A stretch of 64,000 nucleotides of DNA from an uncultured Alphaproteobacteria bacterium. GTDB lineage: Bacteria > Pseudomonadota > Alphaproteobacteria > Puniceispirillales > Marisalimonadaceae. The stretch is from contig CAKZQZ010000054.1 of assembly GCA_937142855.1 (NCBI GenBank), positions 1-64,000 of the forward strand, given 5' to 3'. A program made the translations under genes and the position numbers. Below are positions 1 to 64,000 of this stretch, in pieces; the first letter of the stretch is position 1, and each line of letters opens with the position of its first letter. A model generated the notes under the pieces. The model saw nothing but the letters and a program-made list of their open reading frames with translations. It made no database searches and was not told where the DNA came from.

Positions 1-690
1 AAGATTGCTTTTCCTCAAAAATCTATTCATGAAATAAATAAACTTACAAGGCAACACTGGTTTATGCTTGGGCAAACCATTGGAGAAATGCCTCATATAA
101 ATCACCTAATAAAAATAGGTCGATTGGAAACTGATGGTCTGGAAAAAATCAAAACAGGACCAGCTATTCTTGTGGGCGCTCATATGGGCAATTGGGAGTT
201 TCTTTTAAGGGTTGGAGATCTAGCAGACAGACGTGCTGGTTACGTGTTTAGACCCATCAATAATTGGATATTAAATAAAATACAAATCCACAGGAATAAA
301 GATGCTAATGCTGATTTCTATAGGAAAGGTCGTTTAGCAGCTATTGGTATGGCAAGCAAACTTAAATCTGGAGAAGTTGTAGGTTTAACCGGAGATCAAT
401 TATTAAGAGAAGGTATTATGGTTCCTTTTTTTGGGACAAAAACACCAACCCCACAAGCAGCTGCGGTTATGGCTCTAAAATGGAATGTACCAATTTATAT
501 GGTTAGAATAGAACGTTTTAAGGGAATGAAATTTAAAATGACCATTGAAGACAAAATTAAAATTCCTAAGAATCTTGATAAAGAAAAAGCTATCTACACA
601 ATTACAAAAATGATTTCAACTAGAATAGAAGAATGGATCATAGATAAACCAGAACAATGGCTATGGGCTCACAGACGATGGGGAAAATAA
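1..690 (+). CDS. Lipid A biosynthesis acyltransferase (LpxL/HtrB family), 5' end missing
   Basis: The frame is open from the first base, so the gene begins outside the window and about 229 C-terminal residues are present. The family transfers acyl chains from acyl-ACP to the lipid A precursor at the inner membrane. The catalytic H-x4-E motif is visible in GAHMGNWE, and the C-terminus carries the WLWAHRRW signature seen in LpxL/LpxM enzymes. The upstream AFPQKS segment also fits the family, so the internal ATG at 64 is not the start. Which acyl position it serves cannot be read from the sequence. It faces xseA with a 67-base gap. Confidence 0.88.
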   Translation, partial: KIAFPQKSIHEINKLTRQHWFMLGQTIGEMPHINHLIKIGRLETDGLEKIKTGPAILVGAHMGNWEFLLRVGDLADRRAGYVFRPINNWILNKIQIHRNKDANADFYRKGRLAAIGMASKLKSGEVVGLTGDQLLREGIMVPFFGTKTPTPQAAAVMALKWNVPIYMVRIERFKGMKFKMTIEDKIKIPKNLDKEKAIYTITKMISTRIEEWIIDKPEQWLWAHRRWGK

Positions 691-757
691 TTAAACAAAA
701 TAAATGACAACTTAAAATAACATTTTAATAGTTTTTTTTGACCAGTTAATAGTTTAA

Positions 758-2092
758 TTAATCTATTTTTGCAGAACGAGTTTCGTCTGCAAACTTAATC
801 TTTACGTTAGAATTTTTAGCGACTTCACTGCTTAATTTTATTGCCTTGCCATCATTGTCCATAACAAGAGCAAAACCTCTATCAAGTACTCTATTAAAGC
901 TTGATGCTTCTAATAATTGGCTTAATGAATTTAACTTTGTACCTTTGCTTGTTATTACGTTTTCTAAATAATTATTAAACCTCGTATCCAAAAGATGAAT
1001 TTTAGAATCAAGATTATTAATAAGTACTTTTGGAGGAGTAAGTTTTTGAGTATACTGCACAATTTTATTTTTTTGTTCTGTAAAAATAGTCTTAAATAAA
1101 TTTTCAATATCTTTAAAAACAAAATCTAACTTTTGGTTTTTAGTATCAAAAATTTGGTCTGGTTTTCCTAGGAGCCTTATTAAACTGTTAAGCCTATCTT
1201 TATTATTATTCATCTTATTAAAAAATGATGTTTTAAGTCTTAAATCTAACTCACTAATCCTTGCTCTAAGCTCTTCTCTAACTGGAACTGACTTTTCTGC
1301 TGCTCCTGTTGGTGTTGGCGCTCTTAAATCTGAAACAAAATCAATTAATGTTGTATCTGTCTCATGACCGACAGCAGATATAACGGGGATAGAACTATTG
1401 AAAACAGCTCTAACCACAATCTCTTCATTAAAAGACCAGAGGTCTTCCAGGCTCCCTCCTCCTCTTGCAACAATTAATAGGTCAGGTTTTTTAACAATTG
1501 TTTGGCCAGACAATTCGTTAAATTTATCAATTGCGTTAGCTATTTGTGTGGCAGATCCCTCTCCTTGAACTGCAACTGGCCAAACATAAACATGACAAGG
1601 GAAACGATCAGATAATCGATGCAAAATATCTCTTATCACCGCTCCTGAGGGACTGGTAATAACTCCTATTCTTTCAGGAAGATACGGTATTGGTTTTTTA
1701 TGTTCTTGTTTGAATAAACCTTCTGCTAAAAGCTTTTTTCTTCTATCTTCAAGCATTTTGAGAAGTGCACCTTCTCCCGCAACCTCCATGCTTTCTACAA
1801 TAATTTGATATTTTGATTGTCCCGCAAAAGTTGTTACTTTACCAGTACAAATAACTTCCATACCCTCTTCTGGCTTTATAGATAACCTAGGCATAGTATA
1901 TTTCCAGATGATCGCTGCAATAGTTCCATCTATATCTTTTAAAGTAAAATAAACATGACCTGAACCAGGAAAAGATGGCCTGGAAATTTCACCTCTAATG
2001 CGAACATAGCTAAAATTTGTCTCAACTAATTTTTTAATTACATGAGAAAATTCACCAACAGAATAAACCGGATTATTTGTATTATCTTCCAT
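758..2092 (-). CDS. xseA: Exodeoxyribonuclease VII large subunit
   Basis: Catalytic large subunit of ExoVII, which degrades single-stranded DNA into oligonucleotides together with several XseB copies. The 444-residue protein has the N-terminal OB-fold (IRGEISRPSFPGSGHVYFTLKD, about residues 33-54) and the conserved core with VITSPSGAVIRDIL, ARGGGSLEDLWSFN and SAVGHETDTTLIDFVSDLRAPTP. A long helical, Lys/Asn-rich region follows, as in the family. The start is taken at the ATG at 2092; a TTG lies one codon upstream. No xseB gene is in the window. It is divergent from purD with about 85 bases between them, an arrangement common in alphaproteobacteria. Confidence 0.95.
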   Translation of the reverse strand: MEDNTNNPVYSVGEFSHVIKKLVETNFSYVRIRGEISRPSFPGSGHVYFTLKDIDGTIAAIIWKYTMPRLSIKPEEGMEVICTGKVTTFAGQSKYQIIVESMEVAGEGALLKMLEDRRKKLLAEGLFKQEHKKPIPYLPERIGVITSPSGAVIRDILHRLSDRFPCHVYVWPVAVQGEGSATQIANAIDKFNELSGQTIVKKPDLLIVARGGGSLEDLWSFNEEIVVRAVFNSSIPVISAVGHETDTTLIDFVSDLRAPTPTGAAEKSVPVREELRARISELDLRLKTSFFNKMNNNKDRLNSLIRLLGKPDQIFDTKNQKLDFVFKDIENLFKTIFTEQKNKIVQYTQKLTPPKVLINNLDSKIHLLDTRFNNYLENVITSKGTKLNSLSQLLEASSFNRVLDRGFALVMDNDGKAIKLSSEVAKNSNVKIKFADETRSAKID

Positions 2093-2177
2093 CAATAATC
2101 ATTAAATTTTATATTTATCATAATTTAATACTATGGCATATTCTACCAAACCTAAAGCTTTTTGGAGTAAATAATTT

Positions 2178-3440
2178 ATGAATATTTTAGTAGTAGGCGG
2201 AGGTGGAAGAGAACATGCAATCGCTTATTCATTGTCTAAATCTCCATTAGCCAAAAAATTAATTGTTGCTCCTGGTAATCCAGGGATTGAGGCATTTGCC
2301 GAATGTTCTTCAGTAGCCGCAGATGATATTGATGGACAATGTAAATTAGCAAAAGAAATGAATGCAGATATTGTTTTCATAGGACCAGAAATACCATTGG
2401 TTCTTGGCTTAAAGGATAAATTATCTGATTTAGGCATAAATGCATTTGGACCAACAAAAAAAGCTGCACAATTGGAAGGATCAAAAACCTTTTCAAGAAA
2501 TTTCTGTAAAAAAAATAATATTCCACAACCTCATTTCAAATATTGTAATGACCTGGAAACTGCTAAAAAACAAATTGAATTGTTAAAAGGATACTGTGTT
2601 GTAAAAGCAGATGGTCTTGCAGCCGGCAAAGGTGTTGTTGTATGTGACACAGCTGAAGAAGCCATAGCAGCCTCATCTCAAATGTTAGAAGAAAATATTT
2701 TTGGCGATGCTGGAAAATCTATTCTAATAGAAGAGAGAATAACTGGCATTGAGGCAAGTATATTTGCTGTTTCAGATGGTGATACGGCAGTTATTCTTGG
2801 AACAGCACAAGATCACAAGAGAGCTTATGACAATGATCAAGGTCCCAATACTGGAGGTATGGGAGCTATATCTCCAGCACCTGCCCTAGATGAAGAATTG
2901 AATAAAAACATTTTTGATAATATTATAAAACCTACAATTGATGGCATGAAATCCGATGGGAACCCTTATGAAGGTATTTTGTACGCTGGCATCATGCTTA
3001 CTGAAAACGGACCTAAAGTTATCGAGTTTAATTGTCGTTTTGGAGACCCAGAAACTCAAGTGGTGCTTCCACGTCTTAAGACTGATCTTGTAGAAATAGT
3101 TAATGCCGCAGTATCAAAAAAATTACAAGATATGTCTATTGAGCTTATTAATGACACAGCCATTACTGTAGTATTAGCAAGTAAAGGTTACCCAGGTAAA
3201 TTCACAAAAAGCCTTGAGTTACCATCTCTAAATCCAACGCTCAACAAAAAAGACATATCGGTATTCCATTCTGGAACTTCTAAAAATGAAGACGGCAAAC
3301 TTATCTCTAATGGTGGAAGAGTTTTATCCATAACTGCTACTGGAAAAAATGTTCAAGACTGTAGAAATAAGGCATATGATGCAGTTGAAAAAATAAATTG
3401 GAATGAAGGTTTTTATAGAAAAGATATAGGTAAGTTATAA
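2178..3440 (+). CDS. purD: Phosphoribosylamine-glycine ligase (GAR synthetase)
   Basis: Second step of de novo purine synthesis: ATP-dependent joining of glycine to phosphoribosylamine in the cytoplasm. The 420-residue protein is the usual single-domain bacterial size. It shows the N-terminal VVGGGGREHAIA motif, the ATP-grasp segment VVKADGLAAGKGVVV, the DHKRAYDNDQGPNTGGMGA signature and the metal-binding EFNCRFGDPE segment. The start is unambiguous because the first residues already belong to the fold. The stop is separated from the convergent tadA stop by one base. Confidence 0.97.
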   Translation: MNILVVGGGGREHAIAYSLSKSPLAKKLIVAPGNPGIEAFAECSSVAADDIDGQCKLAKEMNADIVFIGPEIPLVLGLKDKLSDLGINAFGPTKKAAQLEGSKTFSRNFCKKNNIPQPHFKYCNDLETAKKQIELLKGYCVVKADGLAAGKGVVVCDTAEEAIAASSQMLEENIFGDAGKSILIEERITGIEASIFAVSDGDTAVILGTAQDHKRAYDNDQGPNTGGMGAISPAPALDEELNKNIFDNIIKPTIDGMKSDGNPYEGILYAGIMLTENGPKVIEFNCRFGDPETQVVLPRLKTDLVEIVNAAVSKKLQDMSIELINDTAITVVLASKGYPGKFTKSLELPSLNPTLNKKDISVFHSGTSKNEDGKLISNGGRVLSITATGKNVQDCRNKAYDAVEKINWNEGFYRKDIGKL

Positions 3441-3441
3441 T

Positions 3442-3894
3442 TTATCTGAGTGTTTTAAAAAATTTTTTTAGCATTATTTCTGATTTATCAGCAGAAAAAC
3501 CAGAGTAAATTTCTATATTATCGTTGTTTGAAAAAATTTTTGGTCCATTGTCAATGGCTCCACCTTTTTTATCCTCTGCACCGTAATATAGCCGACTTAT
3601 TCTAGCTTGTTTAATTATACTCGCACACATTGCGCAAGGCTCTAAAGTAACCCAAATATCACAACCTATTAGAAATTTTTTGCTAGTAACCTTTAGTGCT
3701 TTTTCTATCACTAATTTTTCTGCATGACATAATGGATTATTTTTAGTTTCAACTAAATTATGTGCTTTTGCGATTACTTGACCTTCACTATTTACAATAA
3801 CTGCTCCAACTGGCACTTCTTTTTTATTTTTTGCCTTAATGGCCTCAGCTATAGCCAATTGCATATAGTCCATTGGATCGACCAAAGATTTCAT
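3442..3894 (-). CDS. tadA: tRNA-specific adenosine deaminase
   Basis: Zinc deaminase that converts A34 to inosine in tRNA-Arg(ACG), an essential wobble modification. The CDA-fold signatures are present: the zinc His and catalytic Glu in CHAEKLVI, and the PCAMC motif carrying both zinc cysteines. It has 150 residues from the ATG at 3894; homologues often start close to MDYMQLAIAEA, so the ATG at 3873 is a reasonable alternative. It is convergent with purD and divergent from the pseudouridine synthase gene, a neighbourhood widely kept in alphaproteobacteria. Confidence 0.94.
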   Translation of the reverse strand: MKSLVDPMDYMQLAIAEAIKAKNKKEVPVGAVIVNSEGQVIAKAHNLVETKNNPLCHAEKLVIEKALKVTSKKFLIGCDIWVTLEPCAMCASIIKQARISRLYYGAEDKKGGAIDNGPKIFSNNDNIEIYSGFSADKSEIMLKKFFKTLR

Positions 3895-3947
3895 CCTTAA
3901 TAGTTAGAAATATTGCTAATAATTGTTAAAGTCTATAATACAACAAT

Positions 3948-4751
3948 ATGAAAAATTCTTTTAAAAAAAATAATGAAACTAGCTTGAAATCAGAAGTAAC
4001 TTCTTCTGAACCAGAAAGAATAGCGAAAGCCATAGCAAGATCTGGGTTATGTTCCAGAAGAGAAGCTGAGAGATGGATACTTGATGGTAAGGTTAAAGTT
4101 AATAATAAAATTTTAATAGAATGTGGAACTAAAGTTACCTCAGGTGATATTATTGAGGTAAATGGGCAACCATTACCAAATAAAACTATAACTAAGCTCT
4201 GGTTATATCATAAACAAAGAGGGTATCTGGTTACTAATAATGATCCTGAGGGTAGATTGACAATTTTTGATCAATTGAAAAAAAAAACTGATAATAGGTT
4301 TATTTCTGTTGGTCGTTTAGATATGGATTCTGAAGGGCTTTTGTTGCTTACTAATGACGGTGATTTGGCAAGAAAACTTGAATTACCATCAACTGGCTGG
4401 CTTCGTAAATATCGAGTAAGAGTACATGGATACGTTATTGCAAAAGACCTTGAGCCATTAAAAAATGGTATTACTGTTGATGGTATAAAATATGGTAGGA
4501 TAGATGCATCTTTAGATAGACAACAAGGAAGCAACGCTTGGCTTACTCTCAGCTTCAGGGAAGGGAAAAATAGAGAAATTCGTAAAGTTATGAATCATCT
4601 TGGTTACAACGTAAACCGCCTAATTAGAATTTCCTTTGGACCATTTAATTTAAGAAACCTTCCATCTGGTGAGCTTGAGGAAGTTAAGCAAAGGGTTTTA
4701 AATGATCAATTAGGTTTAACAAAACCAAAAAAACAAAATAAAATTAAATAA
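3948..4751 (+). CDS. 23S/16S rRNA pseudouridine synthase (RsuA/RluB family)
   Basis: Converts specific rRNA uridines to pseudouridine. An S4 RNA-binding domain (about residues 26-70, with RSGLCSRREAERW) precedes the catalytic domain, whose catalytic Asp lies in VGRLDMDSEGLLLLTNDG. The family C-terminal motif GKNREIRKVMNHLG follows. The S4-plus-catalytic layout and place beside tadA and rsmD fit the alphaproteobacterial RluB-type enzyme, but the exact target uridine cannot be settled from sequence. Both ends are short and Lys/Asn-rich, typical of this genome. rsmD starts 21 bases after the stop, so the two are probably co-transcribed. Confidence 0.9.
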   Translation: MKNSFKKNNETSLKSEVTSSEPERIAKAIARSGLCSRREAERWILDGKVKVNNKILIECGTKVTSGDIIEVNGQPLPNKTITKLWLYHKQRGYLVTNNDPEGRLTIFDQLKKKTDNRFISVGRLDMDSEGLLLLTNDGDLARKLELPSTGWLRKYRVRVHGYVIAKDLEPLKNGITVDGIKYGRIDASLDRQQGSNAWLTLSFREGKNREIRKVMNHLGYNVNRLIRISFGPFNLRNLPSGELEEVKQRVLNDQLGLTKPKKQNKIK

Positions 4752-4772
4752 TATTATACAGACATATTAGAA

Positions 4773-5354
4773 ATGAGAGTAATTGGAGGAAAATTCAAGG
4801 GATTAAAGCTAATGCCCCCTAACGATTTAGGGATAAGGCCAACATCAGATAGATTAAAAGAAGCACTCTTTTCAATCTTAGAATCAAAAAAATATAATAT
4901 AAACATTAACAATTCTAGTGTGATTGATATATGCAGTGGAACGGGAGCACTTGGTATTGAAGCGTTATCTCGAGGGGCTAATAAAATTTATTTTATTGAT
5001 CAAGAGACTAAGTCCATTCAAATAATTCAGAAAAACATTTCTAAATTAAAAATCAATAATGAAGATAAAATTTTTATAAAAGTAATAAAGGATAAGTCAA
5101 CAAAAGCTCTAAAAAAAATAAATCATGTTTTTGATATTGTTTTAATAGATCCCCCCTACAAAACAAAAATCATTGAAGAAACTTTACAAGATTTAAAAAA
5201 TTATAATTTGATTAAAACTCATAGCTATATATTTGCTGAAAGTAGCAATGCGGAAATATTTGATTTTAATGGTTATGAGTTATTGGATACCAAAAAATAT
5301 GGCAAGTCAAAGTTAACAATTTTAAAATTAATAAACTCAAGTTCTATTGAATAA
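4773..5354 (+). CDS. rsmD: 16S rRNA (guanine966-N2)-methyltransferase
   Basis: SAM-dependent methyltransferase acting on the assembled small ribosomal subunit. The 193-residue protein begins RVIGGKFKGLKL, as RsmD does, carries the SAM-binding loop DICSGTGALGIEALSRGA and the N-methyltransferase catalytic tetrad DPPY. The start is well supported because RVIGG is the usual family N-terminus. The 3' end overlaps the convergent mutL gene by 18 bases, leaving no room for a terminator between them. Confidence 0.95.
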   Translation: MRVIGGKFKGLKLMPPNDLGIRPTSDRLKEALFSILESKKYNININNSSVIDICSGTGALGIEALSRGANKIYFIDQETKSIQIIQKNISKLKINNEDKIFIKVIKDKSTKALKKINHVFDIVLIDPPYKTKIIEETLQDLKNYNLIKTHSYIFAESSNAEIFDFNGYELLDTKKYGKSKLTILKLINSSSIE

Positions 5355-7121
5355 TTTTTCGATGTCTTTTAATGAAAGGCTAATAGAAGTAGGTCTTCCA
5401 TGGTTACATTGACCAGAATTAGGCGTTCTTTCCATCTCCCTTAGTAACTGGTTCATTTCATTTTCGTTAAGACTTCTTCCAGATCTTACAGATCTATGAC
5501 ATGCAATGTTTCCTAATATCAAATCTATTTTTGCATGATAAGAAGTGGGCAACCCAGTCGAAGATAAATCATCACCAAGATCAATAATTATTTGTTTTAT
5601 ATCTGCATCGCCTATCAAAGCAGGAACCTCACGAACAATTATCATGCCTTCACCAAAAGGCTCAATAATAAACCCAATATCAGACAATAATTCAACATTC
5701 TCCAAAATCATTTCCAAAGGAGTAGGAGCAAGGTTTATAACTTCTGGTAAAAGTAATATTTGTTTTTCCAATGATTTATTTTCTCGTGCAGCCTTCATTT
5801 TTTCTAAAACTAATCTTTCATGAGCTGCATGCTGATCTACTATTACAATGCCTTCAGAATTCCTTGATATTATATAATTTTTGCTGAATTGCGCCAACGC
5901 AACACCTAATGGAAAATCATCATTTTGATCAATGACCTGTTGCTCTTCAAAATTATCAGTTTCTTTAATTGTTTTAATTGAAGGTTCTAAATCATTATTA
6001 CTAAAAAAATTTTCATTATTTCCAAAATTATCCTTAAGCTTTATCTGGTTATAAGTATTAAACTTCTCAACAGCTTGTTTCGATATCTCACTAGTAGTTT
6101 GACTAAAACTTATATTTAACTCTCTACTTATTGAACCGACAATTAAGCTTCTAATAATAGCATTATCTTCAAATCTTACTTCCGTTTTACCCGGGTGAAC
6201 ATTAACATCAATAAATTCAGGTGGAACTTCTATATATAAACAAAATACAGGAAATCTACCTTTAGGAAGAGTATCTCGATATGCTGCCCTAATAGCGCCT
6301 GATAAATTTCTATCTTGAATAGACCTTCCATTAATAAATAAATATTGTTGGCTATAATTGGACTTATTTAAAGTTGGCAAACCTATAAAACCATTTATTT
6401 TTGCAAAACCTTGATTCTTAATAGCTTTGGAGTTTTTTATTTTTATTGCTTCATCAGCAAAATTTTTTCCTAATATATTTCTAATTCTATTCAAAAAGGA
6501 CTTGTTTGTGTCTCGTTCGTTTTCAGGCTTTATATTTAATAATTCGCGACCATCTGCTTGTAATCTAAACCCAATAAGAGGATTAACCAATGCTTGTTTT
6601 AGAACTATCTGATGACAATAACTTCTCTCTAGATTTGAAGATTTGAGAAACTTTAAACGTGCAGGTGTGGCATAGAATAAATTTTTAACAGATATGATAG
6701 TTCCTATCTGCCTTGATGATGGATATATTTCATCAAAATTTCCTGCCGCTACGTCTAATGCCCACGCATCATTAGAGTTTTTTGACTTTGTTTGAATATT
6801 CAACTGGCTTACTGCGGCAATTGAAGGCAAAGCTTCACCTCTAAACCCTAAAAAATTTATTTTATTTAGATTATTAGTTGGAAGTTTTGAAGTAGCATGT
6901 CTTTCAACAGCTAAGCCTATGTGATTTTTTTCAATCCCTATTCCATTATCAGAAACTGATATTAAACTTTTACCGCCGTCGTCTAGTACAATGTCAATTT
7001 GTGTGGCGTTAGCGTCAATAGAGTTCTCAATTAATTCTTTTAATGCTGAAGCAGGTCTTTCTACAACCTCACCAGCAGCAATCTGATTAATAAGATTTTC
7101 AGGAAGCCTTCTTATTTCCAT
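5337..7121 (-). CDS. mutL: DNA mismatch repair protein MutL (endonuclease-type)
   Basis: Mismatch repair coordinator. The N-terminal GHKL ATPase shows ELIENSIDA, DNGIGI, HATSK and FRGEALPSIAAV. After an Asn-rich linker (about residues 335-400), the C-terminal domain holds the DQHAAHERLVLE metal-binding endonuclease motif and a CNHGRP motif. These match MutL proteins that nick DNA themselves in bacteria lacking MutH, as in most alphaproteobacteria. The 594-residue length is normal. The 3' end overlaps rsmD by 18 bases; the lipoprotein gene upstream ends 13 bases before its start, so it may be the last gene of the ribF-ileS-lspA transcription unit. Confidence 0.96.
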   Translation of the reverse strand: MEIRRLPENLINQIAAGEVVERPASALKELIENSIDANATQIDIVLDDGGKSLISVSDNGIGIEKNHIGLAVERHATSKLPTNNLNKINFLGFRGEALPSIAAVSQLNIQTKSKNSNDAWALDVAAGNFDEIYPSSRQIGTIISVKNLFYATPARLKFLKSSNLERSYCHQIVLKQALVNPLIGFRLQADGRELLNIKPENERDTNKSFLNRIRNILGKNFADEAIKIKNSKAIKNQGFAKINGFIGLPTLNKSNYSQQYLFINGRSIQDRNLSGAIRAAYRDTLPKGRFPVFCLYIEVPPEFIDVNVHPGKTEVRFEDNAIIRSLIVGSISRELNISFSQTTSEISKQAVEKFNTYNQIKLKDNFGNNENFFSNNDLEPSIKTIKETDNFEEQQVIDQNDDFPLGVALAQFSKNYIISRNSEGIVIVDQHAAHERLVLEKMKAARENKSLEKQILLLPEVINLAPTPLEMILENVELLSDIGFIIEPFGEGMIIVREVPALIGDADIKQIIIDLGDDLSSTGLPTSYHAKIDLILGNIACHRSVRSGRSLNENEMNQLLREMERTPNSGQCNHGRPTSISLSLKDIEKLFNRT

Positions 7122-7134
7122 AACAGGTTCCGTT

Positions 7135-7656
7135 TTACTTTATTAGAACAGACTTTCCAGAATTTTTCTCAATAGCCGGTGAAGGTGTTGAATTAATATT
7201 TTGTCCTAATGATTTATTTTTTCTTATTCTCAAAGCTTCTTTTTTAGCATCTATTACAACACCTGTTTCTGGGACTTGTCCAAATAATATATCTATGCCT
7301 CTTCTCTCACTTAAAGAAATACCTAGTGTTTCTTCATCAACTAACTTTCTAATATCTTTAGGTATTTTCTTATCATCAAACAAATCTGCAAAGCTTGATA
7401 CCTGATTAGTTTCTTTAACATTAATTTCACTACTAAGATTAAAATCATTCTCAGTCTTTAATGTATCATTATTTTTAAACATATCAGGATCTATATTATA
7501 TCCAGGTGGAACAATAAGGGATGGGGTCATAGCAACAGAAAACTCATCCGGTATCACTTTTTCCTTACCTACGGCTTTCCTAAAATCTGAACAGCTAGAT
7601 AAAGACATACCTAAGGGAATTAAAAAAACAAATATTGTAAGAAATTTATTTTTCAT
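7135..7656 (-). CDS. DUF3035 lipoprotein, BamF-like subunit of the outer-membrane assembly complex
   Basis: The 173-residue protein begins MKNKFLTIFVFLIPLGMS and then has the lipobox LSSC, so it should be acylated and processed by the LspA encoded just upstream. The mature part starts with the DFRKAVGKEKVIPDEF segment and an IVPPGY motif, the hallmark of DUF3035 proteins in alphaproteobacteria, which are annotated as BamF of the beta-barrel assembly machinery. The start at 7656 is chosen because it gives a clean signal peptide; a longer reading runs deeper into lspA. It overlaps the lspA 3' end by 11 bases, suggesting translational coupling. Assignment to BamF rests on the family, not on a demonstrated role. 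Confidence 0.75.
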   Translation of the reverse strand: MKNKFLTIFVFLIPLGMSLSSCSDFRKAVGKEKVIPDEFSVAMTPSLIVPPGYNIDPDMFKNNDTLKTENDFNLSSEINVKETNQVSSFADLFDDKKIPKDIRKLVDEETLGISLSERRGIDILFGQVPETGVVIDAKKEALRIRKNKSLGQNINSTPSPAIEKNSGKSVLIK

Positions 7657-8134
7657 AATAAGAACTTTCAGATGTAAAAAATTGACTAAAAAGGAACACA
7701 CATGCTCCAATAAAAATTATTGTATCAGCAAGATTAAAAGCTGGCCAGTGTAAATCGTCAACATAAAAATCTATGAAATCCACGACTTTACCATATAATA
7801 TTCTATCAATTGCATTGCCTATTGCGCCACTAGCTATTAATACAAAGCCTAATGATGAGTATTTTGGTAATTTAAATGAGGAAAATATTAACCAAAAACT
7901 TACTAAAAAAGCAAAAGCGGTAAATCCATACCTTCCAATTTCTCCTGAATCTTGAAAAAAGCCAAATGAAATTCCACTATTCCATACAGGTGTCATTGAA
8001 AGAAAGGGTGTTAATTGTATCGATTGAGCTTCAATGAAAAGATTTTTAATTGCCCATAATTTTGTTATATAATCCAGAGCAATGAAAGTTATAAAAATTA
8101 ATAAAAGATTAAATATACCTATGTTTTTTTTCAT
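7646..8134 (-). CDS. lspA: Lipoprotein signal peptidase (signal peptidase II)
   Basis: Aspartic membrane protease that cleaves diacylglyceryl-prolipoproteins before the lipidated Cys. The 162-residue protein has four hydrophobic segments and the family blocks NSGISFGFF, GAIGNAIDRI (first catalytic Asp), VVDFIDFY and FNLADTIIFIGA (second catalytic Asp). The start overlaps the ileS stop by four bases, and the lipoprotein gene overlaps its end; the ileS-lspA pairing is ancient and widespread. Confidence 0.96.
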   Translation of the reverse strand: MKKNIGIFNLLLIFITFIALDYITKLWAIKNLFIEAQSIQLTPFLSMTPVWNSGISFGFFQDSGEIGRYGFTAFAFLVSFWLIFSSFKLPKYSSLGFVLIASGAIGNAIDRILYGKVVDFIDFYVDDLHWPAFNLADTIIFIGACVFLFSQFFTSESSYYEK

Positions 8135-10905
8135 TTATTTTTTTTGAGAACACCAGTACATCTATTACATAACTCAATTTCATCTTTTACTTCCTTAACG
8201 ATTTTCCAGCACCGCTGACATTTACCACCAGAAGCAAGTTCTATTTGTACAGAGAAATTAGTTTCGTCAATTTTACTATTAATATTTGTTTCTACCTCAG
8301 AACAAATGAAGACATCTGGTAGATTTATGTCACTAAGTTTGTTTAGTGTATTTTCATCAGCTTCAATAATAACTTTAGCTTGCAGACTAGAACCTAACAA
8401 ACCTTCTTTTCTTTTTTCTTCAATAGCCGTCGTAACAACAGATCTTAATTCTCTAATTTCTGTCCATTTTTTTCCAATCAGACTATTTTCCCATATTTTT
8501 TCAGCTTTGTAATAGGTCTGTAAATGAACTGAATTTTCTTTATCATTATACCTGCTTTGCCAAGCCTCCTCAGCTGTAAAGCATATTATTGGAGCCAACC
8601 ACGTTGTAAGTGATTGAAATAAAATATCCATGACTGTTCTACAAGATCGTCTGTCAATCCCATTTAACTCTTCACAGTATAAAGTGTCTTTTCGAATATC
8701 GAAATAAAATGCTGATAAATCTATTGTACAAAAATTATGAATGTCTAAGTAAATGTCATGTAAATTAAATTTCTCAGTATTCTCTTCAATTTTTTTACTT
8801 AGTTCCGATACCCTGTGTAAAACCCATTTCTCCAACTCTGGCATTTCAGAAAAATCAACTTTTTCCTTTTCATCAAATTCCTTTAAAGCGCCTAAAAGAT
8901 ATCTGAGTGTATTTCTTAATCTTCTGTAATGATCAGAGTGTCTTACTAGAATTTCTTTACCAATCCTAAGATCGTCATAATAGTCTGATCCAACTACCCA
9001 TAACCTTAATATATCAGCACCAAATTCATTAATTACTTTTTGAGGAGCAGTTATATTACCTAGAGATTTCGACATTTTACGACCTTGCTGATCTAAAACA
9101 AAGCCATGAGTTAAAACAGCATCATAAGGAGCTCTTCCTCTAGTTCCACAACTTTCAAGTAAAGAAGAGTGAAACCATCCTCTATGTTGATCTGTACCTT
9201 CTAAATACAATGAAGCTGGCCAAAACATGTCATCCCTATCTTCTAAAACAAAGGCATGAGTTGAACCAGAGTCAAACCATACATCAGCTATGTCTTTTAC
9301 AGCTTCAAAATCATCAGAATTATATTTTGAGCCAAGAAAATAGGATGCAGGTTTTTCAAACCAAGCATCTGCACCATCGGTCTTAAATGCATCAACAACC
9401 CTATCAATCACCTCTTGGTCTCTTAGGGGTTCTTGAGTTTTTTTATTAACAAATATTGCTAAGGGAACACCCCATGCTCTTTGTCTTGAAATACACCAAT
9501 CTGGTCTATCTTCAATCATTTTTGTTAGTCGATTTTCTCCTTGTGGTGGATAAAATGTAGTTTCCGACAAAGATTTTAGAGCTGTACTTCTTAATTGATT
9601 TGTCTCCATTGATATAAACCATTGAGGTGTTGTTCTAAAAACAAGTGGTGCTTTAGAACGCCAGCTATGAGGATAAGAATGATTTAATGTTCCTCTTCCA
9701 ATTAAAGCATTATGTTCAGACATTATATCTGCAATTTTTTCATTATCCTTTAAAACACGAAGACCTCCTAGCAGAGGTAAATCAACATCTAATATACCAT
9801 TATCAGATACTGTTTCAGGTATTGGTAATTTATTTTTCTTACCCAGTTCAAAGTCATCTGCACCATGTCCAGGAGCAATATGAACAAAACCTGTTCCTTG
9901 ATCTGTTGTAACAAAATCTGCTTCTAATAGAGGAACGTCATGATCATAACCATGTTTACTTAAAGGGTGTGATAAAATTGAACCTTTGAAATCACTTCCT
10001 TTTAAGCTATCTATGATATTATAACTTGATATTGATAATTCTTTTACCACTTCGTCTAACAAATCTTTGGCTATTACTATTTTATCACCAGTCTTCGCCA
10101 ATGAATTTTCATCTACTGTAGTAATTTCTATAAGAGAATATTCAATATTCTCTCCATAAGCCACAGCTCTATTTCCTGGCATAGTCCATGGCGTTGTTGT
10201 CCAAATTATTATTTCATAATCGGATAATTTTTTTAAAGGTGTGCTTTTAACAGGAAATCTAGCAAATATAGTGGTACTTATATGATCATGATACTCAATT
10301 TCTGCTTCGGCAAGGGCTGTTTTTTCAACAGGAGACCACATTACAGGCTTGACACCTCTATAAAGACTTCCATTCATCAAAAATTTTCCAATCTCAGACA
10401 TTATAATTGCCTCAGATTCATATTTCATTGTTGAATAGGGATTCTCCCAATTACCATAAACACCTAATCTTTGGAATTCCTCGGACTGAATATCCATCCA
10501 CTTAGCTGCAAAATCTCTACATTCTTTTCTAAACTCTACTACAGGTATGTCATCCTTATTCTTTTTCTTTTTTCTATAATTTTCTTCTATTTTCCATTCA
10601 ATTGGCAAACCATGACAATCCCAACCTGGAACATAATTGGCGTTTTTACCTAGCATAGATTGAGATCTATTTATTACATCTTTGATTATTTTGTTTAGAG
10701 CATGACCAATGTGCAAATTTCCATTAGCGTATGGGGGGCCATCATGAAGAATAAATGGTTTTGCAGACTTTCTCTGTTCTCTCAGTTTATCAAATAGTTT
10801 TGTTTCTTCCCACAATTTTAAGATTTGTGGTTCCTTTGTAGGTAACCCAGCTCTCATCGAAAAATCTGTTCTTGGTAGAAAAACGGTTTCTTTATAATCT
10901 GTCAT
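8131..10905 (-). CDS. ileS: Isoleucyl-tRNA synthetase
   Basis: Class I aminoacyl-tRNA synthetase charging tRNA-Ile. The 924-residue protein has the HIGH motif in NGNLHIGHALNK near residue 63, the CP1 editing domain with WTTTPWTMPGN, the KMSKSLGN motif near residue 600 and a C-terminal zinc finger CQRCWK...CNRC. This is the usual bacterial zinc-containing type. The ATG at 10905 is preferred over the TTG one codon upstream. ribF lies 65 bases upstream and lspA overlaps the 3' end. Confidence 0.97.
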   Translation of the reverse strand: MTDYKETVFLPRTDFSMRAGLPTKEPQILKLWEETKLFDKLREQRKSAKPFILHDGPPYANGNLHIGHALNKIIKDVINRSQSMLGKNANYVPGWDCHGLPIEWKIEENYRKKKKNKDDIPVVEFRKECRDFAAKWMDIQSEEFQRLGVYGNWENPYSTMKYESEAIIMSEIGKFLMNGSLYRGVKPVMWSPVEKTALAEAEIEYHDHISTTIFARFPVKSTPLKKLSDYEIIIWTTTPWTMPGNRAVAYGENIEYSLIEITTVDENSLAKTGDKIVIAKDLLDEVVKELSISSYNIIDSLKGSDFKGSILSHPLSKHGYDHDVPLLEADFVTTDQGTGFVHIAPGHGADDFELGKKNKLPIPETVSDNGILDVDLPLLGGLRVLKDNEKIADIMSEHNALIGRGTLNHSYPHSWRSKAPLVFRTTPQWFISMETNQLRSTALKSLSETTFYPPQGENRLTKMIEDRPDWCISRQRAWGVPLAIFVNKKTQEPLRDQEVIDRVVDAFKTDGADAWFEKPASYFLGSKYNSDDFEAVKDIADVWFDSGSTHAFVLEDRDDMFWPASLYLEGTDQHRGWFHSSLLESCGTRGRAPYDAVLTHGFVLDQQGRKMSKSLGNITAPQKVINEFGADILRLWVVGSDYYDDLRIGKEILVRHSDHYRRLRNTLRYLLGALKEFDEKEKVDFSEMPELEKWVLHRVSELSKKIEENTEKFNLHDIYLDIHNFCTIDLSAFYFDIRKDTLYCEELNGIDRRSCRTVMDILFQSLTTWLAPIICFTAEEAWQSRYNDKENSVHLQTYYKAEKIWENSLIGKKWTEIRELRSVVTTAIEEKRKEGLLGSSLQAKVIIEADENTLNKLSDINLPDVFICSEVETNINSKIDETNFSVQIELASGGKCQRCWKIVKEVKDEIELCNRCTGVLKKNK

Positions 10906-10970
10906 CAATCTTCTCTATATCATCTAATAAAATATATCACTTAAAGAGCTTTAACCTAATTATTAATGGT

Positions 10971-11972
10971 TTAATTCCATAAACTAGCTTTTTTATGAAA
11001 TTTCCTAGCCTCTTTTGTATCAAACTCAATCTGTTTTTTTAAATCAGATAGAGAATTGAATTTTTTCTCAGGTCTTAAAAATTTTATAAGCTCAACCTTT
11101 ATTCTCTTTCCATAGATATTAATATCTGAGCTATTATTATTAAGATCAATTATGTGTGTTTCTAAATTTATATTTTCTCCAGAAACCGTAGGTTTTGTAC
11201 CTATATTAGAAATAGAAGGCAACCAATCATTTTGTGTTTTACTATTTTCATACTCAATAACCTTTAATCTAGTGATGTAAACCCCAAGTGGAGGAACTAA
11301 GAAAAATTTCATATCAACATTGGCTGTTGGAAATCCAATTTCTCTACCTTTTTGTTTACCCTTTTCTACAACGCCTGTTATGCACCATTTTCTACCAAGA
11401 AGAGTATTAGCAATATCTAATTTTCCAGTTTGTAATAATTTTCTGATAGCTTGAGAGCTAATAACTTCAGTCTCTTTTTTTTGTATGGATTTAGTTTGTT
11501 TTAAATCTATTGATTCAAGTTCTAATCCTAAACTATTAGCAAAGGCTTTGGATGCTTCAATAGAACCTTCCCTATTTTTACCAAATTTAAAATTTGAACC
11601 AGCATACATTTTAGAAACTTTGAAATTTTTAATAAGGATTTCTGATAGAAATTCATTTGGACTACAATTTTGTAAATCCTCATTAAAATTAATTATAATT
11701 AAGTACTCAACACCAATTTGGCTAAGTAAATTTTGCTTTTCTTCAATATCCAGGAGTTTAAATGGTGTATTTTTTTTATTAAAAAAATCTCTTGGATGAG
11801 GCTCAAAAGTAACTACACCAAATGCCAAATTGTTTTTTTTTGATTTTTCTTTTACAGCTTCTAATAATTTAACATGACCTTGATGAATTCCATCAAAATT
11901 TCCAATTGCAATGGCTATATTTGTATTTATTTCTGCAGGTTGATCTCCAAATTTCCATTTTATAATTTTCAT
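10971..11972 (-). CDS. ribF: Bifunctional riboflavin kinase / FAD synthetase
   Basis: Makes FMN from riboflavin and then FAD from FMN. The N-terminal nucleotidyltransferase domain begins with the GNFDGIHQGHVKLL motif (a variant of the HxGH family motif); the C-terminal flavokinase domain carries KGKQKGREIGFPTANV. At 333 residues it has the normal bifunctional length. The start at 11972 (MKIIKW) is chosen because the residues upstream of it do not fit the fold. Position before ileS and lspA is the classic bacterial order. Confidence 0.94.
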   Translation of the reverse strand: MKIIKWKFGDQPAEINTNIAIAIGNFDGIHQGHVKLLEAVKEKSKKNNLAFGVVTFEPHPRDFFNKKNTPFKLLDIEEKQNLLSQIGVEYLIIINFNEDLQNCSPNEFLSEILIKNFKVSKMYAGSNFKFGKNREGSIEASKAFANSLGLELESIDLKQTKSIQKKETEVISSQAIRKLLQTGKLDIANTLLGRKWCITGVVEKGKQKGREIGFPTANVDMKFFLVPPLGVYITRLKVIEYENSKTQNDWLPSISNIGTKPTVSGENINLETHIIDLNNNSSDINIYGKRIKVELIKFLRPEKKFNSLSDLKKQIEFDTKEARKFHKKASLWN

Positions 11973-12107
11973 AGAAATGTTATAACCACAATAAGAATTC
12001 AAACTCAAGTTGATATATATTTGTTTACATAATTTATATAATTATTTTTGTTAAAAAAATATTAATTATATGGGATAGTATTTATACTAATTTTTTTATA
12101 AAACCAA

Positions 12108-12956
12108 ATGGAGATTAACTCCTTGACCAATAAAATAGATGTCAACTTAGAAATAATTTCCAACCTTATTAATAGTTCAATTCAGATTGTTGTTTCTTAT
12201 GCGGGACAAGTATTAGGAGCAACAATTATATTAATAATTGGCTTCTACTTAGCTGGCAAGTTAAGCAAATTAGTTCGAAAAAAATTAGGTGTGTTTGATA
12301 AAATTGATCCTCTTATAGTTCCTATTATTGGAAACATAATAAGATATGGCATTATAATTATCACTTTAATTGCTGTCTTAGGGCAATTTGGCGTTCAAAC
12401 TACCTCAATCATTGCCGTTTTAGGTGCTGCTGGCTTAGCAATTGGTCTAGCATTACAAGGGACATTATCCAATGTAGCAGCAGGCGTAATGTTATTGTTA
12501 CTGAGACCGTTTACTACTGGTGATTGGGTAGAAACTGGAAATGTTTCTGGAACAATAAGAGAAGTTGGTTTGTTTACCACAATTATTGACACATTTGATA
12601 ATGTTTATGTTTCTATACCAAATTCAAGCATATGGAATAGCACAATTACCAATCACTCTCATTATGAGACAAGACGTATAGATGTTGATATTGGTATCCA
12701 TTACGACACCAACCTTGATTTAGCATCAGAAGTATTGCTAAAATTAGCCGAAGATGAAAGAGTTTTAGACAAACCTAAAAAACCACAATTTTTGGTAATG
12801 AAATACGATGATAGCGCAATAGTTGTAAGGCTAAGGTTATATTCACATACAAAAGACTGGTACGCTGTATATACAGATTTGATGAGAAAACTTAAACCTG
12901 CCCTAGATGAAGCAGGCATTGAGATTCCTTATCCTCACAGAGTTATTGCATCATAA
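12108..12956 (+). CDS. Small-conductance mechanosensitive channel (MscS family)
   Basis: Tension-gated inner-membrane channel that releases solutes on hypo-osmotic shock. The 282-residue protein has about three membrane segments, with the pore-lining TM3 region in GAAGLAIGLALQGTLSN followed by VMLLLLRPFTTGDWVE, the signature of the family. A soluble beta/alpha domain follows, ending in EIPYPHRV as in MscS. Length matches the short, E. coli MscS-like class. It is divergent from ribF and followed 9 bases later by chaC, so the pair may be co-transcribed. Confidence 0.94.
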   Translation: MEINSLTNKIDVNLEIISNLINSSIQIVVSYAGQVLGATIILIIGFYLAGKLSKLVRKKLGVFDKIDPLIVPIIGNIIRYGIIIITLIAVLGQFGVQTTSIIAVLGAAGLAIGLALQGTLSNVAAGVMLLLLRPFTTGDWVETGNVSGTIREVGLFTTIIDTFDNVYVSIPNSSIWNSTITNHSHYETRRIDVDIGIHYDTNLDLASEVLLKLAEDERVLDKPKKPQFLVMKYDDSAIVVRLRLYSHTKDWYAVYTDLMRKLKPALDEAGIEIPYPHRVIAS

Positions 12957-12965
12957 ATTTATAAA

Positions 12966-13655
12966 ATGGCTACTACAAAAAAAATTAATGATGGTTTCAT
13001 CAAACTTACAAAGGATAATATTAGTAAGGGCCATTTAGGCGATAAAATCAAAAGCATAAGTGGAAGTGACAAAGTATTAACTACTGAAGAACTTTTACAA
13101 GCACGACGAAAAATTATTCCAGATAAAGGGATTGGTGAAGACATTTATATTTTTGCATACGGATCTTTATTATGGAATCCAACTGTAGATTATGAGGATG
13201 AATTTTTAGCTAAAGTTTATGGTTTCCATAGAAGTTTCTGTATGAAAACTAATTTAGGAAGAGGATCTTTTAAAAAGCCAGGGTTAATGTTAGGACTTGA
13301 TAAAGGTGGTTCATGTCGAGGATCAGCATTTAAATTAAGAAATTCAGAAGCTATAAAAAATATTGATATATTATTTAGAAGAGAAATGGTAACTGGAGCA
13401 TATAAGCCAAAATTATTAAAAACAATATTGGTAAATGGGAGAAAAGTTTTATCTCTAGCTTTTACTGTAGATAAAAAACACAAAAACTATTTTCAAGATA
13501 AAGAAATACAAACTAAGGCTAAAATGATTTCTAATGCACATGGATTTTTAGGCTCTTGTGAAGAATATTTTCAAAATACGCTAGAAAGTTTATCAGAGCT
13601 AAATATTGTCGATTCTGAAATGACTGCAATTTCTAATTACTTAAAAAAGAATTAA
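12966..13655 (+). CDS. chaC: ChaC-type glutathione-specific gamma-glutamylcyclotransferase
   Basis: Cleaves glutathione into 5-oxoproline and Cys-Gly in the cytoplasm. The glycine-rich substrate loop FAYGSLLWNP (about residues 60-69) and the catalytic-Glu block FRREMVTGAY are both present. There is an N-terminal extension of about 55 residues before the fold, as in other bacterial ChaC proteins. It follows mscS by 9 bases and overlaps the convergent GMC oxidoreductase gene by four bases. A second cyclotransferase-fold gene lies about 3 kb away at 16768. Confidence 0.88.
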   Translation: MATTKKINDGFIKLTKDNISKGHLGDKIKSISGSDKVLTTEELLQARRKIIPDKGIGEDIYIFAYGSLLWNPTVDYEDEFLAKVYGFHRSFCMKTNLGRGSFKKPGLMLGLDKGGSCRGSAFKLRNSEAIKNIDILFRREMVTGAYKPKLLKTILVNGRKVLSLAFTVDKKHKNYFQDKEIQTKAKMISNAHGFLGSCEEYFQNTLESLSELNIVDSEMTAISNYLKKN

Positions 13656-15247
13656 TTTAAATCCTTTTTTATTAAATCTGATGCTTTCTCTGCTATCATC
13701 AATGTAGCAGCATTTGTGTTTCCTGAGGGCATTGTTGGCATAATAGAAGCATCAGCTATTCTAATACTTTCAAGACCTCTGATCTTAAGTGATGGACTTA
13801 CGACTGCAGATCTATCAACTCCCATTCTACAACTCCCAATGGCATGATAAACAGTAGCTCCATTATTTTTTACAAAATTTAAAATTTCATTATCAGACTT
13901 TATATGTTCTCCAGGAAGAGTCTCACTAACTGACATTTTTTCAATATTAGAAGTTTTTAAAAGAGTTCTGCACATTTTAACTCCTTGTATTAAAAGATCT
14001 TGATCAATTTTCTCTTTTAAGTAGTTGGGTTGAATCATAGGGTTGTTTTTAATGTTATTTGAAGATGCTCTAACATATCCCCTACTTTGAGGTCTAGATT
14101 GCCACACACCACAAGTTATACCTGGATGATCCTGCAATTTTCCTATCATGCCTTCGGTATATGAAGCCGGTGTAAATACAAATTGTAAATCTGGAAAATC
14201 TATCTCTGGTGAAGACTTTAAAAATGCTCCTACATGAGCAGGGCTATATGATATTAAACCTCTCCTAAACATGAACCATTTCATAATTTCAAAAACTAAT
14301 TTATAACCACTGGCTTTTTCATTTAAAGAATTTGGTAATTTAATTCTGTTAGCAACCCTTACAGCGTAATGGTCCTGCAAGCCCTCGCCTACACCCTTAT
14401 TTTCATGGACAGGTTCAATACCTATTTGATTTAAATATTCTAAATTACCAATGCCTGAAACTTGAAGTAGATGCGGAGTACCAATAGCTCCCGCACATAA
14501 AATGATTTCTTTATTAGCATAAATTTGAAATTCTTTATTATCCCTTTCACAAATCAAACCAACAGCTTTTTTACCTTTAAATATAATTTTTAAAACTAAG
14601 GTATTTTTTTTAATATCTACATTTTTTCTTTTAATTGCAGTTTTCAAGAAAGCATCATATGCACTAAATCTAGCTCCATTCTTAATTGTACGCTGATAAT
14701 AAAATATACCTTCTTGATTACCAGAGTTATAATCTTCTTGGGTTTCTATACCTAACTCTTTAGAACCTTTTATAAACTCTTCGCATATAGGATGTTTTTC
14801 AACAATATCGGACACAAATAATGGCCCATCTTTTCCTCTCGTATCTTCATTACCATTTTCTTTAAATTCTGATTTTTTAAAATAAGGCAGTATATCATCA
14901 TATGACCAACCATGGTTTCCTAATTGAGCCCATTGATTGTAATCGTCAGGTTGGCCTCTGACGTAAAGATGTCCATTAATAGAACTTGAACCCCCAAACC
15001 CTTTCCCTCTTGGGAAAAAAATTTCTCTATTATTTACATTTGAACTTTTTTCAGTGTTAAAGCACCAGTTAAATCTTTTATCGTTTATAGTTTTAATAAA
15101 ACCTGCTGGCATTTTTATGTATGGATGCTGATTACTTCCACCTGCCTCAATAACACAAATATTTATGTTTTTAATTTCAGACAAGCGATTTGCTATAACC
15201 GAACCAGAAGAACCAGAACCAACAACTATATAGTCATAATTTTGCAT
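13652..15247 (-). CDS. GMC-family FAD oxidoreductase (choline dehydrogenase-like)
   Basis: FAD-dependent alcohol or choline dehydrogenase fold. The 531-residue protein has the N-terminal dinucleotide motif VVGSGSSGSVIANRL, the GMC block RGKGFGGSSSINGHLYVRG, the second GMC signature GTPHLLQVSGIG, and the active-site region YHAIGSCRMG with NTNAATLMIAEKA near the C-terminus. The family spans choline, glucose, alcohol and polyethylene glycol oxidation; a strict BetA assignment is not safe because no betB or betI is adjacent. It lies 9 bases downstream of the TauD-type gene, so the two probably act on one substrate route controlled by the regulator upstream. Confidence 0.88.
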   Translation of the reverse strand: MQNYDYIVVGSGSSGSVIANRLSEIKNINICVIEAGGSNQHPYIKMPAGFIKTINDKRFNWCFNTEKSSNVNNREIFFPRGKGFGGSSSINGHLYVRGQPDDYNQWAQLGNHGWSYDDILPYFKKSEFKENGNEDTRGKDGPLFVSDIVEKHPICEEFIKGSKELGIETQEDYNSGNQEGIFYYQRTIKNGARFSAYDAFLKTAIKRKNVDIKKNTLVLKIIFKGKKAVGLICERDNKEFQIYANKEIILCAGAIGTPHLLQVSGIGNLEYLNQIGIEPVHENKGVGEGLQDHYAVRVANRIKLPNSLNEKASGYKLVFEIMKWFMFRRGLISYSPAHVGAFLKSSPEIDFPDLQFVFTPASYTEGMIGKLQDHPGITCGVWQSRPQSRGYVRASSNNIKNNPMIQPNYLKEKIDQDLLIQGVKMCRTLLKTSNIEKMSVSETLPGEHIKSDNEILNFVKNNGATVYHAIGSCRMGVDRSAVVSPSLKIRGLESIRIADASIMPTMPSGNTNAATLMIAEKASDLIKKDLN

Positions 15248-15256
15248 AATGTTTTT

Positions 15257-16114
15257 TTAAAAGCTCTCATTAATAGTTGATGTCTCTCCAGCTACCGTTG
15301 TTCTTACCATTAGCCTTTTCTCCACTTTACCTTTAATCGGGGTAGCTCTATGTAAAACTGCTCTATTATCCCACATGATTAAATCATGTGGTTCCCATAC
15401 ATGAGAATAAACAAGTTTTTGATCATTAGTATATTGCAAAATATTATTAAGAAGCTCAGCACTATCTTTCTCATTCATACCATCAACTTTACTACAATGG
15501 GCACCTAAATATAGAGATTTCCCATGTTTATTACTTTTTAGAACTAATTTTTGTTTAACTGGGGGTAATGCTTTTCTTTCTTGAGGGGTAACTAGATTTG
15601 GATCTATTTTAGACCTTCCATGTGAATAATCGTGCCAACAAACTTTATCTTCAATTATGAGTTTCAAATCGTCTGGCAAAGAATTATACACAGCTCTCAT
15701 CGATAAAAACTCTGTATTTCCTCCTTTTGAAGGAATCATTTTTGCTGATAACAAAGACATTTTTGAAGGTATTTTTTTAAAAGAACTATCACTATGCCAT
15801 TCTTGGTTGGCCAAATTATTTAATCTTTGTCTATCTGATGGAGGTACAATATTTCCATCTTCATCAAAATTACGAAGAATAATTAATTTAGAACCTGATC
15901 CATCAGTTCCTACTTTTGTTAATTCCAATTCTCCAAAGAATTCACTAAATCGTATATGTTCATCATCACTTATGTTTTGGTTTCTTATAATAACAACTGA
16001 GAACTCAGATAAAAGTTCTGAAATTTCATTTATAACTTTCTTATCTTGAATGTTAGTAACGTCTAAGTCTTTAATTTCAACCCCAATAAACGCTCCAAGT
16101 TTATTTATTTTCAC
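15257..16114 (-). CDS. TauD/TfdA-family Fe(II)/2-oxoglutarate dioxygenase
   Basis: Non-haem iron oxygenase that couples 2-oxoglutarate decarboxylation to substrate hydroxylation. The HxD pair is in EWHSDSSF, the distal His in MWDNRAVLHRATP, and an Arg for 2-oxoglutarate sits in GKVEKRLMVRTT. The start is a GTG at 16114, backed by a strong Shine-Dalgarno six bases upstream. The 285-residue length is normal. The substrate is unknown: taurine, 2,4-D-like and sulfonate enzymes share this fold. It is co-directional with the GMC oxidoreductase, with nine bases between them. Confidence 0.86.
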   Translation of the reverse strand: MKINKLGAFIGVEIKDLDVTNIQDKKVINEISELLSEFSVVIIRNQNISDDEHIRFSEFFGELELTKVGTDGSGSKLIILRNFDEDGNIVPPSDRQRLNNLANQEWHSDSSFKKIPSKMSLLSAKMIPSKGGNTEFLSMRAVYNSLPDDLKLIIEDKVCWHDYSHGRSKIDPNLVTPQERKALPPVKQKLVLKSNKHGKSLYLGAHCSKVDGMNEKDSAELLNNILQYTNDQKLVYSHVWEPHDLIMWDNRAVLHRATPIKGKVEKRLMVRTTVAGETSTINESF

Positions 16115-16120
16115 CCTTGA

Positions 16121-16126
16121 ACCTCC
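16121..16126 (-). promoter_or_regulatory. Shine-Dalgarno deciding the GTG start of the TauD-type gene
   Basis: On the minus strand this reads GGAGGT, six bases before the GTG at 16114-16112. It is one of the strongest ribosome binding sites in the window and supports a non-ATG start. Confidence 0.75.
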
Positions 16127-16205
16127 AAGAAAATAAAAAATTAAATTGTATTTTATATAGAAACAATCGTAGTAAAATATTATTAAATTTCAATACAAAG
16201 TAGCT

Positions 16206-16685
16206 TTACACTACAACGCTTGATCCCCTTTTAAAGTCTTTATAAACTTTAAGAAGATTTATCCATTCATCATGTTCAACTTTACTCATTAAACTTGTTC
16301 GGGCATCTATATAATCCCTCCAAGATTCAAAGAGAGTTTCAGAAGCTTGGAATTCAACGCGGTTTGGGCTTCTACGAATATTTAACCAACCTTCACTCTC
16401 ACACTCATCAACAATAGATGATATAGCCTGCCTTGTGCTCCTTAATTCTCTTGCTACGGAAGCGATAGTATAAAATTCATTTACAGAAAATGCATAGTTA
16501 CAAACTCTTGCAAAAACATTTTTAAGTGGTGTCGAATTAAAATATCTTTGCATTCTTGAGTTCACTCTATCAACTCTTGATTGATATACTTTTATTTCAT
16601 GCAAGGATATAATTCTTACCATTTCCCTATAAATAGTGTCTTCGTCTATAAAATCAGGGATATTTGTGTCAGTATTTTTATTCAT
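16206..16685 (-). CDS. Winged-helix (MarR-like) transcriptional regulator
   Basis: A 159-residue protein with a central winged-helix region (about residues 68-112): SVNEFYTIASVARELRSTR, a recognition-helix segment QAISSIVDECESEGW and a wing LNIRRSPNRV. Helical flanks before and after would form the dimer interface, as in MarR-type proteins. It lies 91 bases upstream of the TauD-GMC genes on the same strand and is divergent from the fused cyclotransferase gene, so it is the obvious local regulator candidate. Target and ligand are unknown. Family membership is judged from the pattern, not from a close named homologue. Confidence 0.7.
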   Translation of the reverse strand: MNKNTDTNIPDFIDEDTIYREMVRIISLHEIKVYQSRVDRVNSRMQRYFNSTPLKNVFARVCNYAFSVNEFYTIASVARELRSTRQAISSIVDECESEGWLNIRRSPNRVEFQASETLFESWRDYIDARTSLMSKVEHDEWINLLKVYKDFKRGSSVVV

Positions 16686-16729
16686 TATTTATCAACATTA
16701 TTTTTTTATTTTGTTAGTCTTAATATTAT

Positions 16730-16745
16730 TGTTTTAATCAAAACA
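16730..16745. promoter_or_regulatory. Interrupted palindrome, possible operator of the winged-helix regulator
   Basis: TGTTTT-AATC-AAAACA is a perfect six-base inverted repeat around a four-base centre. It sits in the 82-base region between the divergent regulator (start 16685) and the fused cyclotransferase (start 16768). Size and position match operators of MarR-type regulators, but short AT-rich palindromes also arise by chance in this genome. Confidence 0.35.
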
Positions 16746-16767
16746 TAATAAAGCTAAATATAATAGA

Positions 16768-17595
16768 ATGGAAAAAGACTTAAATATTAATAGTGACGTA
16801 AAGTCACTAAAATTAAATATTTTAAAAGAAAATTTAAAACAAGACTGGAACCTTGATACTGACTTATGGAATGAAGAATTTCCACATGATTACAGGTTTG
16901 AAGACACTTACCTACAATTAAGTTTTGTTTTAAGAGACTTTAATATTGATGAGTTAAAACACCTAATTTCTATTACAAATATTTTTGATATAAAAAATTA
17001 TAATCATGATGTTGCAACATTAATAAATAATTTTGTAAGAAGTTGTGTTGAATATTTAAACTGCGAAATTGAAGGTAAATCAGACGAATATTTCAAAAAA
17101 TTTGATAAAAATAATAACTGTTTTTCGTATGAAAAAAAAATTAAAAATGCGTTAAAAAAGCATAAATTAAAATACTCCCTGTTCTTCTATGGAACATTAC
17201 GATCTGAAGAAGTACGAGAAGCAGTCATCGGTCAAAAAAAATTCAATATTTCCCGTGGTATTTTACAAAAGCATAAAGTGTATAAAGTAAAAAATGCTAA
17301 TTATCCTTTAATTAAATTTACTAATCAAAAAAGCGATGAAGTTGAGGGTATTTTAATAAAAGATCTAACCACAGAAGAAATAAAAAAATTAGATAAATTT
17401 GAAGGTAAAAATTACTTTCGTCAATTTGTAAAAATCAATATGAAAGATAAGCTTTATGACGCACAGATTTATATGCCACAGAAAACTCTGATAGCTGAGG
17501 AGCCTTGGAATTTTGATTATTGGTATAAAAATAATATAAATGATTTTTTTTCAAAGGAGTTCAATCTAAATGGAGTTAAGGAAATAAAAAGTTAA
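16768..17595 (+). CDS. GGCT-like gamma-glutamylcyclotransferase domain fused to an unrecognised N-terminal domain
   Basis: The C-terminal part (about residues 138-260) is an AIG2/GGCT-like cyclotransferase: substrate loop FFYGTLRSEE, then VEGILIKDL and the catalytic-Glu region LDKFEGKNYFRQF, followed by AQIYMP. The first 130 or so residues are a separate, mainly helical, charged region (with WNLDTDLWNEEFPHDYRFED) that I do not recognise. The C-terminal tail is Trp/Tyr-rich. Substrate could be a gamma-glutamyl amine or peptide; the domain alone does not tell. It is divergent from the winged-helix regulator and convergent with the TerB-DnaJ gene (12-base gap). Confidence 0.75.
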   Translation: MEKDLNINSDVKSLKLNILKENLKQDWNLDTDLWNEEFPHDYRFEDTYLQLSFVLRDFNIDELKHLISITNIFDIKNYNHDVATLINNFVRSCVEYLNCEIEGKSDEYFKKFDKNNNCFSYEKKIKNALKKHKLKYSLFFYGTLRSEEVREAVIGQKKFNISRGILQKHKVYKVKNANYPLIKFTNQKSDEVEGILIKDLTTEEIKKLDKFEGKNYFRQFVKINMKDKLYDAQIYMPQKTLIAEEPWNFDYWYKNNINDFFSKEFNLNGVKEIKS

Positions 17596-17607
17596 TTCAG
17601 AGTATTT

Positions 17608-18333
17608 TTATTTAGTCTTTAACTTTTGAACTTGGTCCCATGCAGCATTAATGGCCCTCATTTTGTTCTTACTCTCATTAATTACTTCAACGGGTACACC
17701 TTTGCTAATCAATAAATCTGGATGATGCTCTTTTGATAATTTTATATATTTTTTTCTAATCATCTGAAGATCATCTGAAGGTTGACTTTCCAAAACGATA
17801 TAAGGATTTAATTTATCAGATGATTTCCTAGATTCTCTTATGCTATTATATTGTTTTTGGGTTAATCCAAAAATATAAGCGATGTTAGCTATCATTGATT
17901 CTTCATCCTGACTTACATTTCCATCAGCTTCAGCAATATAAAATAAAATATTTATAACCTCTTCCAAAACATTTATGTTTCCTTGAAATATCTCTGCAAT
18001 TTGCTTTGCATAAGGTTCATAGCCTGTGCTTTCATCCTTTGCTTTATTGAAAATTTTTGCAACTTTATCTATCTCACTATCAGGTATTTGTAATTTTTCT
18101 TTTACTGCAAACAACTCTTCCTTGCTAACTTGTCCGTCGGCTTTGCTCAATTTTGCCGAGAGAACAATTAACGATAACGCAAAAATTTCTTGAGCATTTT
18201 GCTGATTAGTAATGTTTTTTTGTGAACCAATTCTAGAAATTTTACCACCAAGAAAAGACCCTAACAAAGCTCCAAAAGGACCTCCAAATGAAAAACCAAT
18301 CACACCACCAAGTAGAGTACCCCAAATTGACAT
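17608..18333 (-). CDS. TerB-domain / J-domain protein (DjlA-like co-chaperone)
   Basis: The N-terminus has a Gly-rich hydrophobic stretch (about residues 3-32, GGVIGFSFGGPFGALLGSF) that probably anchors it in the membrane. A TerB-like helical domain follows (about 45-160), with two acidic repeats, KADGQVSKEELFAV and EADGNVSQDEESMI. The C-terminal J-domain (about 172-241) holds the HPD motif in SKEHHPDLL and should stimulate a DnaK ATPase. The order anchor-TerB-J matches DjlA co-chaperones. It is monocistronic as far as visible. Confidence 0.85.
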   Translation of the reverse strand: MSIWGTLLGGVIGFSFGGPFGALLGSFLGGKISRIGSQKNITNQQNAQEIFALSLIVLSAKLSKADGQVSKEELFAVKEKLQIPDSEIDKVAKIFNKAKDESTGYEPYAKQIAEIFQGNINVLEEVINILFYIAEADGNVSQDEESMIANIAYIFGLTQKQYNSIRESRKSSDKLNPYIVLESQPSDDLQMIRKKYIKLSKEHHPDLLISKGVPVEVINESKNKMRAINAAWDQVQKLKTK

Positions 18334-18427
18334 TGTTTATCTTTCAAAGTTAAAAATTAAATGTTGTGTATTAATATAATAATGTTTTGTTTAATACAAA
18401 GTTTAAAAATCTTTAAGGGAATAGTTG

Positions 18428-18859
18428 ATGAAATTACGCAAAAACAAACCTTGGAAACCTGCTCCAGAATATTCAAAAGACTTATCTGGCCTTACTGTTA
18501 ATTTGCTAGTTCAAGAAATGGCAGAAGCTACAAATTTTGTAAAAGATGTTCTAAAAGCTAAAGTTATATATGAAGATCCTGATTTTGCAGCAATTAAAGG
18601 TTTTGGATCTCAATGGTGTTTTCATACGTATCACACTTATGATTTACATCCTTTTAGGACTAATACAGAATCCTCAGAAAAAAAAGGCTTAGGAATAGAA
18701 TTAAGGTTAATTGGTTGTAACCCTGATCAAGTTGAGAAGAGAGCAAAAGAAAAAGGTTACAAAATATTATCGAACTCTTCTAACAAAGCTCATGGTATGA
18801 GAGAATGCTATATTCTAGATAATGATGGCTATTGCTGGGTACCTTCTATAATTATTTAA
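18428..18859 (+). CDS. Glyoxalase/bleomycin-resistance (VOC) superfamily protein
   Basis: A 143-residue protein with VOC-like halves: an N-terminal beta-alpha segment (LTVNLLVQEMAEATNFVKDV) and a C-terminal segment ending RECYILDNDGYCWVPS. Possible metal ligands (His and Glu residues in WCFHTYHTYDLH and LGIELRLIG) are present, but no specific enzyme can be named. A TTG immediately precedes the ATG at 18428; the ATG is preferred. It is convergent with the HAD gene, with an 8-base gap. Confidence 0.72.
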   Translation: MKLRKNKPWKPAPEYSKDLSGLTVNLLVQEMAEATNFVKDVLKAKVIYEDPDFAAIKGFGSQWCFHTYHTYDLHPFRTNTESSEKKGLGIELRLIGCNPDQVEKRAKEKGYKILSNSSNKAHGMRECYILDNDGYCWVPSIII

Positions 18860-18867
18860 TATAATTT

Positions 18868-19497
18868 CTACTGTAAATTTAAGATTTCAATCAATTTGTA
18901 GAGAGTTTTTTCATTATAATCTGGCTCTTGCTTAGTTATATTATCTAATCCAATTCTGTTATGCCAATATACATCCATCCCCATAGACTTTGCGCCTATT
19001 ACATCAAAAGGTGACCCTGCAACGAATAATGTTTTTGTAGGAGAAGTATTCATTTTGTTTAAGATAGAATTATACATTTCTGGGTGAGGTTTATAAAAGC
19101 CTGCTTCTTCAGCAGTAACTGAAAAGTCAAATTTTACATTCATAGTATTTATTGCCTTATTACCTCTAACAATCGAACAATTTGTAGCTATCCCAATTAA
19201 GTATTTTTTTCTAATTTTGTTTAAAACTTCTTCGGCTTCTGGCCAAGGTGAAAGTCGGTCCCATTCGTCAAAAAGATTTGCAGCTTTACTTTCAGAAAAA
19301 CCAACATCACGAGCGGCTTGTAAAACTAACTTTTCATAATCTTGGTATTGAAAAGTATTATAAGTAATTTCAAGGTATCTACTCCTCCATTTTTGACCTG
19401 TTAAATCTGAACCGGCAATCTCATTCCACAAAGACCAAGAATTAATTAAACCTGTCAACAAATCAAAGACTACTGCTTCATATTTAACTTTATTCAT
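18868..19497 (-). CDS. HAD-superfamily hydrolase (haloacid dehalogenase type II-like)
   Basis: Motif I is FDLLTGLINSW with the nucleophilic Asp, motif II is IATNCS, motif III has the Lys in FYKPHPEMY, and motif IV is FVAGSPFDVIGAKSMGMD. The protein has 209 residues with an alpha-helical cap between motifs I and II, as in haloacid dehalogenase-type enzymes. The FDLLT variant of motif I separates it from classic dehalogenases (FDAYGT), so phosphatase activity is equally possible. It lies 49 bases downstream of the D-threonine-aldolase-like gene on the same strand and may act in the same pathway. Confidence 0.82.
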   Translation of the reverse strand: MNKVKYEAVVFDLLTGLINSWSLWNEIAGSDLTGQKWRSRYLEITYNTFQYQDYEKLVLQAARDVGFSESKAANLFDEWDRLSPWPEAEEVLNKIRKKYLIGIATNCSIVRGNKAINTMNVKFDFSVTAEEAGFYKPHPEMYNSILNKMNTSPTKTLFVAGSPFDVIGAKSMGMDVYWHNRIGLDNITKQEPDYNEKTLYKLIEILNLQ

Positions 19498-19546
19498 AAA
19501 ATCCGTTTCTAAAATATTTACACTGAGTAAATTAAACAGTTACCCT

Positions 19547-20686
19547 TTACCAACCATTAATTCTATCCCATCTCTCATTTATAGTTTCATTTTCAAGGAC
19601 ATTATAATTTTCATAAGCTGCACATGTAAGACAAGCATGATTGGGCAAAACTCTAAGTAAACTGCCAATAGGCAATTTATCAAACCAGCTAGTATCACTT
19701 ATATTTATTGCACCATGCTCTTGGTGAACCTCAGAAATAGCTAAGTCTGACAAGGGTAGGCCTGTATTAGGATTACAAACCAAACCATAACCCACTTCTT
19801 GCATGAACTTATTTGCACTTATGTCTTTAGATAAAGCCAATGCTCCTGCATCCACTATAATCTTCTTATTTTGATGATTATGACCGATCACACTAGTTAA
19901 AACAGTGACAGCGATATCTTTTATTTCACATATTCCTTTAGAAGCTTGGGCCAAATCCCAGAACATATAAATTCCAGCTCTAATTTCTGAGACGCCATTG
20001 AGATGAGAAGCGTAAAACATCGTTGGAGTAGAACCTATGCTAACAAAAGGTGGTGTTCGATTAATATTTGTAAAATTATTGATAGAAGCTAGAGCATCAT
20101 CTCTTTCTTTATTACTAATAGACACAATCTCATTCTTATCATTTGTTGAATAACTATGACCAGCATGAGACATAACACCAACGAGTTTTGAATACCTACA
20201 TTCATCAAAAATTTTAGATATTTCTCTTATATTTTCATCTTGAAAATTTATACCACCTCTTCCTTCTCCACAGTCTATCTCAATCAAAACTTCGAAATTA
20301 GCATTAAATGTTTTGGCAAATTTTAAAATCTCTTTTGCTACAAAAACAGAATCTATTACTATTCTTATTGTACAATTATATTTTTTTTGAATGAAATGTA
20401 ATGTTTCAAGTTTTTTTGGAATTATACAAACTGCATATAAAATATCCTTAAAGCCTGCATCTGCAAAATACTCTGCTTCTCTTATTGTCGATACTGTTAT
20501 AGGACCAGTTTCTTTTCCAAGAGCTATCTTGGCAACTTCAATACTTTTAGGGGTTTTTACGTGTGGCCTTAATGTTGTATTTAATTCACGACATTTTTCT
20601 CTAGCTTTATTACAATTTTTTTCAAGCTTTTTTTTATCTAAAATTAGACAAGGAGTGTTAAGTTGTTCAAGATTTTTTATTTTCAT
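19547..20686 (-). CDS. D-threonine aldolase / D-serine dehydratase-like PLP enzyme
   Basis: Fold III (alanine racemase-like) PLP enzyme of the DSD1/D-threonine aldolase group. The N-terminus shows TPCLILDKKKLEKN and the PLP-Lys motif RPHVKTPKS; the C-terminal domain ends with a metal-site motif PNHACLTCAAYE, as in D-serine dehydratases and D-threonine aldolases. The ATG at 20686 (MKIKNLEQL) gives the normal 379-residue length. Reaction candidates are D-threonine or D-3-hydroxyaspartate cleavage and D-serine dehydration; sequence does not decide. The HAD gene follows on the same strand. Confidence 0.85.
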   Translation of the reverse strand: MKIKNLEQLNTPCLILDKKKLEKNCNKAREKCRELNTTLRPHVKTPKSIEVAKIALGKETGPITVSTIREAEYFADAGFKDILYAVCIIPKKLETLHFIQKKYNCTIRIVIDSVFVAKEILKFAKTFNANFEVLIEIDCGEGRGGINFQDENIREISKIFDECRYSKLVGVMSHAGHSYSTNDKNEIVSISNKERDDALASINNFTNINRTPPFVSIGSTPTMFYASHLNGVSEIRAGIYMFWDLAQASKGICEIKDIAVTVLTSVIGHNHQNKKIIVDAGALALSKDISANKFMQEVGYGLVCNPNTGLPLSDLAISEVHQEHGAINISDTSWFDKLPIGSLLRVLPNHACLTCAAYENYNVLENETINERWDRINGW

Positions 20687-20746
20687 TTTTAAAAACCATA
20701 TTGAAAAAAAATTGTTAAAAACAATCAATCATTTAATTTATTAATA

Positions 20747-23539
20747 TTAAAAATGTGCTGATAATGTGTTCTGATTTTTTTCAACTGGTGGTGAAAATTT
20801 TGTAAGATCAATCCCTTCCACTGCTGTTTTATATTCATTTATAGTTGGGGTTCTTCCCAATATAGCAGAGAGAACAACAACTGGGGTAGATGCAAGTAAC
20901 GATTCTCCCTTTTTTTGTTCAGAATCTTCAACCACTCTGCCTTGAAACAATCTTGTTGATGTAGCTAAAACAGTATCACCTTTAGCTGCCTTTTCTTGGT
21001 TACCCATGCATAAGTTACAACCAGGTCTTTCGAGATATAGTATATTCTCATAATCTAAACGTGCTGATTTTTTAGGACTATTATCATCAAACTCAAACCC
21101 TGAATATTTCTGCAAAATACTCCAGTCACCTTCTTCTTTAAGTTCATCAATAATATTATAAGTCGGAGCGGCAACAACTAAAGGAGCTTGAAATTTTACA
21201 TTACCAGATGATTTTTCAAGATTACGAAGCATTTGAGCTACAATTTTTATATCTCCTTTATGAACCATGCAAGATCCAACAAAACCAAGATCCACTTTTT
21301 TCTCAGCTTTATAATATGAAATAGGCCTTATCGTATCGTGAGTGTATCTTTTTGATACATCAATATTATTTACATCAGGATCTGCGATCATTGGTTCGTC
21401 TATTAAATCTAAATCAATCACAACTTCTGCAGAATATTTAGCATTATCATCTGGGGCTAAAGCTGGTTTTTCTCCAGATTTAATTTCGGCCATTCGCCTT
21501 TCAGCAATACTTATTAACTTATGGAGCATTTTATCCTTATTCTCCATACCTTTATTAATCATAACTTGTATTCTGTCTCTAGCGATTTCCAAAGACTTGA
21601 TAAGTGTTTCATCTTCAGAAACACAGATCGAAGCTTTTGCTTTCATCTCAGCAGTCCAATCTGTAAAAGTAAAAGCTTGATCTGCTAAGAGAGTTCCTAA
21701 ATGCACCTCTATTATTTTACCCTGAAAAACATTATCACCAAATTCTTTAAGCATTTGGGCTTGAGTAGCATGAACTACATCACGAAAATCCATATGATCT
21801 GACATCTTACCTTTAAATGTAACCTTTACGGATTCAGGTATAGGCATCGTAGCTTCTCCAGTAGCCAAAGCCAGAGCAACTGTTCCAGAATCAGCACCAA
21901 AAGCAACACCCTTTGACATTCTAGTATGAGAATCTCCACCAATAATTATTGACCAATCATCAACAGTAATATCATTTAAAACTTTATGGATCACATCTGT
22001 CATTGCATGGTAAGAATCTTTTGGATCACGAGCTGTAACCAAACCAAATTTGTTCATAAATTTCATTAGCTTTGGTGTGTTTTCTTGCGCTTTAAAGTCC
22101 CATACAGATGCAGTATGGCATCCAGATTGATACGCACCATCTACTGTAGGTGAGATTACAGTTGCTGCCATAGCCTCTAATTCTTGCGCAGTCATTGGAC
22201 CTGTAGTGTCTTGCGAACCTACAATATTCACTTTTACACGAACATCAGAACCTGCGTGTAGCTTGACACCATCTTCAATACCCACAGCATTTTGATTAAA
22301 TATTTTTTCAACAGCCGTAAAACCTTGATCTGGATTATATACTTGTTTTGAAGGAGCAAATGCAGATTTTAGTTCAACATTAAGTGTTTTGCATGCAAAA
22401 CTTTGGAGCTTCTTTCCAAAGACGATCGCATATGATCCACCTGCTTTCATGAATTCTTTTTTTTGTGGAGTGAAAGAAGAAGACAAGTCAACAAGTTCGT
22501 TGTCCCCAGTTTCATCATAAAGTTTCTTATCTTTAGTATTAATATTTAAAACTGTTCCTGTATCAACACTGTATCTTTGCTCAAGTACAGGATTATCATC
22601 ATTATTAATTATTGGATTTCCTTCAGAATCTAATTTTTTTGTCCAATTTTTAAGATCAATACCAATTCCACCCGTTACCCCAACAGTTGTTAAAAAAATT
22701 GGAGAAACTCCATTTGTTCCTGCTACGATAGGAGCAATGTTAACGAATGGCACATACGGGCTTGCCTGCTTTCCCGTCCATAAAGCCACATTATTAACAC
22801 CAGACATTCTTGAAGAACCAACTCCCATTGTTCCTTTTTCAGCAATTAACATTACCTGTTTATCTGGATTTTCTTTTTTAAGTTGTTCAATTTCCTGTTG
22901 TGCTTTTTCAGAAATCATACATTTACCATGTAGCTCTCGGTCTGATCTAGAATGTGCTTGATTACCTGGAGATAACAAGTCAGTTGAAATATCTCCTTCA
23001 GCCGCAACATAAGTCACAACTTTAATTTCTTCTTCAATTTCAGGAAGTTTAGTAAAAAATTCAGCTTTAGAGTAACTCCTCAGTACATCTTCAGCTATTT
23101 TACTTCCACTTTTATAAGCAGTCTCTAATCTATTTGTGTCTACTTCATAAAGAAAAAATTGAGTCTTTAATATTTCAGCAGCTTCTAAAGCAATAGATTG
23201 ATCATTACCTAAAGCTATATCCAAAAGGACTTCTATTGATGGACCACCCTTCATATGAGATAATAATTCAAAAGCAAATGACTTTGAAATTTCCTCAACT
23301 TTAGTTATGCCTGTAATTATCTCTTTTAAAAATTTTGATTTCACTGTTGCAGCAGTAGTTGTGCCAGGAATAGTATTGTAAATTAAAAAATGAATTGAAT
23401 CTTTTCTGTGAACATTATTTGTGTCTTTTATTTGTGAAATAATTTCTTTTAACAATTCACCATCTTCAATAGGCTTTGGATTTAAACCATCTTTTTTACG
23501 ATTTTCAATTTCTGCTAAGTAGTTTGAATATAAAGTCAT
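20747..23539 (-). CDS. acnB: Aconitate hydratase B (bifunctional aconitase/2-methylisocitrate dehydratase)
   Basis: TCA-cycle enzyme interconverting citrate and isocitrate through a [4Fe-4S] cluster. The 930-residue protein has the AcnB layout: an N-terminal HEAT-like domain (about 1-160), then the swivel domain, then the cluster domain. Recognisable blocks are GSSRMSGVNN, SDHMDFRDVVHATQAQ, IIGGDSHTRMSKGV and the cluster cysteines in GSCMVHKG and PGCNLCMGNQ. The start at 23539 (MTLYSNYLAEI) matches AcnB N-termini and has an AGGGA Shine-Dalgarno. Many alphaproteobacteria rely on AcnA instead. Confidence 0.96.
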   Translation of the reverse strand: MTLYSNYLAEIENRKKDGLNPKPIEDGELLKEIISQIKDTNNVHRKDSIHFLIYNTIPGTTTAATVKSKFLKEIITGITKVEEISKSFAFELLSHMKGGPSIEVLLDIALGNDQSIALEAAEILKTQFFLYEVDTNRLETAYKSGSKIAEDVLRSYSKAEFFTKLPEIEEEIKVVTYVAAEGDISTDLLSPGNQAHSRSDRELHGKCMISEKAQQEIEQLKKENPDKQVMLIAEKGTMGVGSSRMSGVNNVALWTGKQASPYVPFVNIAPIVAGTNGVSPIFLTTVGVTGGIGIDLKNWTKKLDSEGNPIINNDDNPVLEQRYSVDTGTVLNINTKDKKLYDETGDNELVDLSSSFTPQKKEFMKAGGSYAIVFGKKLQSFACKTLNVELKSAFAPSKQVYNPDQGFTAVEKIFNQNAVGIEDGVKLHAGSDVRVKVNIVGSQDTTGPMTAQELEAMAATVISPTVDGAYQSGCHTASVWDFKAQENTPKLMKFMNKFGLVTARDPKDSYHAMTDVIHKVLNDITVDDWSIIIGGDSHTRMSKGVAFGADSGTVALALATGEATMPIPESVKVTFKGKMSDHMDFRDVVHATQAQMLKEFGDNVFQGKIIEVHLGTLLADQAFTFTDWTAEMKAKASICVSEDETLIKSLEIARDRIQVMINKGMENKDKMLHKLISIAERRMAEIKSGEKPALAPDDNAKYSAEVVIDLDLIDEPMIADPDVNNIDVSKRYTHDTIRPISYYKAEKKVDLGFVGSCMVHKGDIKIVAQMLRNLEKSSGNVKFQAPLVVAAPTYNIIDELKEEGDWSILQKYSGFEFDDNSPKKSARLDYENILYLERPGCNLCMGNQEKAAKGDTVLATSTRLFQGRVVEDSEQKKGESLLASTPVVVLSAILGRTPTINEYKTAVEGIDLTKFSPPVEKNQNTLSAHF

Positions 23540-23663
23540 GAGTTCCCTTGCAATCTTAATTATCAAGAATTTAAAATTAAATTTTGTCTATTATTGGAGA
23601 TTAATATCAACCCCAAAACATAAAGATTTTAATTGGAAACGTTCTATATAACAATGAATATTT

Positions 23664-23691
23664 TTAAAATATCTTATTGAAAATATTTTAA
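23664..23691 (-). terminator. AT-only hairpin just after the CoxG-like gene
   Basis: TTAAAATAT and ATATTTTAA form a nine-base inverted repeat around a ten-base loop, ending four bases after the CoxG-like stop. There is no G+C in the stem and no clean U-run, so termination is doubtful. Confidence 0.25.
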
Positions 23692-23694
23692 TAA

Positions 23695-24144
23695 TTAATG
23701 TGTTTGTTCAGAAATATGTTTTCTAAAATTTTCGAAAAAAGTTTTAGATAATTTTTTTGCTGTGCTTAGTATTAGGCGACTACCAAGCTGAGCTATTTTA
23801 CCCTTAACTTCACTTTTGGCAGTATATTTCAGAATAGTTTCATTATCAATTTCTGAGAGTTCAACATCTGCACCACCTTTAGCAAATCCAGCTACTCCAC
23901 CATCACCCTCTCCGCTAAGAGCGTATTTATTTGGAGCACCTGAGAGGTCTAATACAACCTTTCCTTTGAATTTAGCCTTTATAGGACCAATTTTTAAAAC
24001 AACTTTAGCTGATAAAGAACCATCTTCATTTTCTAATAATTCTTCACATCCTGGAATACAAATCTTTAGAACTTCGAGATCGTTTAAAGAGTCATAGACA
24101 TAGTTTAATTTGGCGGGCAATTTTATTTCATCTTTTAATTCCAT
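23695..24144 (-). CDS. CoxG-like SRPBCC-domain protein (carbon monoxide dehydrogenase subunit G family)
   Basis: A 149-residue START/SRPBCC protein beginning MELKDEIKLPAKLNYVY, with the CoxG-like blocks CIPGCEEL, KAKFKGKV and GGADVELSEI. CoxG-family proteins help mature or membrane-anchor molybdenum hydroxylases; others are general lipid-binding proteins. No CO dehydrogenase or xanthine-dehydrogenase-type subunits are next to it here. The ATG at 24144 is preferred over a TTG at 24156. The tRNA-Leu gene lies 24 bases upstream on the same strand. Confidence 0.82.
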   Translation of the reverse strand: MELKDEIKLPAKLNYVYDSLNDLEVLKICIPGCEELLENEDGSLSAKVVLKIGPIKAKFKGKVVLDLSGAPNKYALSGEGDGGVAGFAKGGADVELSEIDNETILKYTAKSEVKGKIAQLGSRLILSTAKKLSKTFFENFRKHISEQTH

Positions 24145-24167
24145 AACAAATCCCAAACTAATTAATA

Positions 24168-24252
24168 TGGTAGGGATACCCGGAATCGAACCGGGAAGCC
24201 TTGCGGCACTGGTTTTTGAGACCAGCGTGTTTACCTATTTCACCATATCCCC
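24168..24252 (-). tRNA. tRNA-Leu (anticodon CAA)
   Basis: On the minus strand a complete 85-base class II tRNA folds: acceptor arm GGGGATA/TATCCCT, D-arm region with GGTAAAC, anticodon stem CTGGT/ACCAG with loop CTCAAAA (anticodon CAA), long variable arm GCCGCAAGGC, T-arm CCCGG-TTCGATT-CCGGG, discriminator A and encoded CCA. The long variable arm and A73 fit leucine; it reads UUG codons. The first acceptor pair is G1-U72, a wobble instead of a Watson-Crick pair. Confidence 0.95.
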
Positions 24253-24344
24253 ATAAATAAGTATTGGATGATTATATATATCAATGATATCAAATTGAAA
24301 GAAATTTATAAAAGATGTTAATATGTTTTTAACAAATTATAGCG

Positions 24345-24944
24345 ATGAATCCAAAAAATTATAAAAACAAAATTAATGCTTTAATTTTAAAAGCTAAAGA
24401 AAATGCAATTAAACCAATGGCTGATAGGGTTCTTGCATTTATTTCACTTATTGAATCAATTATTTTTCCAATTCCAGTAGATCCTTTATTAGCTGGCTTA
24501 ACTTTAGCCGCTCCCCAAAAAGCTTTTCGATTTGCGTTAGTTTGTACTTTAGGATCAGTAGTTGGTGGGATAATAGGTTGGCTTCTTGGTTTTTTGATGG
24601 GCACATCTATAGAAAATATTTTTATGCAAATTCCTTGGTTCACTAAAGAAAAATTTACTGCTGTTCAAAATGCTTATAAAGAAAATGGGATGTTGATTAT
24701 CTTCTTAGGCGCGTTTACCCCCCTTCCATATAAAATTATTACAATTACAAGTGGAGTTGCTGGTGTAAATATTTTTGCCTTTATTTTAATGTCGATTGTA
24801 GGAAGAGGTATTAGGTTTTTTATTGTAGCATATTTAGTAAAATTTTTTGGAAAACCAGCGCTACTTTTCTTAAAAAAACATCTAGTATTTGCATCAAGTA
24901 TTTTTGGAATAGTAATAATAATTTTTTCAATTTATATATTTTAA
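24345..24944 (+). CDS. YqaA/DedA-family (VTT domain) membrane protein
   Basis: A 199-residue integral membrane protein with four to five hydrophobic segments and the VTT-domain features ESIIFPIPVDPLLAGLTL, GSVVGGIIGWLLGF and GAFTPLPYKIITITSG. The Pro-Leu-Pro re-entrant motif resembles the YqaA branch of the DedA superfamily, whose members are linked to lipid flipping and membrane homeostasis. dsbB begins on the base after its stop codon, so yqaA-dsbB-coq7 form a tight operon. Confidence 0.85.
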   Translation: MNPKNYKNKINALILKAKENAIKPMADRVLAFISLIESIIFPIPVDPLLAGLTLAAPQKAFRFALVCTLGSVVGGIIGWLLGFLMGTSIENIFMQIPWFTKEKFTAVQNAYKENGMLIIFLGAFTPLPYKIITITSGVAGVNIFAFILMSIVGRGIRFFIVAYLVKFFGKPALLFLKKHLVFASSIFGIVIIIFSIYIF

Positions 24945-25427
24945 ATGACTAACAATAATATATATAAAATATCCTTATTAGCATCTTCTTTAATGCTTCT
25001 CTCAGCTTTTTATCTTGAATATTTTCAAGGTGCTTTACCATGTGACCTATGTATAACTCAAAGATGGTTTCATGGTTTAATTATTACTTACTCACTAATA
25101 TCAATTTTTATTTTAGAAAAATTTATTAATGTAAAAATTTTTATACTAATAGTCCTCTCATTTACTTGGCTGGCAAGTGCTATAGCTGGATTATATCATT
25201 TCGGAATTGAAATGAATTTCTGGTTAGGACCAGATGATTGCTCTTCGAATATTGATTTTTCAAAAGATCTACTTACATACTTACTAAATAAGTCACCTAT
25301 TAAATGTGATGAAATAATGTTTAAAATATTAGGATTGTCTCTTGCAGGCTGGAATGCTCTACTATCATTCCTGATGTCTTTGGCAATAAGTTATTTTATA
25401 ATTTTCAAAAGGTCATTAAGCATATGA
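24945..25427 (+). CDS. dsbB: Disulfide bond formation protein DsbB
   Basis: Inner-membrane enzyme that re-oxidises DsbA and passes electrons to ubiquinone. The 160-residue protein has four hydrophobic segments, a first periplasmic cysteine pair in PCDLC (C33/C36) and a second pair in the next loop (DDCSSN, C99, and IKCDE, C121). The QRW after the first CxxC is family-typical. Its stop overlaps the coq7 start by four bases; both genes work with ubiquinone, which may explain the coupling. No dsbA is in the window. Confidence 0.92.
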   Translation: MTNNNIYKISLLASSLMLLSAFYLEYFQGALPCDLCITQRWFHGLIITYSLISIFILEKFINVKIFILIVLSFTWLASAIAGLYHFGIEMNFWLGPDDCSSNIDFSKDLLTYLLNKSPIKCDEIMFKILGLSLAGWNALLSFLMSLAISYFIIFKRSLSI

Positions 25428-25948
25428 GCAATAGTTTAAATAAAGAAAAACTAGATTCTATTTTACGAGTAGACCATGCAGGTGAAACTGCAGCAGCCAA
25501 AATCTATGATGGTCAATTAGCTATCTTAAAAAACACTCCAGTTGGTCCAACAATCCAACATATGAAAGACCAAGAGCAAGAACATTTAGACACTTTCAAT
25601 AAACTTTTGGTAGAAAATGATACAAGACCAACAGCTCTTCTTCCCTTATGGAATGTAATGGGATTTGGACTAGGTGTTGCTAGTGCAGTATTAGGCGAAA
25701 AAGCTGCAATGGCTTGTACTATAGCGGTTGAGGAAGTTATTGGCGAACATTATGCTAAACAAGCTGAGATATTAGATGATGAACACAAAGACCTTAAGTC
25801 TACTTTAATAAAGTTTAGAGACGATGAATTAGATCATCTTGAAACCGGTGTAGAGCACGATGGCAAAAGCGCACCTGGATATCAATTAATGAAAGCCGTT
25901 GTTCAAATGGGTTGTAGAACAGCTATAAAAATTTCTGAAAAAATCTAG
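25424..25948 (+). CDS. coq7: Demethoxyubiquinone hydroxylase, di-iron
   Basis: Hydroxylates C6 of demethoxyubiquinone, the penultimate step of ubiquinone synthesis. The 174-residue ferritin-like protein opens with ILRVDHAGETAAAKIYDGQL and carries the di-iron ligands in EQEHLDTF, EEVIGEHY and DDELDHLETG. Alphaproteobacteria use either this Coq7 or flavin-dependent hydroxylases at this position. The four-base overlap with dsbB indicates translational coupling. Confidence 0.96.
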   Translation: MSNSLNKEKLDSILRVDHAGETAAAKIYDGQLAILKNTPVGPTIQHMKDQEQEHLDTFNKLLVENDTRPTALLPLWNVMGFGLGVASAVLGEKAAMACTIAVEEVIGEHYAKQAEILDDEHKDLKSTLIKFRDDELDHLETGVEHDGKSAPGYQLMKAVVQMGCRTAIKISEKI

Positions 25949-25954
25949 TATGTT

Positions 25955-26518
25955 TCAGTTAGTGTTTTCTAATTCAGAATCCCAATACAAAAAATCACGC
26001 CAAGATTCGTGAAGATAGTTGGGTGGAAAATTCTTACCATTATTTTTTAATAATTGTGAAGTTGGTGGAATAGGTTTTATTAGAGGAAACATATTAATCT
26101 CTTTTGTGTTCTTGCTTCCTTTTTTAAAATTACATGGCCTACATGCGGCAACAACATTTGTCCAGTTTGTTTTCCCACCATGAGATCTTGGGATTACATG
26201 ATCAAAAGTTAAATCATGAGATTTTTTTAGAGCTCCACAATATTGGCACGAAAACTTATCTCTTAAAAAAACATTGAACCTCGAAAAAACGGGTGATTTT
26301 TGACTTTTAATATACTCCTTTAAAGAAATAACACTTGGTAGTTTCATAGAAAATCCAGGAGACCTTATGATCTCATCATACTCTGATACAATATTAACTC
26401 TATCTAGAAAGACAGCTTTTATAGTGTCTTGCCAAGACCAAAGTGATAATGGAAAATAACTTAAGGGTTGATAATCAGCATTCAAAACTAATGTGGGTGA
26501 AAAAGAATAAGCTGTCAT
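25955..26518 (-). CDS. HNH endonuclease-domain protein
   Basis: The HNH domain spans about residues 86-140: CQYCG, DLTFDHVIPRSHGGKTNWTN and CRPCN, giving the ββα-metal fold with two zinc-knuckle cysteine pairs. The N-terminus PTLVLNADYQPLSYFPLSLW is characteristic of a solitary, chromosomally fixed HNH family common in alphaproteobacteria and cyanobacteria; it is not linked to a restriction or phage module here. Cellular role unknown. It is convergent with coq7, with six bases between them. Confidence 0.88.
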   Translation of the reverse strand: MTAYSFSPTLVLNADYQPLSYFPLSLWSWQDTIKAVFLDRVNIVSEYDEIIRSPGFSMKLPSVISLKEYIKSQKSPVFSRFNVFLRDKFSCQYCGALKKSHDLTFDHVIPRSHGGKTNWTNVVAACRPCNFKKGSKNTKEINMFPLIKPIPPTSQLLKNNGKNFPPNYLHESWRDFLYWDSELENTN

Positions 26519-26601
26519 AAACTCTATTTTGATTAATTTTTTATTATAAATTAGATTAACAATATTAAATTTTTATTAAATAGGAAATTTTATTTATTTA
26601 A

Positions 26602-27261
26602 TTAGTTTAGTTTTTTTAACATCTCCATACCCTTGCTTATACCGTCGGGGTCAATTCCATGGCCTAAATTTGGCCTTGCGAAAATATTTGTATCGAAGCC
26701 AACTTGATCTAATAGAAGTTTTGATTTCTCCAATGAGATAAAAGGAACCACTTCGTCTTGTTCTCCATGAACTAATAAAACAGGAGTAGAAAAAAATTTA
26801 TGTTTATCATCAATGATATTATCTTTTGCGGCTTGAACGTTCTCTAACCTAAGAGCACCTGAATAACCGATTATACCAGCTAATTGATGCTTGCTAATTA
26901 GTAAACATTGCATAGCCATCATTGCACCTTGTGAAAAACCAATCAAAATTACATCTTTGAAGCTAAGACCAACACTCATAGCCTCTTTTTCAATTAAAGA
27001 TAATAAATTATTTGAGGCTTGGATCGCTCCCATTGGAATTTCTTCTATAGGAAACCATTGTCTTCCCTGTGGCGACATTGCACATGGGAAAGGAGCGTCT
27101 GGAGAAATAAAAGTAGCATTGGGTAATGCCATAGAAAATGGGTTTGCAAGGTCAATAAGATCTTTTCCATCTGCACCATAACCATGTAAAAAAATTACTA
27201 ATTTGCTTGGATTCCCTCCAGCTGCAGGTGCTTGTCTATATATATTAGTATTATCTTTCAT
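26602..27261 (-). CDS. Carboxylesterase/phospholipase (alpha/beta hydrolase, YpfH-like)
   Basis: A 219-residue alpha/beta hydrolase of the acyl-protein thioesterase/phospholipase class. The oxyanion segment is LHGYGADGKDL, the nucleophile elbow GFSQGAMMA, the catalytic Asp HGEQDEVVP and the His GHGID. The ATG at 27261 fits homologues that begin with a short segment ending APAAGG; a TTG 45 bases upstream is possible but less likely. Substrate is unknown: short acyl esters or lysophospholipids are typical of the family. Confidence 0.84.
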   Translation of the reverse strand: MKDNTNIYRQAPAAGGNPSKLVIFLHGYGADGKDLIDLANPFSMALPNATFISPDAPFPCAMSPQGRQWFPIEEIPMGAIQASNNLLSLIEKEAMSVGLSFKDVILIGFSQGAMMAMQCLLISKHQLAGIIGYSGALRLENVQAAKDNIIDDKHKFFSTPVLLVHGEQDEVVPFISLEKSKLLLDQVGFDTNIFARPNLGHGIDPDGISKGMEMLKKLN

Positions 27262-27378
27262 TTCAGCCCTATTATTATGTTCACTATATGAATATATCCT
27301 TATCAAAAAAATGTTACTAGTATTACTTGATGTTATGATATGTTATTTATTTAATCTTAATTAATTAGTAAAAGTTTA

Positions 27379-28395
27379 ATGAAAAACATTTTTGAAAACT
27401 CAAATAAATTGATCGATCCGTTTGGCAGGGATGTAAATTACTTAAGAGTTTCTGTTACTGACAGATGTGATTTTAGATGCACTTATTGCATGGCTGAGGA
27501 TATGCAATTTCTTCCTAAGAAAGATATTCTGAGTCTAGAAGAGCTAGAAACAGTTTGTAGAGTTTTTATGAAACTTGGTACTAGAAAGATTAGGCTTACT
27601 GGTGGTGAACCTCTTGTAAGAAAAGGAATTATGCAAGTTATCAAAAACTTGGGCAAAGAAGTTGGAAATTCTCTTGACGAATTGACTATAACAACAAATG
27701 GTAGCCAATTAGAAACAAAGGCTGAGGATCTTTATAATGCAGGTGTAAGACGCATAAATGTTTCTCTAGATCATCTTGATCCATTAAAATTTAAAGAAAT
27801 AACTAGATGGGGTGACCTTGAGAAAGTTAAAAGAGGGTTGCATAAGGCACGCGAAGTAGGATTAAAAATAAAAATTAATACTGTAGCAATCAGTAATTTT
27901 AATCAAAGTCATTTGCCAGATATCCTTAAATGGTGTGGTGAAGAAGGTTTTGATATGACTATTATTGAAGTTATGCCCATGGGTGATATTGGAGGAGATA
28001 CTAGATATGGGCAATATTTACCTCTCTCACAAGTTCGTCAAGATTTGGAAAAAGAATTTACCTTAAAAGATCTTCCAGAAAGAACTAGTGGTCCTGCAAG
28101 ATACGTTTCCGTTGAAGAAACCAAAAATAAATTAGGCTTTATAACTCCCCTGACACATAATTTTTGTGAAAGTTGTAACAGGGTTAGACTGACTTGCACT
28201 GGTATTCTTTACATGTGTTTAGGACAAGATGATAACGCTGACCTAAAAACAGTTCTAAGAGATAAAGGTGCTGAAGCTCTAGAGGATGCTATTAGAAGTG
28301 CAATTGGCAGAAAGCCTAAAGGTCATGATTTTGAGATTTCTCGTCAATCAACTAATGTTTCTGTAAATAGGCACATGTCTCTTACTGGTGGATAA
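27379..28395 (+). CDS. moaA: GTP 3',8-cyclase (molybdenum cofactor synthesis)
   Basis: Radical SAM enzyme that converts GTP to 3',8-cyclo-GTP, the first step of molybdopterin synthesis. The N-terminal CDFRCTYC binds the radical SAM cluster; the C-terminal cluster cysteines appear in [12 protein letters not shown] and CLGQ. The protein ends MSLTGG, and this C-terminal GG is required for activity in MoaA. Length is normal at 338 residues. No moaBCDE lies next to it; molybdenum-enzyme chaperone genes are at 35-36.6 kb. Confidence 0.96.
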
Positions 28396-28397
28396 AG

Positions 28398-29570
28398 TTA
28401 TTTAAAACTAAGTTCCTGGGGTTTAATCACTAAAATACTAATAAACAAAGTTATAATGGGAATAGTTGTATAAAACATCATTACTTCCCAACCAAGTGTG
28501 TTATGTAAAGCTCCTGCCAAAAATGATCCAGTGGCAACAAATGTAAAAATAATGAAATCTGTTACACCTTGTACCTTAGGTCTTTCTTCCGGAGAAGCTG
28601 ATTTTGCTATAACGTCACTACCACCAACATATAAAAAGTTCCAACCTAAACCACATAAGAAAAGAGCAATCCAAAAATTTAGAACCGTTTCTCCAACTAT
28701 AGCAAATGAAATTGAAATAACATATAGTAAAACACCTGCCATCATTACGTTCTTATTGCCAAATTTCATTATAATAAACCCTGTAAAAAAAGAGGGTGCA
28801 AACATTGCAATTACATGCCACTGAATTACTGTAGCACTTGCTTCATCTCCTAATTTACACACATTAACAATTTGAAGCGGGGTAGCCGTCATAATAAAAC
28901 TCATTAGAGAATACCCTACTGCGGCAGCTAAAATCGCAATTAGCAAATTTTTTCTAAATAAAATTTGACTTAGAGGTCTCAATAGATTTTTGTTTGGTAA
29001 TGGTTTTTCTATTTTTATAAATAATAAAATTATGAAGTTCAAAACCTGAATAAACGCTGCAAGCAAATAAGACGCTAAATAAATATAATCAGGGAAAAAA
29101 TCAAAAGAGCTTTTTGAGATTTCAGGCCCAACCACAGCTGCAATCACACCACCCGCAAGAACTAATGAAATAGCCTTACTTTTTAAATTTATGGGGACAT
29201 TATCTGCTGCTGCATAACGATAAAACTGTTGATTGGCTTGAGAAAAACCTAATAAAATTGATCCAAGAATAAACAATGAAAAGCTTCTATCATAAATTGA
29301 AAAAACTATAACTAAGCAACCTATAAATGCAGAAAGCGCTCCCAATAAAAACATAGGTCTTCTTCCAAATTTACCCATCAAGAGAGACACTGGTATTAAA
29401 GTAAGTGCTATAGTAAGAAACTGAATTGATAGAGGTAAAGTAGCCAAGGCTGAATTAGTAGATAAAATAGTTCCAACCAAGCCCGTATTAATCATATTAA
29501 TGTTAGTGGTTGTAATAGATAAACCTTGGGCAATTGAAAGTATAAGCGTATTTCTTTTATCTAATTGCAA
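28398..29570 (-). CDS. Major facilitator superfamily transporter
   Basis: A 390-residue protein with about 12 hydrophobic segments. The MFS motif A variant GKFGRRPMFLLG lies between segments 2 and 3, and the related IMKFGNKNVM lies in the second half. Substrate cannot be told. The start is a TTG at 29570 that directly follows an in-frame TAG; the next ATG would cut into the first membrane segment, so the TTG is kept although no good Shine-Dalgarno precedes it. It is convergent with moaA (two-base gap). Confidence 0.84.
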   Translation of the reverse strand: MQLDKRNTLILSIAQGLSITTTNINMINTGLVGTILSTNSALATLPLSIQFLTIALTLIPVSLLMGKFGRRPMFLLGALSAFIGCLVIVFSIYDRSFSLFILGSILLGFSQANQQFYRYAAADNVPINLKSKAISLVLAGGVIAAVVGPEISKSSFDFFPDYIYLASYLLAAFIQVLNFIILLFIKIEKPLPNKNLLRPLSQILFRKNLLIAILAAAVGYSLMSFIMTATPLQIVNVCKLGDEASATVIQWHVIAMFAPSFFTGFIIMKFGNKNVMMAGVLLYVISISFAIVGETVLNFWIALFLCGLGWNFLYVGGSDVIAKSASPEERPKVQGVTDFIIFTFVATGSFLAGALHNTLGWEVMMFYTTIPIITLFISILVIKPQELSFK

Positions 29571-29634
29571 CTACTTATTGTCTTTATAAAGAGATGATAT
29601 TAACTTCATAAAATAATCTTTCAAAAAATTTCTG

Positions 29635-30714
29635 ATGGAGATAGATTTGAAAAGGTATTCTGGCCCCGGACCAAAAAACCTTATTACAGATGTTATTGGA
29701 GTGCAAGTAGGTCATGCAGAGGACATGATGATTGGGACAGGTGTAACAGTTATCTCTGGTGACAAACCTTTTTCTACAGCAGTTGACGTTAGAGGAGGAG
29801 GGCCAGGCACTAGGGAAACTGATATGTTAAGTTTAGAAAATTCTATTGGACGTTCAGATGCTATTGTCCTTTCTGGAGGATCTGCTTATGGGCTGGATGC
29901 TTGTTCTGAGGTACAAGATTTATTAAGACAAGATAAAAAAGGCTATGAGTTAGGTAAGGCTATTATTCCTCTTGTTCCAGGTGCTGTTATATTTGATCTT
30001 AATATCAACGAAAACCCACATGTTAATGAAGTAGGAAAACACTCTCCATGGAGAAAATTAGCAAATAAAGCTTATAACTCACTTAGCAAGAACTTTAAGC
30101 AGGGATCATATGGTGCAGGTTGCGGTGCAACTACCGCTACATTAAAAGGCGGGCAAGGCTCTTCATCTTGGGTACAAAAACTTTCAAATGAAGAAGAATA
30201 TACAATTGGAGCTCTTGTTATAAATAACGCTGTTGGTAATCCATTACTAAATGAAGGCCCTCATTTTTTATCTGGTTTTTTAGAAATTGCAAATGAGTTT
30301 GGAGGTTATGGTGCTTCTTCTGAAAATTACGACCATATTCTTAGAGCAAAAAGAGTTCCATCTTCTCTTGGCCTTTCAAATACCTTTAATGATATTGCAA
30401 GTAATACGGTTATAGCCGTTATTGCAACTGATGCCCCTGTTACAAGAGCCAATCTAAAAAGAATGGCAATGATGGCTCATGATGGAATCGCTAAATCATT
30501 AAGTCCAGCTCATACCCCAATGGATGGAGATACAATTTTTGCCATCTCTAGTAACGAAGTAATAAATAAAGAGATTTTAGAAAGTACAGATATTTTAGCT
30601 TTAGGTGCTAGGGCCAGTGACTGCTTAGCCAGAGCATGCAATAAGGCTATTTACGAGGCTATTAAAGTAGGAAAATCTAAGCCAAGCTGGAAGAGTCTAT
30701 TTGAAGTTGAATAA
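29635..30714 (+). CDS. P1-family N-terminal-nucleophile aminopeptidase (DmpA/BapA-like)
   Basis: Self-processing peptidase of the S58/DmpA family. Conserved blocks are ITDVIGVQVGHAED, GGGPGTRETDML, LSGGSAYGLDA, YGAGCGATTATLKGG and, after the predicted self-cleavage site, SNTVIAVIATDAPVTRANLKR. By family analogy the chain is cut between Asn and Thr in SNTV, the Thr becoming the nucleophile. Family members cut beta-amino acid dipeptides or amino-acid amides. The usual GAGTGA block reads GAGCGA here. There is no signal peptide, so it is cytoplasmic. Confidence 0.87.
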   Translation: MEIDLKRYSGPGPKNLITDVIGVQVGHAEDMMIGTGVTVISGDKPFSTAVDVRGGGPGTRETDMLSLENSIGRSDAIVLSGGSAYGLDACSEVQDLLRQDKKGYELGKAIIPLVPGAVIFDLNINENPHVNEVGKHSPWRKLANKAYNSLSKNFKQGSYGAGCGATTATLKGGQGSSSWVQKLSNEEEYTIGALVINNAVGNPLLNEGPHFLSGFLEIANEFGGYGASSENYDHILRAKRVPSSLGLSNTFNDIASNTVIAVIATDAPVTRANLKRMAMMAHDGIAKSLSPAHTPMDGDTIFAISSNEVINKEILESTDILALGARASDCLARACNKAIYEAIKVGKSKPSWKSLFEVE

Positions 30715-30723
30715 GATTTTTAT

Positions 30724-31515
30724 CTAATCTTTTAAATTAAGTGCCTGTGCTTTTTTTTTCAAACGCCAGTAAAAAATTGATGCAAGAGGTAGACTAAATA
30801 TATAAACAAGTACCAAAATTATAAAGCCTCTGATTGGATTACTAATAATAGCATTACTTAAAAGTGCCAAAACTATTAATAGTGGTATCACAAAAGATTT
30901 AGGAATCTGGAAAACTTTACCCGAAAAAGTTGGCAAATTACTTACCATAGCAACTGAAATAAAACCTATCCATAACCCAACTACTTCAAAAGTTTTCAAA
31001 TTATGAAATTGTAAATATTCGTCAATTGCAATTGGAAACAACAACAAAAATGCAGCAGCAGGGGTTGGAACACCATTAAAATAATTCTTAGCATAACTTG
31101 GCCTTTCGGATAATTCTGAATTAAACCTAGCCAGTCTAAGACCTGAACAAATGACGAATAAAACAATCACAATCCAAAATAAATTTCCTTGAGGTTTATC
31201 CATCCATAGATAGATGCTAAATGCTGGAACAGCTCCAAAAACAACAAAGTCTGAGAGTGAATCAAGATGCATTCCAAATTCACTTGTAGATTTTAATAAT
31301 CTTGCAACTCTTCCATCAAGCATATCAAATACCGATGCTATTATAATCATTATAATAACATTATCCCAATTATTAAAAATAGCCTGATACATTGCTTGCA
31401 AGCCAAAGATTAGTGCACAGATTGTAAGAAAATTTGGCAGCATCCAAACAACAGAAAAACGTCTAGGTCTGGCTTGCAATGCTTTTTTAGCTAATTTGAT
31501 TCCTTTATTTTTCAT
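30724..31515 (-). CDS. pssA: CDP-diacylglycerol-serine O-phosphatidyltransferase
   Basis: Makes phosphatidylserine from CDP-diacylglycerol and serine. The CDP-alcohol phosphotransferase motif D-G-x2-A-R-x8-G-x3-D-x3-D is in DGRVARLLKSTSEFGMHLD and the SD that follows it. The 263-residue membrane protein has six to eight hydrophobic segments, matching the type II Pss. The ATG at 31515 is preferred to a TTG one codon upstream. Its start overlaps the psd 3' end, so the two consecutive steps of phosphatidylethanolamine synthesis are coupled. Confidence 0.95.
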   Translation of the reverse strand: MKNKGIKLAKKALQARPRRFSVVWMLPNFLTICALIFGLQAMYQAIFNNWDNVIIMIIIASVFDMLDGRVARLLKSTSEFGMHLDSLSDFVVFGAVPAFSIYLWMDKPQGNLFWIVIVLFVICSGLRLARFNSELSERPSYAKNYFNGVPTPAAAFLLLFPIAIDEYLQFHNLKTFEVVGLWIGFISVAMVSNLPTFSGKVFQIPKSFVIPLLIVLALLSNAIISNPIRGFIILVLVYIFSLPLASIFYWRLKKKAQALNLKD

Positions 31516-32230
31516 CAATATTTCTCTTTACTGACTTACTACTTTTAGTAAAATCAGCAACAATAGTCTCTCCGGCAATCATTTTCTGACCGACCAAAAC
31601 CATTGTGGAGGCTTCTGATGGGAAATACACATCTACTCTACTACCAAATCTTATAAGACCAAACATATCACCAGCTTTTAAATCAGAACCGATATCAACA
31701 TCACAAATAATTCTTCTTGCCACTAATCCTGCAATCTGAACAAATGCTATTTTTTTTCCATTTTCAGTGTCCATTCCAAGAATAAGTCTCTCATTATCAG
31801 AAGAGGCCTTATCTAAACTTGCATTAAAGAATGCTCCAGGAATATAATTTTTATAAGTAATTTGCCCAGACATTGGTGAACGGTTAACATGAACATCAAA
31901 AACATTCATAAAAATACAGACTCTAGTCCAATTTCCATCAGGTAAACCTAACTCTTGATCCGGTGTTACTTTTGAAATTTCAATAACTCTTCCATCTGCA
32001 GGTGAAATAATAAGATTGTTTTTATTAGCGCCTGACAATACTGGCGTAATACGATCTGGGTTTCTAAAAAAATAAACGCACCAAACTGTTAGCACCAACC
32101 CAACAAAATATAATGGGCTCCATAGCCATCCAACTATCACCGTAAAAACAAAAAAAATAGCAATAAATGGAATGCCTGCTGGATGTATAGGAGTAATAAC
32201 CGATGTTTTAATAGAATCTATAATATTCAT
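31505..32230 (-). CDS. psd: Phosphatidylserine decarboxylase (short, alphaproteobacterial form)
   Basis: Pyruvoyl enzyme that decarboxylates phosphatidylserine to phosphatidylethanolamine at the inner membrane. The autocleavage site is in RFGSRVDVYFP: cleavage at the Gly-Ser bond makes the pyruvoyl group. The N-terminal portion (about 15-55) is hydrophobic, and IHPAGIPFI and PADGRVIEI are family blocks. Length of 241 residues suits the short form. It overlaps pssA by 11 bases, and its own start lies 118 bases from the divergent coiled-coil gene. Confidence 0.94.
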   Translation of the reverse strand: MNIIDSIKTSVITPIHPAGIPFIAIFFVFTVIVGWLWSPLYFVGLVLTVWCVYFFRNPDRITPVLSGANKNNLIISPADGRVIEISKVTPDQELGLPDGNWTRVCIFMNVFDVHVNRSPMSGQITYKNYIPGAFFNASLDKASSDNERLILGMDTENGKKIAFVQIAGLVARRIICDVDIGSDLKAGDMFGLIRFGSRVDVYFPSEASTMVLVGQKMIAGETIVADFTKSSKSVKRNIDEK

Positions 32231-32348
32231 CTTATTTATACCGAAATTTTAATTTAGGAATTGTCCAAATTATGTAATTTTATTATTTTCTACATATGTT
32301 ATATTATAAAAAGTTAATTTTTAACACAAAAACATCATTACATATATA

Positions 32349-32654
32349 GTGAGAGAAATTTTGAACAAAGTTAAAGAAAAAAAATTAAAAGCCATAAAGT
32401 CTGAAATTTCAGAGATTTCTAAACTAGTATCATCTAATACAAACAATGAATTGGAGGATAATGATCATGATGATTTTAAAAAATTAGAAAGTGATACTAT
32501 TACTCTTACTAAAATAGTCGATAATGTATCTAATAACTTTGATAAACATCGATTAGAAGAAATTTCCGAAGAATTAAAAAATATAAGGATTACTCTTGCT
32601 AAACAAGATACAATTCTTAGAGATATCTTATTAAAACTAGATGAAAACAATTAA
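32349..32654 (+). CDS. Small coiled-coil protein of unknown function
   Basis: A 101-residue acidic/lysine-rich protein without recognisable domain. Residues 50-98 (SDTITLTKIVDNVS to LLKLDEN) show heptad spacing of Ile/Leu/Val, consistent with a coiled coil, after an acidic Asn/Asp patch (NELEDNDHDD). There is no signal peptide or membrane segment. The start is uncertain: GTG at 32349, or TTG at 32361 with GAGAGA a few bases upstream; there is no internal ATG. It is the first of three uncharacterised co-directional genes between psd and bioY. Confidence 0.6.
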   Translation: MREILNKVKEKKLKAIKSEISEISKLVSSNTNNELEDNDHDDFKKLESDTITLTKIVDNVSNNFDKHRLEEISEELKNIRITLAKQDTILRDILLKLDENN

Positions 32655-32745
32655 TTAATGTTAAAGTTTGATGGAAATCTTAAATTTTAATAGTAAAATA
32701 TTGATATTAAAAAAACTGTATCTTTTTTGGTACCGTGTTATATAT

Positions 32746-32758
32746 TAACTGCTAGTTA
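32746..32758. promoter_or_regulatory. Short palindrome before the repeat-protein gene
   Basis: TAACT-GCT-AGTTA is a perfect five-base inverted repeat, ten bases before the Shine-Dalgarno of the gene at 32779. It could be an operator half-site or a small leader hairpin. Nothing else supports it. Confidence 0.25.
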
Positions 32759-32767
32759 CCAAATTAG

Positions 32768-32774
32768 TGGAGGT
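32768..32774 (+). promoter_or_regulatory. Shine-Dalgarno deciding the start of the repeat protein
   Basis: TGGAGGT lies four bases before the ATG at 32779. It overlaps the alternative GTG at 32767 and so excludes it. Choosing 32779 also places the signal peptide at the N-terminus. Confidence 0.8.
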
Positions 32775-32778
32775 TCAC

Positions 32779-33951
32779 ATGCGTTTTGTTAAAAACAATT
32801 TTTTGCTTTTGGCTTTTTGTTTTTTGGCAAGTGTCGTAGCTATAAATTCAGAAAAAGCTATTGCAGGCGGCGACCCATCCATTAAAGATAAAAAAGTTAC
32901 TAATAATAAAAACAATATAAAGCAACATGATCACGACAAAGTATATGTTAATGATCAAAAAAAATTATCATCATCTAAAAAAGCAAATAAAAACCAAGAA
33001 AAAATAAATTCAAAAAATAATCCTAATCAAGATGGTAAAGTTGAAACGGCAGGCTTTGCTGCTATCGAAGATGTTCCACTAATAATTGACTTGTCATCCG
33101 TTACAGACTCCGATGGTATGGGAACAGTAAGCGTTCAATGGCAAATTTCATCTGATGATAATAAATGGACTAATATAAGTGGCGCAACAAACCAGTCATT
33201 TACACCTAGACAAACTCATGTTGGAAGAAAACTTCGGGTTGCAATATCCTATGTTGATGGTCAAGGTAATTTAGAACCATTAATTAGCCCTCCTTCCACT
33301 CCCGTAAAAAATGTAAATGATAAACCAACTGGATCTGCAAGACTTATAGGTGCACCAGTTGAAGACAGTGCTCTTGTGGTAGATACTTCAAGTATTGCTG
33401 ATGAAGATGGAATAGGTGGCTTTGACATTTCATGGCAAAGATCTACAACAAAATCAACCTGGCAAGCTTACGCCCAAGGTCAAAATGAAGTTCTTAGACT
33501 TGGACAGAGCCAAGTCGGTTATTCATATAGAGCTGTCGTATCTTATATTGATAGACATGGAACAAGAGAAGTTCTTTACACGAATCCATCAGAGACAATT
33601 GATAATTTAGATGATCCCGTTCAAGGTGAAGTGGTTATTGTTGGTAAACCTATAGAAGGCGTTACCCTCAGAGCATTGTCAGATTCACTTTCAGATGAAG
33701 ATGGTATAGCATCTATTTCGATTAGTTGGGAAACATCTAAAGATGGAAGAAATTGGATTGCAGTGAATAGCTTAAGTGGTCCTATACTAGCTCTAAACCA
33801 GTCATTGGTAGGGTCTCAGATTAGATCAAGGGTTGCCGTCGTTGATAATTTTGGTATTGAAACTATTCTTTACAGCCAAGCAACACGTACAGTTGAAAAT
33901 GTAAACAACAGGCCTTCAGGCAGAATTATTATAAGAAGAGTTGGTGAATAA
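32779..33951 (+). CDS. Secreted protein with three tandem ~98-residue beta-domain repeats
   Basis: The 390-residue protein starts with a signal peptide (about residues 1-27, hydrophobic core NFLLLAFCFLASVVA). A 55-residue Lys/Asn/Asp-rich low-complexity linker follows. Three repeats occupy about residues 86-184, 185-282 and 283-380, each with an SW/QW-x2-S core, DxDG(I/M) and a closing N(V/L)(N/D)D or NVNN-x-P segment before the next Gly. Similar Ig/cadherin-like repeats occur in large RTX adhesins, but no RTX nonapeptide or secretion signal is present. Ten residues of a fourth unit (GRIIIRRVGE) end the protein. Extracellular or periplasmic binding is the likely role, unproven. Confidence 0.78.
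   Translation: MRFVKNNFLLLAFCFLASVVAINSEKAIAGGDPSIKDKKVTNNKNNIKQHDHDKVYVNDQKKLSSSKKANKNQEKINSKNNPNQDGKVETAGFAAIEDVPLIIDLSSVTDSDGMGTVSVQWQISSDDNKWTNISGATNQSFTPRQTHVGRKLRVAISYVDGQGNLEPLISPPSTPVKNVNDKPTGSARLIGAPVEDSALVVDTSSIADEDGIGGFDISWQRSTTKSTWQAYAQGQNEVLRLGQSQVGYSYRAVVSYIDRHGTREVLYTNPSETIDNLDDPVQGEVVIVGKPIEGVTLRALSDSLSDEDGIASISISWETSKDGRNWIAVNSLSGPILALNQSLVGSQIRSRVAVVDNFGIETILYSQATRTVENVNNRPSGRIIIRRVGE
33034..33948 (+). repeat. Three tandem ~295-bp coding repeats plus a partial fourth
   Basis: Units at 33034-33330 (99 codons), 33331-33624 (98) and 33625-33918 (98), then 33919-33948 as the first ten codons of another unit. They are alike at protein level (shared DxDG, W, VG and closing N-x-P positions) but diverged in DNA, so the duplication is old. 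Confidence 0.8.
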
Positions 33952-34042
33952 TATTTCAATACAAAACATATGTTGAATCTTGTATTTTATATTAAAAATA
34001 TCATATGAATAATATATATTTCAAGTCTATGGAGTTTGTTTT

Positions 34043-34318
34043 ATGAAAATCAATCCTGATGCTAACGATCTAAGTTCTAATGTGGTTTCATTTAAAAAAT
34101 TCAAAGACAAAAAACCAGATATGGTTAGCTCTACAATTGCGGCAATCATTGCTATCAAAATTGATCATCCTGAAAATATTAGTCCTGAAGATTTTTTTAT
34201 AAATCAGCTTGAATCTATGCAAAACAATGAAGTGCTAGCATTTGAAGACGCTCTTGATAATGATGCTATAGGGTTAACAACTAAAGAAGCACAAAATCAA
34301 GCTTCAAATGACGCTTAG
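34043..34318 (+). CDS. Small acidic protein of unknown function
   Basis: A 91-residue soluble protein with a short basic patch (VSFKKFKDKKPD, residues 16-27), a hydrophobic helix (STIAAIIAIKI) and an acidic, Asp/Glu/Asn-rich C-terminus. No signal peptide and no recognised domain. The ATG has a GGAG eight bases upstream, which supports it as a real gene. It follows the repeat protein by 91 bases on the same strand and converges with bioY. Confidence 0.6.
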   Translation: MKINPDANDLSSNVVSFKKFKDKKPDMVSSTIAAIIAIKIDHPENISPEDFFINQLESMQNNEVLAFEDALDNDAIGLTTKEAQNQASNDA

Positions 34319-34349
34319 TATTTCAAAATAAAAAATTAATTAAGTTAGT

Positions 34350-34934
34350 TTATTTTTTAGTTAATTTCCAAATTTGTGGAATCAATAGTGCTGCAAGTAT
34401 TATTTTATATAGATCCCCAATCATAAAAGGAGAAAGGCTTTCTATGATTGAAAAACTAAAACCTTTCAAAAAGCTTAATTGAAGAATTCCAAAAAAGTAT
34501 ATCATAAACATACCTATCAACATTGCTAAGATTGATTTTATAAATAGCTTTCCCCAACCTCTATCTGCTAGTTCACCTAAAACTAAAGCTGCTGCTAAAA
34601 AGCCAAATAAAAAACCACCCGTTGGTCCCATAAAGTATGGCAAACCTCCTCCATAAGCGAATACAGGCAAACCTATCATTCCCTGAAACAAATATAAACT
34701 TACCGAAGAAACAGCTATATTTCTTCCACAAAGCATTGCAATCATTAAAATTGCTAAAGGTTGTAATGTCATTGGGACAGGATATAAGTCCACTTTGATT
34801 TTTGCGGATAAGATTAATAACAAGCTACAAAATATTACAGTCAAAACATTCGTGACTATTGAAAACTTTGCATCAGCTTTATCTCTTAATAAAAAGCTTT
34901 CAATCCAAGTAACTCTAAAAACTTTATCATCCAT
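34350..34934 (-). CDS. bioY: Biotin transporter BioY (S component)
   Basis: Substrate-binding membrane component of the energy-coupling-factor biotin transporter; solitary BioY can also work alone. The 194-residue protein has about six hydrophobic segments and the family blocks VPMTLQPLAILMIAMLCG, LYLFQGMIGLPVFAYGGG and GPTGGFLFGFLAAALVLGEL. No bioM/bioN (ATPase/transmembrane partner) lies next to it. Biotin import would serve the biotin-dependent propionyl-CoA carboxylase in this window. Confidence 0.93.
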   Translation of the reverse strand: MDDKVFRVTWIESFLLRDKADAKFSIVTNVLTVIFCSLLLILSAKIKVDLYPVPMTLQPLAILMIAMLCGRNIAVSSVSLYLFQGMIGLPVFAYGGGLPYFMGPTGGFLFGFLAAALVLGELADRGWGKLFIKSILAMLIGMFMIYFFGILQLSFLKGFSFSIIESLSPFMIGDLYKIILAALLIPQIWKLTKK

Positions 34935-35036
34935 AACAATAACCTTATAATTATAATAATTTAAAAATTAATATTTATGGGATAAATGTATATCATATAT
35001 TATTTTTTAATAAAATTATATTTTATAGGTTAAATA

Positions 35037-35993
35037 ATGAATGAAATTGATGATATTTTAACACCTACAAGTGTTTGGCTAAAAGAAAAGAGAAAAGTTT
35101 CTTTAGCAACAGTCATTTCTACTTGGGGCAGCGCTCCAAGACCTGTTGGTGGACAAATGGCAATTGATAGTAACGGTGAAATAATAGGATCTGTATCTGG
35201 TGGTTGTATAGAAGGTGCAGTTATATCAGAGGGCATCAATGCAATTCATGACGGTAAAACTAGGATTAAAGATTATGGTATTTCAAATGATATGGCTTGG
35301 GAGGTTGGTTTAGCTTGCGGAGGTGAGTTGAAAGTTCTTATCCAACCATTAGAAATTGAAGATAGTATAATATTTTCTTTAGTCGATAGCATAAAGAATA
35401 GAAAGCAAATCAAGTTAAGAGTAAACTGTGCAAATGGTTCAAGAACTATTGATAACTCGTTGATAAATCAAACTAGCTATTTTGATAAATTACAAAACGA
35501 GTTCATACATATTATAGACCCTAAACCAAGGCTTTTTATTGTTGGTGCCGTCCATATTGCACAAGCTCTTGTATCTTTAGCAAAAACAACTGACTTTGAA
35601 ATAATTTTAATAGACCCAAGAGAGCATTTTGCAACCAATGAGAGGTTTCCCGATTGCAAAATTTTGAATGAATGGCCAGATACAGCTTTATCACATTATA
35701 GCTTAGATAAGTCGACACACTTGGTAACCTTGACACACGACCCTAAAATAGATGATCCTGCACTGATTTATACCCTTAAAAAAAACATTGGGTACATTGG
35801 TTCTTTGGGAAGTAAAAAAACTCATCAAAAAAGATCTGATAGGTTATCATCACTTGGTTTTATTGAAAATGACATTAACAAAATTCATGCTCCTATAGGT
35901 CTTGATATTAAAGCTAAAACTCCTGCTGAAATAGCAGTATCTATTATTGCCGAAATAATTAGCTTTAGACGTAGAAGTTATGACAAAATTTAA
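35037..35993 (+). CDS. XdhC-family molybdenum cofactor insertion/maturation chaperone
   Basis: Binds sulfurated molybdenum cofactor and hands it to xanthine dehydrogenase-type enzymes. The N-terminal XdhC/CoxI domain has ISTWGSAPRPVGGQMAI, GSVSGGCIEGAV and LACGGELKV; the C-terminal Rossmann domain (about 160-300) has FIVGAVHIAQALVSLA and IGSLGSKKTHQKR. The 318-residue length is normal for the two-domain form. It overlaps the MocA-like gene by 14 bases, indicating an operon. No xdhA/xdhB or coxL is in the window. Confidence 0.88.
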   Translation: MNEIDDILTPTSVWLKEKRKVSLATVISTWGSAPRPVGGQMAIDSNGEIIGSVSGGCIEGAVISEGINAIHDGKTRIKDYGISNDMAWEVGLACGGELKVLIQPLEIEDSIIFSLVDSIKNRKQIKLRVNCANGSRTIDNSLINQTSYFDKLQNEFIHIIDPKPRLFIVGAVHIAQALVSLAKTTDFEIILIDPREHFATNERFPDCKILNEWPDTALSHYSLDKSTHLVTLTHDPKIDDPALIYTLKKNIGYIGSLGSKKTHQKRSDRLSSLGFIENDINKIHAPIGLDIKAKTPAEIAVSIIAEIISFRRRSYDKI

Positions 35994-36594
35994 GAAAAAA
36001 ATAAATTTAGTAAAAAAAGTTATTTTAGCTGCTGGTTCTAGTAAAAGATATGGTGAAGAAAACAAGCTAGTTCAAATTTTTCAAAAAAAGCCAATTATAA
36101 ACCATACAATAGATGCTTTATTAGAAATATTTGAGCCACAAGAATTATTAGTTGTAGTAGGACATGAGCATACAAAAATTGTTAAGCTGATCAATAATCC
36201 TAGCATTAAAATTGTTAATAATATTGACTATGAAAAAGGAATAGGAACTTCTATTTCATGCGCAGTTAAACAATTAGAAAACTATATCCAAGGTGTTATG
36301 ATTATCCCTGCAGACATGCCTCTTTTATCAAAGAAAGATATAAAAAAATTAGAAGACAAATTTTTTGAATTGAATTCTGAAAAGGTTATTTTTCCCCAAT
36401 ATAACTCTAACATTGGAAACCCCGTCATCCTCCCCAAAAGCTATTTTGAAACTCTTAAAAATCTTGAAGGCGACTTTGGTGCAAGATCTCAAATTAAGAA
36501 TAAAGATTATGTAACAGTAAACACTGATATAGGAACTTCTCTAGATATAGACACCAAAGAAGAATTCAACAAACAAAAAAATTATAAATTATAA
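35980..36594 (+). CDS. MocA-like molybdenum cofactor cytidylyltransferase
   Basis: NTP-transferase that attaches CMP (or, in MobA relatives, GMP) to molybdopterin. It begins with the nucleotide-binding loop VILAAGSSKRYGEENKLVQIF and has the metal motif in IIPADMPLLSKKDI, and GNPVILPKSYFE later. Pairing with XdhC favours the cytidylyltransferase (MocA) type, which serves xanthine dehydrogenase/CO dehydrogenase enzymes. The 204-residue length is normal. It is convergent with typA (one-base gap). Confidence 0.84.
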   Translation: MTKFKKKINLVKKVILAAGSSKRYGEENKLVQIFQKKPIINHTIDALLEIFEPQELLVVVGHEHTKIVKLINNPSIKIVNNIDYEKGIGTSISCAVKQLENYIQGVMIIPADMPLLSKKDIKKLEDKFFELNSEKVIFPQYNSNIGNPVILPKSYFETLKNLEGDFGARSQIKNKDYVTVNTDIGTSLDIDTKEEFNKQKNYKL

Positions 36595-36595
36595 T

Positions 36596-38440
36596 TTATG
36601 AAGCAGCCCTAGCAGCTTTTTTTCTTTCATGTTCTTTTAATAATTTTTTTCTTATTCTTATACTGTTTGGAGTTACTTCTACTAATTCATCATCATTTAT
36701 AAACTCTAAAGCAAACTCTAAAGTAACATTTATAGGTGTTGTTAGGGTGACAGCTTCATCACTACCTGAAGCCCTAACATTCGTTAATTGTTTACCTTTA
36801 AGAGGATTGACAACTAAATCATTATTCCTGCTATGGATGCCTATAATCATTCCCTCATAAACTTCCAGCCCATTTTCAATGATCATTTTACCTCTATCTT
36901 GCAGGTTAAACAAAGCGTAGGGTAGTGCTTTTCCCTGCCCTATGGATATTAATGCACCATTTCTTCTTCCTGTAGTTAAGCCTTGGATTATTGGACCATA
37001 CTTATCAAAAGTATGATATAATAATCCAGATCCTGACGTTAATGTTAAGAATTCTGACCTAAAGCCTATTAAACCTCTACTCGTCATATTATAATCTAGA
37101 CGAACTCTTCCTTTCCCATCAGGCACTATATCTAATAATTGGCCTTTTCTTTCTCCCATTTTTTCCATAATCTTACCTTGATGAATTTCTTCAACATCTA
37201 TAGTTACGTTTTCATATGGTTCTTTAGTTACATTATCTATTTTTTTTGTAATAACCTCAGGAGAAGATACCCCCAATTCAAATCCTTCTCTTCTCATATT
37301 TTCTATTAAAATTGATAAATGAAGTTCACCTCTGCCAGAAACTCTAAATTTGTCTGGGTTGTTAGTATCCTCAACTCTGAGAGCCACATTTGTTTTTAAT
37401 TCTTGATGCAGTCTATCTCTAATAGATCTGCTAGTTACTAGCTTACCCTCTTGTCCTGCAAAAGGACTATCATTTACCTGTATAATCATACTGAGAGTTG
37501 GTTCATCAACTGAAAGTTTTTCTAAAACATCAAATTTACCAAATTCGCAAATAGTATCGGAGATTTTTAATTCTCCTAAACCACTTATTGCTACAATATC
37601 TCCAGCTGTTGCTTCATCGACCTCTTTTTTTTCAAGACCATGAAAATTCATAATTTGTAAAACTTTTCCAGCACGTACATCTCCATTCACATTTCCAATA
37701 GAAACTTGCTGTCCCTTCTTTAATTGTCCTCTTCTTATCCTGCCAGTTCCAATTATCCCAACATAGCTTGAGTAACTTAAAGCTGATATTTGCATTTGTA
37801 GGTTACCCGAAACATCTACATTAGGGTACGAAACATTTTTGATTATAGTTTCAAAAATAGTATCCATATTATCTTTTTTGTTTGATAAATCATCAGTTGC
37901 CCAGCCTTGAATAGCTGATGCGTAAACTACTGGAAAATCTAGTTGGTTTTCATCCGCACCTAATCTATCAAAAAGATCAAATGTTTGATCAAGAACCCAG
38001 TCTGGCCTTGCACCCTCCCTATCTACTTTGTTAATAACTACAATCGGACACAAACCAGCTTGTAAAGCTTTTTTAGTAACAAAACCAGTTTGCGGCATGG
38101 GACCATCAACTGCATCAACTAGCAATAAAACAGAATCTACCATAGAAATAACTCTTTCAACTTCTCCACCAAAGTCAGCATGACCAGGAGTGTCCACGAT
38201 ATTAATTCTAAAATCTTTCCAATTTAGACCCGTATTTTTTGATAAAATAGTAATACCACGCTCTTTTTCTAAATCATTTGAGTCCATTACTCTTTCAACT
38301 GTTTCTGTATGCGCAGCAAAAGTACCAGATTGTTGCAACAGGGTATCAACAAGAGTTGTTTTACCGTGATCTACGTGAGCAACTATTGCAATATTTCTTA
38401 TTAATTTGATTTTATCTTCAGCAGTTTTATTATCAATCAT
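36596..38440 (-). CDS. typA: Ribosome-associated GTPase TypA/BipA
   Basis: Translational GTPase related to EF-G that binds ribosomes under stress and in cold. The G motifs are [26 protein letters not shown] and [10 protein letters not shown]. Domain V/CTD blocks follow: [19 protein letters not shown] and [18 protein letters not shown]. The ATG at 38440 ([10 protein letters not shown]) is preferred to a TTG 12 bases upstream. It is 614 residues, the normal length. It lies downstream of the RND pump on the same strand but 113 bases away, so it probably has its own promoter. Confidence 0.97.
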
Positions 38441-38470
38441 TACAAAACTCAATTTTACTTATTTAATTTA

Positions 38471-38503
38471 AAGAGGCTTATATAGCCCCTTAATTAGCCT
38501 CTT
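38471..38503 (-). terminator. Possible terminator between the RND pump and typA
   Basis: AAGAGGCT and AGCCTCTT form a perfect eight-base stem with a 17-base loop. Read on the minus strand the stem is followed by a TA-rich run, after the RND pump stop at 38554. The long loop and mixed T/A tail make it only a moderate candidate. Confidence 0.35.
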
Positions 38504-38553
38504 GTCACTAAATAAAAATAATAAGTAGGGTATAAGCAAAAACTTTTTGAATA

Positions 38554-41500
38554 CTATACTAGCAAGTCTTCCTTATCATCTAAAACGGGTTGAACTTTCT
38601 GAGTTTTAAGAGCAATAGCTAGTAATGGAGGAACCATCAGTAGTGTTAATATTGCAGATGATGCCAACCCTCCAAACACAACTGTACCAATTCCTCTATA
38701 TAATTCAGATCCAGAGCCAGGGAAAATAACTAAAGGAATTAGTCCAAATAAACTAGTAAGAGTAGACATAAATATTGGTCTAATTCTATTTCTTGTGGCT
38801 TCGGTAATCGCTTCAGAAATTTTCATACTTTCGTATCTAATATGCCACAAAGTTTGTTCAACCATCAAAATGGAGTTGTTCACTACAATACCTGCCAATA
38901 TTATAAAACCTAGCATAGTTAACATATCTAGAGGTTGTGGTTGGAACTTATTTAAAACAACAAGCGCTATTACACCACCTGCTCCAGCTATAGGAACTGT
39001 AATCATTATAACAAGTGGAAGAATAAAAGACCTCATTAAAACAGTTAGCAATAAAAAAATTACAAATAGAGCTATCAACACATTATTTTTCATTGCCACC
39101 CAAGTACGTTCAAGTTCACTAGCAGCACCAGATAAATTTATAGAAACTCCTTCTTGCATATCTTTTGAAATAGGAGTTACAACCGAATTCTGGAGTTTTA
39201 ATACAGCATCCTCCAGAGATATACTTTCATGAGGTCGTAGTTGAAGAGTTATTACTCTTCTTCCAGATAACCTTTTGATTTGTTCTGGAACACCTATTAA
39301 CTTAATATCTGCAACTTGAGACAACCTTACTAATTCACCTGTTTTGGTAATTAAAGGTAGGTCTTTTAGATTATCAATTTTACTAACATTAGCTTTATCT
39401 GATGTTAAAACTAAATCTATTAATTTTCCTTCGAACGGAATTTCTCTAACTCTAACACTATCGTTATAAACGTCTATAGATTGGGCAAAATCTCTTGCGG
39501 ACATTCCAATATTTGCTAGTTTTTCAGGAATAGGACTAATCATTACTTGAGGGGAACCTGTTCCCATTTGAGGAACAGAACGTATCTGATGCCCTTGGCT
39601 AGGAGGAAACTGACTTCTTACAGCTCTCATAACTTTTTGAGCCGTTGGTTGGATTAAATCTAAAGAAGGCCCCGTTATTTCTAATTTAATTACCCTAGCC
39701 CCGCCTACAGACCTTCCAAACAAAGAAGCTTGTTGAGCAAAAGCACGGGCTCCAGGTTGTGACCTTATAGGTTTTGTAAGAACAGGTAAAATTTCTTTAA
39801 CTCTTTTGGGGTCCTCAGTAGCTGCACCAGCGAAAGCACCTCCTGAATATGCAACAAAGAAAAAACGGTCAATTTTAGGTTTACCATAAGGACCATCGCT
39901 TTCTGCTTCCCATAGAGGCCTTGCCGCCCTCTCCATTGCACGAGAAATGTCTACAGTTGCCTCTTTATTATAGCCAGGAGGAACCATAATTCGGGCAAAA
40001 ACAAAATTTCTATTACCATCTGGCAAATAATCAAGTGGTGGAAGAAAGTAAAAAATAATTGAGCCTGCGGTTACAATCAATCCCAAAACCACAGAAAGAC
40101 CCAAATTAAGAGATTTCGTTGACCAGAGAGCATAACTTTGTATTAACTTTGCAAATTTAGAGGCAAATGAATCTAAAAATAATATTGAAAATGTCTTTTT
40201 CTGACCGTCCATATTCTTACTTAATAACTTAGAAGCTATTGTAGGAATTAATGTAATAGAAATGAAAACAGAAATTAAAACAGATACAGAAATCGCAATA
40301 CCTATATCCCTAAACAATTGTCCTATAGGAAGCTCAATTAATAAAATAGGTATAAAAACAACAACTGTAGTTAGTGCAGAACCAAGAATTGGTGCCCATA
40401 CTTGTCTTGCTCCTTGATAAGATGACATAATAGGAGACATACCTGATTGCCTTAACCTATAAATATTTTCTTGGCTCACAATAGAGGCATCAACAACCAT
40501 TCCGACAGCAAAAGCTAACCCTGCCAACGAGATTACGTTTACTGAAAGACCTAGCCATGAAATTGCTACAAAAGTACCTATAACTGATACTGGAATTGCA
40601 AGCATAATGATTAAGGTTGGCCTAAAACTTCTTAAAAAAAGCATTAATATACAAATAGCAAGTATACCACCTATGATTATATTTTGCTGAACAAGGGCTA
40701 TAGCAGCATTTATATATACTGTCTCGTCGTATACATTTTTTAAAATGAGTCCATTCTCAGAAAGTACACCTTTATTTAACTTTTCTATTTCAATTTTTAA
40801 GTTATCAATAATCTCTACTACGTTTGAATTTGGTTCTCTTATTACAGCAAATGTAATAGCATCTTGGCCGTTCATTCTTCTAAAACTAGTAGGTTTTTTG
40901 TAGGACATATAAACTTTTGCTACATCCTCTAATCTTACATTTACAGGTATGCCATCAGAACCTGTTTCTGACCTAAGAACAATATTTTTAGCAGTGTTAG
41001 GAGTATAAGAAATTGCTTCAGCTCTTAAGGAATAAGTTCGTTTACCTTCTATAATTTCACCAGCAGTTACTTGGGCAGAGCTTGCTCTCAAAGCCTCCAA
41101 AACGGTGGGTATAGAAATTGAAAACTCTGCTAACCTTTGAGTATCTATTGCCACTTTTAGTTCTTTTTTTTCTCCACCACGGAATGTAATTTCTGATATC
41201 CCTTCAATACGAGATAGTTTTTCAATTATTTCAAACTCTACAAAATCCCCTAGTGAAGCTAAATCATCTACTTCAGAATTAGGCAATTTAACCATTGCCA
41301 ACCTCGAAATTGGACTATCGTCTGAATTAGAAGTACGGACGGTTGGCCTTTTTGACTCAGAAGGCAGGCCATCAATTGCCGACACTTTACTTAAAAGTTG
41401 TATAAGAGCAATATCCATATCCTGTCCAACAGAATAGGTAAGAGTTACCCTTCCAGAACCAAATCTACTGTCAGATTCTACATTTTCTATTCCTGACAAA

Positions 41501-41721
41501 GACGCAACTGCTAGTTCAAGTCTAGTAACTACTTCTCTTTCGACATCTTCAGGAGATGCTCCAGGCCATGAAACTCTTACTTGAAGGATAGGTTTATCTA
41601 TGTCGGGAGTCATTTGTATAGGAATTTTTTGAAGAGCTACGAGGCCGAAGGCAATTATCAAAAAAACCATTGCTGCAACAGCAATCGGTTGTTTAATTGC
41701 TAACTTAATCAAACCATTCAT
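38554..41721 (-). CDS. RND efflux transporter, inner-membrane pump (AcrB/MdtBC-like)
   Basis: Proton-driven efflux pump of 1055 residues with the AcrB layout: TM1, a periplasmic porter domain, TM2-7, a second porter domain and TM8-12. Visible blocks are PTDIDKPILQVRVSWPGASPEDVE-like residues near the start (PDIDKPILQVRVSWPG), RSFRPTLIIMLAIPVSV and GLAFAVGMVVDASIV with the proton-relay Asp, and a second-half GFIILAGIVVNNSILMVEQ. Substrate range cannot be read from sequence. The adaptor gene lies 24 bases upstream; no outer-membrane channel gene is adjacent. Confidence 0.93.
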   Translation of the reverse strand: MNGLIKLAIKQPIAVAAMVFLIIAFGLVALQKIPIQMTPDIDKPILQVRVSWPGASPEDVEREVVTRLELAVASLSGIENVESDSRFGSGRVTLTYSVGQDMDIALIQLLSKVSAIDGLPSESKRPTVRTSNSDDSPISRLAMVKLPNSEVDDLASLGDFVEFEIIEKLSRIEGISEITFRGGEKKELKVAIDTQRLAEFSISIPTVLEALRASSAQVTAGEIIEGKRTYSLRAEAISYTPNTAKNIVLRSETGSDGIPVNVRLEDVAKVYMSYKKPTSFRRMNGQDAITFAVIREPNSNVVEIIDNLKIEIEKLNKGVLSENGLILKNVYDETVYINAAIALVQQNIIIGGILAICILMLFLRSFRPTLIIMLAIPVSVIGTFVAISWLGLSVNVISLAGLAFAVGMVVDASIVSQENIYRLRQSGMSPIMSSYQGARQVWAPILGSALTTVVVFIPILLIELPIGQLFRDIGIAISVSVLISVFISITLIPTIASKLLSKNMDGQKKTFSILFLDSFASKFAKLIQSYALWSTKSLNLGLSVVLGLIVTAGSIIFYFLPPLDYLPDGNRNFVFARIMVPPGYNKEATVDISRAMERAARPLWEAESDGPYGKPKIDRFFFVAYSGGAFAGAATEDPKRVKEILPVLTKPIRSQPGARAFAQQASLFGRSVGGARVIKLEITGPSLDLIQPTAQKVMRAVRSQFPPSQGHQIRSVPQMGTGSPQVMISPIPEKLANIGMSARDFAQSIDVYNDSVRVREIPFEGKLIDLVLTSDKANVSKIDNLKDLPLITKTGELVRLSQVADIKLIGVPEQIKRLSGRRVITLQLRPHESISLEDAVLKLQNSVVTPISKDMQEGVSINLSGAASELERTWVAMKNNVLIALFVIFLLLTVLMRSFILPLVIMITVPIAGAGGVIALVVLNKFQPQPLDMLTMLGFIILAGIVVNNSILMVEQTLWHIRYESMKISEAITEATRNRIRPIFMSTLTSLFGLIPLVIFPGSGSELYRGIGTVVFGGLASSAILTLLMVPPLLAIALKTQKVQPVLDDKEDLLV

Positions 41722-41745
41722 TTTTTATGATACCCTGCTATGTCT

Positions 41746-42858
41746 TTATTGTTTCTTTTTAATTTTTATTGGTTGGTTTGGTCTTAAGTTTTCGTTGCCT
41801 TTAATAACAACAATTTCACCTTCTTTTAAACCATTTAGAATTTCAATATTATCACCAACTGAAATTCCAGTTCTGACAAACGTTCTTTTGGCCAGGCCTT
41901 TTTCATATAAGTAGACAAATTGTCTTTCACCCATAGGTGTTAATGCATCTTTAGGAATTAACACTCTCTTCAAATTATTACCAACTGAAATTTCAAGAGA
42001 AAATCTAGTTCCAGAAGCAGTAAGATTTTTAGGTAGTGAATTACCCACACTAATTCTTATTTTGCGTGTTCCAGTTCTAATATTTTCAGAGTTTACAATA
42101 CCTCTTATTTTACCACTAAATTTTTGTTTATTATTAAAAATATCAACGTTCGAACCAATTTTTACTTTTGATGCTATATCTGAACGTAAATCTGTTTCAA
42201 TCTCATAAAATTCATCCTCTAATATGGAAGCTAAAACCTTACCTTTAGCTATTACAGCACCAACTTGAGATTTGATATCAGTTATATTCCCATTAACTGG
42301 TGATAAAATTTTTGTATAGCTAAGGTTTTCTTTGTTTTCATCAAGTAATATTCTTAATTTTTTGATATTATAACTTCTTTGAGAAATTTCTTGCTGATTT
42401 TGAATCAAGGTAATTTCAACATTATCTAAGGTGTCTTGTGTAATAATATTTTGTGACCTTAAACTTTTTGCATTTTTGGCCTTAGAAGCCCTCAATTCAA
42501 GCTTCTTATTTAAAAAGTTTAACGTGTCTTCTTCATACTTTATTTCAGCAGATATTCTTTTAATATTCCTGAGTATATTTTTTGAATCTAAGGTAAATAA
42601 TACATCGTTCTTTTTTACTTCATCACCTATTTTAAAATGAATTTTTAAAATTTCCTGGCTTATCTTAGATGAAACTATAATAGGATTGAGTGCTACAAGT
42701 CTTCCAATAGCAGTTGTCTTTTCTTCAACATTTTTATTTTGAACATTAGCAACATCAACCAACGTTACTCTCGTTCCTTTATTTTTTTTAGAATATTGAG
42801 CTTGAGAACTAGAAATCGAAAAGAAGATAACTAAAATAATAGATAAAATATATTTCAT
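41746..42858 (-). CDS. RND efflux periplasmic adaptor (membrane fusion protein)
   Basis: Links the RND pump to an outer-membrane channel. A signal peptide (about residues 1-20, ILSIILVIFFSISSSQA) is followed by the barrel-sandwich/lipoyl half-motifs (VSSKISQEILKIHFKIGDEVKKND), an alpha-helical hairpin rich in Lys/Asn and the second lipoyl half (ILSPVNGNITDIKSQVG). The beta-barrel and membrane-proximal domain follow (RVLIPKDALTPMGERQFVYL). The signal peptide lacks a lipobox Cys. It is co-transcribed with the pump. Length of 370 residues is normal. Confidence 0.9.
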   Translation of the reverse strand: MKYILSIILVIFFSISSSQAQYSKKNKGTRVTLVDVANVQNKNVEEKTTAIGRLVALNPIIVSSKISQEILKIHFKIGDEVKKNDVLFTLDSKNILRNIKRISAEIKYEEDTLNFLNKKLELRASKAKNAKSLRSQNIITQDTLDNVEITLIQNQQEISQRSYNIKKLRILLDENKENLSYTKILSPVNGNITDIKSQVGAVIAKGKVLASILEDEFYEIETDLRSDIASKVKIGSNVDIFNNKQKFSGKIRGIVNSENIRTGTRKIRISVGNSLPKNLTASGTRFSLEISVGNNLKRVLIPKDALTPMGERQFVYLYEKGLAKRTFVRTGISVGDNIEILNGLKEGEIVVIKGNENLRPNQPIKIKKKQ

Positions 42859-42896
42859 TTTATTCCTTCATAACTTATATAAAGTCTTCTAATAAT

Positions 42897-44507
42897 TTAA
42901 AGAATAGGGCCTGCTTTTTGTAAGTTCTTTCCATGATCATTATCACAAAACTTACGAAAATTATTAATGAATAAATCGGCTAATTCTTTGGCTTTATTAT
43001 TCCACAAATTAGAAGATGACCATGTATTTCGAGGGTCTAGTAATTCTGTTGGAACATTTTTAACCTTAACTGGAATCTCTAAATTGAAATATGGTATGTT
43101 TTCAGTTTCAACTTCATCTAATTCGTTATTCAAAATCGCATCAATAATTAGTCTAGTATTTTTTAGTGATATTCTTTCCCCTTGACCATTCCAACCTGTA
43201 TTAACCAAAAAAACTTTTGAATTGGCAGCTTTCATTTTTTTTGACAAAACATTAGAGTACATAGTGGGGTGGAGCATTAAGAATGCTGCGCCGTAGCATG
43301 CCGAAAAAGCTGGTTGAGGTTCAGTTACCCCTCTTTCAGTACCAGCTAGTTTTGCCGTAAAACCAGAAAGAAAATGATATTCTGCTTGTTCATAAGAAAG
43401 TCTGGAAACCGGAGGAAGCACGCCATAAGCATCGGCTGTTAAAAAAATAATTTTGGATGCATGTTTACCTTTTGAAATTGGCTTTACTATATTGTCTATA
43501 TGATGAATTGGATATGATACTCTTGTATTTTGAGTCACTGAAGTATCACTATAATCAACTTCGCCTTTTGCATTCACAGTTACATTTTCAAGAAGAGCAT
43601 CTCTTCTAATAGCTTTATATATATCTGGCTCTTTATCTTTATCTAGATCTATAGTTTTTGCATAACAACCACCCTCAAAGTTAAAAACACCATCTTCATC
43701 CCATCCGTGTTCATCATCTCCAATTAGTTCTCTCTTGGGGTCAGTAGAAAGAGTTGTTTTGCCCGTGCCTGATAACCCAAAGAACAAAGCAACGGAATCA
43801 TCTTTCCCTTTATTAGCTGAACAATGCATTGATGCAATATTTTTGGGAGGGAGTAGATAATTCATAACTGAAAACATACCCTTTTTCATTTCCCCACCGT
43901 ACCAACTACCTCCAATAATTTGAATTTTGTCCGTTAAATTAAATGCTATAAACGTTTCTGAGTTTAATCCGTCATTTTTGAAGTTTTTATTGTTTGATTT
44001 TGAACCATTTAATACATGGAAATCTGGAATAAAGTCTTTGAGTTCTTCTTCAGTAGGCCTAATAAACATATTTTTTACAAAATGAGCCTGCCAAGCTACT
44101 TCCATAACAAACCTTACTTTCAAGCAAGTGTCTTTGTTGGCGCCACAAAAAGCATCAATAACATATAGCTTTTTATTTGATAGCTGTTTAGTTACGATAC
44201 CATTTAGGTTATTCCAAACTTCTTTGTTAATTGGTTTGTTATCATTCTTTGAAGTATCAGAAGTCCACCATAAATTATTTTTTGTGTTTTCATCTTTTAA
44301 AATATATTTATCTTTCGGTGACCTACCTGTATAAATGCCAGTCATAACGTTCACAGCACCAAACTCAGTGTTCTGTACTCTTTCAAACCCCTCTAATTCT
44401 GTAGAATTTTCTTTTTCATACAAAAACTCATAACTCGGGTTATAGAAAATTTCTTGAATATTCTTTATGCCAATGTCTTGAAGTTGTTTGTGTAATTTAG
44501 TGCTCAT
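42897..44507 (-). CDS. pckA: Phosphoenolpyruvate carboxykinase (ATP)
   Basis: Converts oxaloacetate and ATP to phosphoenolpyruvate, the entry step of gluconeogenesis. The P-loop is [13 protein letters not shown]; the family motifs [20 protein letters not shown] and [10 protein letters not shown] are present, and [10 protein letters not shown] occurs near the N-terminus. The ATG at 44507 (MSTKLHKQL) is preferred over a TTG 12 bases upstream, giving 536 residues, as in other ATP-type enzymes. It is divergent from the flavin monooxygenase across 227 bases. Confidence 0.96.
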
Positions 44508-44631
44508 TAAATTTTCCAAGGCAATTAAAAAAATGAAAATATATATTTAGTATTTATTATAAAACATCAAGTAAATTATGTCTAAATTTCAAATATTAGA
44601 AACATTAATTTATGATAAATAACATTATATT

Positions 44632-44659
44632 TTGTTATAGTCCAAAATATATATATTAT
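44632..44659 (+). promoter_or_regulatory. Weak sigma-70-type promoter candidate upstream of the flavin monooxygenase
   Basis: TTGTTA (44632) and TATTAT (44654) are separated by 16 bases in the 227-base region between pckA and the monooxygenase gene. In DNA this rich in A+T such matches are frequent, so weight is low. The rest of the region shows no other structure. Confidence 0.25.
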
Positions 44660-44734
44660 AAGATTGAATATATTTGTTATTTCTAAAATATAAAGAGATT
44701 GCCTTAAATAAATATTACAGAAATTAAATTTTTA

Positions 44735-45838
44735 ATGATGAAAAATATATCTATTATTGGCGGAGGTTTTTCTGCCTGGTTGATTGCAGCAATTTTTTCA
44801 AAGAAAAGATTCTCTGTAAACATCTTTGAAGGTAAAAGTAAAAATTTTGGTTCACAACAAATTGCTCCTAATGGCTGGCTGGCTCTAAATCAAATTATTG
44901 ATATTAACAACATTAAATCATCATTTGAGCCCTTAAACGCTATTCACATTAAAAGAATAAATTCTGAAGAAATTTTAGAATTGCTGTCTAATTATGAACT
45001 AATAAATAATGTTGAAGCTTATGGATCAATTAGTAGAGAAAACCTCATTAAAGTTTTAAAAAATAAAGCACTTTCTAATAAAAATATAAAAATTTTTGAA
45101 TCTACAATAGATCACATAATACCCAACGAACTTAATAAAGAACTTGTAGACTCTGAGGGAAGAGTTTTTAAAACAGATTTCGTGATTGGCGCTGATGGTG
45201 TCGATGGAGTATCAAGAAGGTTTGTTGTTGGATCAAATAAAAATATTAATTTTAAAAAAATTTTTAGATCTGTATCGGTAGATAATAACCCTTATAATCT
45301 GACAAAAAGAGTACTCCAAATTTTATTTCATTCACAAGGGTATTTTGTTATTTACCCAACAATAATTAAAAATAAAAAAGCAACTAACTATATTTTTGTT
45401 CCATCAAATAACAACTTTTTACCTCCCCAGATTACAAGTAAGTCTTTACTCTATTTAATCCCCCAAAACTTGAATTGGATAACAAATTTTGTTCCCCATG
45501 ATATGAATGAAAAAACATCAATATTCAAAAAAGATGTTTTTTTATTTGGTGAAGCAGCTTTTCCTACGCTTCCACACTTAGCACAAGGAGGAAACCAAAT
45601 TCTAGAGGATGCTGTTTTTTTAAAAAATTTCTTAGAAAATAATGATAATTTAAATGAAATGGTAAGGACTTTTATTCAAAAAAGGACTTTAAAAAGAAAT
45701 TTGATCTCAAAAAAATCTGAAATCGTTGGCCAAGCATTAAACTCACAAAAACTAACCAAACATATTAGGGATTTGTTAATTCAATCTAAAGGCAAAGATA
45801 TGATAGATAATATTATAAATCAGGTTTGGGCAAGTTGA
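44735..45838 (+). CDS. FAD-dependent monooxygenase-like protein with altered FAD motifs
   Basis: A 367-residue protein of the PHBH/UbiH/salicylate hydroxylase fold (class A flavoprotein). The N-terminal Rossmann motif is IIGGGFSAWLIA, where the usual third Gly of GxGxxG is Ala. The DG motif reads FVIGADGVDGVSRR, with Gly in place of the usual Ser, and the GD motif reads LFGEAAFPTLPHLAQGGNQILEDA-like: GEAAFPTLPHLAQGGN, Glu for Asp and Phe for His. Binding of FAD is plausible but weaker than usual. It might hydroxylate ubiquinone intermediates or an aromatic compound; neither is shown. The gpx gene follows 3 bases after the stop. Confidence 0.68.
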   Translation: MMKNISIIGGGFSAWLIAAIFSKKRFSVNIFEGKSKNFGSQQIAPNGWLALNQIIDINNIKSSFEPLNAIHIKRINSEEILELLSNYELINNVEAYGSISRENLIKVLKNKALSNKNIKIFESTIDHIIPNELNKELVDSEGRVFKTDFVIGADGVDGVSRRFVVGSNKNINFKKIFRSVSVDNNPYNLTKRVLQILFHSQGYFVIYPTIIKNKKATNYIFVPSNNNFLPPQITSKSLLYLIPQNLNWITNFVPHDMNEKTSIFKKDVFLFGEAAFPTLPHLAQGGNQILEDAVFLKNFLENNDNLNEMVRTFIQKRTLKRNLISKKSEIVGQALNSQKLTKHIRDLLIQSKGKDMIDNIINQVWAS

Positions 45839-45841
45839 AAT

Positions 45842-46393
45842 ATGAAAAATATTTTTGTTTTTGTATTTATTATATTAGGAATTGTTATGTCTAATAATTC
45901 AAATGCAAATAGCAATGCATATAAATTTAAATTTAGATCCATTGATGGTAAAGAAATTAAATTAATTGATTTTAAAGGTAAACCAATTTTTATAATAAAT
46001 ACAGCGTCACTTTGCGGTTTTACTAATCAATACAATGACATACAAAAAATATACGATAAATATAAAAAAAATGATCTAATTGTATTGGCGATACCCTCAA
46101 ATGATTTTGGTAACCAAGAGCTATCAACTAATGAAGAGGTTAAAGAATTTTGTTCTATCAACTTTGATATAAGTTTTTTGTTAACAGAAATTACTACTAT
46201 TAAAGGTGAAAAGGGTCATGATTTCTTTAAATGGATAAAAAAAGAAGCTGGATTTTTAGCTTTTCCTAAATGGAATTTTTATAAATATCTAATTGATAAA
46301 AATGGGCAATTAGTTTCTTGGTACGCTAGCACAACAAATCCTAATTCAAAAAAGATAAATAAAAAAATAAAAGAGATTGTGGCTTATAAATAA
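45842..46393 (+). CDS. Glutathione peroxidase-family protein, secreted
   Basis: Peroxidase of the thioredoxin-like fold, cysteine type. The peroxidatic Cys is in NTASLCGFTNQY, Gln in PSNDFGNQE and Trp/Asn in KWNFYKYLID, all three parts of the catalytic set. The first 23 residues (MKNIFVFVFIILGIVMS...ANA-like N-S-N-A-N-S) look like a signal peptide, so the enzyme is probably periplasmic, where it may use thioredoxin-like partners more than glutathione. The selenocysteine codon of animal enzymes is replaced by Cys. It follows the monooxygenase by three bases. Confidence 0.86.
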   Translation: MKNIFVFVFIILGIVMSNNSNANSNAYKFKFRSIDGKEIKLIDFKGKPIFIINTASLCGFTNQYNDIQKIYDKYKKNDLIVLAIPSNDFGNQELSTNEEVKEFCSINFDISFLLTEITTIKGEKGHDFFKWIKKEAGFLAFPKWNFYKYLIDKNGQLVSWYASTTNPNSKKINKKIKEIVAYK

Positions 46394-46395
46394 AA

Positions 46396-46430
46396 AAAGC
46401 CATCAAAGATGGCTTTAGTTTTTATTTTGA
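46396..46430 (+). terminator. Intrinsic terminator after gpx, probably bidirectional
   Basis: AAAGCCATC-AAA-GATGGCTTT forms a perfect nine-base stem with a three-base loop, followed by AGTTTTTATTTT on the plus strand. The A-run on its other side gives a U-run for the opposite strand, so it can also end the convergent Bax-inhibitor gene. It is the only textbook terminator seen at a convergent junction here. Confidence 0.88.
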
Positions 46431-46439
46431 CAATAGATC

Positions 46440-47174
46440 TTATTCCCTATTTCCTAGGAACATAAGTAAAAATTGAAACATCAATATAAAATCAAGATAA
46501 AGTGTTAATGCACCCATAACTGATTTTTTACCAGCTGTTTCATTATTATCACCAGCTAAATACATATTCTTAATTTTTTGAGTGTCATAAGCGGTTAAAC
46601 CAGCAAATATAAGAACACCAATTATTGAAATCATGAAGTCTAACTGTGTTGATGCCATAAAAATGTTAACTATTTGGGCTATGATAAGACCAAAAACACC
46701 CATCATTAAAAATGATCCCAATCCTGAAAGAGATTTTTTAGTTGTATATCCATAAATAGAAAGGGCAGCAAAAGCGGCCGCAGTTACAAAAAAAGCTCTA
46801 ACAACCGAGGCGCCAGTATAAACTAATAACAATGAAGATATTGAAAGCCCCATAAGACCCGCATATACGTAAAATAAGCTTCTAGCTTTTTCAGCTGATA
46901 TACTGTTTATTCTAGCTGAAATATAAAAAACCATTCCAAGAGGTGCTAACATTACCACCCATTTAAGTGGGCTTAAGAAAAATAATTCTCCAATAGGTGT
47001 TAATGCACCATCAGAAATAGCAAGAAAGTTTAATCCCATAGCCATGAAACCTGTCAATGCTAGGGCTGTTGTCATATGATTATAAACACCAAGCATATAT
47101 GATCTAAGACCCAAATCTATCTGGGTAGCTTGAGCATTCGAACTTGACATGAAACGATTATTATTCATTTTCAT
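46440..47174 (-). CDS. Bax inhibitor-1/YccA-family membrane protein
   Basis: A 244-residue protein with seven hydrophobic segments and the BI-1 signature: IDLGLRSYMLGVYNHMTTALALTG at the start (DLGLRSYMLGVYNHM), ITPIGELFFLSPLKWVV-like L-S-P region, GVLIFAGLTAYDTQKIKNMY near the end (the conserved acidic/YDTQ block) and a final LYLDFILMFQFLLMFLG. Bacterial homologues act as pH-sensitive calcium-leak channels or interact with FtsH; which applies here is not visible. It shares a terminator with gpx. Confidence 0.93.
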   Translation of the reverse strand: MKMNNNRFMSSSNAQATQIDLGLRSYMLGVYNHMTTALALTGFMAMGLNFLAISDGALTPIGELFFLSPLKWVVMLAPLGMVFYISARINSISAEKARSLFYVYAGLMGLSISSLLLVYTGASVVRAFFVTAAAFAALSIYGYTTKKSLSGLGSFLMMGVFGLIIAQIVNIFMASTQLDFMISIIGVLIFAGLTAYDTQKIKNMYLAGDNNETAGKKSVMGALTLYLDFILMFQFLLMFLGNRE

Positions 47175-47269
47175 ATTTTCCTTATTAAAATTAATGTATC
47201 TTTCACTAATGTAGTGACTAATTGTCTCTAAAGCAATAGTTTCATAAAAATTTAATGTTTAAGTCTATT

Positions 47270-48373
47270 TTAAATAGTGTGTAGAGGTACAAGCTTATTT
47301 ATTTGTGACTTTCTAATTTTCTCTGTTTCTGATTTTAATTGACCACATGCCGCATAGATATCTTGTCCTCGGGGTTTTCTGACAGGTGATGCAAAACCTG
47401 CATCCATAACTATTTTTGCGAAATTATCTATACTTTGTTTTGTAGAAGTTTCAAAAAATGATCCTGGCCAAGGATTGAATGGAATTAAGTTAATTTTAGA
47501 TGGTATTCCAGAGATTAATTTAACTAAGTTTTTAGCATCATCTTCTGTGTCATTAATACCTCTTAACATGACATATTCCCACGTAATCCTTCGAGAATTT
47601 GATAAGTTAGGGTAATTTCTACAAGTATTTATTAATTCTTGTAAATTATATTTTTTATTTATTGGAACCAATTTATTTCTTAGTGGATCATTAACTGCAT
47701 GAAGGGAAATGGCTAAATTTACCCCTAAATCAGTTCCAGCTTTATCTATATATGGAATGATTCCTGAAGTTGACAAAGTTATCCTTCTTCTTGAAATAGA
47801 AATACCATCATCTGACATCATTATTTTTATAGACTTACTAACTTCTTCATAATTTAATAATGGTTCTCCCATACCCATCATGACTATGTTAGTAACTTTT
47901 CTTCCATTTTTACCAGAGGGCCAATCTTTCAAATGATCCATAACAAGCATTAACTGTCCAATTATTTCACCAGCAGTTAAATTCCTAACTAATGCCTGCG
48001 TTCCAGTATGACAAAATGAACAATTCAAAGTACACCCAACCTGACTTGATAAACAAACAGTACCTCTATCATCTTGAGGTATGTAAACAGTTTCTATTTC
48101 TGAATTATCATCAAGCTTCACTAACCATTTGATAGTACCATCTTTACTTTCATAAATTTCTGATACGTTTAATCTTGGAACATATGCAATTTGATCTAAA
48201 AATGCTTTGTCAGATTTTGAAATATTTTTCATTTCATGAAACAATTGAGTTCCAAAACAATAGATCCACCTCCATATTTGAGTAGCTCTAAATTTTGGAA
48301 GATTATTAGAAATACAAAAAGTCTGTAATTCATCAAAACTGAAGTCTAGAAGATTTTGTTTCAACTTAGACAT
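47270..48373 (-). CDS. rlmN: Dual-specificity 23S rRNA/tRNA adenine-C2 methyltransferase
   Basis: Radical SAM enzyme that methylates A2503 of 23S rRNA and A37 of some tRNAs. The cluster motif is CTLNCSFCHTG; the upstream CLSSQVGC and the MGMGEPLLNY block are family-specific. The resolving cysteine near the C-terminus is in IYAACGQL. The 367-residue length is normal. It lies 27 bases downstream of the IalB gene on the same strand. Confidence 0.96.
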   Translation of the reverse strand: MSKLKQNLLDFSFDELQTFCISNNLPKFRATQIWRWIYCFGTQLFHEMKNISKSDKAFLDQIAYVPRLNVSEIYESKDGTIKWLVKLDDNSEIETVYIPQDDRGTVCLSSQVGCTLNCSFCHTGTQALVRNLTAGEIIGQLMLVMDHLKDWPSGKNGRKVTNIVMMGMGEPLLNYEEVSKSIKIMMSDDGISISRRRITLSTSGIIPYIDKAGTDLGVNLAISLHAVNDPLRNKLVPINKKYNLQELINTCRNYPNLSNSRRITWEYVMLRGINDTEDDAKNLVKLISGIPSKINLIPFNPWPGSFFETSTKQSIDNFAKIVMDAGFASPVRKPRGQDIYAACGQLKSETEKIRKSQINKLVPLHTI

Positions 48374-48400
48374 CTCACTTATGCTTTCTTAAAAAATTGA

Positions 48401-48916
48401 TTAAGAACAACTTTTATCAATCAGTCTTAGTGCTTTTGTAAAACCAAGTAATGAGTATGTATCAACAATTTTATTTCCTGGAGTAGAAGTGCCTGTTACT
48501 TTTAAAACTTTACCTTTTCTCATTGATTGCACAAGAAATCTATCGATTTTAGAACTTTCTGACCAGGCTCTATCATCTACAGGAAATAAGTTTGTTTTTT
48601 TGCCATCTACATCAAAAATAACATCTTTATTGCGTTTGAAGTTAAACCCAGCTTTTATAGAAACCTCATGGGTACTTCCACCCTTAATGTTTGTAACAAA
48701 AACATATGGTTTCCCTCTATTATCTTTATTAAATTTACCTACTGTTTTAGTTGGTTCAGAAGTAATAAAACAAGTTTTGGATTTACCTTTAATAGTAGAG
48801 TAAGCTTTCCACTTTTTTTCTGAACCAAGCAAAGTAGTTTCAGCAAAAGACATTTTAGATAGAAAAATTGAGGACGTTAAAATTAAAGATAAAAAAAGTA
48901 ACCTATATACTTTCAT
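48401..48916 (-). CDS. Invasion-associated locus B (IalB) family periplasmic protein
   Basis: A 171-residue exported protein: signal peptide (about residues 1-25, RLLFLSLILTSSIFLSKMSFA) and one IalB domain with paired cysteines (KTCFITSEP and IDKSCS) and the closing GFTKALRLID segment. IalB-family proteins are abundant in alphaproteobacteria; despite the name most are non-pathogenic periplasmic proteins of unknown role. ATG at 48916 gives a compact signal peptide; ATG at 48928 is an alternative. A GGGA element before 48916 is weak support. rlmN follows. Confidence 0.82.
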   Translation of the reverse strand: MKVYRLLFLSLILTSSIFLSKMSFAETTLLGSEKKWKAYSTIKGKSKTCFITSEPTKTVGKFNKDNRGKPYVFVTNIKGGSTHEVSIKAGFNFKRNKDVIFDVDGKKTNLFPVDDRAWSESSKIDRFLVQSMRKGKVLKVTGTSTPGNKIVDTYSLLGFTKALRLIDKSCS

Positions 48917-49136
48917 TTTGGTTCCCATTCAATTCTATCAGTAAATGCAATTTTAAGACCACAGTTTTCATTAAAATATATACTATTTAACTAACAATTA
49001 TTCACTTTACTTACAACCCTTATTGTCCTTAAAATTTAACCATATAATTATTTTTTTTACAAAAATTACGATTTAAAGTAATTATGTGCGGAATATTTTG
49101 TGTGAATATATTTAATAAAATGATTAAAGGAACAAA

Positions 49137-50363
49137 ATGCTAAAAGAAAACTCTGATATAAAAAAAGTTGTACTGGCATATTCTGGTGGGTTAGACACAT
49201 CAGTTATATTAAAGTGGCTAAAAGACAATTATCAATGTGAAGTTGTCACTTTTACAGCTGATATTGGTCAGGGAGAAGAAGTAGAGCCTGCAAGAGAAAA
49301 AGCTAAAAGATTAGGTGTAAAAGAAATTTTTATAGATGATTTAAAAGAAGAGTTTGTTAAAGATTTTGTTTTTCCAATGTTTAGAGCCAACGCTCTCTAT
49401 GAGGGAGTTTATTTATTAGGAACTTCTATAGCGAGGCCCCTAATTGCAAAAAGACAAATAGAAATTGCTAACATAACTGGTGCTGATGCGGTTTCCCATG
49501 GCGCAACAGGAAAAGGAAATGATCAGGTTAGGTTTGAGATTGGGTATTATAGCCTGCAGCCAAATATAAAGGTTATAGCACCATGGCGTGAATGGAATCT
49601 TACCAGTAGAACAAGTCTAATTGAATATGCTGAGAAAAATCAAATCAAAGTTCCAAAAGATAAAAGAGGTGAGGCGCCATTTAGTGTAGACGCAAATCTT
49701 TTACATATTTCGGCAGAAGGTAAAATTCTTGAAGATCCATGGATAGAACCAGAAGAGTTTGTTTACTCTAGAACAAAATCTCCATTTGAAGCTCCAGATA
49801 AACCAACAGAAATATTATTAGAATTTTTAAATGGTGATCCTGTTTCTTTAAATGGAGAAAATTTGTCCCCAGCTAAAATGCTACATAAGTTAAATGTTCT
49901 AGGTGGTGAAAATGGCATTGGCAGAATCGACTTGGTAGAAAATAGATTTATCGGAATGAAATCAAGAGGTGTTTATGAAACACCAGGAGGTACGATACTT
50001 TTTCATATGAGGAAAGCTATTGAATCTATTACTTTAGACAAAGGAGCCGCACATCTTAAAGATGAATTAATGCCCAAATATGCTGAATTAATTTATAATG
50101 GATTCTGGTTTTCTCCTGAAAGAGAAATGCTTCAAGCATCAATTGATCTTAGCCAAAAAAATGTTTCTGGGACTGTAAGAGCTAAACTATATAAAGGAAA
50201 CGTAATCATAACTGGAAGAAAATCGCCATATTCATTATACAGTGAGAGTCTAGTGACTTTTGAAGAAGGAACAGCTGACTATAACCAGTATGACGCTGAA
50301 GGATTTATAAAGTTACAAGCTTTAAGACTTAGAGTTAAAAAAATGATTGAAAAATCAATATAG
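49137..50363 (+). CDS. argG: Argininosuccinate synthase
   Basis: Condenses citrulline and aspartate with ATP, the penultimate arginine step. The 408-residue protein has the PP-loop [18 protein letters not shown] at its start, [31 protein letters not shown] and the citrulline-binding [13 protein letters not shown] region. The start at 49137 has AAAGGAA upstream. It stands apart from other arginine genes. A 220-base region separates it from the divergent IalB gene. Confidence 0.97.
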
Positions 50364-50369
50364 AATTAT

Positions 50370-50597
50370 TTATTTAACACATATAGGCCCTACATTTCCA
50401 TCTTTTGATACTTGTTTTAAAATTACTCTTTCATTTTGAGATATGACATAAGTATTTTTATATTTTCCAGATTTACAATTAACCGGCTTGATAAACTTAT
50501 ACTCAATAGGTCCAGCATTAGACGCTTCTATCAAGAAATTTTTAACATGCGGCTCTTGTAAAGCTACCATTGAGATAATTGCAATAAAAAATATCAT
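50370..50597 (-). CDS. Small exported protein of unknown function
   Basis: A 75-residue protein with a hydrophobic N-terminus (MIFFIAIISMVAL) that looks like a short signal peptide, then a 60-residue mature part with two cysteines (VNCKSGKYKNTY and VGPICVK) that could form one disulfide in the periplasm. It is not recognised. The strong Shine-Dalgarno shows that it is a real gene. It is convergent with argG and divergent from the quinone oxidoreductase. Confidence 0.65.
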   Translation of the reverse strand: MIFFIAIISMVALQEPHVKNFLIEASNAGPIEYKFIKPVNCKSGKYKNTYVISQNERVILKQVSKDGNVGPICVK

Positions 50598-50602
50598 TCT
50601 AA

Positions 50603-50610
50603 ACTCCTTT
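50603..50610 (-). promoter_or_regulatory. Shine-Dalgarno of the 75-residue exported protein
   Basis: On the minus strand this reads AAAGGAGT, five bases before the ATG at 50597. It is the main support for calling this short frame a gene. Confidence 0.75.
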
Positions 50611-50686
50611 ATATTATATAAAACATAAATAAGTGGCTATAGTTTGACAAATAAGGACTGAATTAGGGCATTTTAATTTATTTTAT

Positions 50687-50691
50687 AGGAG
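50687..50691 (+). promoter_or_regulatory. Shine-Dalgarno deciding the GTG start of the quinone oxidoreductase
   Basis: AGGAG lies six bases before the GTG at 50698. The first ATG in frame is 33 bases further on and has no comparable site. Confidence 0.7.
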
Positions 50692-50697
50692 TTTATT

Positions 50698-51711
50698 GTG
50701 ACTAAAGAAAATTTTATAATTCCAGAAACAATGCAAGCAGTAGAAATTTCTAAATATGGCGGTCCTGAAAACCTTAAAATTTGCTCTAGATTAACTCCAA
50801 AGCTTTTAAATAATCAGGTTTTAATTAAAGTTTCCTACGCTGGTGTTAACAGACCTGATTTACTACAAAGGCAAGGGAATTATAAAGTGCCTGAAACTGC
50901 TTCTGATCTTCCCGGTTTAGAAGTTTCAGGCATTATCACAGCTATAAATGGATCTAATATTAAATTCAATATTGGAGACAAAGTTTGCGCTCTCTGTCAT
51001 GGAGGTGGATATGCTGAATACGTGGCAGTAGACGTAGGGCATTGCATGCCAATACCACAAAATTATTCAATGCAAGAAGCCGCATGTATACCTGAAACTT
51101 TTATAACTGTGTGGAGCAACTTGTTTATGAGAGGAAACTTATCTAAAAATGAGAAAGTTCTTATTCATGGAGGAACAAGTGGTATTGGCACAACAGCAAT
51201 CCAACTTGCAAAACAATATGGTGCTAAAGTTTACGCTACGGCAGGAAATGAAAAAAAATGTGAAGCAGCTGAAAATCTAGGTGCAATTAAATGTATTAAT
51301 TACAACACGACCCAATTTGAAGATGAAATTAACAAAATTACTAATAATGAAGGGGTTGATGTAATTTTAGATATGGTTGCCGGAAGTTATGTTCCTAGAA
51401 ATTTAAAATGTTTGAGTTTTGACGGCAGGTTAGTAATCATTGCTGTTCAAGGCGGTATAAAAGATGAGATTAATTTTGCAAACCTTATGATTAAAAGACA
51501 AACAATAACTGGTTCTACACTAAGACCTCAGTCAACTGACGCAAAAGCAAATTACGTAGATAATCTAATCAAAAATGCTTGGCAATGGTTGGAAACAGGA
51601 AAAATAAAACCAATTATTGAGAATGAATTTAAATTAAGTGAAGCTGTTGATGCACACAAAGCTCTTGAAAAAGGTGAGCACGTTGGGAAATATATTATGA
51701 AAGTTTCATAA
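50698..51711 (+). CDS. NAD(P)H:quinone oxidoreductase, zinc-independent MDR family (PIG3/QOR-like)
   Basis: A 337-residue medium-chain dehydrogenase/reductase. The N-terminal GroES-like domain has VSYAGVNRPDLLQRQGNY and LPGLEVSGIITA; the Rossmann domain has IHGGTSGIGTTAIQLAKQYGA. Catalytic zinc cysteines and His are absent, as in QOR/PIG3. The end EKGEHVGKYIMKV is family-typical. It probably reduces small quinones or enones; the physiological substrate is unknown. Start is GTG (see the ribosome site). Confidence 0.9.
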   Translation: MTKENFIIPETMQAVEISKYGGPENLKICSRLTPKLLNNQVLIKVSYAGVNRPDLLQRQGNYKVPETASDLPGLEVSGIITAINGSNIKFNIGDKVCALCHGGGYAEYVAVDVGHCMPIPQNYSMQEAACIPETFITVWSNLFMRGNLSKNEKVLIHGGTSGIGTTAIQLAKQYGAKVYATAGNEKKCEAAENLGAIKCINYNTTQFEDEINKITNNEGVDVILDMVAGSYVPRNLKCLSFDGRLVIIAVQGGIKDEINFANLMIKRQTITGSTLRPQSTDAKANYVDNLIKNAWQWLETGKIKPIIENEFKLSEAVDAHKALEKGEHVGKYIMKVS

Positions 51712-51722
51712 TATTAGATTTA

Positions 51723-53606
51723 TCATCTCAGAGCATCTATTGCTTTTTCAATGTCCTGAAAGACCATTGGATCATCTACAGTAGCAGGCATTTCCCATTC
51801 TGTTTTATCTGCTATTTTTCTAATTGTAGATCGTAAAATTTTTCCTGACCTTGTTTTTGGGAGGGCTGGAACAATAGCAACTAACTTAAAAGAGGCGACC
51901 GGACCAATCTCATTTCTGACTAAAGCTATGATTTCTTTTGATATAGTTTCATAGGATTTATTACAACCTTTATTTAGACAAACAAGACCCATTGGTACCT
52001 GACCTTTAAGTTCATCTGATACCCCAATAACCGCACATTCTGCAACATCCTGATGATTAGACAAAACTTCTTCCATTGCCCCCGTTGAAAGTCTATGACC
52101 TGCAACATTAATAACATCATCAGTTCTTGACATTATATATAAATAACCATCCTCGTCCTGATATCCTGCATCACCTGTTTCATAATATCCAGGAAATGAG
52201 GTTAGATATGATTCTATATATCTTTCATCAGCATTCCACAATGTTGGCAACGAACCAGGGGGTAATGGTAATTTTATTGAGATTGCTCCTAAAGACCCTC
52301 TTTCAACTTCAATTTTGTCTTCTGATAGCACATTAATATTATAGCCTGGCATAGCAACAGTTGGAGAACCTTTTTTGATAGGTAGAGCCTCTATTCCCAT
52401 AGGATTTGAAGCAACAGGCCATCCTGTCTCTGTCTGCCACCAATGGTCAATAATTGGAATTTTTAATTTATTTTCTAACCAAGAAACTGTGTCAGGGTCT
52501 GCACGTTCTCCAGCAAGAAATAAAGATTTCAAACTTAATAAATCATGCTTTTTTATAAAATCGCCATTTGGATCATCTCTTTTTACCGCTCTTAATGCTG
52601 TTGGCGCTGTAAATAAAACACTCACTTTATATTCTGAAATAATTCTCCAAAAAGTTCCTGCGTCAGGCGTTCCAATCGGTTTGCCCTCAAATAAGACAGA
52701 GGTACAACCATAGATTAGGGGGGCATAAACAATATATGAATGTCCAACAACCCAACCTATGTCGGATGCTGCCCAATAAACATCTCCAGGTTCTACGTCA
52801 TATATATTTTTCATTGACCAGTTAAGAGATACAGCATGCCCTCCATTGTCTCTTACAACACCTTTTGGTTTACCTGTTGTTCCTGAAGTATACAAAATAT
52901 ATAAAGGATGATTAGCCTCAACTGGCAAGGGTTCAGGAGAAGGTACGTTTTTAATGGCCTCATTCCAGTCTATATCTTGTCCTGTATTTAAAGGGGCTTG
53001 ATGAGATTCTCTTTGAAAAATTATACATTTTTCTACTTTATGTTTAGCTAGCTCAACTGCTTTATCAAGAAGGGGTTTATATTTAATTATTTTGTTAACT
53101 TCATGACCACAAGAAGCTGAAACGATAAGCTTAGGTTGACAATCATCAATACGAGTTGCTAGCTCAGTTGAAGCAAAACCCCCAAAAACCACAGAATGAA
53201 TTGCGCCAATTCTAGCACAGGCTAACATGGCTATTATCGCTTCTGGAATCATAGGCATATAGATAATTACTCTATCACCCTTAGAAACACCTAATTTCTT
53301 AAGTGCGCCAGAAAATTGTATAATTTGTCCTTGTAATTGCTTATAGGATATTTTTTTTTTAATATTTGTAACAGGGCTATCGTATATAATAGCGGTTTGA
53401 TTTCCTTTACCTGATAACACATGTCGATCAATTGCATTGTAACAAGTGTTCAGCCTTCCATCAGGAAACCATTTATAAAAAGGTAAGTTAGAATCATCTA
53501 ATATTTTTTGTGGTTTTTTCTCCCAATCAATACCTTCACTTTGTTTTTGCCAAAATTTAAGCTGATCTTCTTTCCAACTTTGATAAATTTTTTTATAAGA
53601 TCCCAA
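51723..53606 (-). CDS. prpE: Propionyl-CoA synthetase (acyl-CoA synthetase, PrpE type)
   Basis: Activates propionate to propionyl-CoA through an acyl-adenylate. The 627-residue protein has the AMP-binding motifs YTSGTTGKPKGVVRDNGG, DHWWQTETGWP, YETGDAGYQDEDGYLYI and the regulatory/acetylated Lys region TRSGKILRSTI. The VRDNGGHAVSLNWSM and FDVEPGDVYWAASDIGWVVGHSY type blocks (NIYDVEPGDVYWAASDIGW) favour PrpE over acetyl-CoA synthetase. The start is TTG at 53606; a very strong ribosome site precedes it. Last gene of the pccB-pccA-mutA-prpE operon. Confidence 0.92.
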   Translation of the reverse strand: MGSYKKIYQSWKEDQLKFWQKQSEGIDWEKKPQKILDDSNLPFYKWFPDGRLNTCYNAIDRHVLSGKGNQTAIIYDSPVTNIKKKISYKQLQGQIIQFSGALKKLGVSKGDRVIIYMPMIPEAIIAMLACARIGAIHSVVFGGFASTELATRIDDCQPKLIVSASCGHEVNKIIKYKPLLDKAVELAKHKVEKCIIFQRESHQAPLNTGQDIDWNEAIKNVPSPEPLPVEANHPLYILYTSGTTGKPKGVVRDNGGHAVSLNWSMKNIYDVEPGDVYWAASDIGWVVGHSYIVYAPLIYGCTSVLFEGKPIGTPDAGTFWRIISEYKVSVLFTAPTALRAVKRDDPNGDFIKKHDLLSLKSLFLAGERADPDTVSWLENKLKIPIIDHWWQTETGWPVASNPMGIEALPIKKGSPTVAMPGYNINVLSEDKIEVERGSLGAISIKLPLPPGSLPTLWNADERYIESYLTSFPGYYETGDAGYQDEDGYLYIMSRTDDVINVAGHRLSTGAMEEVLSNHQDVAECAVIGVSDELKGQVPMGLVCLNKGCNKSYETISKEIIALVRNEIGPVASFKLVAIVPALPKTRSGKILRSTIRKIADKTEWEMPATVDDPMVFQDIEKAIDALR

Positions 53607-53609
53607 AAA

Positions 53610-53618
53610 CTTCCTCCC
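53610..53618 (-). promoter_or_regulatory. Shine-Dalgarno deciding the TTG start of prpE
   Basis: On the minus strand GGGAGGAAG precedes the TTG at 53606 with a six-base gap from its GGAGG core. This supports the TTG although no ATG exists nearby. Confidence 0.8.
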
Positions 53619-53623
53619 TGAAT

Positions 53624-55801
53624 TTATTTGCTTATTCTTGCCTTTCTAAAGTTATGCATTCTCATTAATTGTTCCGATGCCTTATTAATAGTTGTTGAGG
53701 CAGCATATGGAATAGAAGTGCCAGGCCCAAAAATTGCAGAAACGCCAACATCATATAAAAACTGATAATCTTGTGATGGGATAACGCCACCACATACAAC
53801 TAAAATATCGTCAGCCTGCCGTTTTTTTAATTCTTCAATCAACTCAGGTATAAGAGTTTTATGTCCAGCGGCTAATGAAGAAACACCAATAACATGAGCA
53901 TTAGATTTAATCGCCTGCTCGACTGCCTCTGAAGGCGTTTGAAATAAAGTACCTATGTCAACATTAAAGCCTATGTCAGTAAATGCCGATGCAATTACCT
54001 TAGCGCCTCGATCATGACCATCCTGACCAAGTTTTGCCATAAAAATTTTTGGATTTTCACCAGCAATTTTTTTAAACTTTGATAATGCGTTGTCTACTTC
54101 TACAAAATCATCTTTATTAGAATAGGATTTTTTATAAATATCTTTTATGACTTTTTGTTCAACTCCGTATCTTCCATAAACCTCTTCTAAGGCATAAGAA
54201 ACTTCTCCTACAGTTGCCCTCTCTCGCACCGCTTCAATTGATAGTTCTAGCAAATTTCCAGTATTTTTTTCTGCAGCATTTTTTAAATTAGCCAGCGCTT
54301 TATTAACATTGGCACTATTCCTAGTTTCTTTTATTTGCTTTAATTTAATAATTTGTTCTTCACGAACTATATTATTATCTATATTTAATACATCAATTGG
54401 ATCTTGCTCATCAGATTTAAATTTATTTACTCCTACAATAACCTGTTCACCAGAATCAATTTTAGCCTGACGTTTAGTAGCAGATATTTCGATTTCTGAT
54501 TTAGGAAAACCATTGATGACAGCTACCGTCATCCCACCCATATCTTCAATTTTTTGAATAAGGGTGTCAGCTTTTTCAATCAATTCTTTAGTCAAATTCT
54601 CAACAAAATAACTTCCTGCAAGTGGATCAACTGTGTCGGTAATGCCTGTCTCATGTTGAAGAATTAGTTGAGTATTTCTTGCAATTTTAGCAGAAAATTC
54701 TGTAGGCAGGCCTATAGCTTCATCAAATGAATTAGTGTGCAATGACTGCGTTCCACCTAAGGTAGCTGAAAGGGCTTCTATTGTAGTTCTTATAATATTA
54801 TTATATGGATCTTGTTCTTGAAGACTGGCACCAGATGTTTGACAATGTGTTCTTAACATCTTTGATTTAGGATTTTTACAATCAAATAATTTTTCTACCC
54901 ATTTTGACCACAAATAACGGGCAGCTCTTAATTTGGCAGCTTCCATAAAAAAATTCATGCCTATAGCAAAAAAGAAAGACAACCTTGGTGCAAAATCGTC
55001 AACCAACAAACCTCTTTTAGTGGCTGCCCTTATATACTCAAGACCATCTGCTAAGGTAAAAGCTAATTCCTGCACCAAAGAAGCTCCAGCTTCTTGCATG
55101 TGATAACCAGAAATCGATATCGAATTGAATTTGGGCATTTTTTTTGATGTAAATTGTATAATATCAGAAACAATTCTCATAGAAGGCTCTGGCGGATATA
55201 TATAGGTATTTCTTACCATGAATTCTTTCAAAATATCGTTTTGAATAGTTCCACTTAATTTTGCTACATCTACACCCTGTTCTTCTGCTGCCACAATATA
55301 ACCTGCTAGAACTGGAAGAACAGCACCGTTCATTGTCATTGAAACAGACATTTTATCTAATGGAATTCCATCAAATAAAATTTTCATGTCTTCTACACTA
55401 TCAATAGCTACTCCAGCTTTGCCAACGTCTCCATAAACTCTTTCATGATCTGAATCGTATCCTCTGTGAGTAGCTAAATCGAAGGCTACTGAAAGTCCTT
55501 TTTGTCCGGAAGCCAAGTTATTTTTGTAAAATGCATTTGATTCAGAAGCTGTAGAAAATCCAGCATACTGCCTTACAGTCCAAGGTCTACCAGTATACAT
55601 TGTTGCCTTTGGGCCTCTTAAAAAGGGAGCTTCTCCTGGAATAGTATCAAGATGCTCTAAACCTTTATTATCTAAGGAAGTATATAAAGGTTTAATACTA
55701 ATACCCTCTGGGGTTTCTACAACAAAGCTATCTATCTCAGTTCTTTTAAGTTCACTAAGAGCATTTTTTTTCCAATTTTCTAAACTTTTATCTTTTTCCA
55801 T
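53624..55801 (-). CDS. Methylmalonyl-CoA mutase, homodimeric large-subunit type
   Basis: Converts (R)-methylmalonyl-CoA to succinyl-CoA with adenosylcobalamin. The TIM-barrel substrate domain (about residues 20-560) has [20 protein letters not shown]-like residues ([20 protein letters not shown]), [15 protein letters not shown] and [17 protein letters not shown]. The C-terminal cobalamin domain has the DxHxxG motif in [10 protein letters not shown] (ligand His596) and [12 protein letters not shown]. At 725 residues it matches the homodimeric enzyme, and no separate small subunit is present. It lies 23 bases downstream of pccA. No MeaB-type chaperone gene is in the window. Confidence 0.95.
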
Positions 55802-55824
55802 ACATATCTCTAACTATTAATAAT

Positions 55825-57900
55825 CTAGTTAAATGCAAACTCCATTATCACTTGATCGACAGATAGAGTATCATTTTCTTTGAACTTTATTTTACTAATT
55901 TTACATTTTTTGGGAGCAATAAGAGTGTTTTCCATTTTCATTGCTTCTACAACACATAAAGCTTGACCATCTTCAACAACGTCACCCTCTTTGACTAAAA
56001 CTTTAATTAATTTACCTGGCATAGGACAAATCAAAAGATTTGACTTATCTATAATTTTCATTGGTTTCATGTGCTTCATATGCTTAGCAACATATTGAGG
56101 CAAGACAAGCCCTGATATTGATATACCTCTGTAGGATAAATATAAATATGGATTATGATAACTAATTCTACATTCAATTTTTTCAGGGAAAGTTATTTCA
56201 GATTTAGGTTTACTGAACAATTGAACATTAGCACTAACTAATTTTTTAGAAAAATCTTTATGCAAATAAATAGGGACAAACTCATCTACAATTCCAGACA
56301 CTTTTTTGCTTGGTAATGGTTTCAGTTTAAGTTGATTTTTATCATTACCAAGCTGTTCTGTTCTAAATTTAAAAAGACTAGATCCACCTTCTATAGAATT
56401 ATATTTTAACTGAACCTCCCATTCTTCTGAAATTTCATGAACGTTTTCAGTGTCTTTATAAATTTCTGTTATATGATAAGCCAATAAAAGAGAAGCTAGC
56501 GTCCACTCTTCGTTTGCACTTGGAAAAACACCATTAAAACCCTCTTTATACTCATCTTGAATAAAGGATGTGCTCAAGTCGCCTGATTTAAATCTTTTAT
56601 TCGCTAAAATTGCAGACAAAAAAGGAATGTTATGATCAATACCTTCTAGTAAAAAATTATCAAGCGCAGATTCCATTCTACTTATTGCAGACTCTCTTGT
56701 TTTTCCCCATGAACAAAGTTTTGCAATCATTGGATCATAATACATAGAAATTTCATCACCTTCTTTTACACCTGTATCATTTCTTGTGACTGTATTATCA
56801 TCGTGTTTTTTTTCTTTTGGTGGATCATATTTTGTTAACCTACCAATCGATGGCAAAAAACTTTTATATGGATTTTCTGCATATATTCTAGATTCAATAG
56901 CTGAACCATTTAACTCAACATCTTCTTGCTTTATCTCTAATGTTTTACCACTAGCTATATTTATCATTTGTTCAACTAAGTCTATCCCCGTAATCAATTC
57001 AGTTACAGGATGCTCCACTTGCAAACGAGTATTCATTTCGAGAAAATAAAAGTTTTTATTTTTATCAACAATAAACTCTACTGTTCCAGCGCTAGAATAA
57101 CCTACTTCTCTAGACAACTTTATAGCCTGTTCCCCCATTTCCTCCCTTGTTTTTTGATCCAAAAAAGGCGATGGAGCTTCTTCTATAACTTTTTGATTTC
57201 TTCTTTGTATTGAACATTCTCTTTCACCTAAATGAATCGTGTTCCCAAAATTATCTGCCAACACTTGAATTTCAATATGCCTTGGTTCTGTTATAAATTT
57301 TTCTATAAAGATCCGTTTGTCACCAAAACTACTAATTGCTTCACTAGTAGCTCGTTCAAAGCTTTCTGCAACTTGATCTTTTGAAAAGGCAATTCTCATA
57401 CCTTTGCCGCCACCGCCTGCACTAGCCTTAATCATTACTGGGTAACCAATTTCATTCGCAATTTTAATTGCTTCATCTTCATTGTCAATAATTCCAATAT
57501 GACCTGGAACAGTGTTAACACCTGCAGCTTTAGCAATTTTTTTAGATTCAATTTTATCACCCATAGAAGCTATTGCAGATTTAGATGGGCCAATAAAAGT
57601 TATACCTTCTTTTTCTAATAATTCTGCAAAATTTGCATTTTCTGATAGGAAACCATACCCAGGATGCAAAGCATCACAAGATTTTTCCTTACAGGCCTTA
57701 ATTATAAGATCTGAACGTAAATAACTCTCTGATGCAGAAGATCCACCTAAGTAAACAGACTCATCTGCTAAACTTACATGTTCTGCTGATCTATCTGCAT
57801 CAGAATAAACAGCTACTGTCTTAATATTCATCTTCTTGGCAGTTTTGATTATTCTGCAAGCGATTTCACCACGATTTGCTATTAAGATTTTTTTAAACAT
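55825..57900 (-). CDS. pccA: Propionyl-CoA carboxylase alpha (biotin carboxylase/BCCP) subunit
   Basis: Carboxylates its own biotin with ATP and bicarbonate, then hands the carboxyl to PccB. The N-terminal biotin carboxylase domain (about 1-450) shows KILIANRGEIACRII, ATP-grasp KASAGGGGKGMRIA and the LEMNTRLQVEHPVTE catalytic block. The C-terminal biotinyl domain ends with EAMKMEN (biotinyl Lys about residue 655). The linker between them is a little diverged, as usual. It lies 18 bases downstream of pccB. 691 residues is normal for PccA. Confidence 0.95.
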   Translation of the reverse strand: MFKKILIANRGEIACRIIKTAKKMNIKTVAVYSDADRSAEHVSLADESVYLGGSSASESYLRSDLIIKACKEKSCDALHPGYGFLSENANFAELLEKEGITFIGPSKSAIASMGDKIESKKIAKAAGVNTVPGHIGIIDNEDEAIKIANEIGYPVMIKASAGGGGKGMRIAFSKDQVAESFERATSEAISSFGDKRIFIEKFITEPRHIEIQVLADNFGNTIHLGERECSIQRRNQKVIEEAPSPFLDQKTREEMGEQAIKLSREVGYSSAGTVEFIVDKNKNFYFLEMNTRLQVEHPVTELITGIDLVEQMINIASGKTLEIKQEDVELNGSAIESRIYAENPYKSFLPSIGRLTKYDPPKEKKHDDNTVTRNDTGVKEGDEISMYYDPMIAKLCSWGKTRESAISRMESALDNFLLEGIDHNIPFLSAILANKRFKSGDLSTSFIQDEYKEGFNGVFPSANEEWTLASLLLAYHITEIYKDTENVHEISEEWEVQLKYNSIEGGSSLFKFRTEQLGNDKNQLKLKPLPSKKVSGIVDEFVPIYLHKDFSKKLVSANVQLFSKPKSEITFPEKIECRISYHNPYLYLSYRGISISGLVLPQYVAKHMKHMKPMKIIDKSNLLICPMPGKLIKVLVKEGDVVEDGQALCVVEAMKMENTLIAPKKCKISKIKFKENDTLSVDQVIMEFAFN

Positions 57901-57918
57901 TTTAATTTCTATTTTCTA

Positions 57919-59496
57919 TTAAAGCGGAATATTCCCAAATTTTTTATTGGGGTTTTTTTGTGTTTTATTTTTTAATTTTGAAAAAGCTTGTATTAATCTA
58001 AAGCGCGAATTACTTGGTATGATTACGTCATCAAGAAAACCTCTTTCTGCGGCAATAAATGGATTGGCAAATCTTTCTTCATAATCGGTTGTTCTTTTTT
58101 CTATTTGTTCAGGATTATTTAACTCATCTCTAAATAAAATTTCGACCGCACCCTTAGCGCCCATTACTGCTATTTCTGCTGTAGGCCAGGCATAATTCGC
58201 ATCCCCTCTTAAATGCTTGGAACTCATGACATCATAAGCACCACCATATGCCTTTCTAGTAATCAAAGTAACTTTTGGAGTTGTAGCTTCTGCATATGCA
58301 AATAGAAGTTTTGCTCCATGCTTAATTATTCCGCCGTACTCTTGAGCTGTACCTGGCATAAAACCAGGCACATCAACTAATGTTAATATAGGTATATTAA
58401 AGGCATCACAAAACCTAACAAAACGGGCTGCTTTTCGACTTGAGTCAATATCTAAACAACCTGCTAAAACCATTGGTTGATTTGCAACAACACCAACTGT
58501 TTGGCCAGCAAGTCTTATAAAACCAATTAGTATATTCTTAGCATAATTCTCTTGTAACTCAAAAAAATCATATTGATCTGCAATTGATTTTATTAACTCT
58601 TTCATATCATAAGGCAAATTAGGGTTTTCTGGTATTAAGGTATCCAATGAAAGAGATACCCTTCTAATTGGATCTTGAGTTTGTCTAATATTTGCGCCTT
58701 GCGAGTTATTTGAAGGTAAAAAATTTAAAAACTGTCTTAAAATAGTTAATGCCTCTATATCATTATTAAACGCACCATCAGCTACAGACGAAATAGTCGT
58801 ATGTGTTTCAGCCCCCCCAAGCTCTTCTGCTGTAACCTCTTCTGAAGTAACAGTTTTTACAACATCTGGACCAGTAACAAACATATAGCTAGTATCTTTA
58901 ACCATAAACGTGAAATCTGTCATAGCAGGAGAGTAAACAGCACCACCAGCACAAGGTCCCATTATCATTGAAATTTGTGGAATAACTCCAGACGCAAGTG
59001 CGTTTTGGAGAAACACATCCGCATATCCACCAAGAGATTCAACTCCTTCTTGAATTCTGGCACCACCACTGTCATTTAGGCCAACAATTGGTGCTTTGTT
59101 TTGTATAGCAAGTTTCATTATTTTAACTATTTTTTTTGCATGGTCTGAAGATAAAGAACCCCCAAATACTGTAAAATCTTGAGCATAAACGTAAATTAAC
59201 TTCCCGTTTACCTTACCTGAACCTGTAACAACACCATCGCCAGGTATAGTCTTCCCATCCATACCGAAGTCTCTGATACGATGAACAACAAACATATCAG
59301 TTTCTTCAAACGAACCTTCATCCAGCAAAACATTAATTCTCTCTCTTGCTGTGAGTTTTCCTAATGAATGCTGTTTATCAATTCTTGCCTGCCCACCCCC
59401 TAGGCGAGCCTTTTCTCTTCTAGACTGAAGTTCAGCTATAATTTCTCTACCAGATTTTTTAATAATAAACTCCCCACAGAATGTTATAGAAGACAT
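57919..59496 (-). CDS. pccB: Propionyl-CoA carboxylase beta (carboxyltransferase) subunit
   Basis: Transfers carboxyl from biotin to propionyl-CoA, making (S)-methylmalonyl-CoA. Carboxyltransferase blocks are [57 protein letters not shown] and [16 protein letters not shown]. From the ATG at 59496 it has 525 residues and an N-terminus about 12 residues longer than usual. An ATT at 59463 with GGGGAG six bases before it would give the usual length, so the start may be non-canonical. First gene of the operon; the divergent mce gene starts 122 bases away. Confidence 0.93.
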
Positions 59497-59618
59497 ATTT
59501 ACCAAAATTTCGAAATTTTAACTAGCAATAATCTATTTATGTTAATTGAAAAATTATAAAATTTGTTTAAAAATTAAATCTTTATTACCTAAGATAAATA
59601 TATTTATTTGGAGTTTTT

Positions 59619-60044
59619 ATGTCTAAAAAAGTTTCTAACATCGGACGATTAAATCACATCGCTATTGCAGTACCCGATATAGACAAAGCTTCCAACGCTT
59701 GGGAAAAGGCCTTAGGCGCAAAGATTAGCTCACCACAAATACTACCCGAGCATGGAGTAAAAGTAGTGTTTATAGAAGCGCCTAATACAAAAGTTGAATT
59801 ACTTGAACCATTGGATCAAAACAGCCCTATTAGTAAATTTTTACTCAAAAACCCTAATGGAGGAATGCATCATATTTGTTATGAAGTTGAAGATATTCTA
59901 ACCGCATCAAAAAAGCTTATATTGAGTGGTGCAAAAATTTTAGGTGATGGGACACCAAGAATAGGCGCCCACGGAAATCCAGTAATTTTTTTAAATCCAT
60001 CAGATTTTTCTGGAACATTAATAGAATTAGAAGAAGTAAAATAA
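59619..60044 (+). CDS. mce: Methylmalonyl-CoA epimerase
   Basis: Interconverts (S)- and (R)-methylmalonyl-CoA so that the carboxylase product can enter the mutase. The 141-residue VOC-fold enzyme has LNHIAIAVPDIDKA, the metal ligands in NHIAIAV (His), KVELLEP (Glu) and MHHICYEV (His), and the end GTLIELEEV. GGAG precedes the ATG. It is divergent from pccB and convergent with the SprT-like gene (two-base gap). Confidence 0.94.
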   Translation: MSKKVSNIGRLNHIAIAVPDIDKASNAWEKALGAKISSPQILPEHGVKVVFIEAPNTKVELLEPLDQNSPISKFLLKNPNGGMHHICYEVEDILTASKKLILSGAKILGDGTPRIGAHGNPVIFLNPSDFSGTLIELEEVK

Positions 60045-60046
60045 TT

Positions 60047-60553
60047 TTAATTATTTTTTTTATAAATAACTTTAGAACCACATTTTTTACAAATTAAGTT
60101 AGATCTTCTTCTATGAACCTTTTGTTGCCAACATTCATTTACGCAAGACCTAACCCACTTATATTCAGAGAACTCTAAAGTATGACAACGTTGAGCGGAA
60201 CAGCCTAGTTTTAGTGCCATTTCTTTCCAAACTTTATTGTGTCCATGTTTGGGGCCAACTAAGGCATGGGCAATCTCATGCAATATAGTATCATTAATAT
60301 CCTCATGAGAAGATTTTTTTACAAAATTTCTAGAAAAAGAAATTTTCTTTTGATTAAAAAAACAAGCCCCTGCTCTAACTTTTGCGTAATCAAGGTCTAA
60401 ACTCCAGTCAATAAGGCCGTGTTTATTCATTTCAGATCTAGCAAGTTTTAAGAAATTTTGAAAAAATTCAAAATCTTTTGGTCTCTTTTTAGGAGCAGCT
60501 GAAACTCCAACTGAATTAAAGAGTTTGTTAATTTTCAAAATTGTTTTAATCAT
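60047..60553 (-). CDS. SprT-like zinc metallopeptidase-domain protein
   Basis: The SprT motif HExxH is in LHEIAHALVGPKHGHNKVW, with a third ligand in the following His-rich segment. A C-terminal zinc ribbon is in LICKKCGSKVIYKK, with further cysteines upstream (SCVNECWQQ). SprT-domain proteins resemble the protease core of Spartan, which clears DNA-protein crosslinks, but bacterial role is unproven. The N-terminal part is basic (PKKRPKDFEFFQNF). It has 168 residues and is convergent with mce. Confidence 0.82.
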   Translation of the reverse strand: MIKTILKINKLFNSVGVSAAPKKRPKDFEFFQNFLKLARSEMNKHGLIDWSLDLDYAKVRAGACFFNQKKISFSRNFVKKSSHEDINDTILHEIAHALVGPKHGHNKVWKEMALKLGCSAQRCHTLEFSEYKWVRSCVNECWQQKVHRRRSNLICKKCGSKVIYKKNN

Positions 60554-60610
60554 ATTTCTTTGTTTAAGTAAAAATAAGATATCTAATTATTGTTTAAGGA
60601 ATAAAAACAA

Positions 60611-61258
60611 TTGCTTGAATTAAAAAATATAACATTAAAATGGATTTCACCAGTAGAAAAAATCCTTATAGAAAACCTAAACATTAAAATAGAAAATAGT
60701 GAGATTTTATGTGTTTTTGGAGAAAGTGGGGTTGGAAAATCTTCGTTAATAAATGTTATTTCGGGAGTTCATGAAGAAAATTTTAGTTTTGAAGGAGAAA
60801 TAAGATTAAACGGAAAAAACCTTAACAATACCCCTACAGAAAAAAGAAAAATTGGACTTCTTCTTCAAGATGGCACTTTGTTCCCACATTTGACAGTAGA
60901 ACAAAACCTATTTTTTGGGATGAAAAAAAGTTTAAAAAGAAGCGAAAAAAATAATTTAATTATAGAGTATCTTGATAAAGCTAACATGTCAGGTTTTCAA
61001 GATAGGTACCCAAATAGTTTGTCCGGTGGACAAAAAGCAAGAATAGCTTGTCTCAGAGCTATTTTATCAGAACCTGATGCATTACTCCTAGATGAGCCAT
61101 TTTCATCTTTAGACCCTTCGCAAAGAGATAGCTTTAGACAATTTGTTGTAAAACACGTTAAGAAAGCCAACATCCCATGTCTACTTGTTACTCACGATGA
61201 AGGTGATAAGGTTATAAGTGATAAAACACCTCTAAATTTAACTCTTTTCCAAAAATAA
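60611..61258 (+). CDS. ABC transporter ATP-binding protein, YnjD-like, no permease adjacent
   Basis: ATPase of an ABC importer. Walker A is VFGESGVGKSSL, the signature LSGGQKARIACLRAIL, Walker B ALLLDEPFSSLD and the switch His is in LLVTHDEGD. Residue pattern (GLLLQDGTLFPHLTVEQNL, SQRDSFRQFV) is closest to YnjD, the ATPase of the YnjBCD-type transport system; ThiQ-like ATPases are related. No permease or binding protein is next to it. The start is TTG at 60611, with AAGGA ten bases upstream. folE follows 78 bases after its stop. Confidence 0.87.
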   Translation: MLELKNITLKWISPVEKILIENLNIKIENSEILCVFGESGVGKSSLINVISGVHEENFSFEGEIRLNGKNLNNTPTEKRKIGLLLQDGTLFPHLTVEQNLFFGMKKSLKRSEKNNLIIEYLDKANMSGFQDRYPNSLSGGQKARIACLRAILSEPDALLLDEPFSSLDPSQRDSFRQFVVKHVKKANIPCLLVTHDEGDKVISDKTPLNLTLFQK

Positions 61259-61336
61259 AATTCTACATACTGATTAATTCTTTGCTTAACTAGTAATATT
61301 TGTTACAGATTAAATAAAAAAAGTTCAAGGTGCACA

Positions 61337-61951
61337 ATGAATTCTTCAATTAATGCTTCTAGTTTGATAATTGACAAACAAGAAAAAAGAACCATCACGC
61401 AAGAAGAAGCAGAACAAGCAATTAAAATACTTATAGAATATATTGGTGAAGACCCTAATAGAGAAGGTTTAATGGAAACTCCTAAAAGAGTTATCAAGTC
61501 TTTTAACGAGTTTTATGCCGGTTATAATCAAGATCCCAAAAAACTCTTAGAAAAAACTTTTGAGGATATAGAAGGCTATGACGATATTGTAATACTAAAA
61601 AATATTAATTTTGAAAGTCATTGTGAACATCATATGGTCCCAATTATTGGAAGAGCAACTATTGGATATTACCCTAATAAAAGAGTAGTTGGTATTTCTA
61701 AGTTAGCAAGAGTACTCGATGTTTTTGCTAAAAGACTTCAAACACAAGAAACAATGACTGCACAAATACTTAACTGTATTGACTCTGCTTTATTGCCTAA
61801 AGGTACAGCAGTTTTTATTGATGCCGAACATCACTGCATGAGCACAAGAGGTGTTTTAAAAAATGATGTAACTATGACTACTAATCAATTTAGCGGTTGC
61901 TTTTTAGAAGATATAAATTTACAAGACAGATTTTTAAAAATGGCCAACTAA
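61337..61951 (+). CDS. folE: GTP cyclohydrolase I
   Basis: Converts GTP to dihydroneopterin triphosphate, the first step of tetrahydrofolate synthesis. Zinc-site and substrate residues are in ESHCEHHMVPIIG and in AEHHCMSTRGV; the VVGISKLARVLDVFAKRLQTQE helix is family-typical (KLARVLDVFAKRLQTQE). Length of 204 residues is normal for type IA. AAGGTG precedes the ATG. Confidence 0.96.
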   Translation: MNSSINASSLIIDKQEKRTITQEEAEQAIKILIEYIGEDPNREGLMETPKRVIKSFNEFYAGYNQDPKKLLEKTFEDIEGYDDIVILKNINFESHCEHHMVPIIGRATIGYYPNKRVVGISKLARVLDVFAKRLQTQETMTAQILNCIDSALLPKGTAVFIDAEHHCMSTRGVLKNDVTMTTNQFSGCFLEDINLQDRFLKMAN

Positions 61952-61995
61952 TTTTTTAAATATTATCTTTTTAATAAATATTTACAGAAAAAATC

Positions 61996-63441
61996 ATGAA
62001 AATTGCACCAATAATTTATCTAATAGGCATGTTGTTGTGCATACTATCTTTGTTTATGATGGTACCAGCTTTTGTAGATTGGTTTTATGGTAATGATGAC
62101 TGGCCAGCTTTTGTCGGTTCTTCATTTATAACTTTATTTGTCGGTGCTGTTTGTTTCCTGTCCAATAGAGGAATAGTTACAGAACATCTAGAATTAAGAC
62201 AAGCTTTCCTATTAACTAATAGTGCTTGGATATCAATTGCTCTATTTGGATCTCTACCTTTTATGTTCTCTCAAATTGATATGAGTTTTACTGATGCAAT
62301 TTTTGAATCTACTTCTGGAATCACGACTACTGGAGCAACAGTTATAAATAATTTAGATTCAACCTCACATGGTATTTTAATTTGGCGAGCTCTTCTTCAG
62401 TGGTTAGGAGGCGTTGGTATTATTGTAATGGCATTGGCGGTTTTACCTATGTTGTCAATTGGTGGAATGCAGCTATTTAAAACAGAATCTTATGAAACTC
62501 CTGATAAAGTTGTACCCAAAGCAGCAAGCTTTGCTGCTGGAATAAGTTTAGTATATTTATCATTAACAAGTATTTGGGCGATGATGCTGTGGCTTGCTGG
62601 CATGCCTATTTTTGATTCAATAGCACATGCAATGACAACTCTAGCAACAGGTGGCTACTCTACAAGATCTGATTCTTTAGCAGCTTTTGGATCATCTTCT
62701 ATAGAAATAATAGTGATTTTTGGGATGATAGTTGGTTCGCTACCCTTTGTGCATTATTTATCTATAACTAAAAAAGGTTTTAAAAACTTAATAAAAGACG
62801 ATCAAGTTAAATTATTTTTGACATTAATAATTTTTGTTGTGTTCATAATATCAATATATTTAAGCTTTCAGGATATACCGTATTCAGAAGCTTTAAGACT
62901 GGCAGCTTTTAACGTGATCTCTATAATTACTGGAACTGGTTTTGGAACATCAGACTTTAATAATTGGGGAGGTTTTCCAACCGCTATCCTTCTTATTTGT
63001 ATGTTCGTTGGCGGTTGTGCAGGGTCAACAACTTGTGGGTTAAGAATGGCAAGAATACAGGTGTTAGTTGCAAACGCAAAAGCTCAAATTTCTAAACTCA
63101 TAAGACCTCATGCTGTTATAGTATCCTATTACAACCAAAAGCCTATTCCAGAAAATGTTGCAGAGTCAGTTATGGGTTTCTTTTTTTTATACATTATATC
63201 TTTTGCTGTTATTGCTTGTCTTTTAGGGATGCTTGGACTGGATCTAATTACAGCTCTTTCTGGTGCTGCATCTGCAATTGGAAACGTTGGTCCCGGGTTA
63301 GGCGATATAATTGGACCATCAGGTTCCTACCAAACAATACCCGACATGGGAAAGTTTTTTTTATGTGCTGGAATGATTTTAGGTAGGTTAGAGATTTTTG
63401 CAATTCTGGTTATGTTTTCACCACTATTTTGGAAAAATTAA
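61996..63441 (+). CDS. trkH: Trk-system potassium uptake protein TrkH
   Basis: Potassium-translocating subunit of the Trk system. The 481-residue membrane protein has the four P-loop selectivity segments, readable as STSGITTTGATV, TTLATGGYSTR, SIITGTGFGTSD and SAIGNVGPGLGD, and about eight to ten membrane helices (four M1-P-M2 repeats). TrkA, the cytosolic NAD-binding partner, is not in the window. It is convergent with hslO (seven-base gap). Confidence 0.96.
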   Translation: MKIAPIIYLIGMLLCILSLFMMVPAFVDWFYGNDDWPAFVGSSFITLFVGAVCFLSNRGIVTEHLELRQAFLLTNSAWISIALFGSLPFMFSQIDMSFTDAIFESTSGITTTGATVINNLDSTSHGILIWRALLQWLGGVGIIVMALAVLPMLSIGGMQLFKTESYETPDKVVPKAASFAAGISLVYLSLTSIWAMMLWLAGMPIFDSIAHAMTTLATGGYSTRSDSLAAFGSSSIEIIVIFGMIVGSLPFVHYLSITKKGFKNLIKDDQVKLFLTLIIFVVFIISIYLSFQDIPYSEALRLAAFNVISIITGTGFGTSDFNNWGGFPTAILLICMFVGGCAGSTTCGLRMARIQVLVANAKAQISKLIRPHAVIVSYYNQKPIPENVAESVMGFFFLYIISFAVIACLLGMLGLDLITALSGAASAIGNVGPGLGDIIGPSGSYQTIPDMGKFFLCAGMILGRLEIFAILVMFSPLFWKN

Positions 63442-63448
63442 ATCTTAA

Positions 63449-64000
63449 TTAGTTAGGCCGTGAAAAAAAACGTTCTTTTTTACAAAATTCACAAACAACT
63501 TTAATGTCTCCATTTTCATCTTCAATTTCACTTAATTCTTTTTTATCTAATTTTTTCAAAGCAAATTGCACTCTATCTTGAGAACAACGGCACTTATCTT
63601 TGATTTCAATTTCATCATACGTCGTTACTTTAATTTCGTGAAATAATCTAAAAAGAATATCTTTAGAAGAAAGTTTTGTGGATAAAAACTCTTCTTTTTT
63701 TAAAGTTGACAAAAAGCTTTTTGAAAGCTCCCAAACTTCTTTATTAGCCTCTTCAGAAAATTTATCCTTCATTGGCATTTTTTGCAGCATAATCAAACCA
63801 CCCGGGAATAAATTCTCTCTTTTGTGCTGATCTAAATCATAATAGTTAAAAGTAGCAAATTTAGTTTCTAATTGTTCTGAGTTTGAGAAATACGACTCTG
63901 TTGCCTTTGAGACCCCTTCTTCTTCAAGAGCAACAATGCCTTGGTATCTTTTAGAATATTTACCTTGATCTAATGTAAATGAAATATGACCAGAGCCCAT
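63449..64000 (-). CDS. hslO: Hsp33 redox-regulated chaperone, C-terminal part (cut by window end)
   Basis: The gene runs out of the window; 183 C-terminal residues are seen. Redox zinc site: KDKCRCSQDRV (CxC) and VVCEFCKKER (CxxC), the switch that activates Hsp33 under oxidative or heat stress. The upstream GSGHISFTLDQGKYSKRYQGIVAL block is typical of the middle of the protein (GHISFTLDQGKYSKRYQGI), so the Met at the edge is internal, not the start. The linker helices are present. Confidence 0.9.
   Translation of the reverse strand: MGSGHISFTLDQGKYSKRYQGIVALEEEGVSKATESYFSNSEQLETKFATFNYYDLDQHKRENLFPGGLIMLQKMPMKDKFSEEANKEVWELSKSFLSTLKKEEFLSTKLSSKDILFRLFHEIKVTTYDEIEIKDKCRCSQDRVQFALKKLDKKELSEIEDENGDIKVVCEFCKKERFFSRPN

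Follow-up and report, generated by a model that had tools for sequence, protein, structure and literature searches.

The locus considered here raises the question of how a domain of the GGACT/AIG2-like gamma-glutamyl cyclotransferases came to stand behind a protein region that resembles no described family, and of what the two parts may do together. The window (the whole stretch of DNA analysed, 64,000 nucleotides) contains the corresponding open reading frame at the coordinates and with the length of 275 aa given in a preliminary description of this DNA, which had read it as a GGACT domain fused to an unrecognised N-terminal region (Table 1). Comparison with related genomes bears this reading out: the product is a true two-domain protein with the GGACT domain at its C-terminus, and the fusion is kept in relatives. 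Throughout, g1 denotes the genus of the source genome (G000), g2-g4 the other genera of the same family f1, and f2-f4 other families of the same order. Literature searches of open-licence papers showed no account of this fusion in the titles and abstract openings that they listed.

Table 1. Features of the fused gene and its surroundings in the window
Feature	Coordinates	Strand	Remarks
Fused gene	16768..17595	+	275 aa, ATG start
N-terminal domain, residues 1-134	16768..17169	+	orphan, predicted all-helical; homologous to stand-alone proteins of 127-134 aa in two sister genera
GGACT / AIG2-like gamma-glutamyl cyclotransferase domain	17179..17511	+	Pfam PF06094; predicted GGCT fold (Foldseek on the model)
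FFYGTL, residues 139-144, presumed substrate-loop motif	17182..17199	+	YGTL in 27/27 fused proteins
Glu212 codon within LDKFEG, presumed catalytic glutamate	17401..17403	+	LD[KR]FEG in 27/27 fused proteins
TerB + DnaJ-like protein	17608..18333	-	convergent, constant neighbour of the fused gene
Weak MarR-like regulator	16206..16685	-	divergent neighbour
ChaC	12966..13655	+	PF04752, 110 bits; housekeeping in the order

The two halves of the protein

A Pfam search of the 275 aa protein up to E = 1 returned GGACT and a sub-threshold Pepsin-I3 as the only entries, with neither a NUDIX domain nor a PF04752 (ChaC) match among them, and no NCBIfam family matched across the whole protein up to the same E-value. 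The PF06094 match spans residues 138-247 and reaches 57.4 bits, the cut-off being 22.8. The closest solved sequences, those of two Arabidopsis AIG2-like proteins (E 4e-5 and 8e-5), align with the C-terminal half only. The motifs YGTL and LD[KR]FEG are kept in every fused protein of our alignment (A3); we take Glu212 of LDKFEG to be the catalytic residue, following work on human GGACT, and YGTL presumably forms the substrate loop, as in the GGACT literature. The AlphaFold2 model of the full protein has a mean pLDDT of 67.8, which is higher in the C half, a mixed alpha-beta domain. Foldseek with this model retrieved 17 PDB chains at E <= 1e-3 (AIG2-like, GGCT, GGACT, ChaC2, YkqA, PH0828 and the Paulinella transit-peptide domain), all of which we take to belong to the GGCT-fold group. 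The premise of the preliminary description that such domains are normally stand-alone proteins holds in part; exceptions are a GGACT-NUDIX fusion (L154) and YkqA of B. subtilis (2qik, 269 residues), which is among the fold matches.

The GGACT half is most closely related to stand-alone proteins from other families of its order, with 41-44% identity in f3 and 32-39% in f4; one further f4 match has internal stops and 26% identity. In the rest of the class, with the window and the members of the order left out, matches reach at most 35% identity. A tree was built from 36 of 48 GGACT loci, the other 12 having been left out for want of similarity to the fused GGACT at E 1e-3. In it, the nine fused domains form one group (97/96), which adjoins three stand-alone f3 domains on a weak branch (88/73). 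The fused and f3 domains together lie within a larger group made up of f1, f3 and f4 rows (95/86), the f4 rows do not form one group, and two f2 copies lie outside. Given the weak branch between the fused and f3 domains, the scattered f4 rows and the outlying f2 copies, transfer of the GGACT gene is possible. Two of the places counted for PF06094 (in G081 and G085) are also ChaC matches. Two g1 genomes showed an additional weak PF06094 match (L121, G020:C4 near 24995, and L122, G025:C40 near 613), in open frames of 325 and 335 aa that perhaps encode another multi-domain protein.

The N-terminal half is of a different kind. The sensitive profile search proposed earlier, when carried out with this region alone, turned up nothing convincing in Pfam, NCBIfam, PHROGs or the sequences of the PDB: for residues 1-137 of the window protein, Pfam had no entry at E = 1 or better, and the best scores of the domain were E 0.0055 in PHROGs (a family matched by 3/24 members), E 0.12 in NCBIfam (a stray chaperonin), E 0.31 in Pfam (1/24 members) and E 0.53 among PDB sequences. 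The model of the domain has six helices and a mean pLDDT of 71.1, with residues 25-48 below 50, and these residues contain much of its most conserved stretch (W34-N-E-E37, D41, E45-D46, Y48-L-Q-L-S-F53). Two cysteines, C93 and C118, are invariant. Foldseek with this model gave E 1.5 for the best PDB match and E 0.33 for the best viral one, and the best VIA Z was 5.0, a level marked as common for helical bundles; these candidate structural relatives were middling helical bundles and were set aside. The highest 19-residue Kyte-Doolittle mean, 0.59, does not suggest a membrane segment.

At E <= 1e-3, with a 24-row alignment as query, the N-domain was found in 37 of the 136 genomes of the order, all of them from family f1 (28 in g1, seven in g2 and two in g3); none of the three g4 genomes, which are 51-77% complete, contained it. 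Raising the limit to E 5 increased the number of matching genomes to 43, of which the same 37 are real; the additional six (G024, G021, G042, G071, G065 and G076) have fragments of at most 52 residues, the G024 fragment being the end of a fused gene that a contig edge truncates. Among 385 genomes of the class, the domain was clear in the window's own copy only, and seven other matches were noise (E 0.04-0.37). When 84,980 species genomes were scanned for two conserved peptides, 36 N-domain loci were obtained, all in the same group; with such patterns, diverged relatives could be missed. By these relatives, which include SAR116 cluster bacteria and the single cell SCGC AAA536-G10, the source genome is placed with the SAR116 group. 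Viral contigs gave no match to the domain. As judged by these comparisons, the N-domain appears to be an orphan family confined to bacterial family f1, as far as the searches reach.

Conservation and origin of the fusion

The fusion is real, conserved and specific to genus g1. It is present in 29 of the 40 g1 genomes (G000 included), with 27 complete copies and two cut by contig edges, so that the relatives do carry the same fusion, and with the same constant TerB-DnaJ neighbour, as the preliminary description had proposed to check. The 26 other complete copies and the cut copy of G016, which lacks the first 16 residues, are 63-71% identical to the window protein, and the G024 copy, of which residues 119-273 are left and still span the junction, is 59% identical. 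Every complete copy is a single open frame; in the plus-strand loci the stop codons counted are those at the protein end, and the remaining copies are full-length open proteins. The TerB-DnaJ copy that serves as a marker of the locus (>= 85% identity, that is, at least 85%) occurs in all 29 fusion-bearing g1 genomes and is absent from the other 11 assemblies. Two of these 11, G028 and G029, have the ChaC match, and the contig stops short of the place where the fusion is expected. Among the 40 genomes, none was found that is assembled across the locus and has no fusion.

The surroundings of the gene are largely constant. The TerB/DnaJ gene is next to the fused gene in all 27 other fused loci and is convergent with it, and is therefore not an operon partner. 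Its family has two paralogues of about 40% likeness (DjlA-like) in many f1 genomes (e.g. G000:C3:30706-31419), one of them being the constant neighbour. The ChaC gene close by had been noted before and is indeed there, being visible beside 25 of the 27 other fused loci (the remaining two are cut by contig ends). The significance attached to it is not supported: ChaC occurs in 108 of the 136 order genomes, or in 42 of 43 when the good ones alone are counted, and since it also adjoins the unfused N gene of g3 at the same place, its closeness is uninformative about the fusion. The MarR-like regulator was detected, at the threshold used, beside seven of the 27 other fused loci, at both g3 stand-alone loci and in the window, and it comes and goes among close relatives while the surrounding genes stay constant. 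In one assembly only (L062), the neighbouring GMC oxidoreductase gene is split into two frames (913-1758 and 1801-2505), by either decay or sequencing error. A promoter scan found eight promoter-like sites, fewer than in shuffled sequences (mean 13.9). A mobile origin of the fused gene was considered and rejected: the whole fused protein had no match in phages, the N-domain had none in viral contigs, and the one plasmid match, a weak one (E 0.03), was confined to the GGACT half.

Two sister genera encode the N region separately. Both g3 genomes have it as a protein of 133-134 aa with its own start and stop and 71-72% identity to the N region of the window protein, and seven of the 13 g2 genomes encode a 127 aa form, likewise with its own start and stop (51-54% identity). 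In none of these nine genomes did the GGACT half of the window protein find a counterpart at E 1e-3; two of them, G040 and G046, have a weak PF06094 match elsewhere in the genome, and the PF06094 matches of G046, G043 and G053 (g2) and of G042 (g4) showed no similarity to the fused GGACT at that E-value. The independent occurrence of the N-domain in nine genomes without this kind of GGACT indicates that it has a role of its own. In the g3 genome G041 the gene order is MscS-ChaC-GMC-TauD-MarR-like regulator-N gene-TerB/DnaJ, at 63-83% identity, which is the order of the window minus the GGACT half, and the same order is visible from ChaC onward in the second g3 genome (L075). The g2 gene has different neighbours, an alpha/beta hydrolase and a NIPSNAP-like gene.

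At the junction, a g3 stand-alone N protein ends with "...YEKKIKNELNKIN", and the window protein runs "...YEKKIKNALKKHKLKYSLFFYGTLR..." at the corresponding place, while in f3 and f4 the stand-alone GGACT proteins start only a few residues ahead of the F-x-YGTL motif, at the point where the fused N-domain stops. No ATG, GTG or TTG codon occurs in residues 116-150 of the window gene, so that a separate GGACT start is not available there.

Two other accounts of the long frame had been foreseen in the preliminary description, namely that the N region is an accessory part of ordinary GGACT proteins or that local frames were joined artefactually. There is next to no chance of either, because the N region exists as an independent gene elsewhere, is missing from the five aligned stand-alone GGACTs of f3 and f4, and is joined to GGACT in 27 complete copies from separate genomes. 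The best explanation, which we regard as probable, is a g1-specific fusion in which a GGACT gene was joined behind the N gene, the C half being an ordinary enzyme and the N half keeping its function: in the ancestor of the SAR116-type genus g1, a stand-alone GGACT gene of the type found in the order would have been joined in frame behind the small N gene, and joining rather than loss would be the simplest history. The reverse course, in which the fusion is the older state of family f1 and the C-terminal GGACT half disappeared from both g2 and g3, is unlikely. It accords with a GGACT group that spans other families of the order, so that the gene could be ancestral, and two genera without the GGACT half could mean two losses. 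Against it, the stand-alone N proteins terminate just at the end of the domain, and the DNA behind their genes has no GGACT remnant: in all five stretches searched (121-122 nt in both g3 genomes and 289-291 nt in three of the seven g2 genomes) the scores were no better than those of shuffles.

Selection and proposed function

Both halves are kept by selection, and the N-domain is under strong purifying selection. Among the fused genes the median pairwise dN/dS (Nei-Gojobori) was 0.10 for the N part (227/300 pairs usable) and 0.19 for the GGACT part (217/300), values that are rough because dS is near saturation in many pairs. This sample comprised 25 of 28 fused sequences (the window copy and 27 others), after removal of an identical protein, a shorter one and an incomplete one. 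The stand-alone N genes gave 0.12 in g2 (21 pairs) and 0.14 in g3 (one pair).

In the preferred reading the C half would be an ordinary GGACT enzyme, which most likely acts on a gamma-glutamyl amide or peptide: with Glu212 as acid/base, the alpha-amine of the substrate would attack the gamma-glutamyl amide, and 5-oxoproline and a free amine or amino acid would be released. The N half would retain the function of the stand-alone protein, most probably the binding of a partner or ligand, through which it would place or control the enzyme; the enzyme would then be fixed at that site or brought under that control. The idea of the preliminary description that this region may bring a substrate, and hints at a specific gamma-glutamyl compound, stays a conjecture. 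The substrate could not be read from the neighbours, a route that we abandoned: ChaC, the GMC oxidoreductase, TauD and TerB/DnaJ likewise stand beside the unfused g3 gene, and nothing there is specific to GGACT.

Other divisions of labour between the halves can be envisaged. The GGCT fold is used elsewhere without cyclotransferase activity, and the GGACT half might likewise be a binding scaffold that has lost this activity, the N-domain being the working part. The fold matches to 9i09, the Paulinella transit-peptide domain (E 1.2e-4), and to allophanate hydrolase (E 3.6e-3) would agree with a scaffold, as would the stronger conservation of the N part, yet the retention of YGTL and LD[KR]FEG in all fused proteins speaks against it, and we hold it to be rather improbable, somewhat more so than the older fusion. 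Less credence still is given to a more ambitious proposal, in which the N-domain would be a new lineage-restricted family that senses or binds one gamma-glutamyl compound or its carrier in SAR116-type bacteria, and the fusion would supply the missing step of an undescribed gamma-glutamyl pathway of the surface ocean; the fusion alone reveals no new pathway. A role of the fused enzyme in methylamine breakdown, which has been reported from marine bacteria, with gamma-glutamylmethylamide as substrate, is very unlikely. The search for GmaS used a single model, TIGR03105 (type III glutamine synthetase), which we take to cover this enzyme; its cut-off was reached in none of the 58 f1 genomes, 44 of which match below it, and this counts against such a role. 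In its favour, a published study (PMC5520151) describes a SAR116 genome that carries dimethylamine monooxygenase genes, and gives gamma-glutamylmethylamide as one of the pathway's intermediates. The reading that we prefer remains an ordinary GGACT enzyme that the N half places or controls.

Relation to known gamma-glutamyl cyclotransferases

The locus provides a clear example of how domains become fused in marine bacteria: a sister genus still has the unfused gene, with the neighbouring genes in unchanged order. The fusion ties an orphan N family, otherwise without a functional clue, to gamma-glutamyl metabolism and thereby offers a starting assay. What is new is the arrangement of the parts, a modest novelty; the enzyme half is a known GGACT.

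The fused protein shares with the GGACT/AIG2-like enzymes (PF06094; human 3juc, Arabidopsis 2g0q and 2jqv) the domain match, the YGTL and LDxFEG motifs and the predicted GGCT fold, and differs from them in an additional, unrelated N-terminal domain of about 134 residues. ChaC (PF04752) belongs to the same fold superfamily as the GGACT half, 6ky0 and 6ky1 being among the fold matches, but is a different family with a housekeeping distribution in the order. A two-domain protein with GGACT also occurs in another alphaproteobacterial family (L154:745-1881), in an arrangement that we presume to be TrgB-like; there, GGACT is N-terminal and its partner is NUDIX, a known enzyme domain that the protein described here does not have. 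Closest to the fused protein are the stand-alone GGACTs of f3 and f4 (e.g. L040-L044), which group with it in the tree and share its C-terminal tail (E/D)F-x(3)-G(V/I), but, unlike it, have no N-domain.
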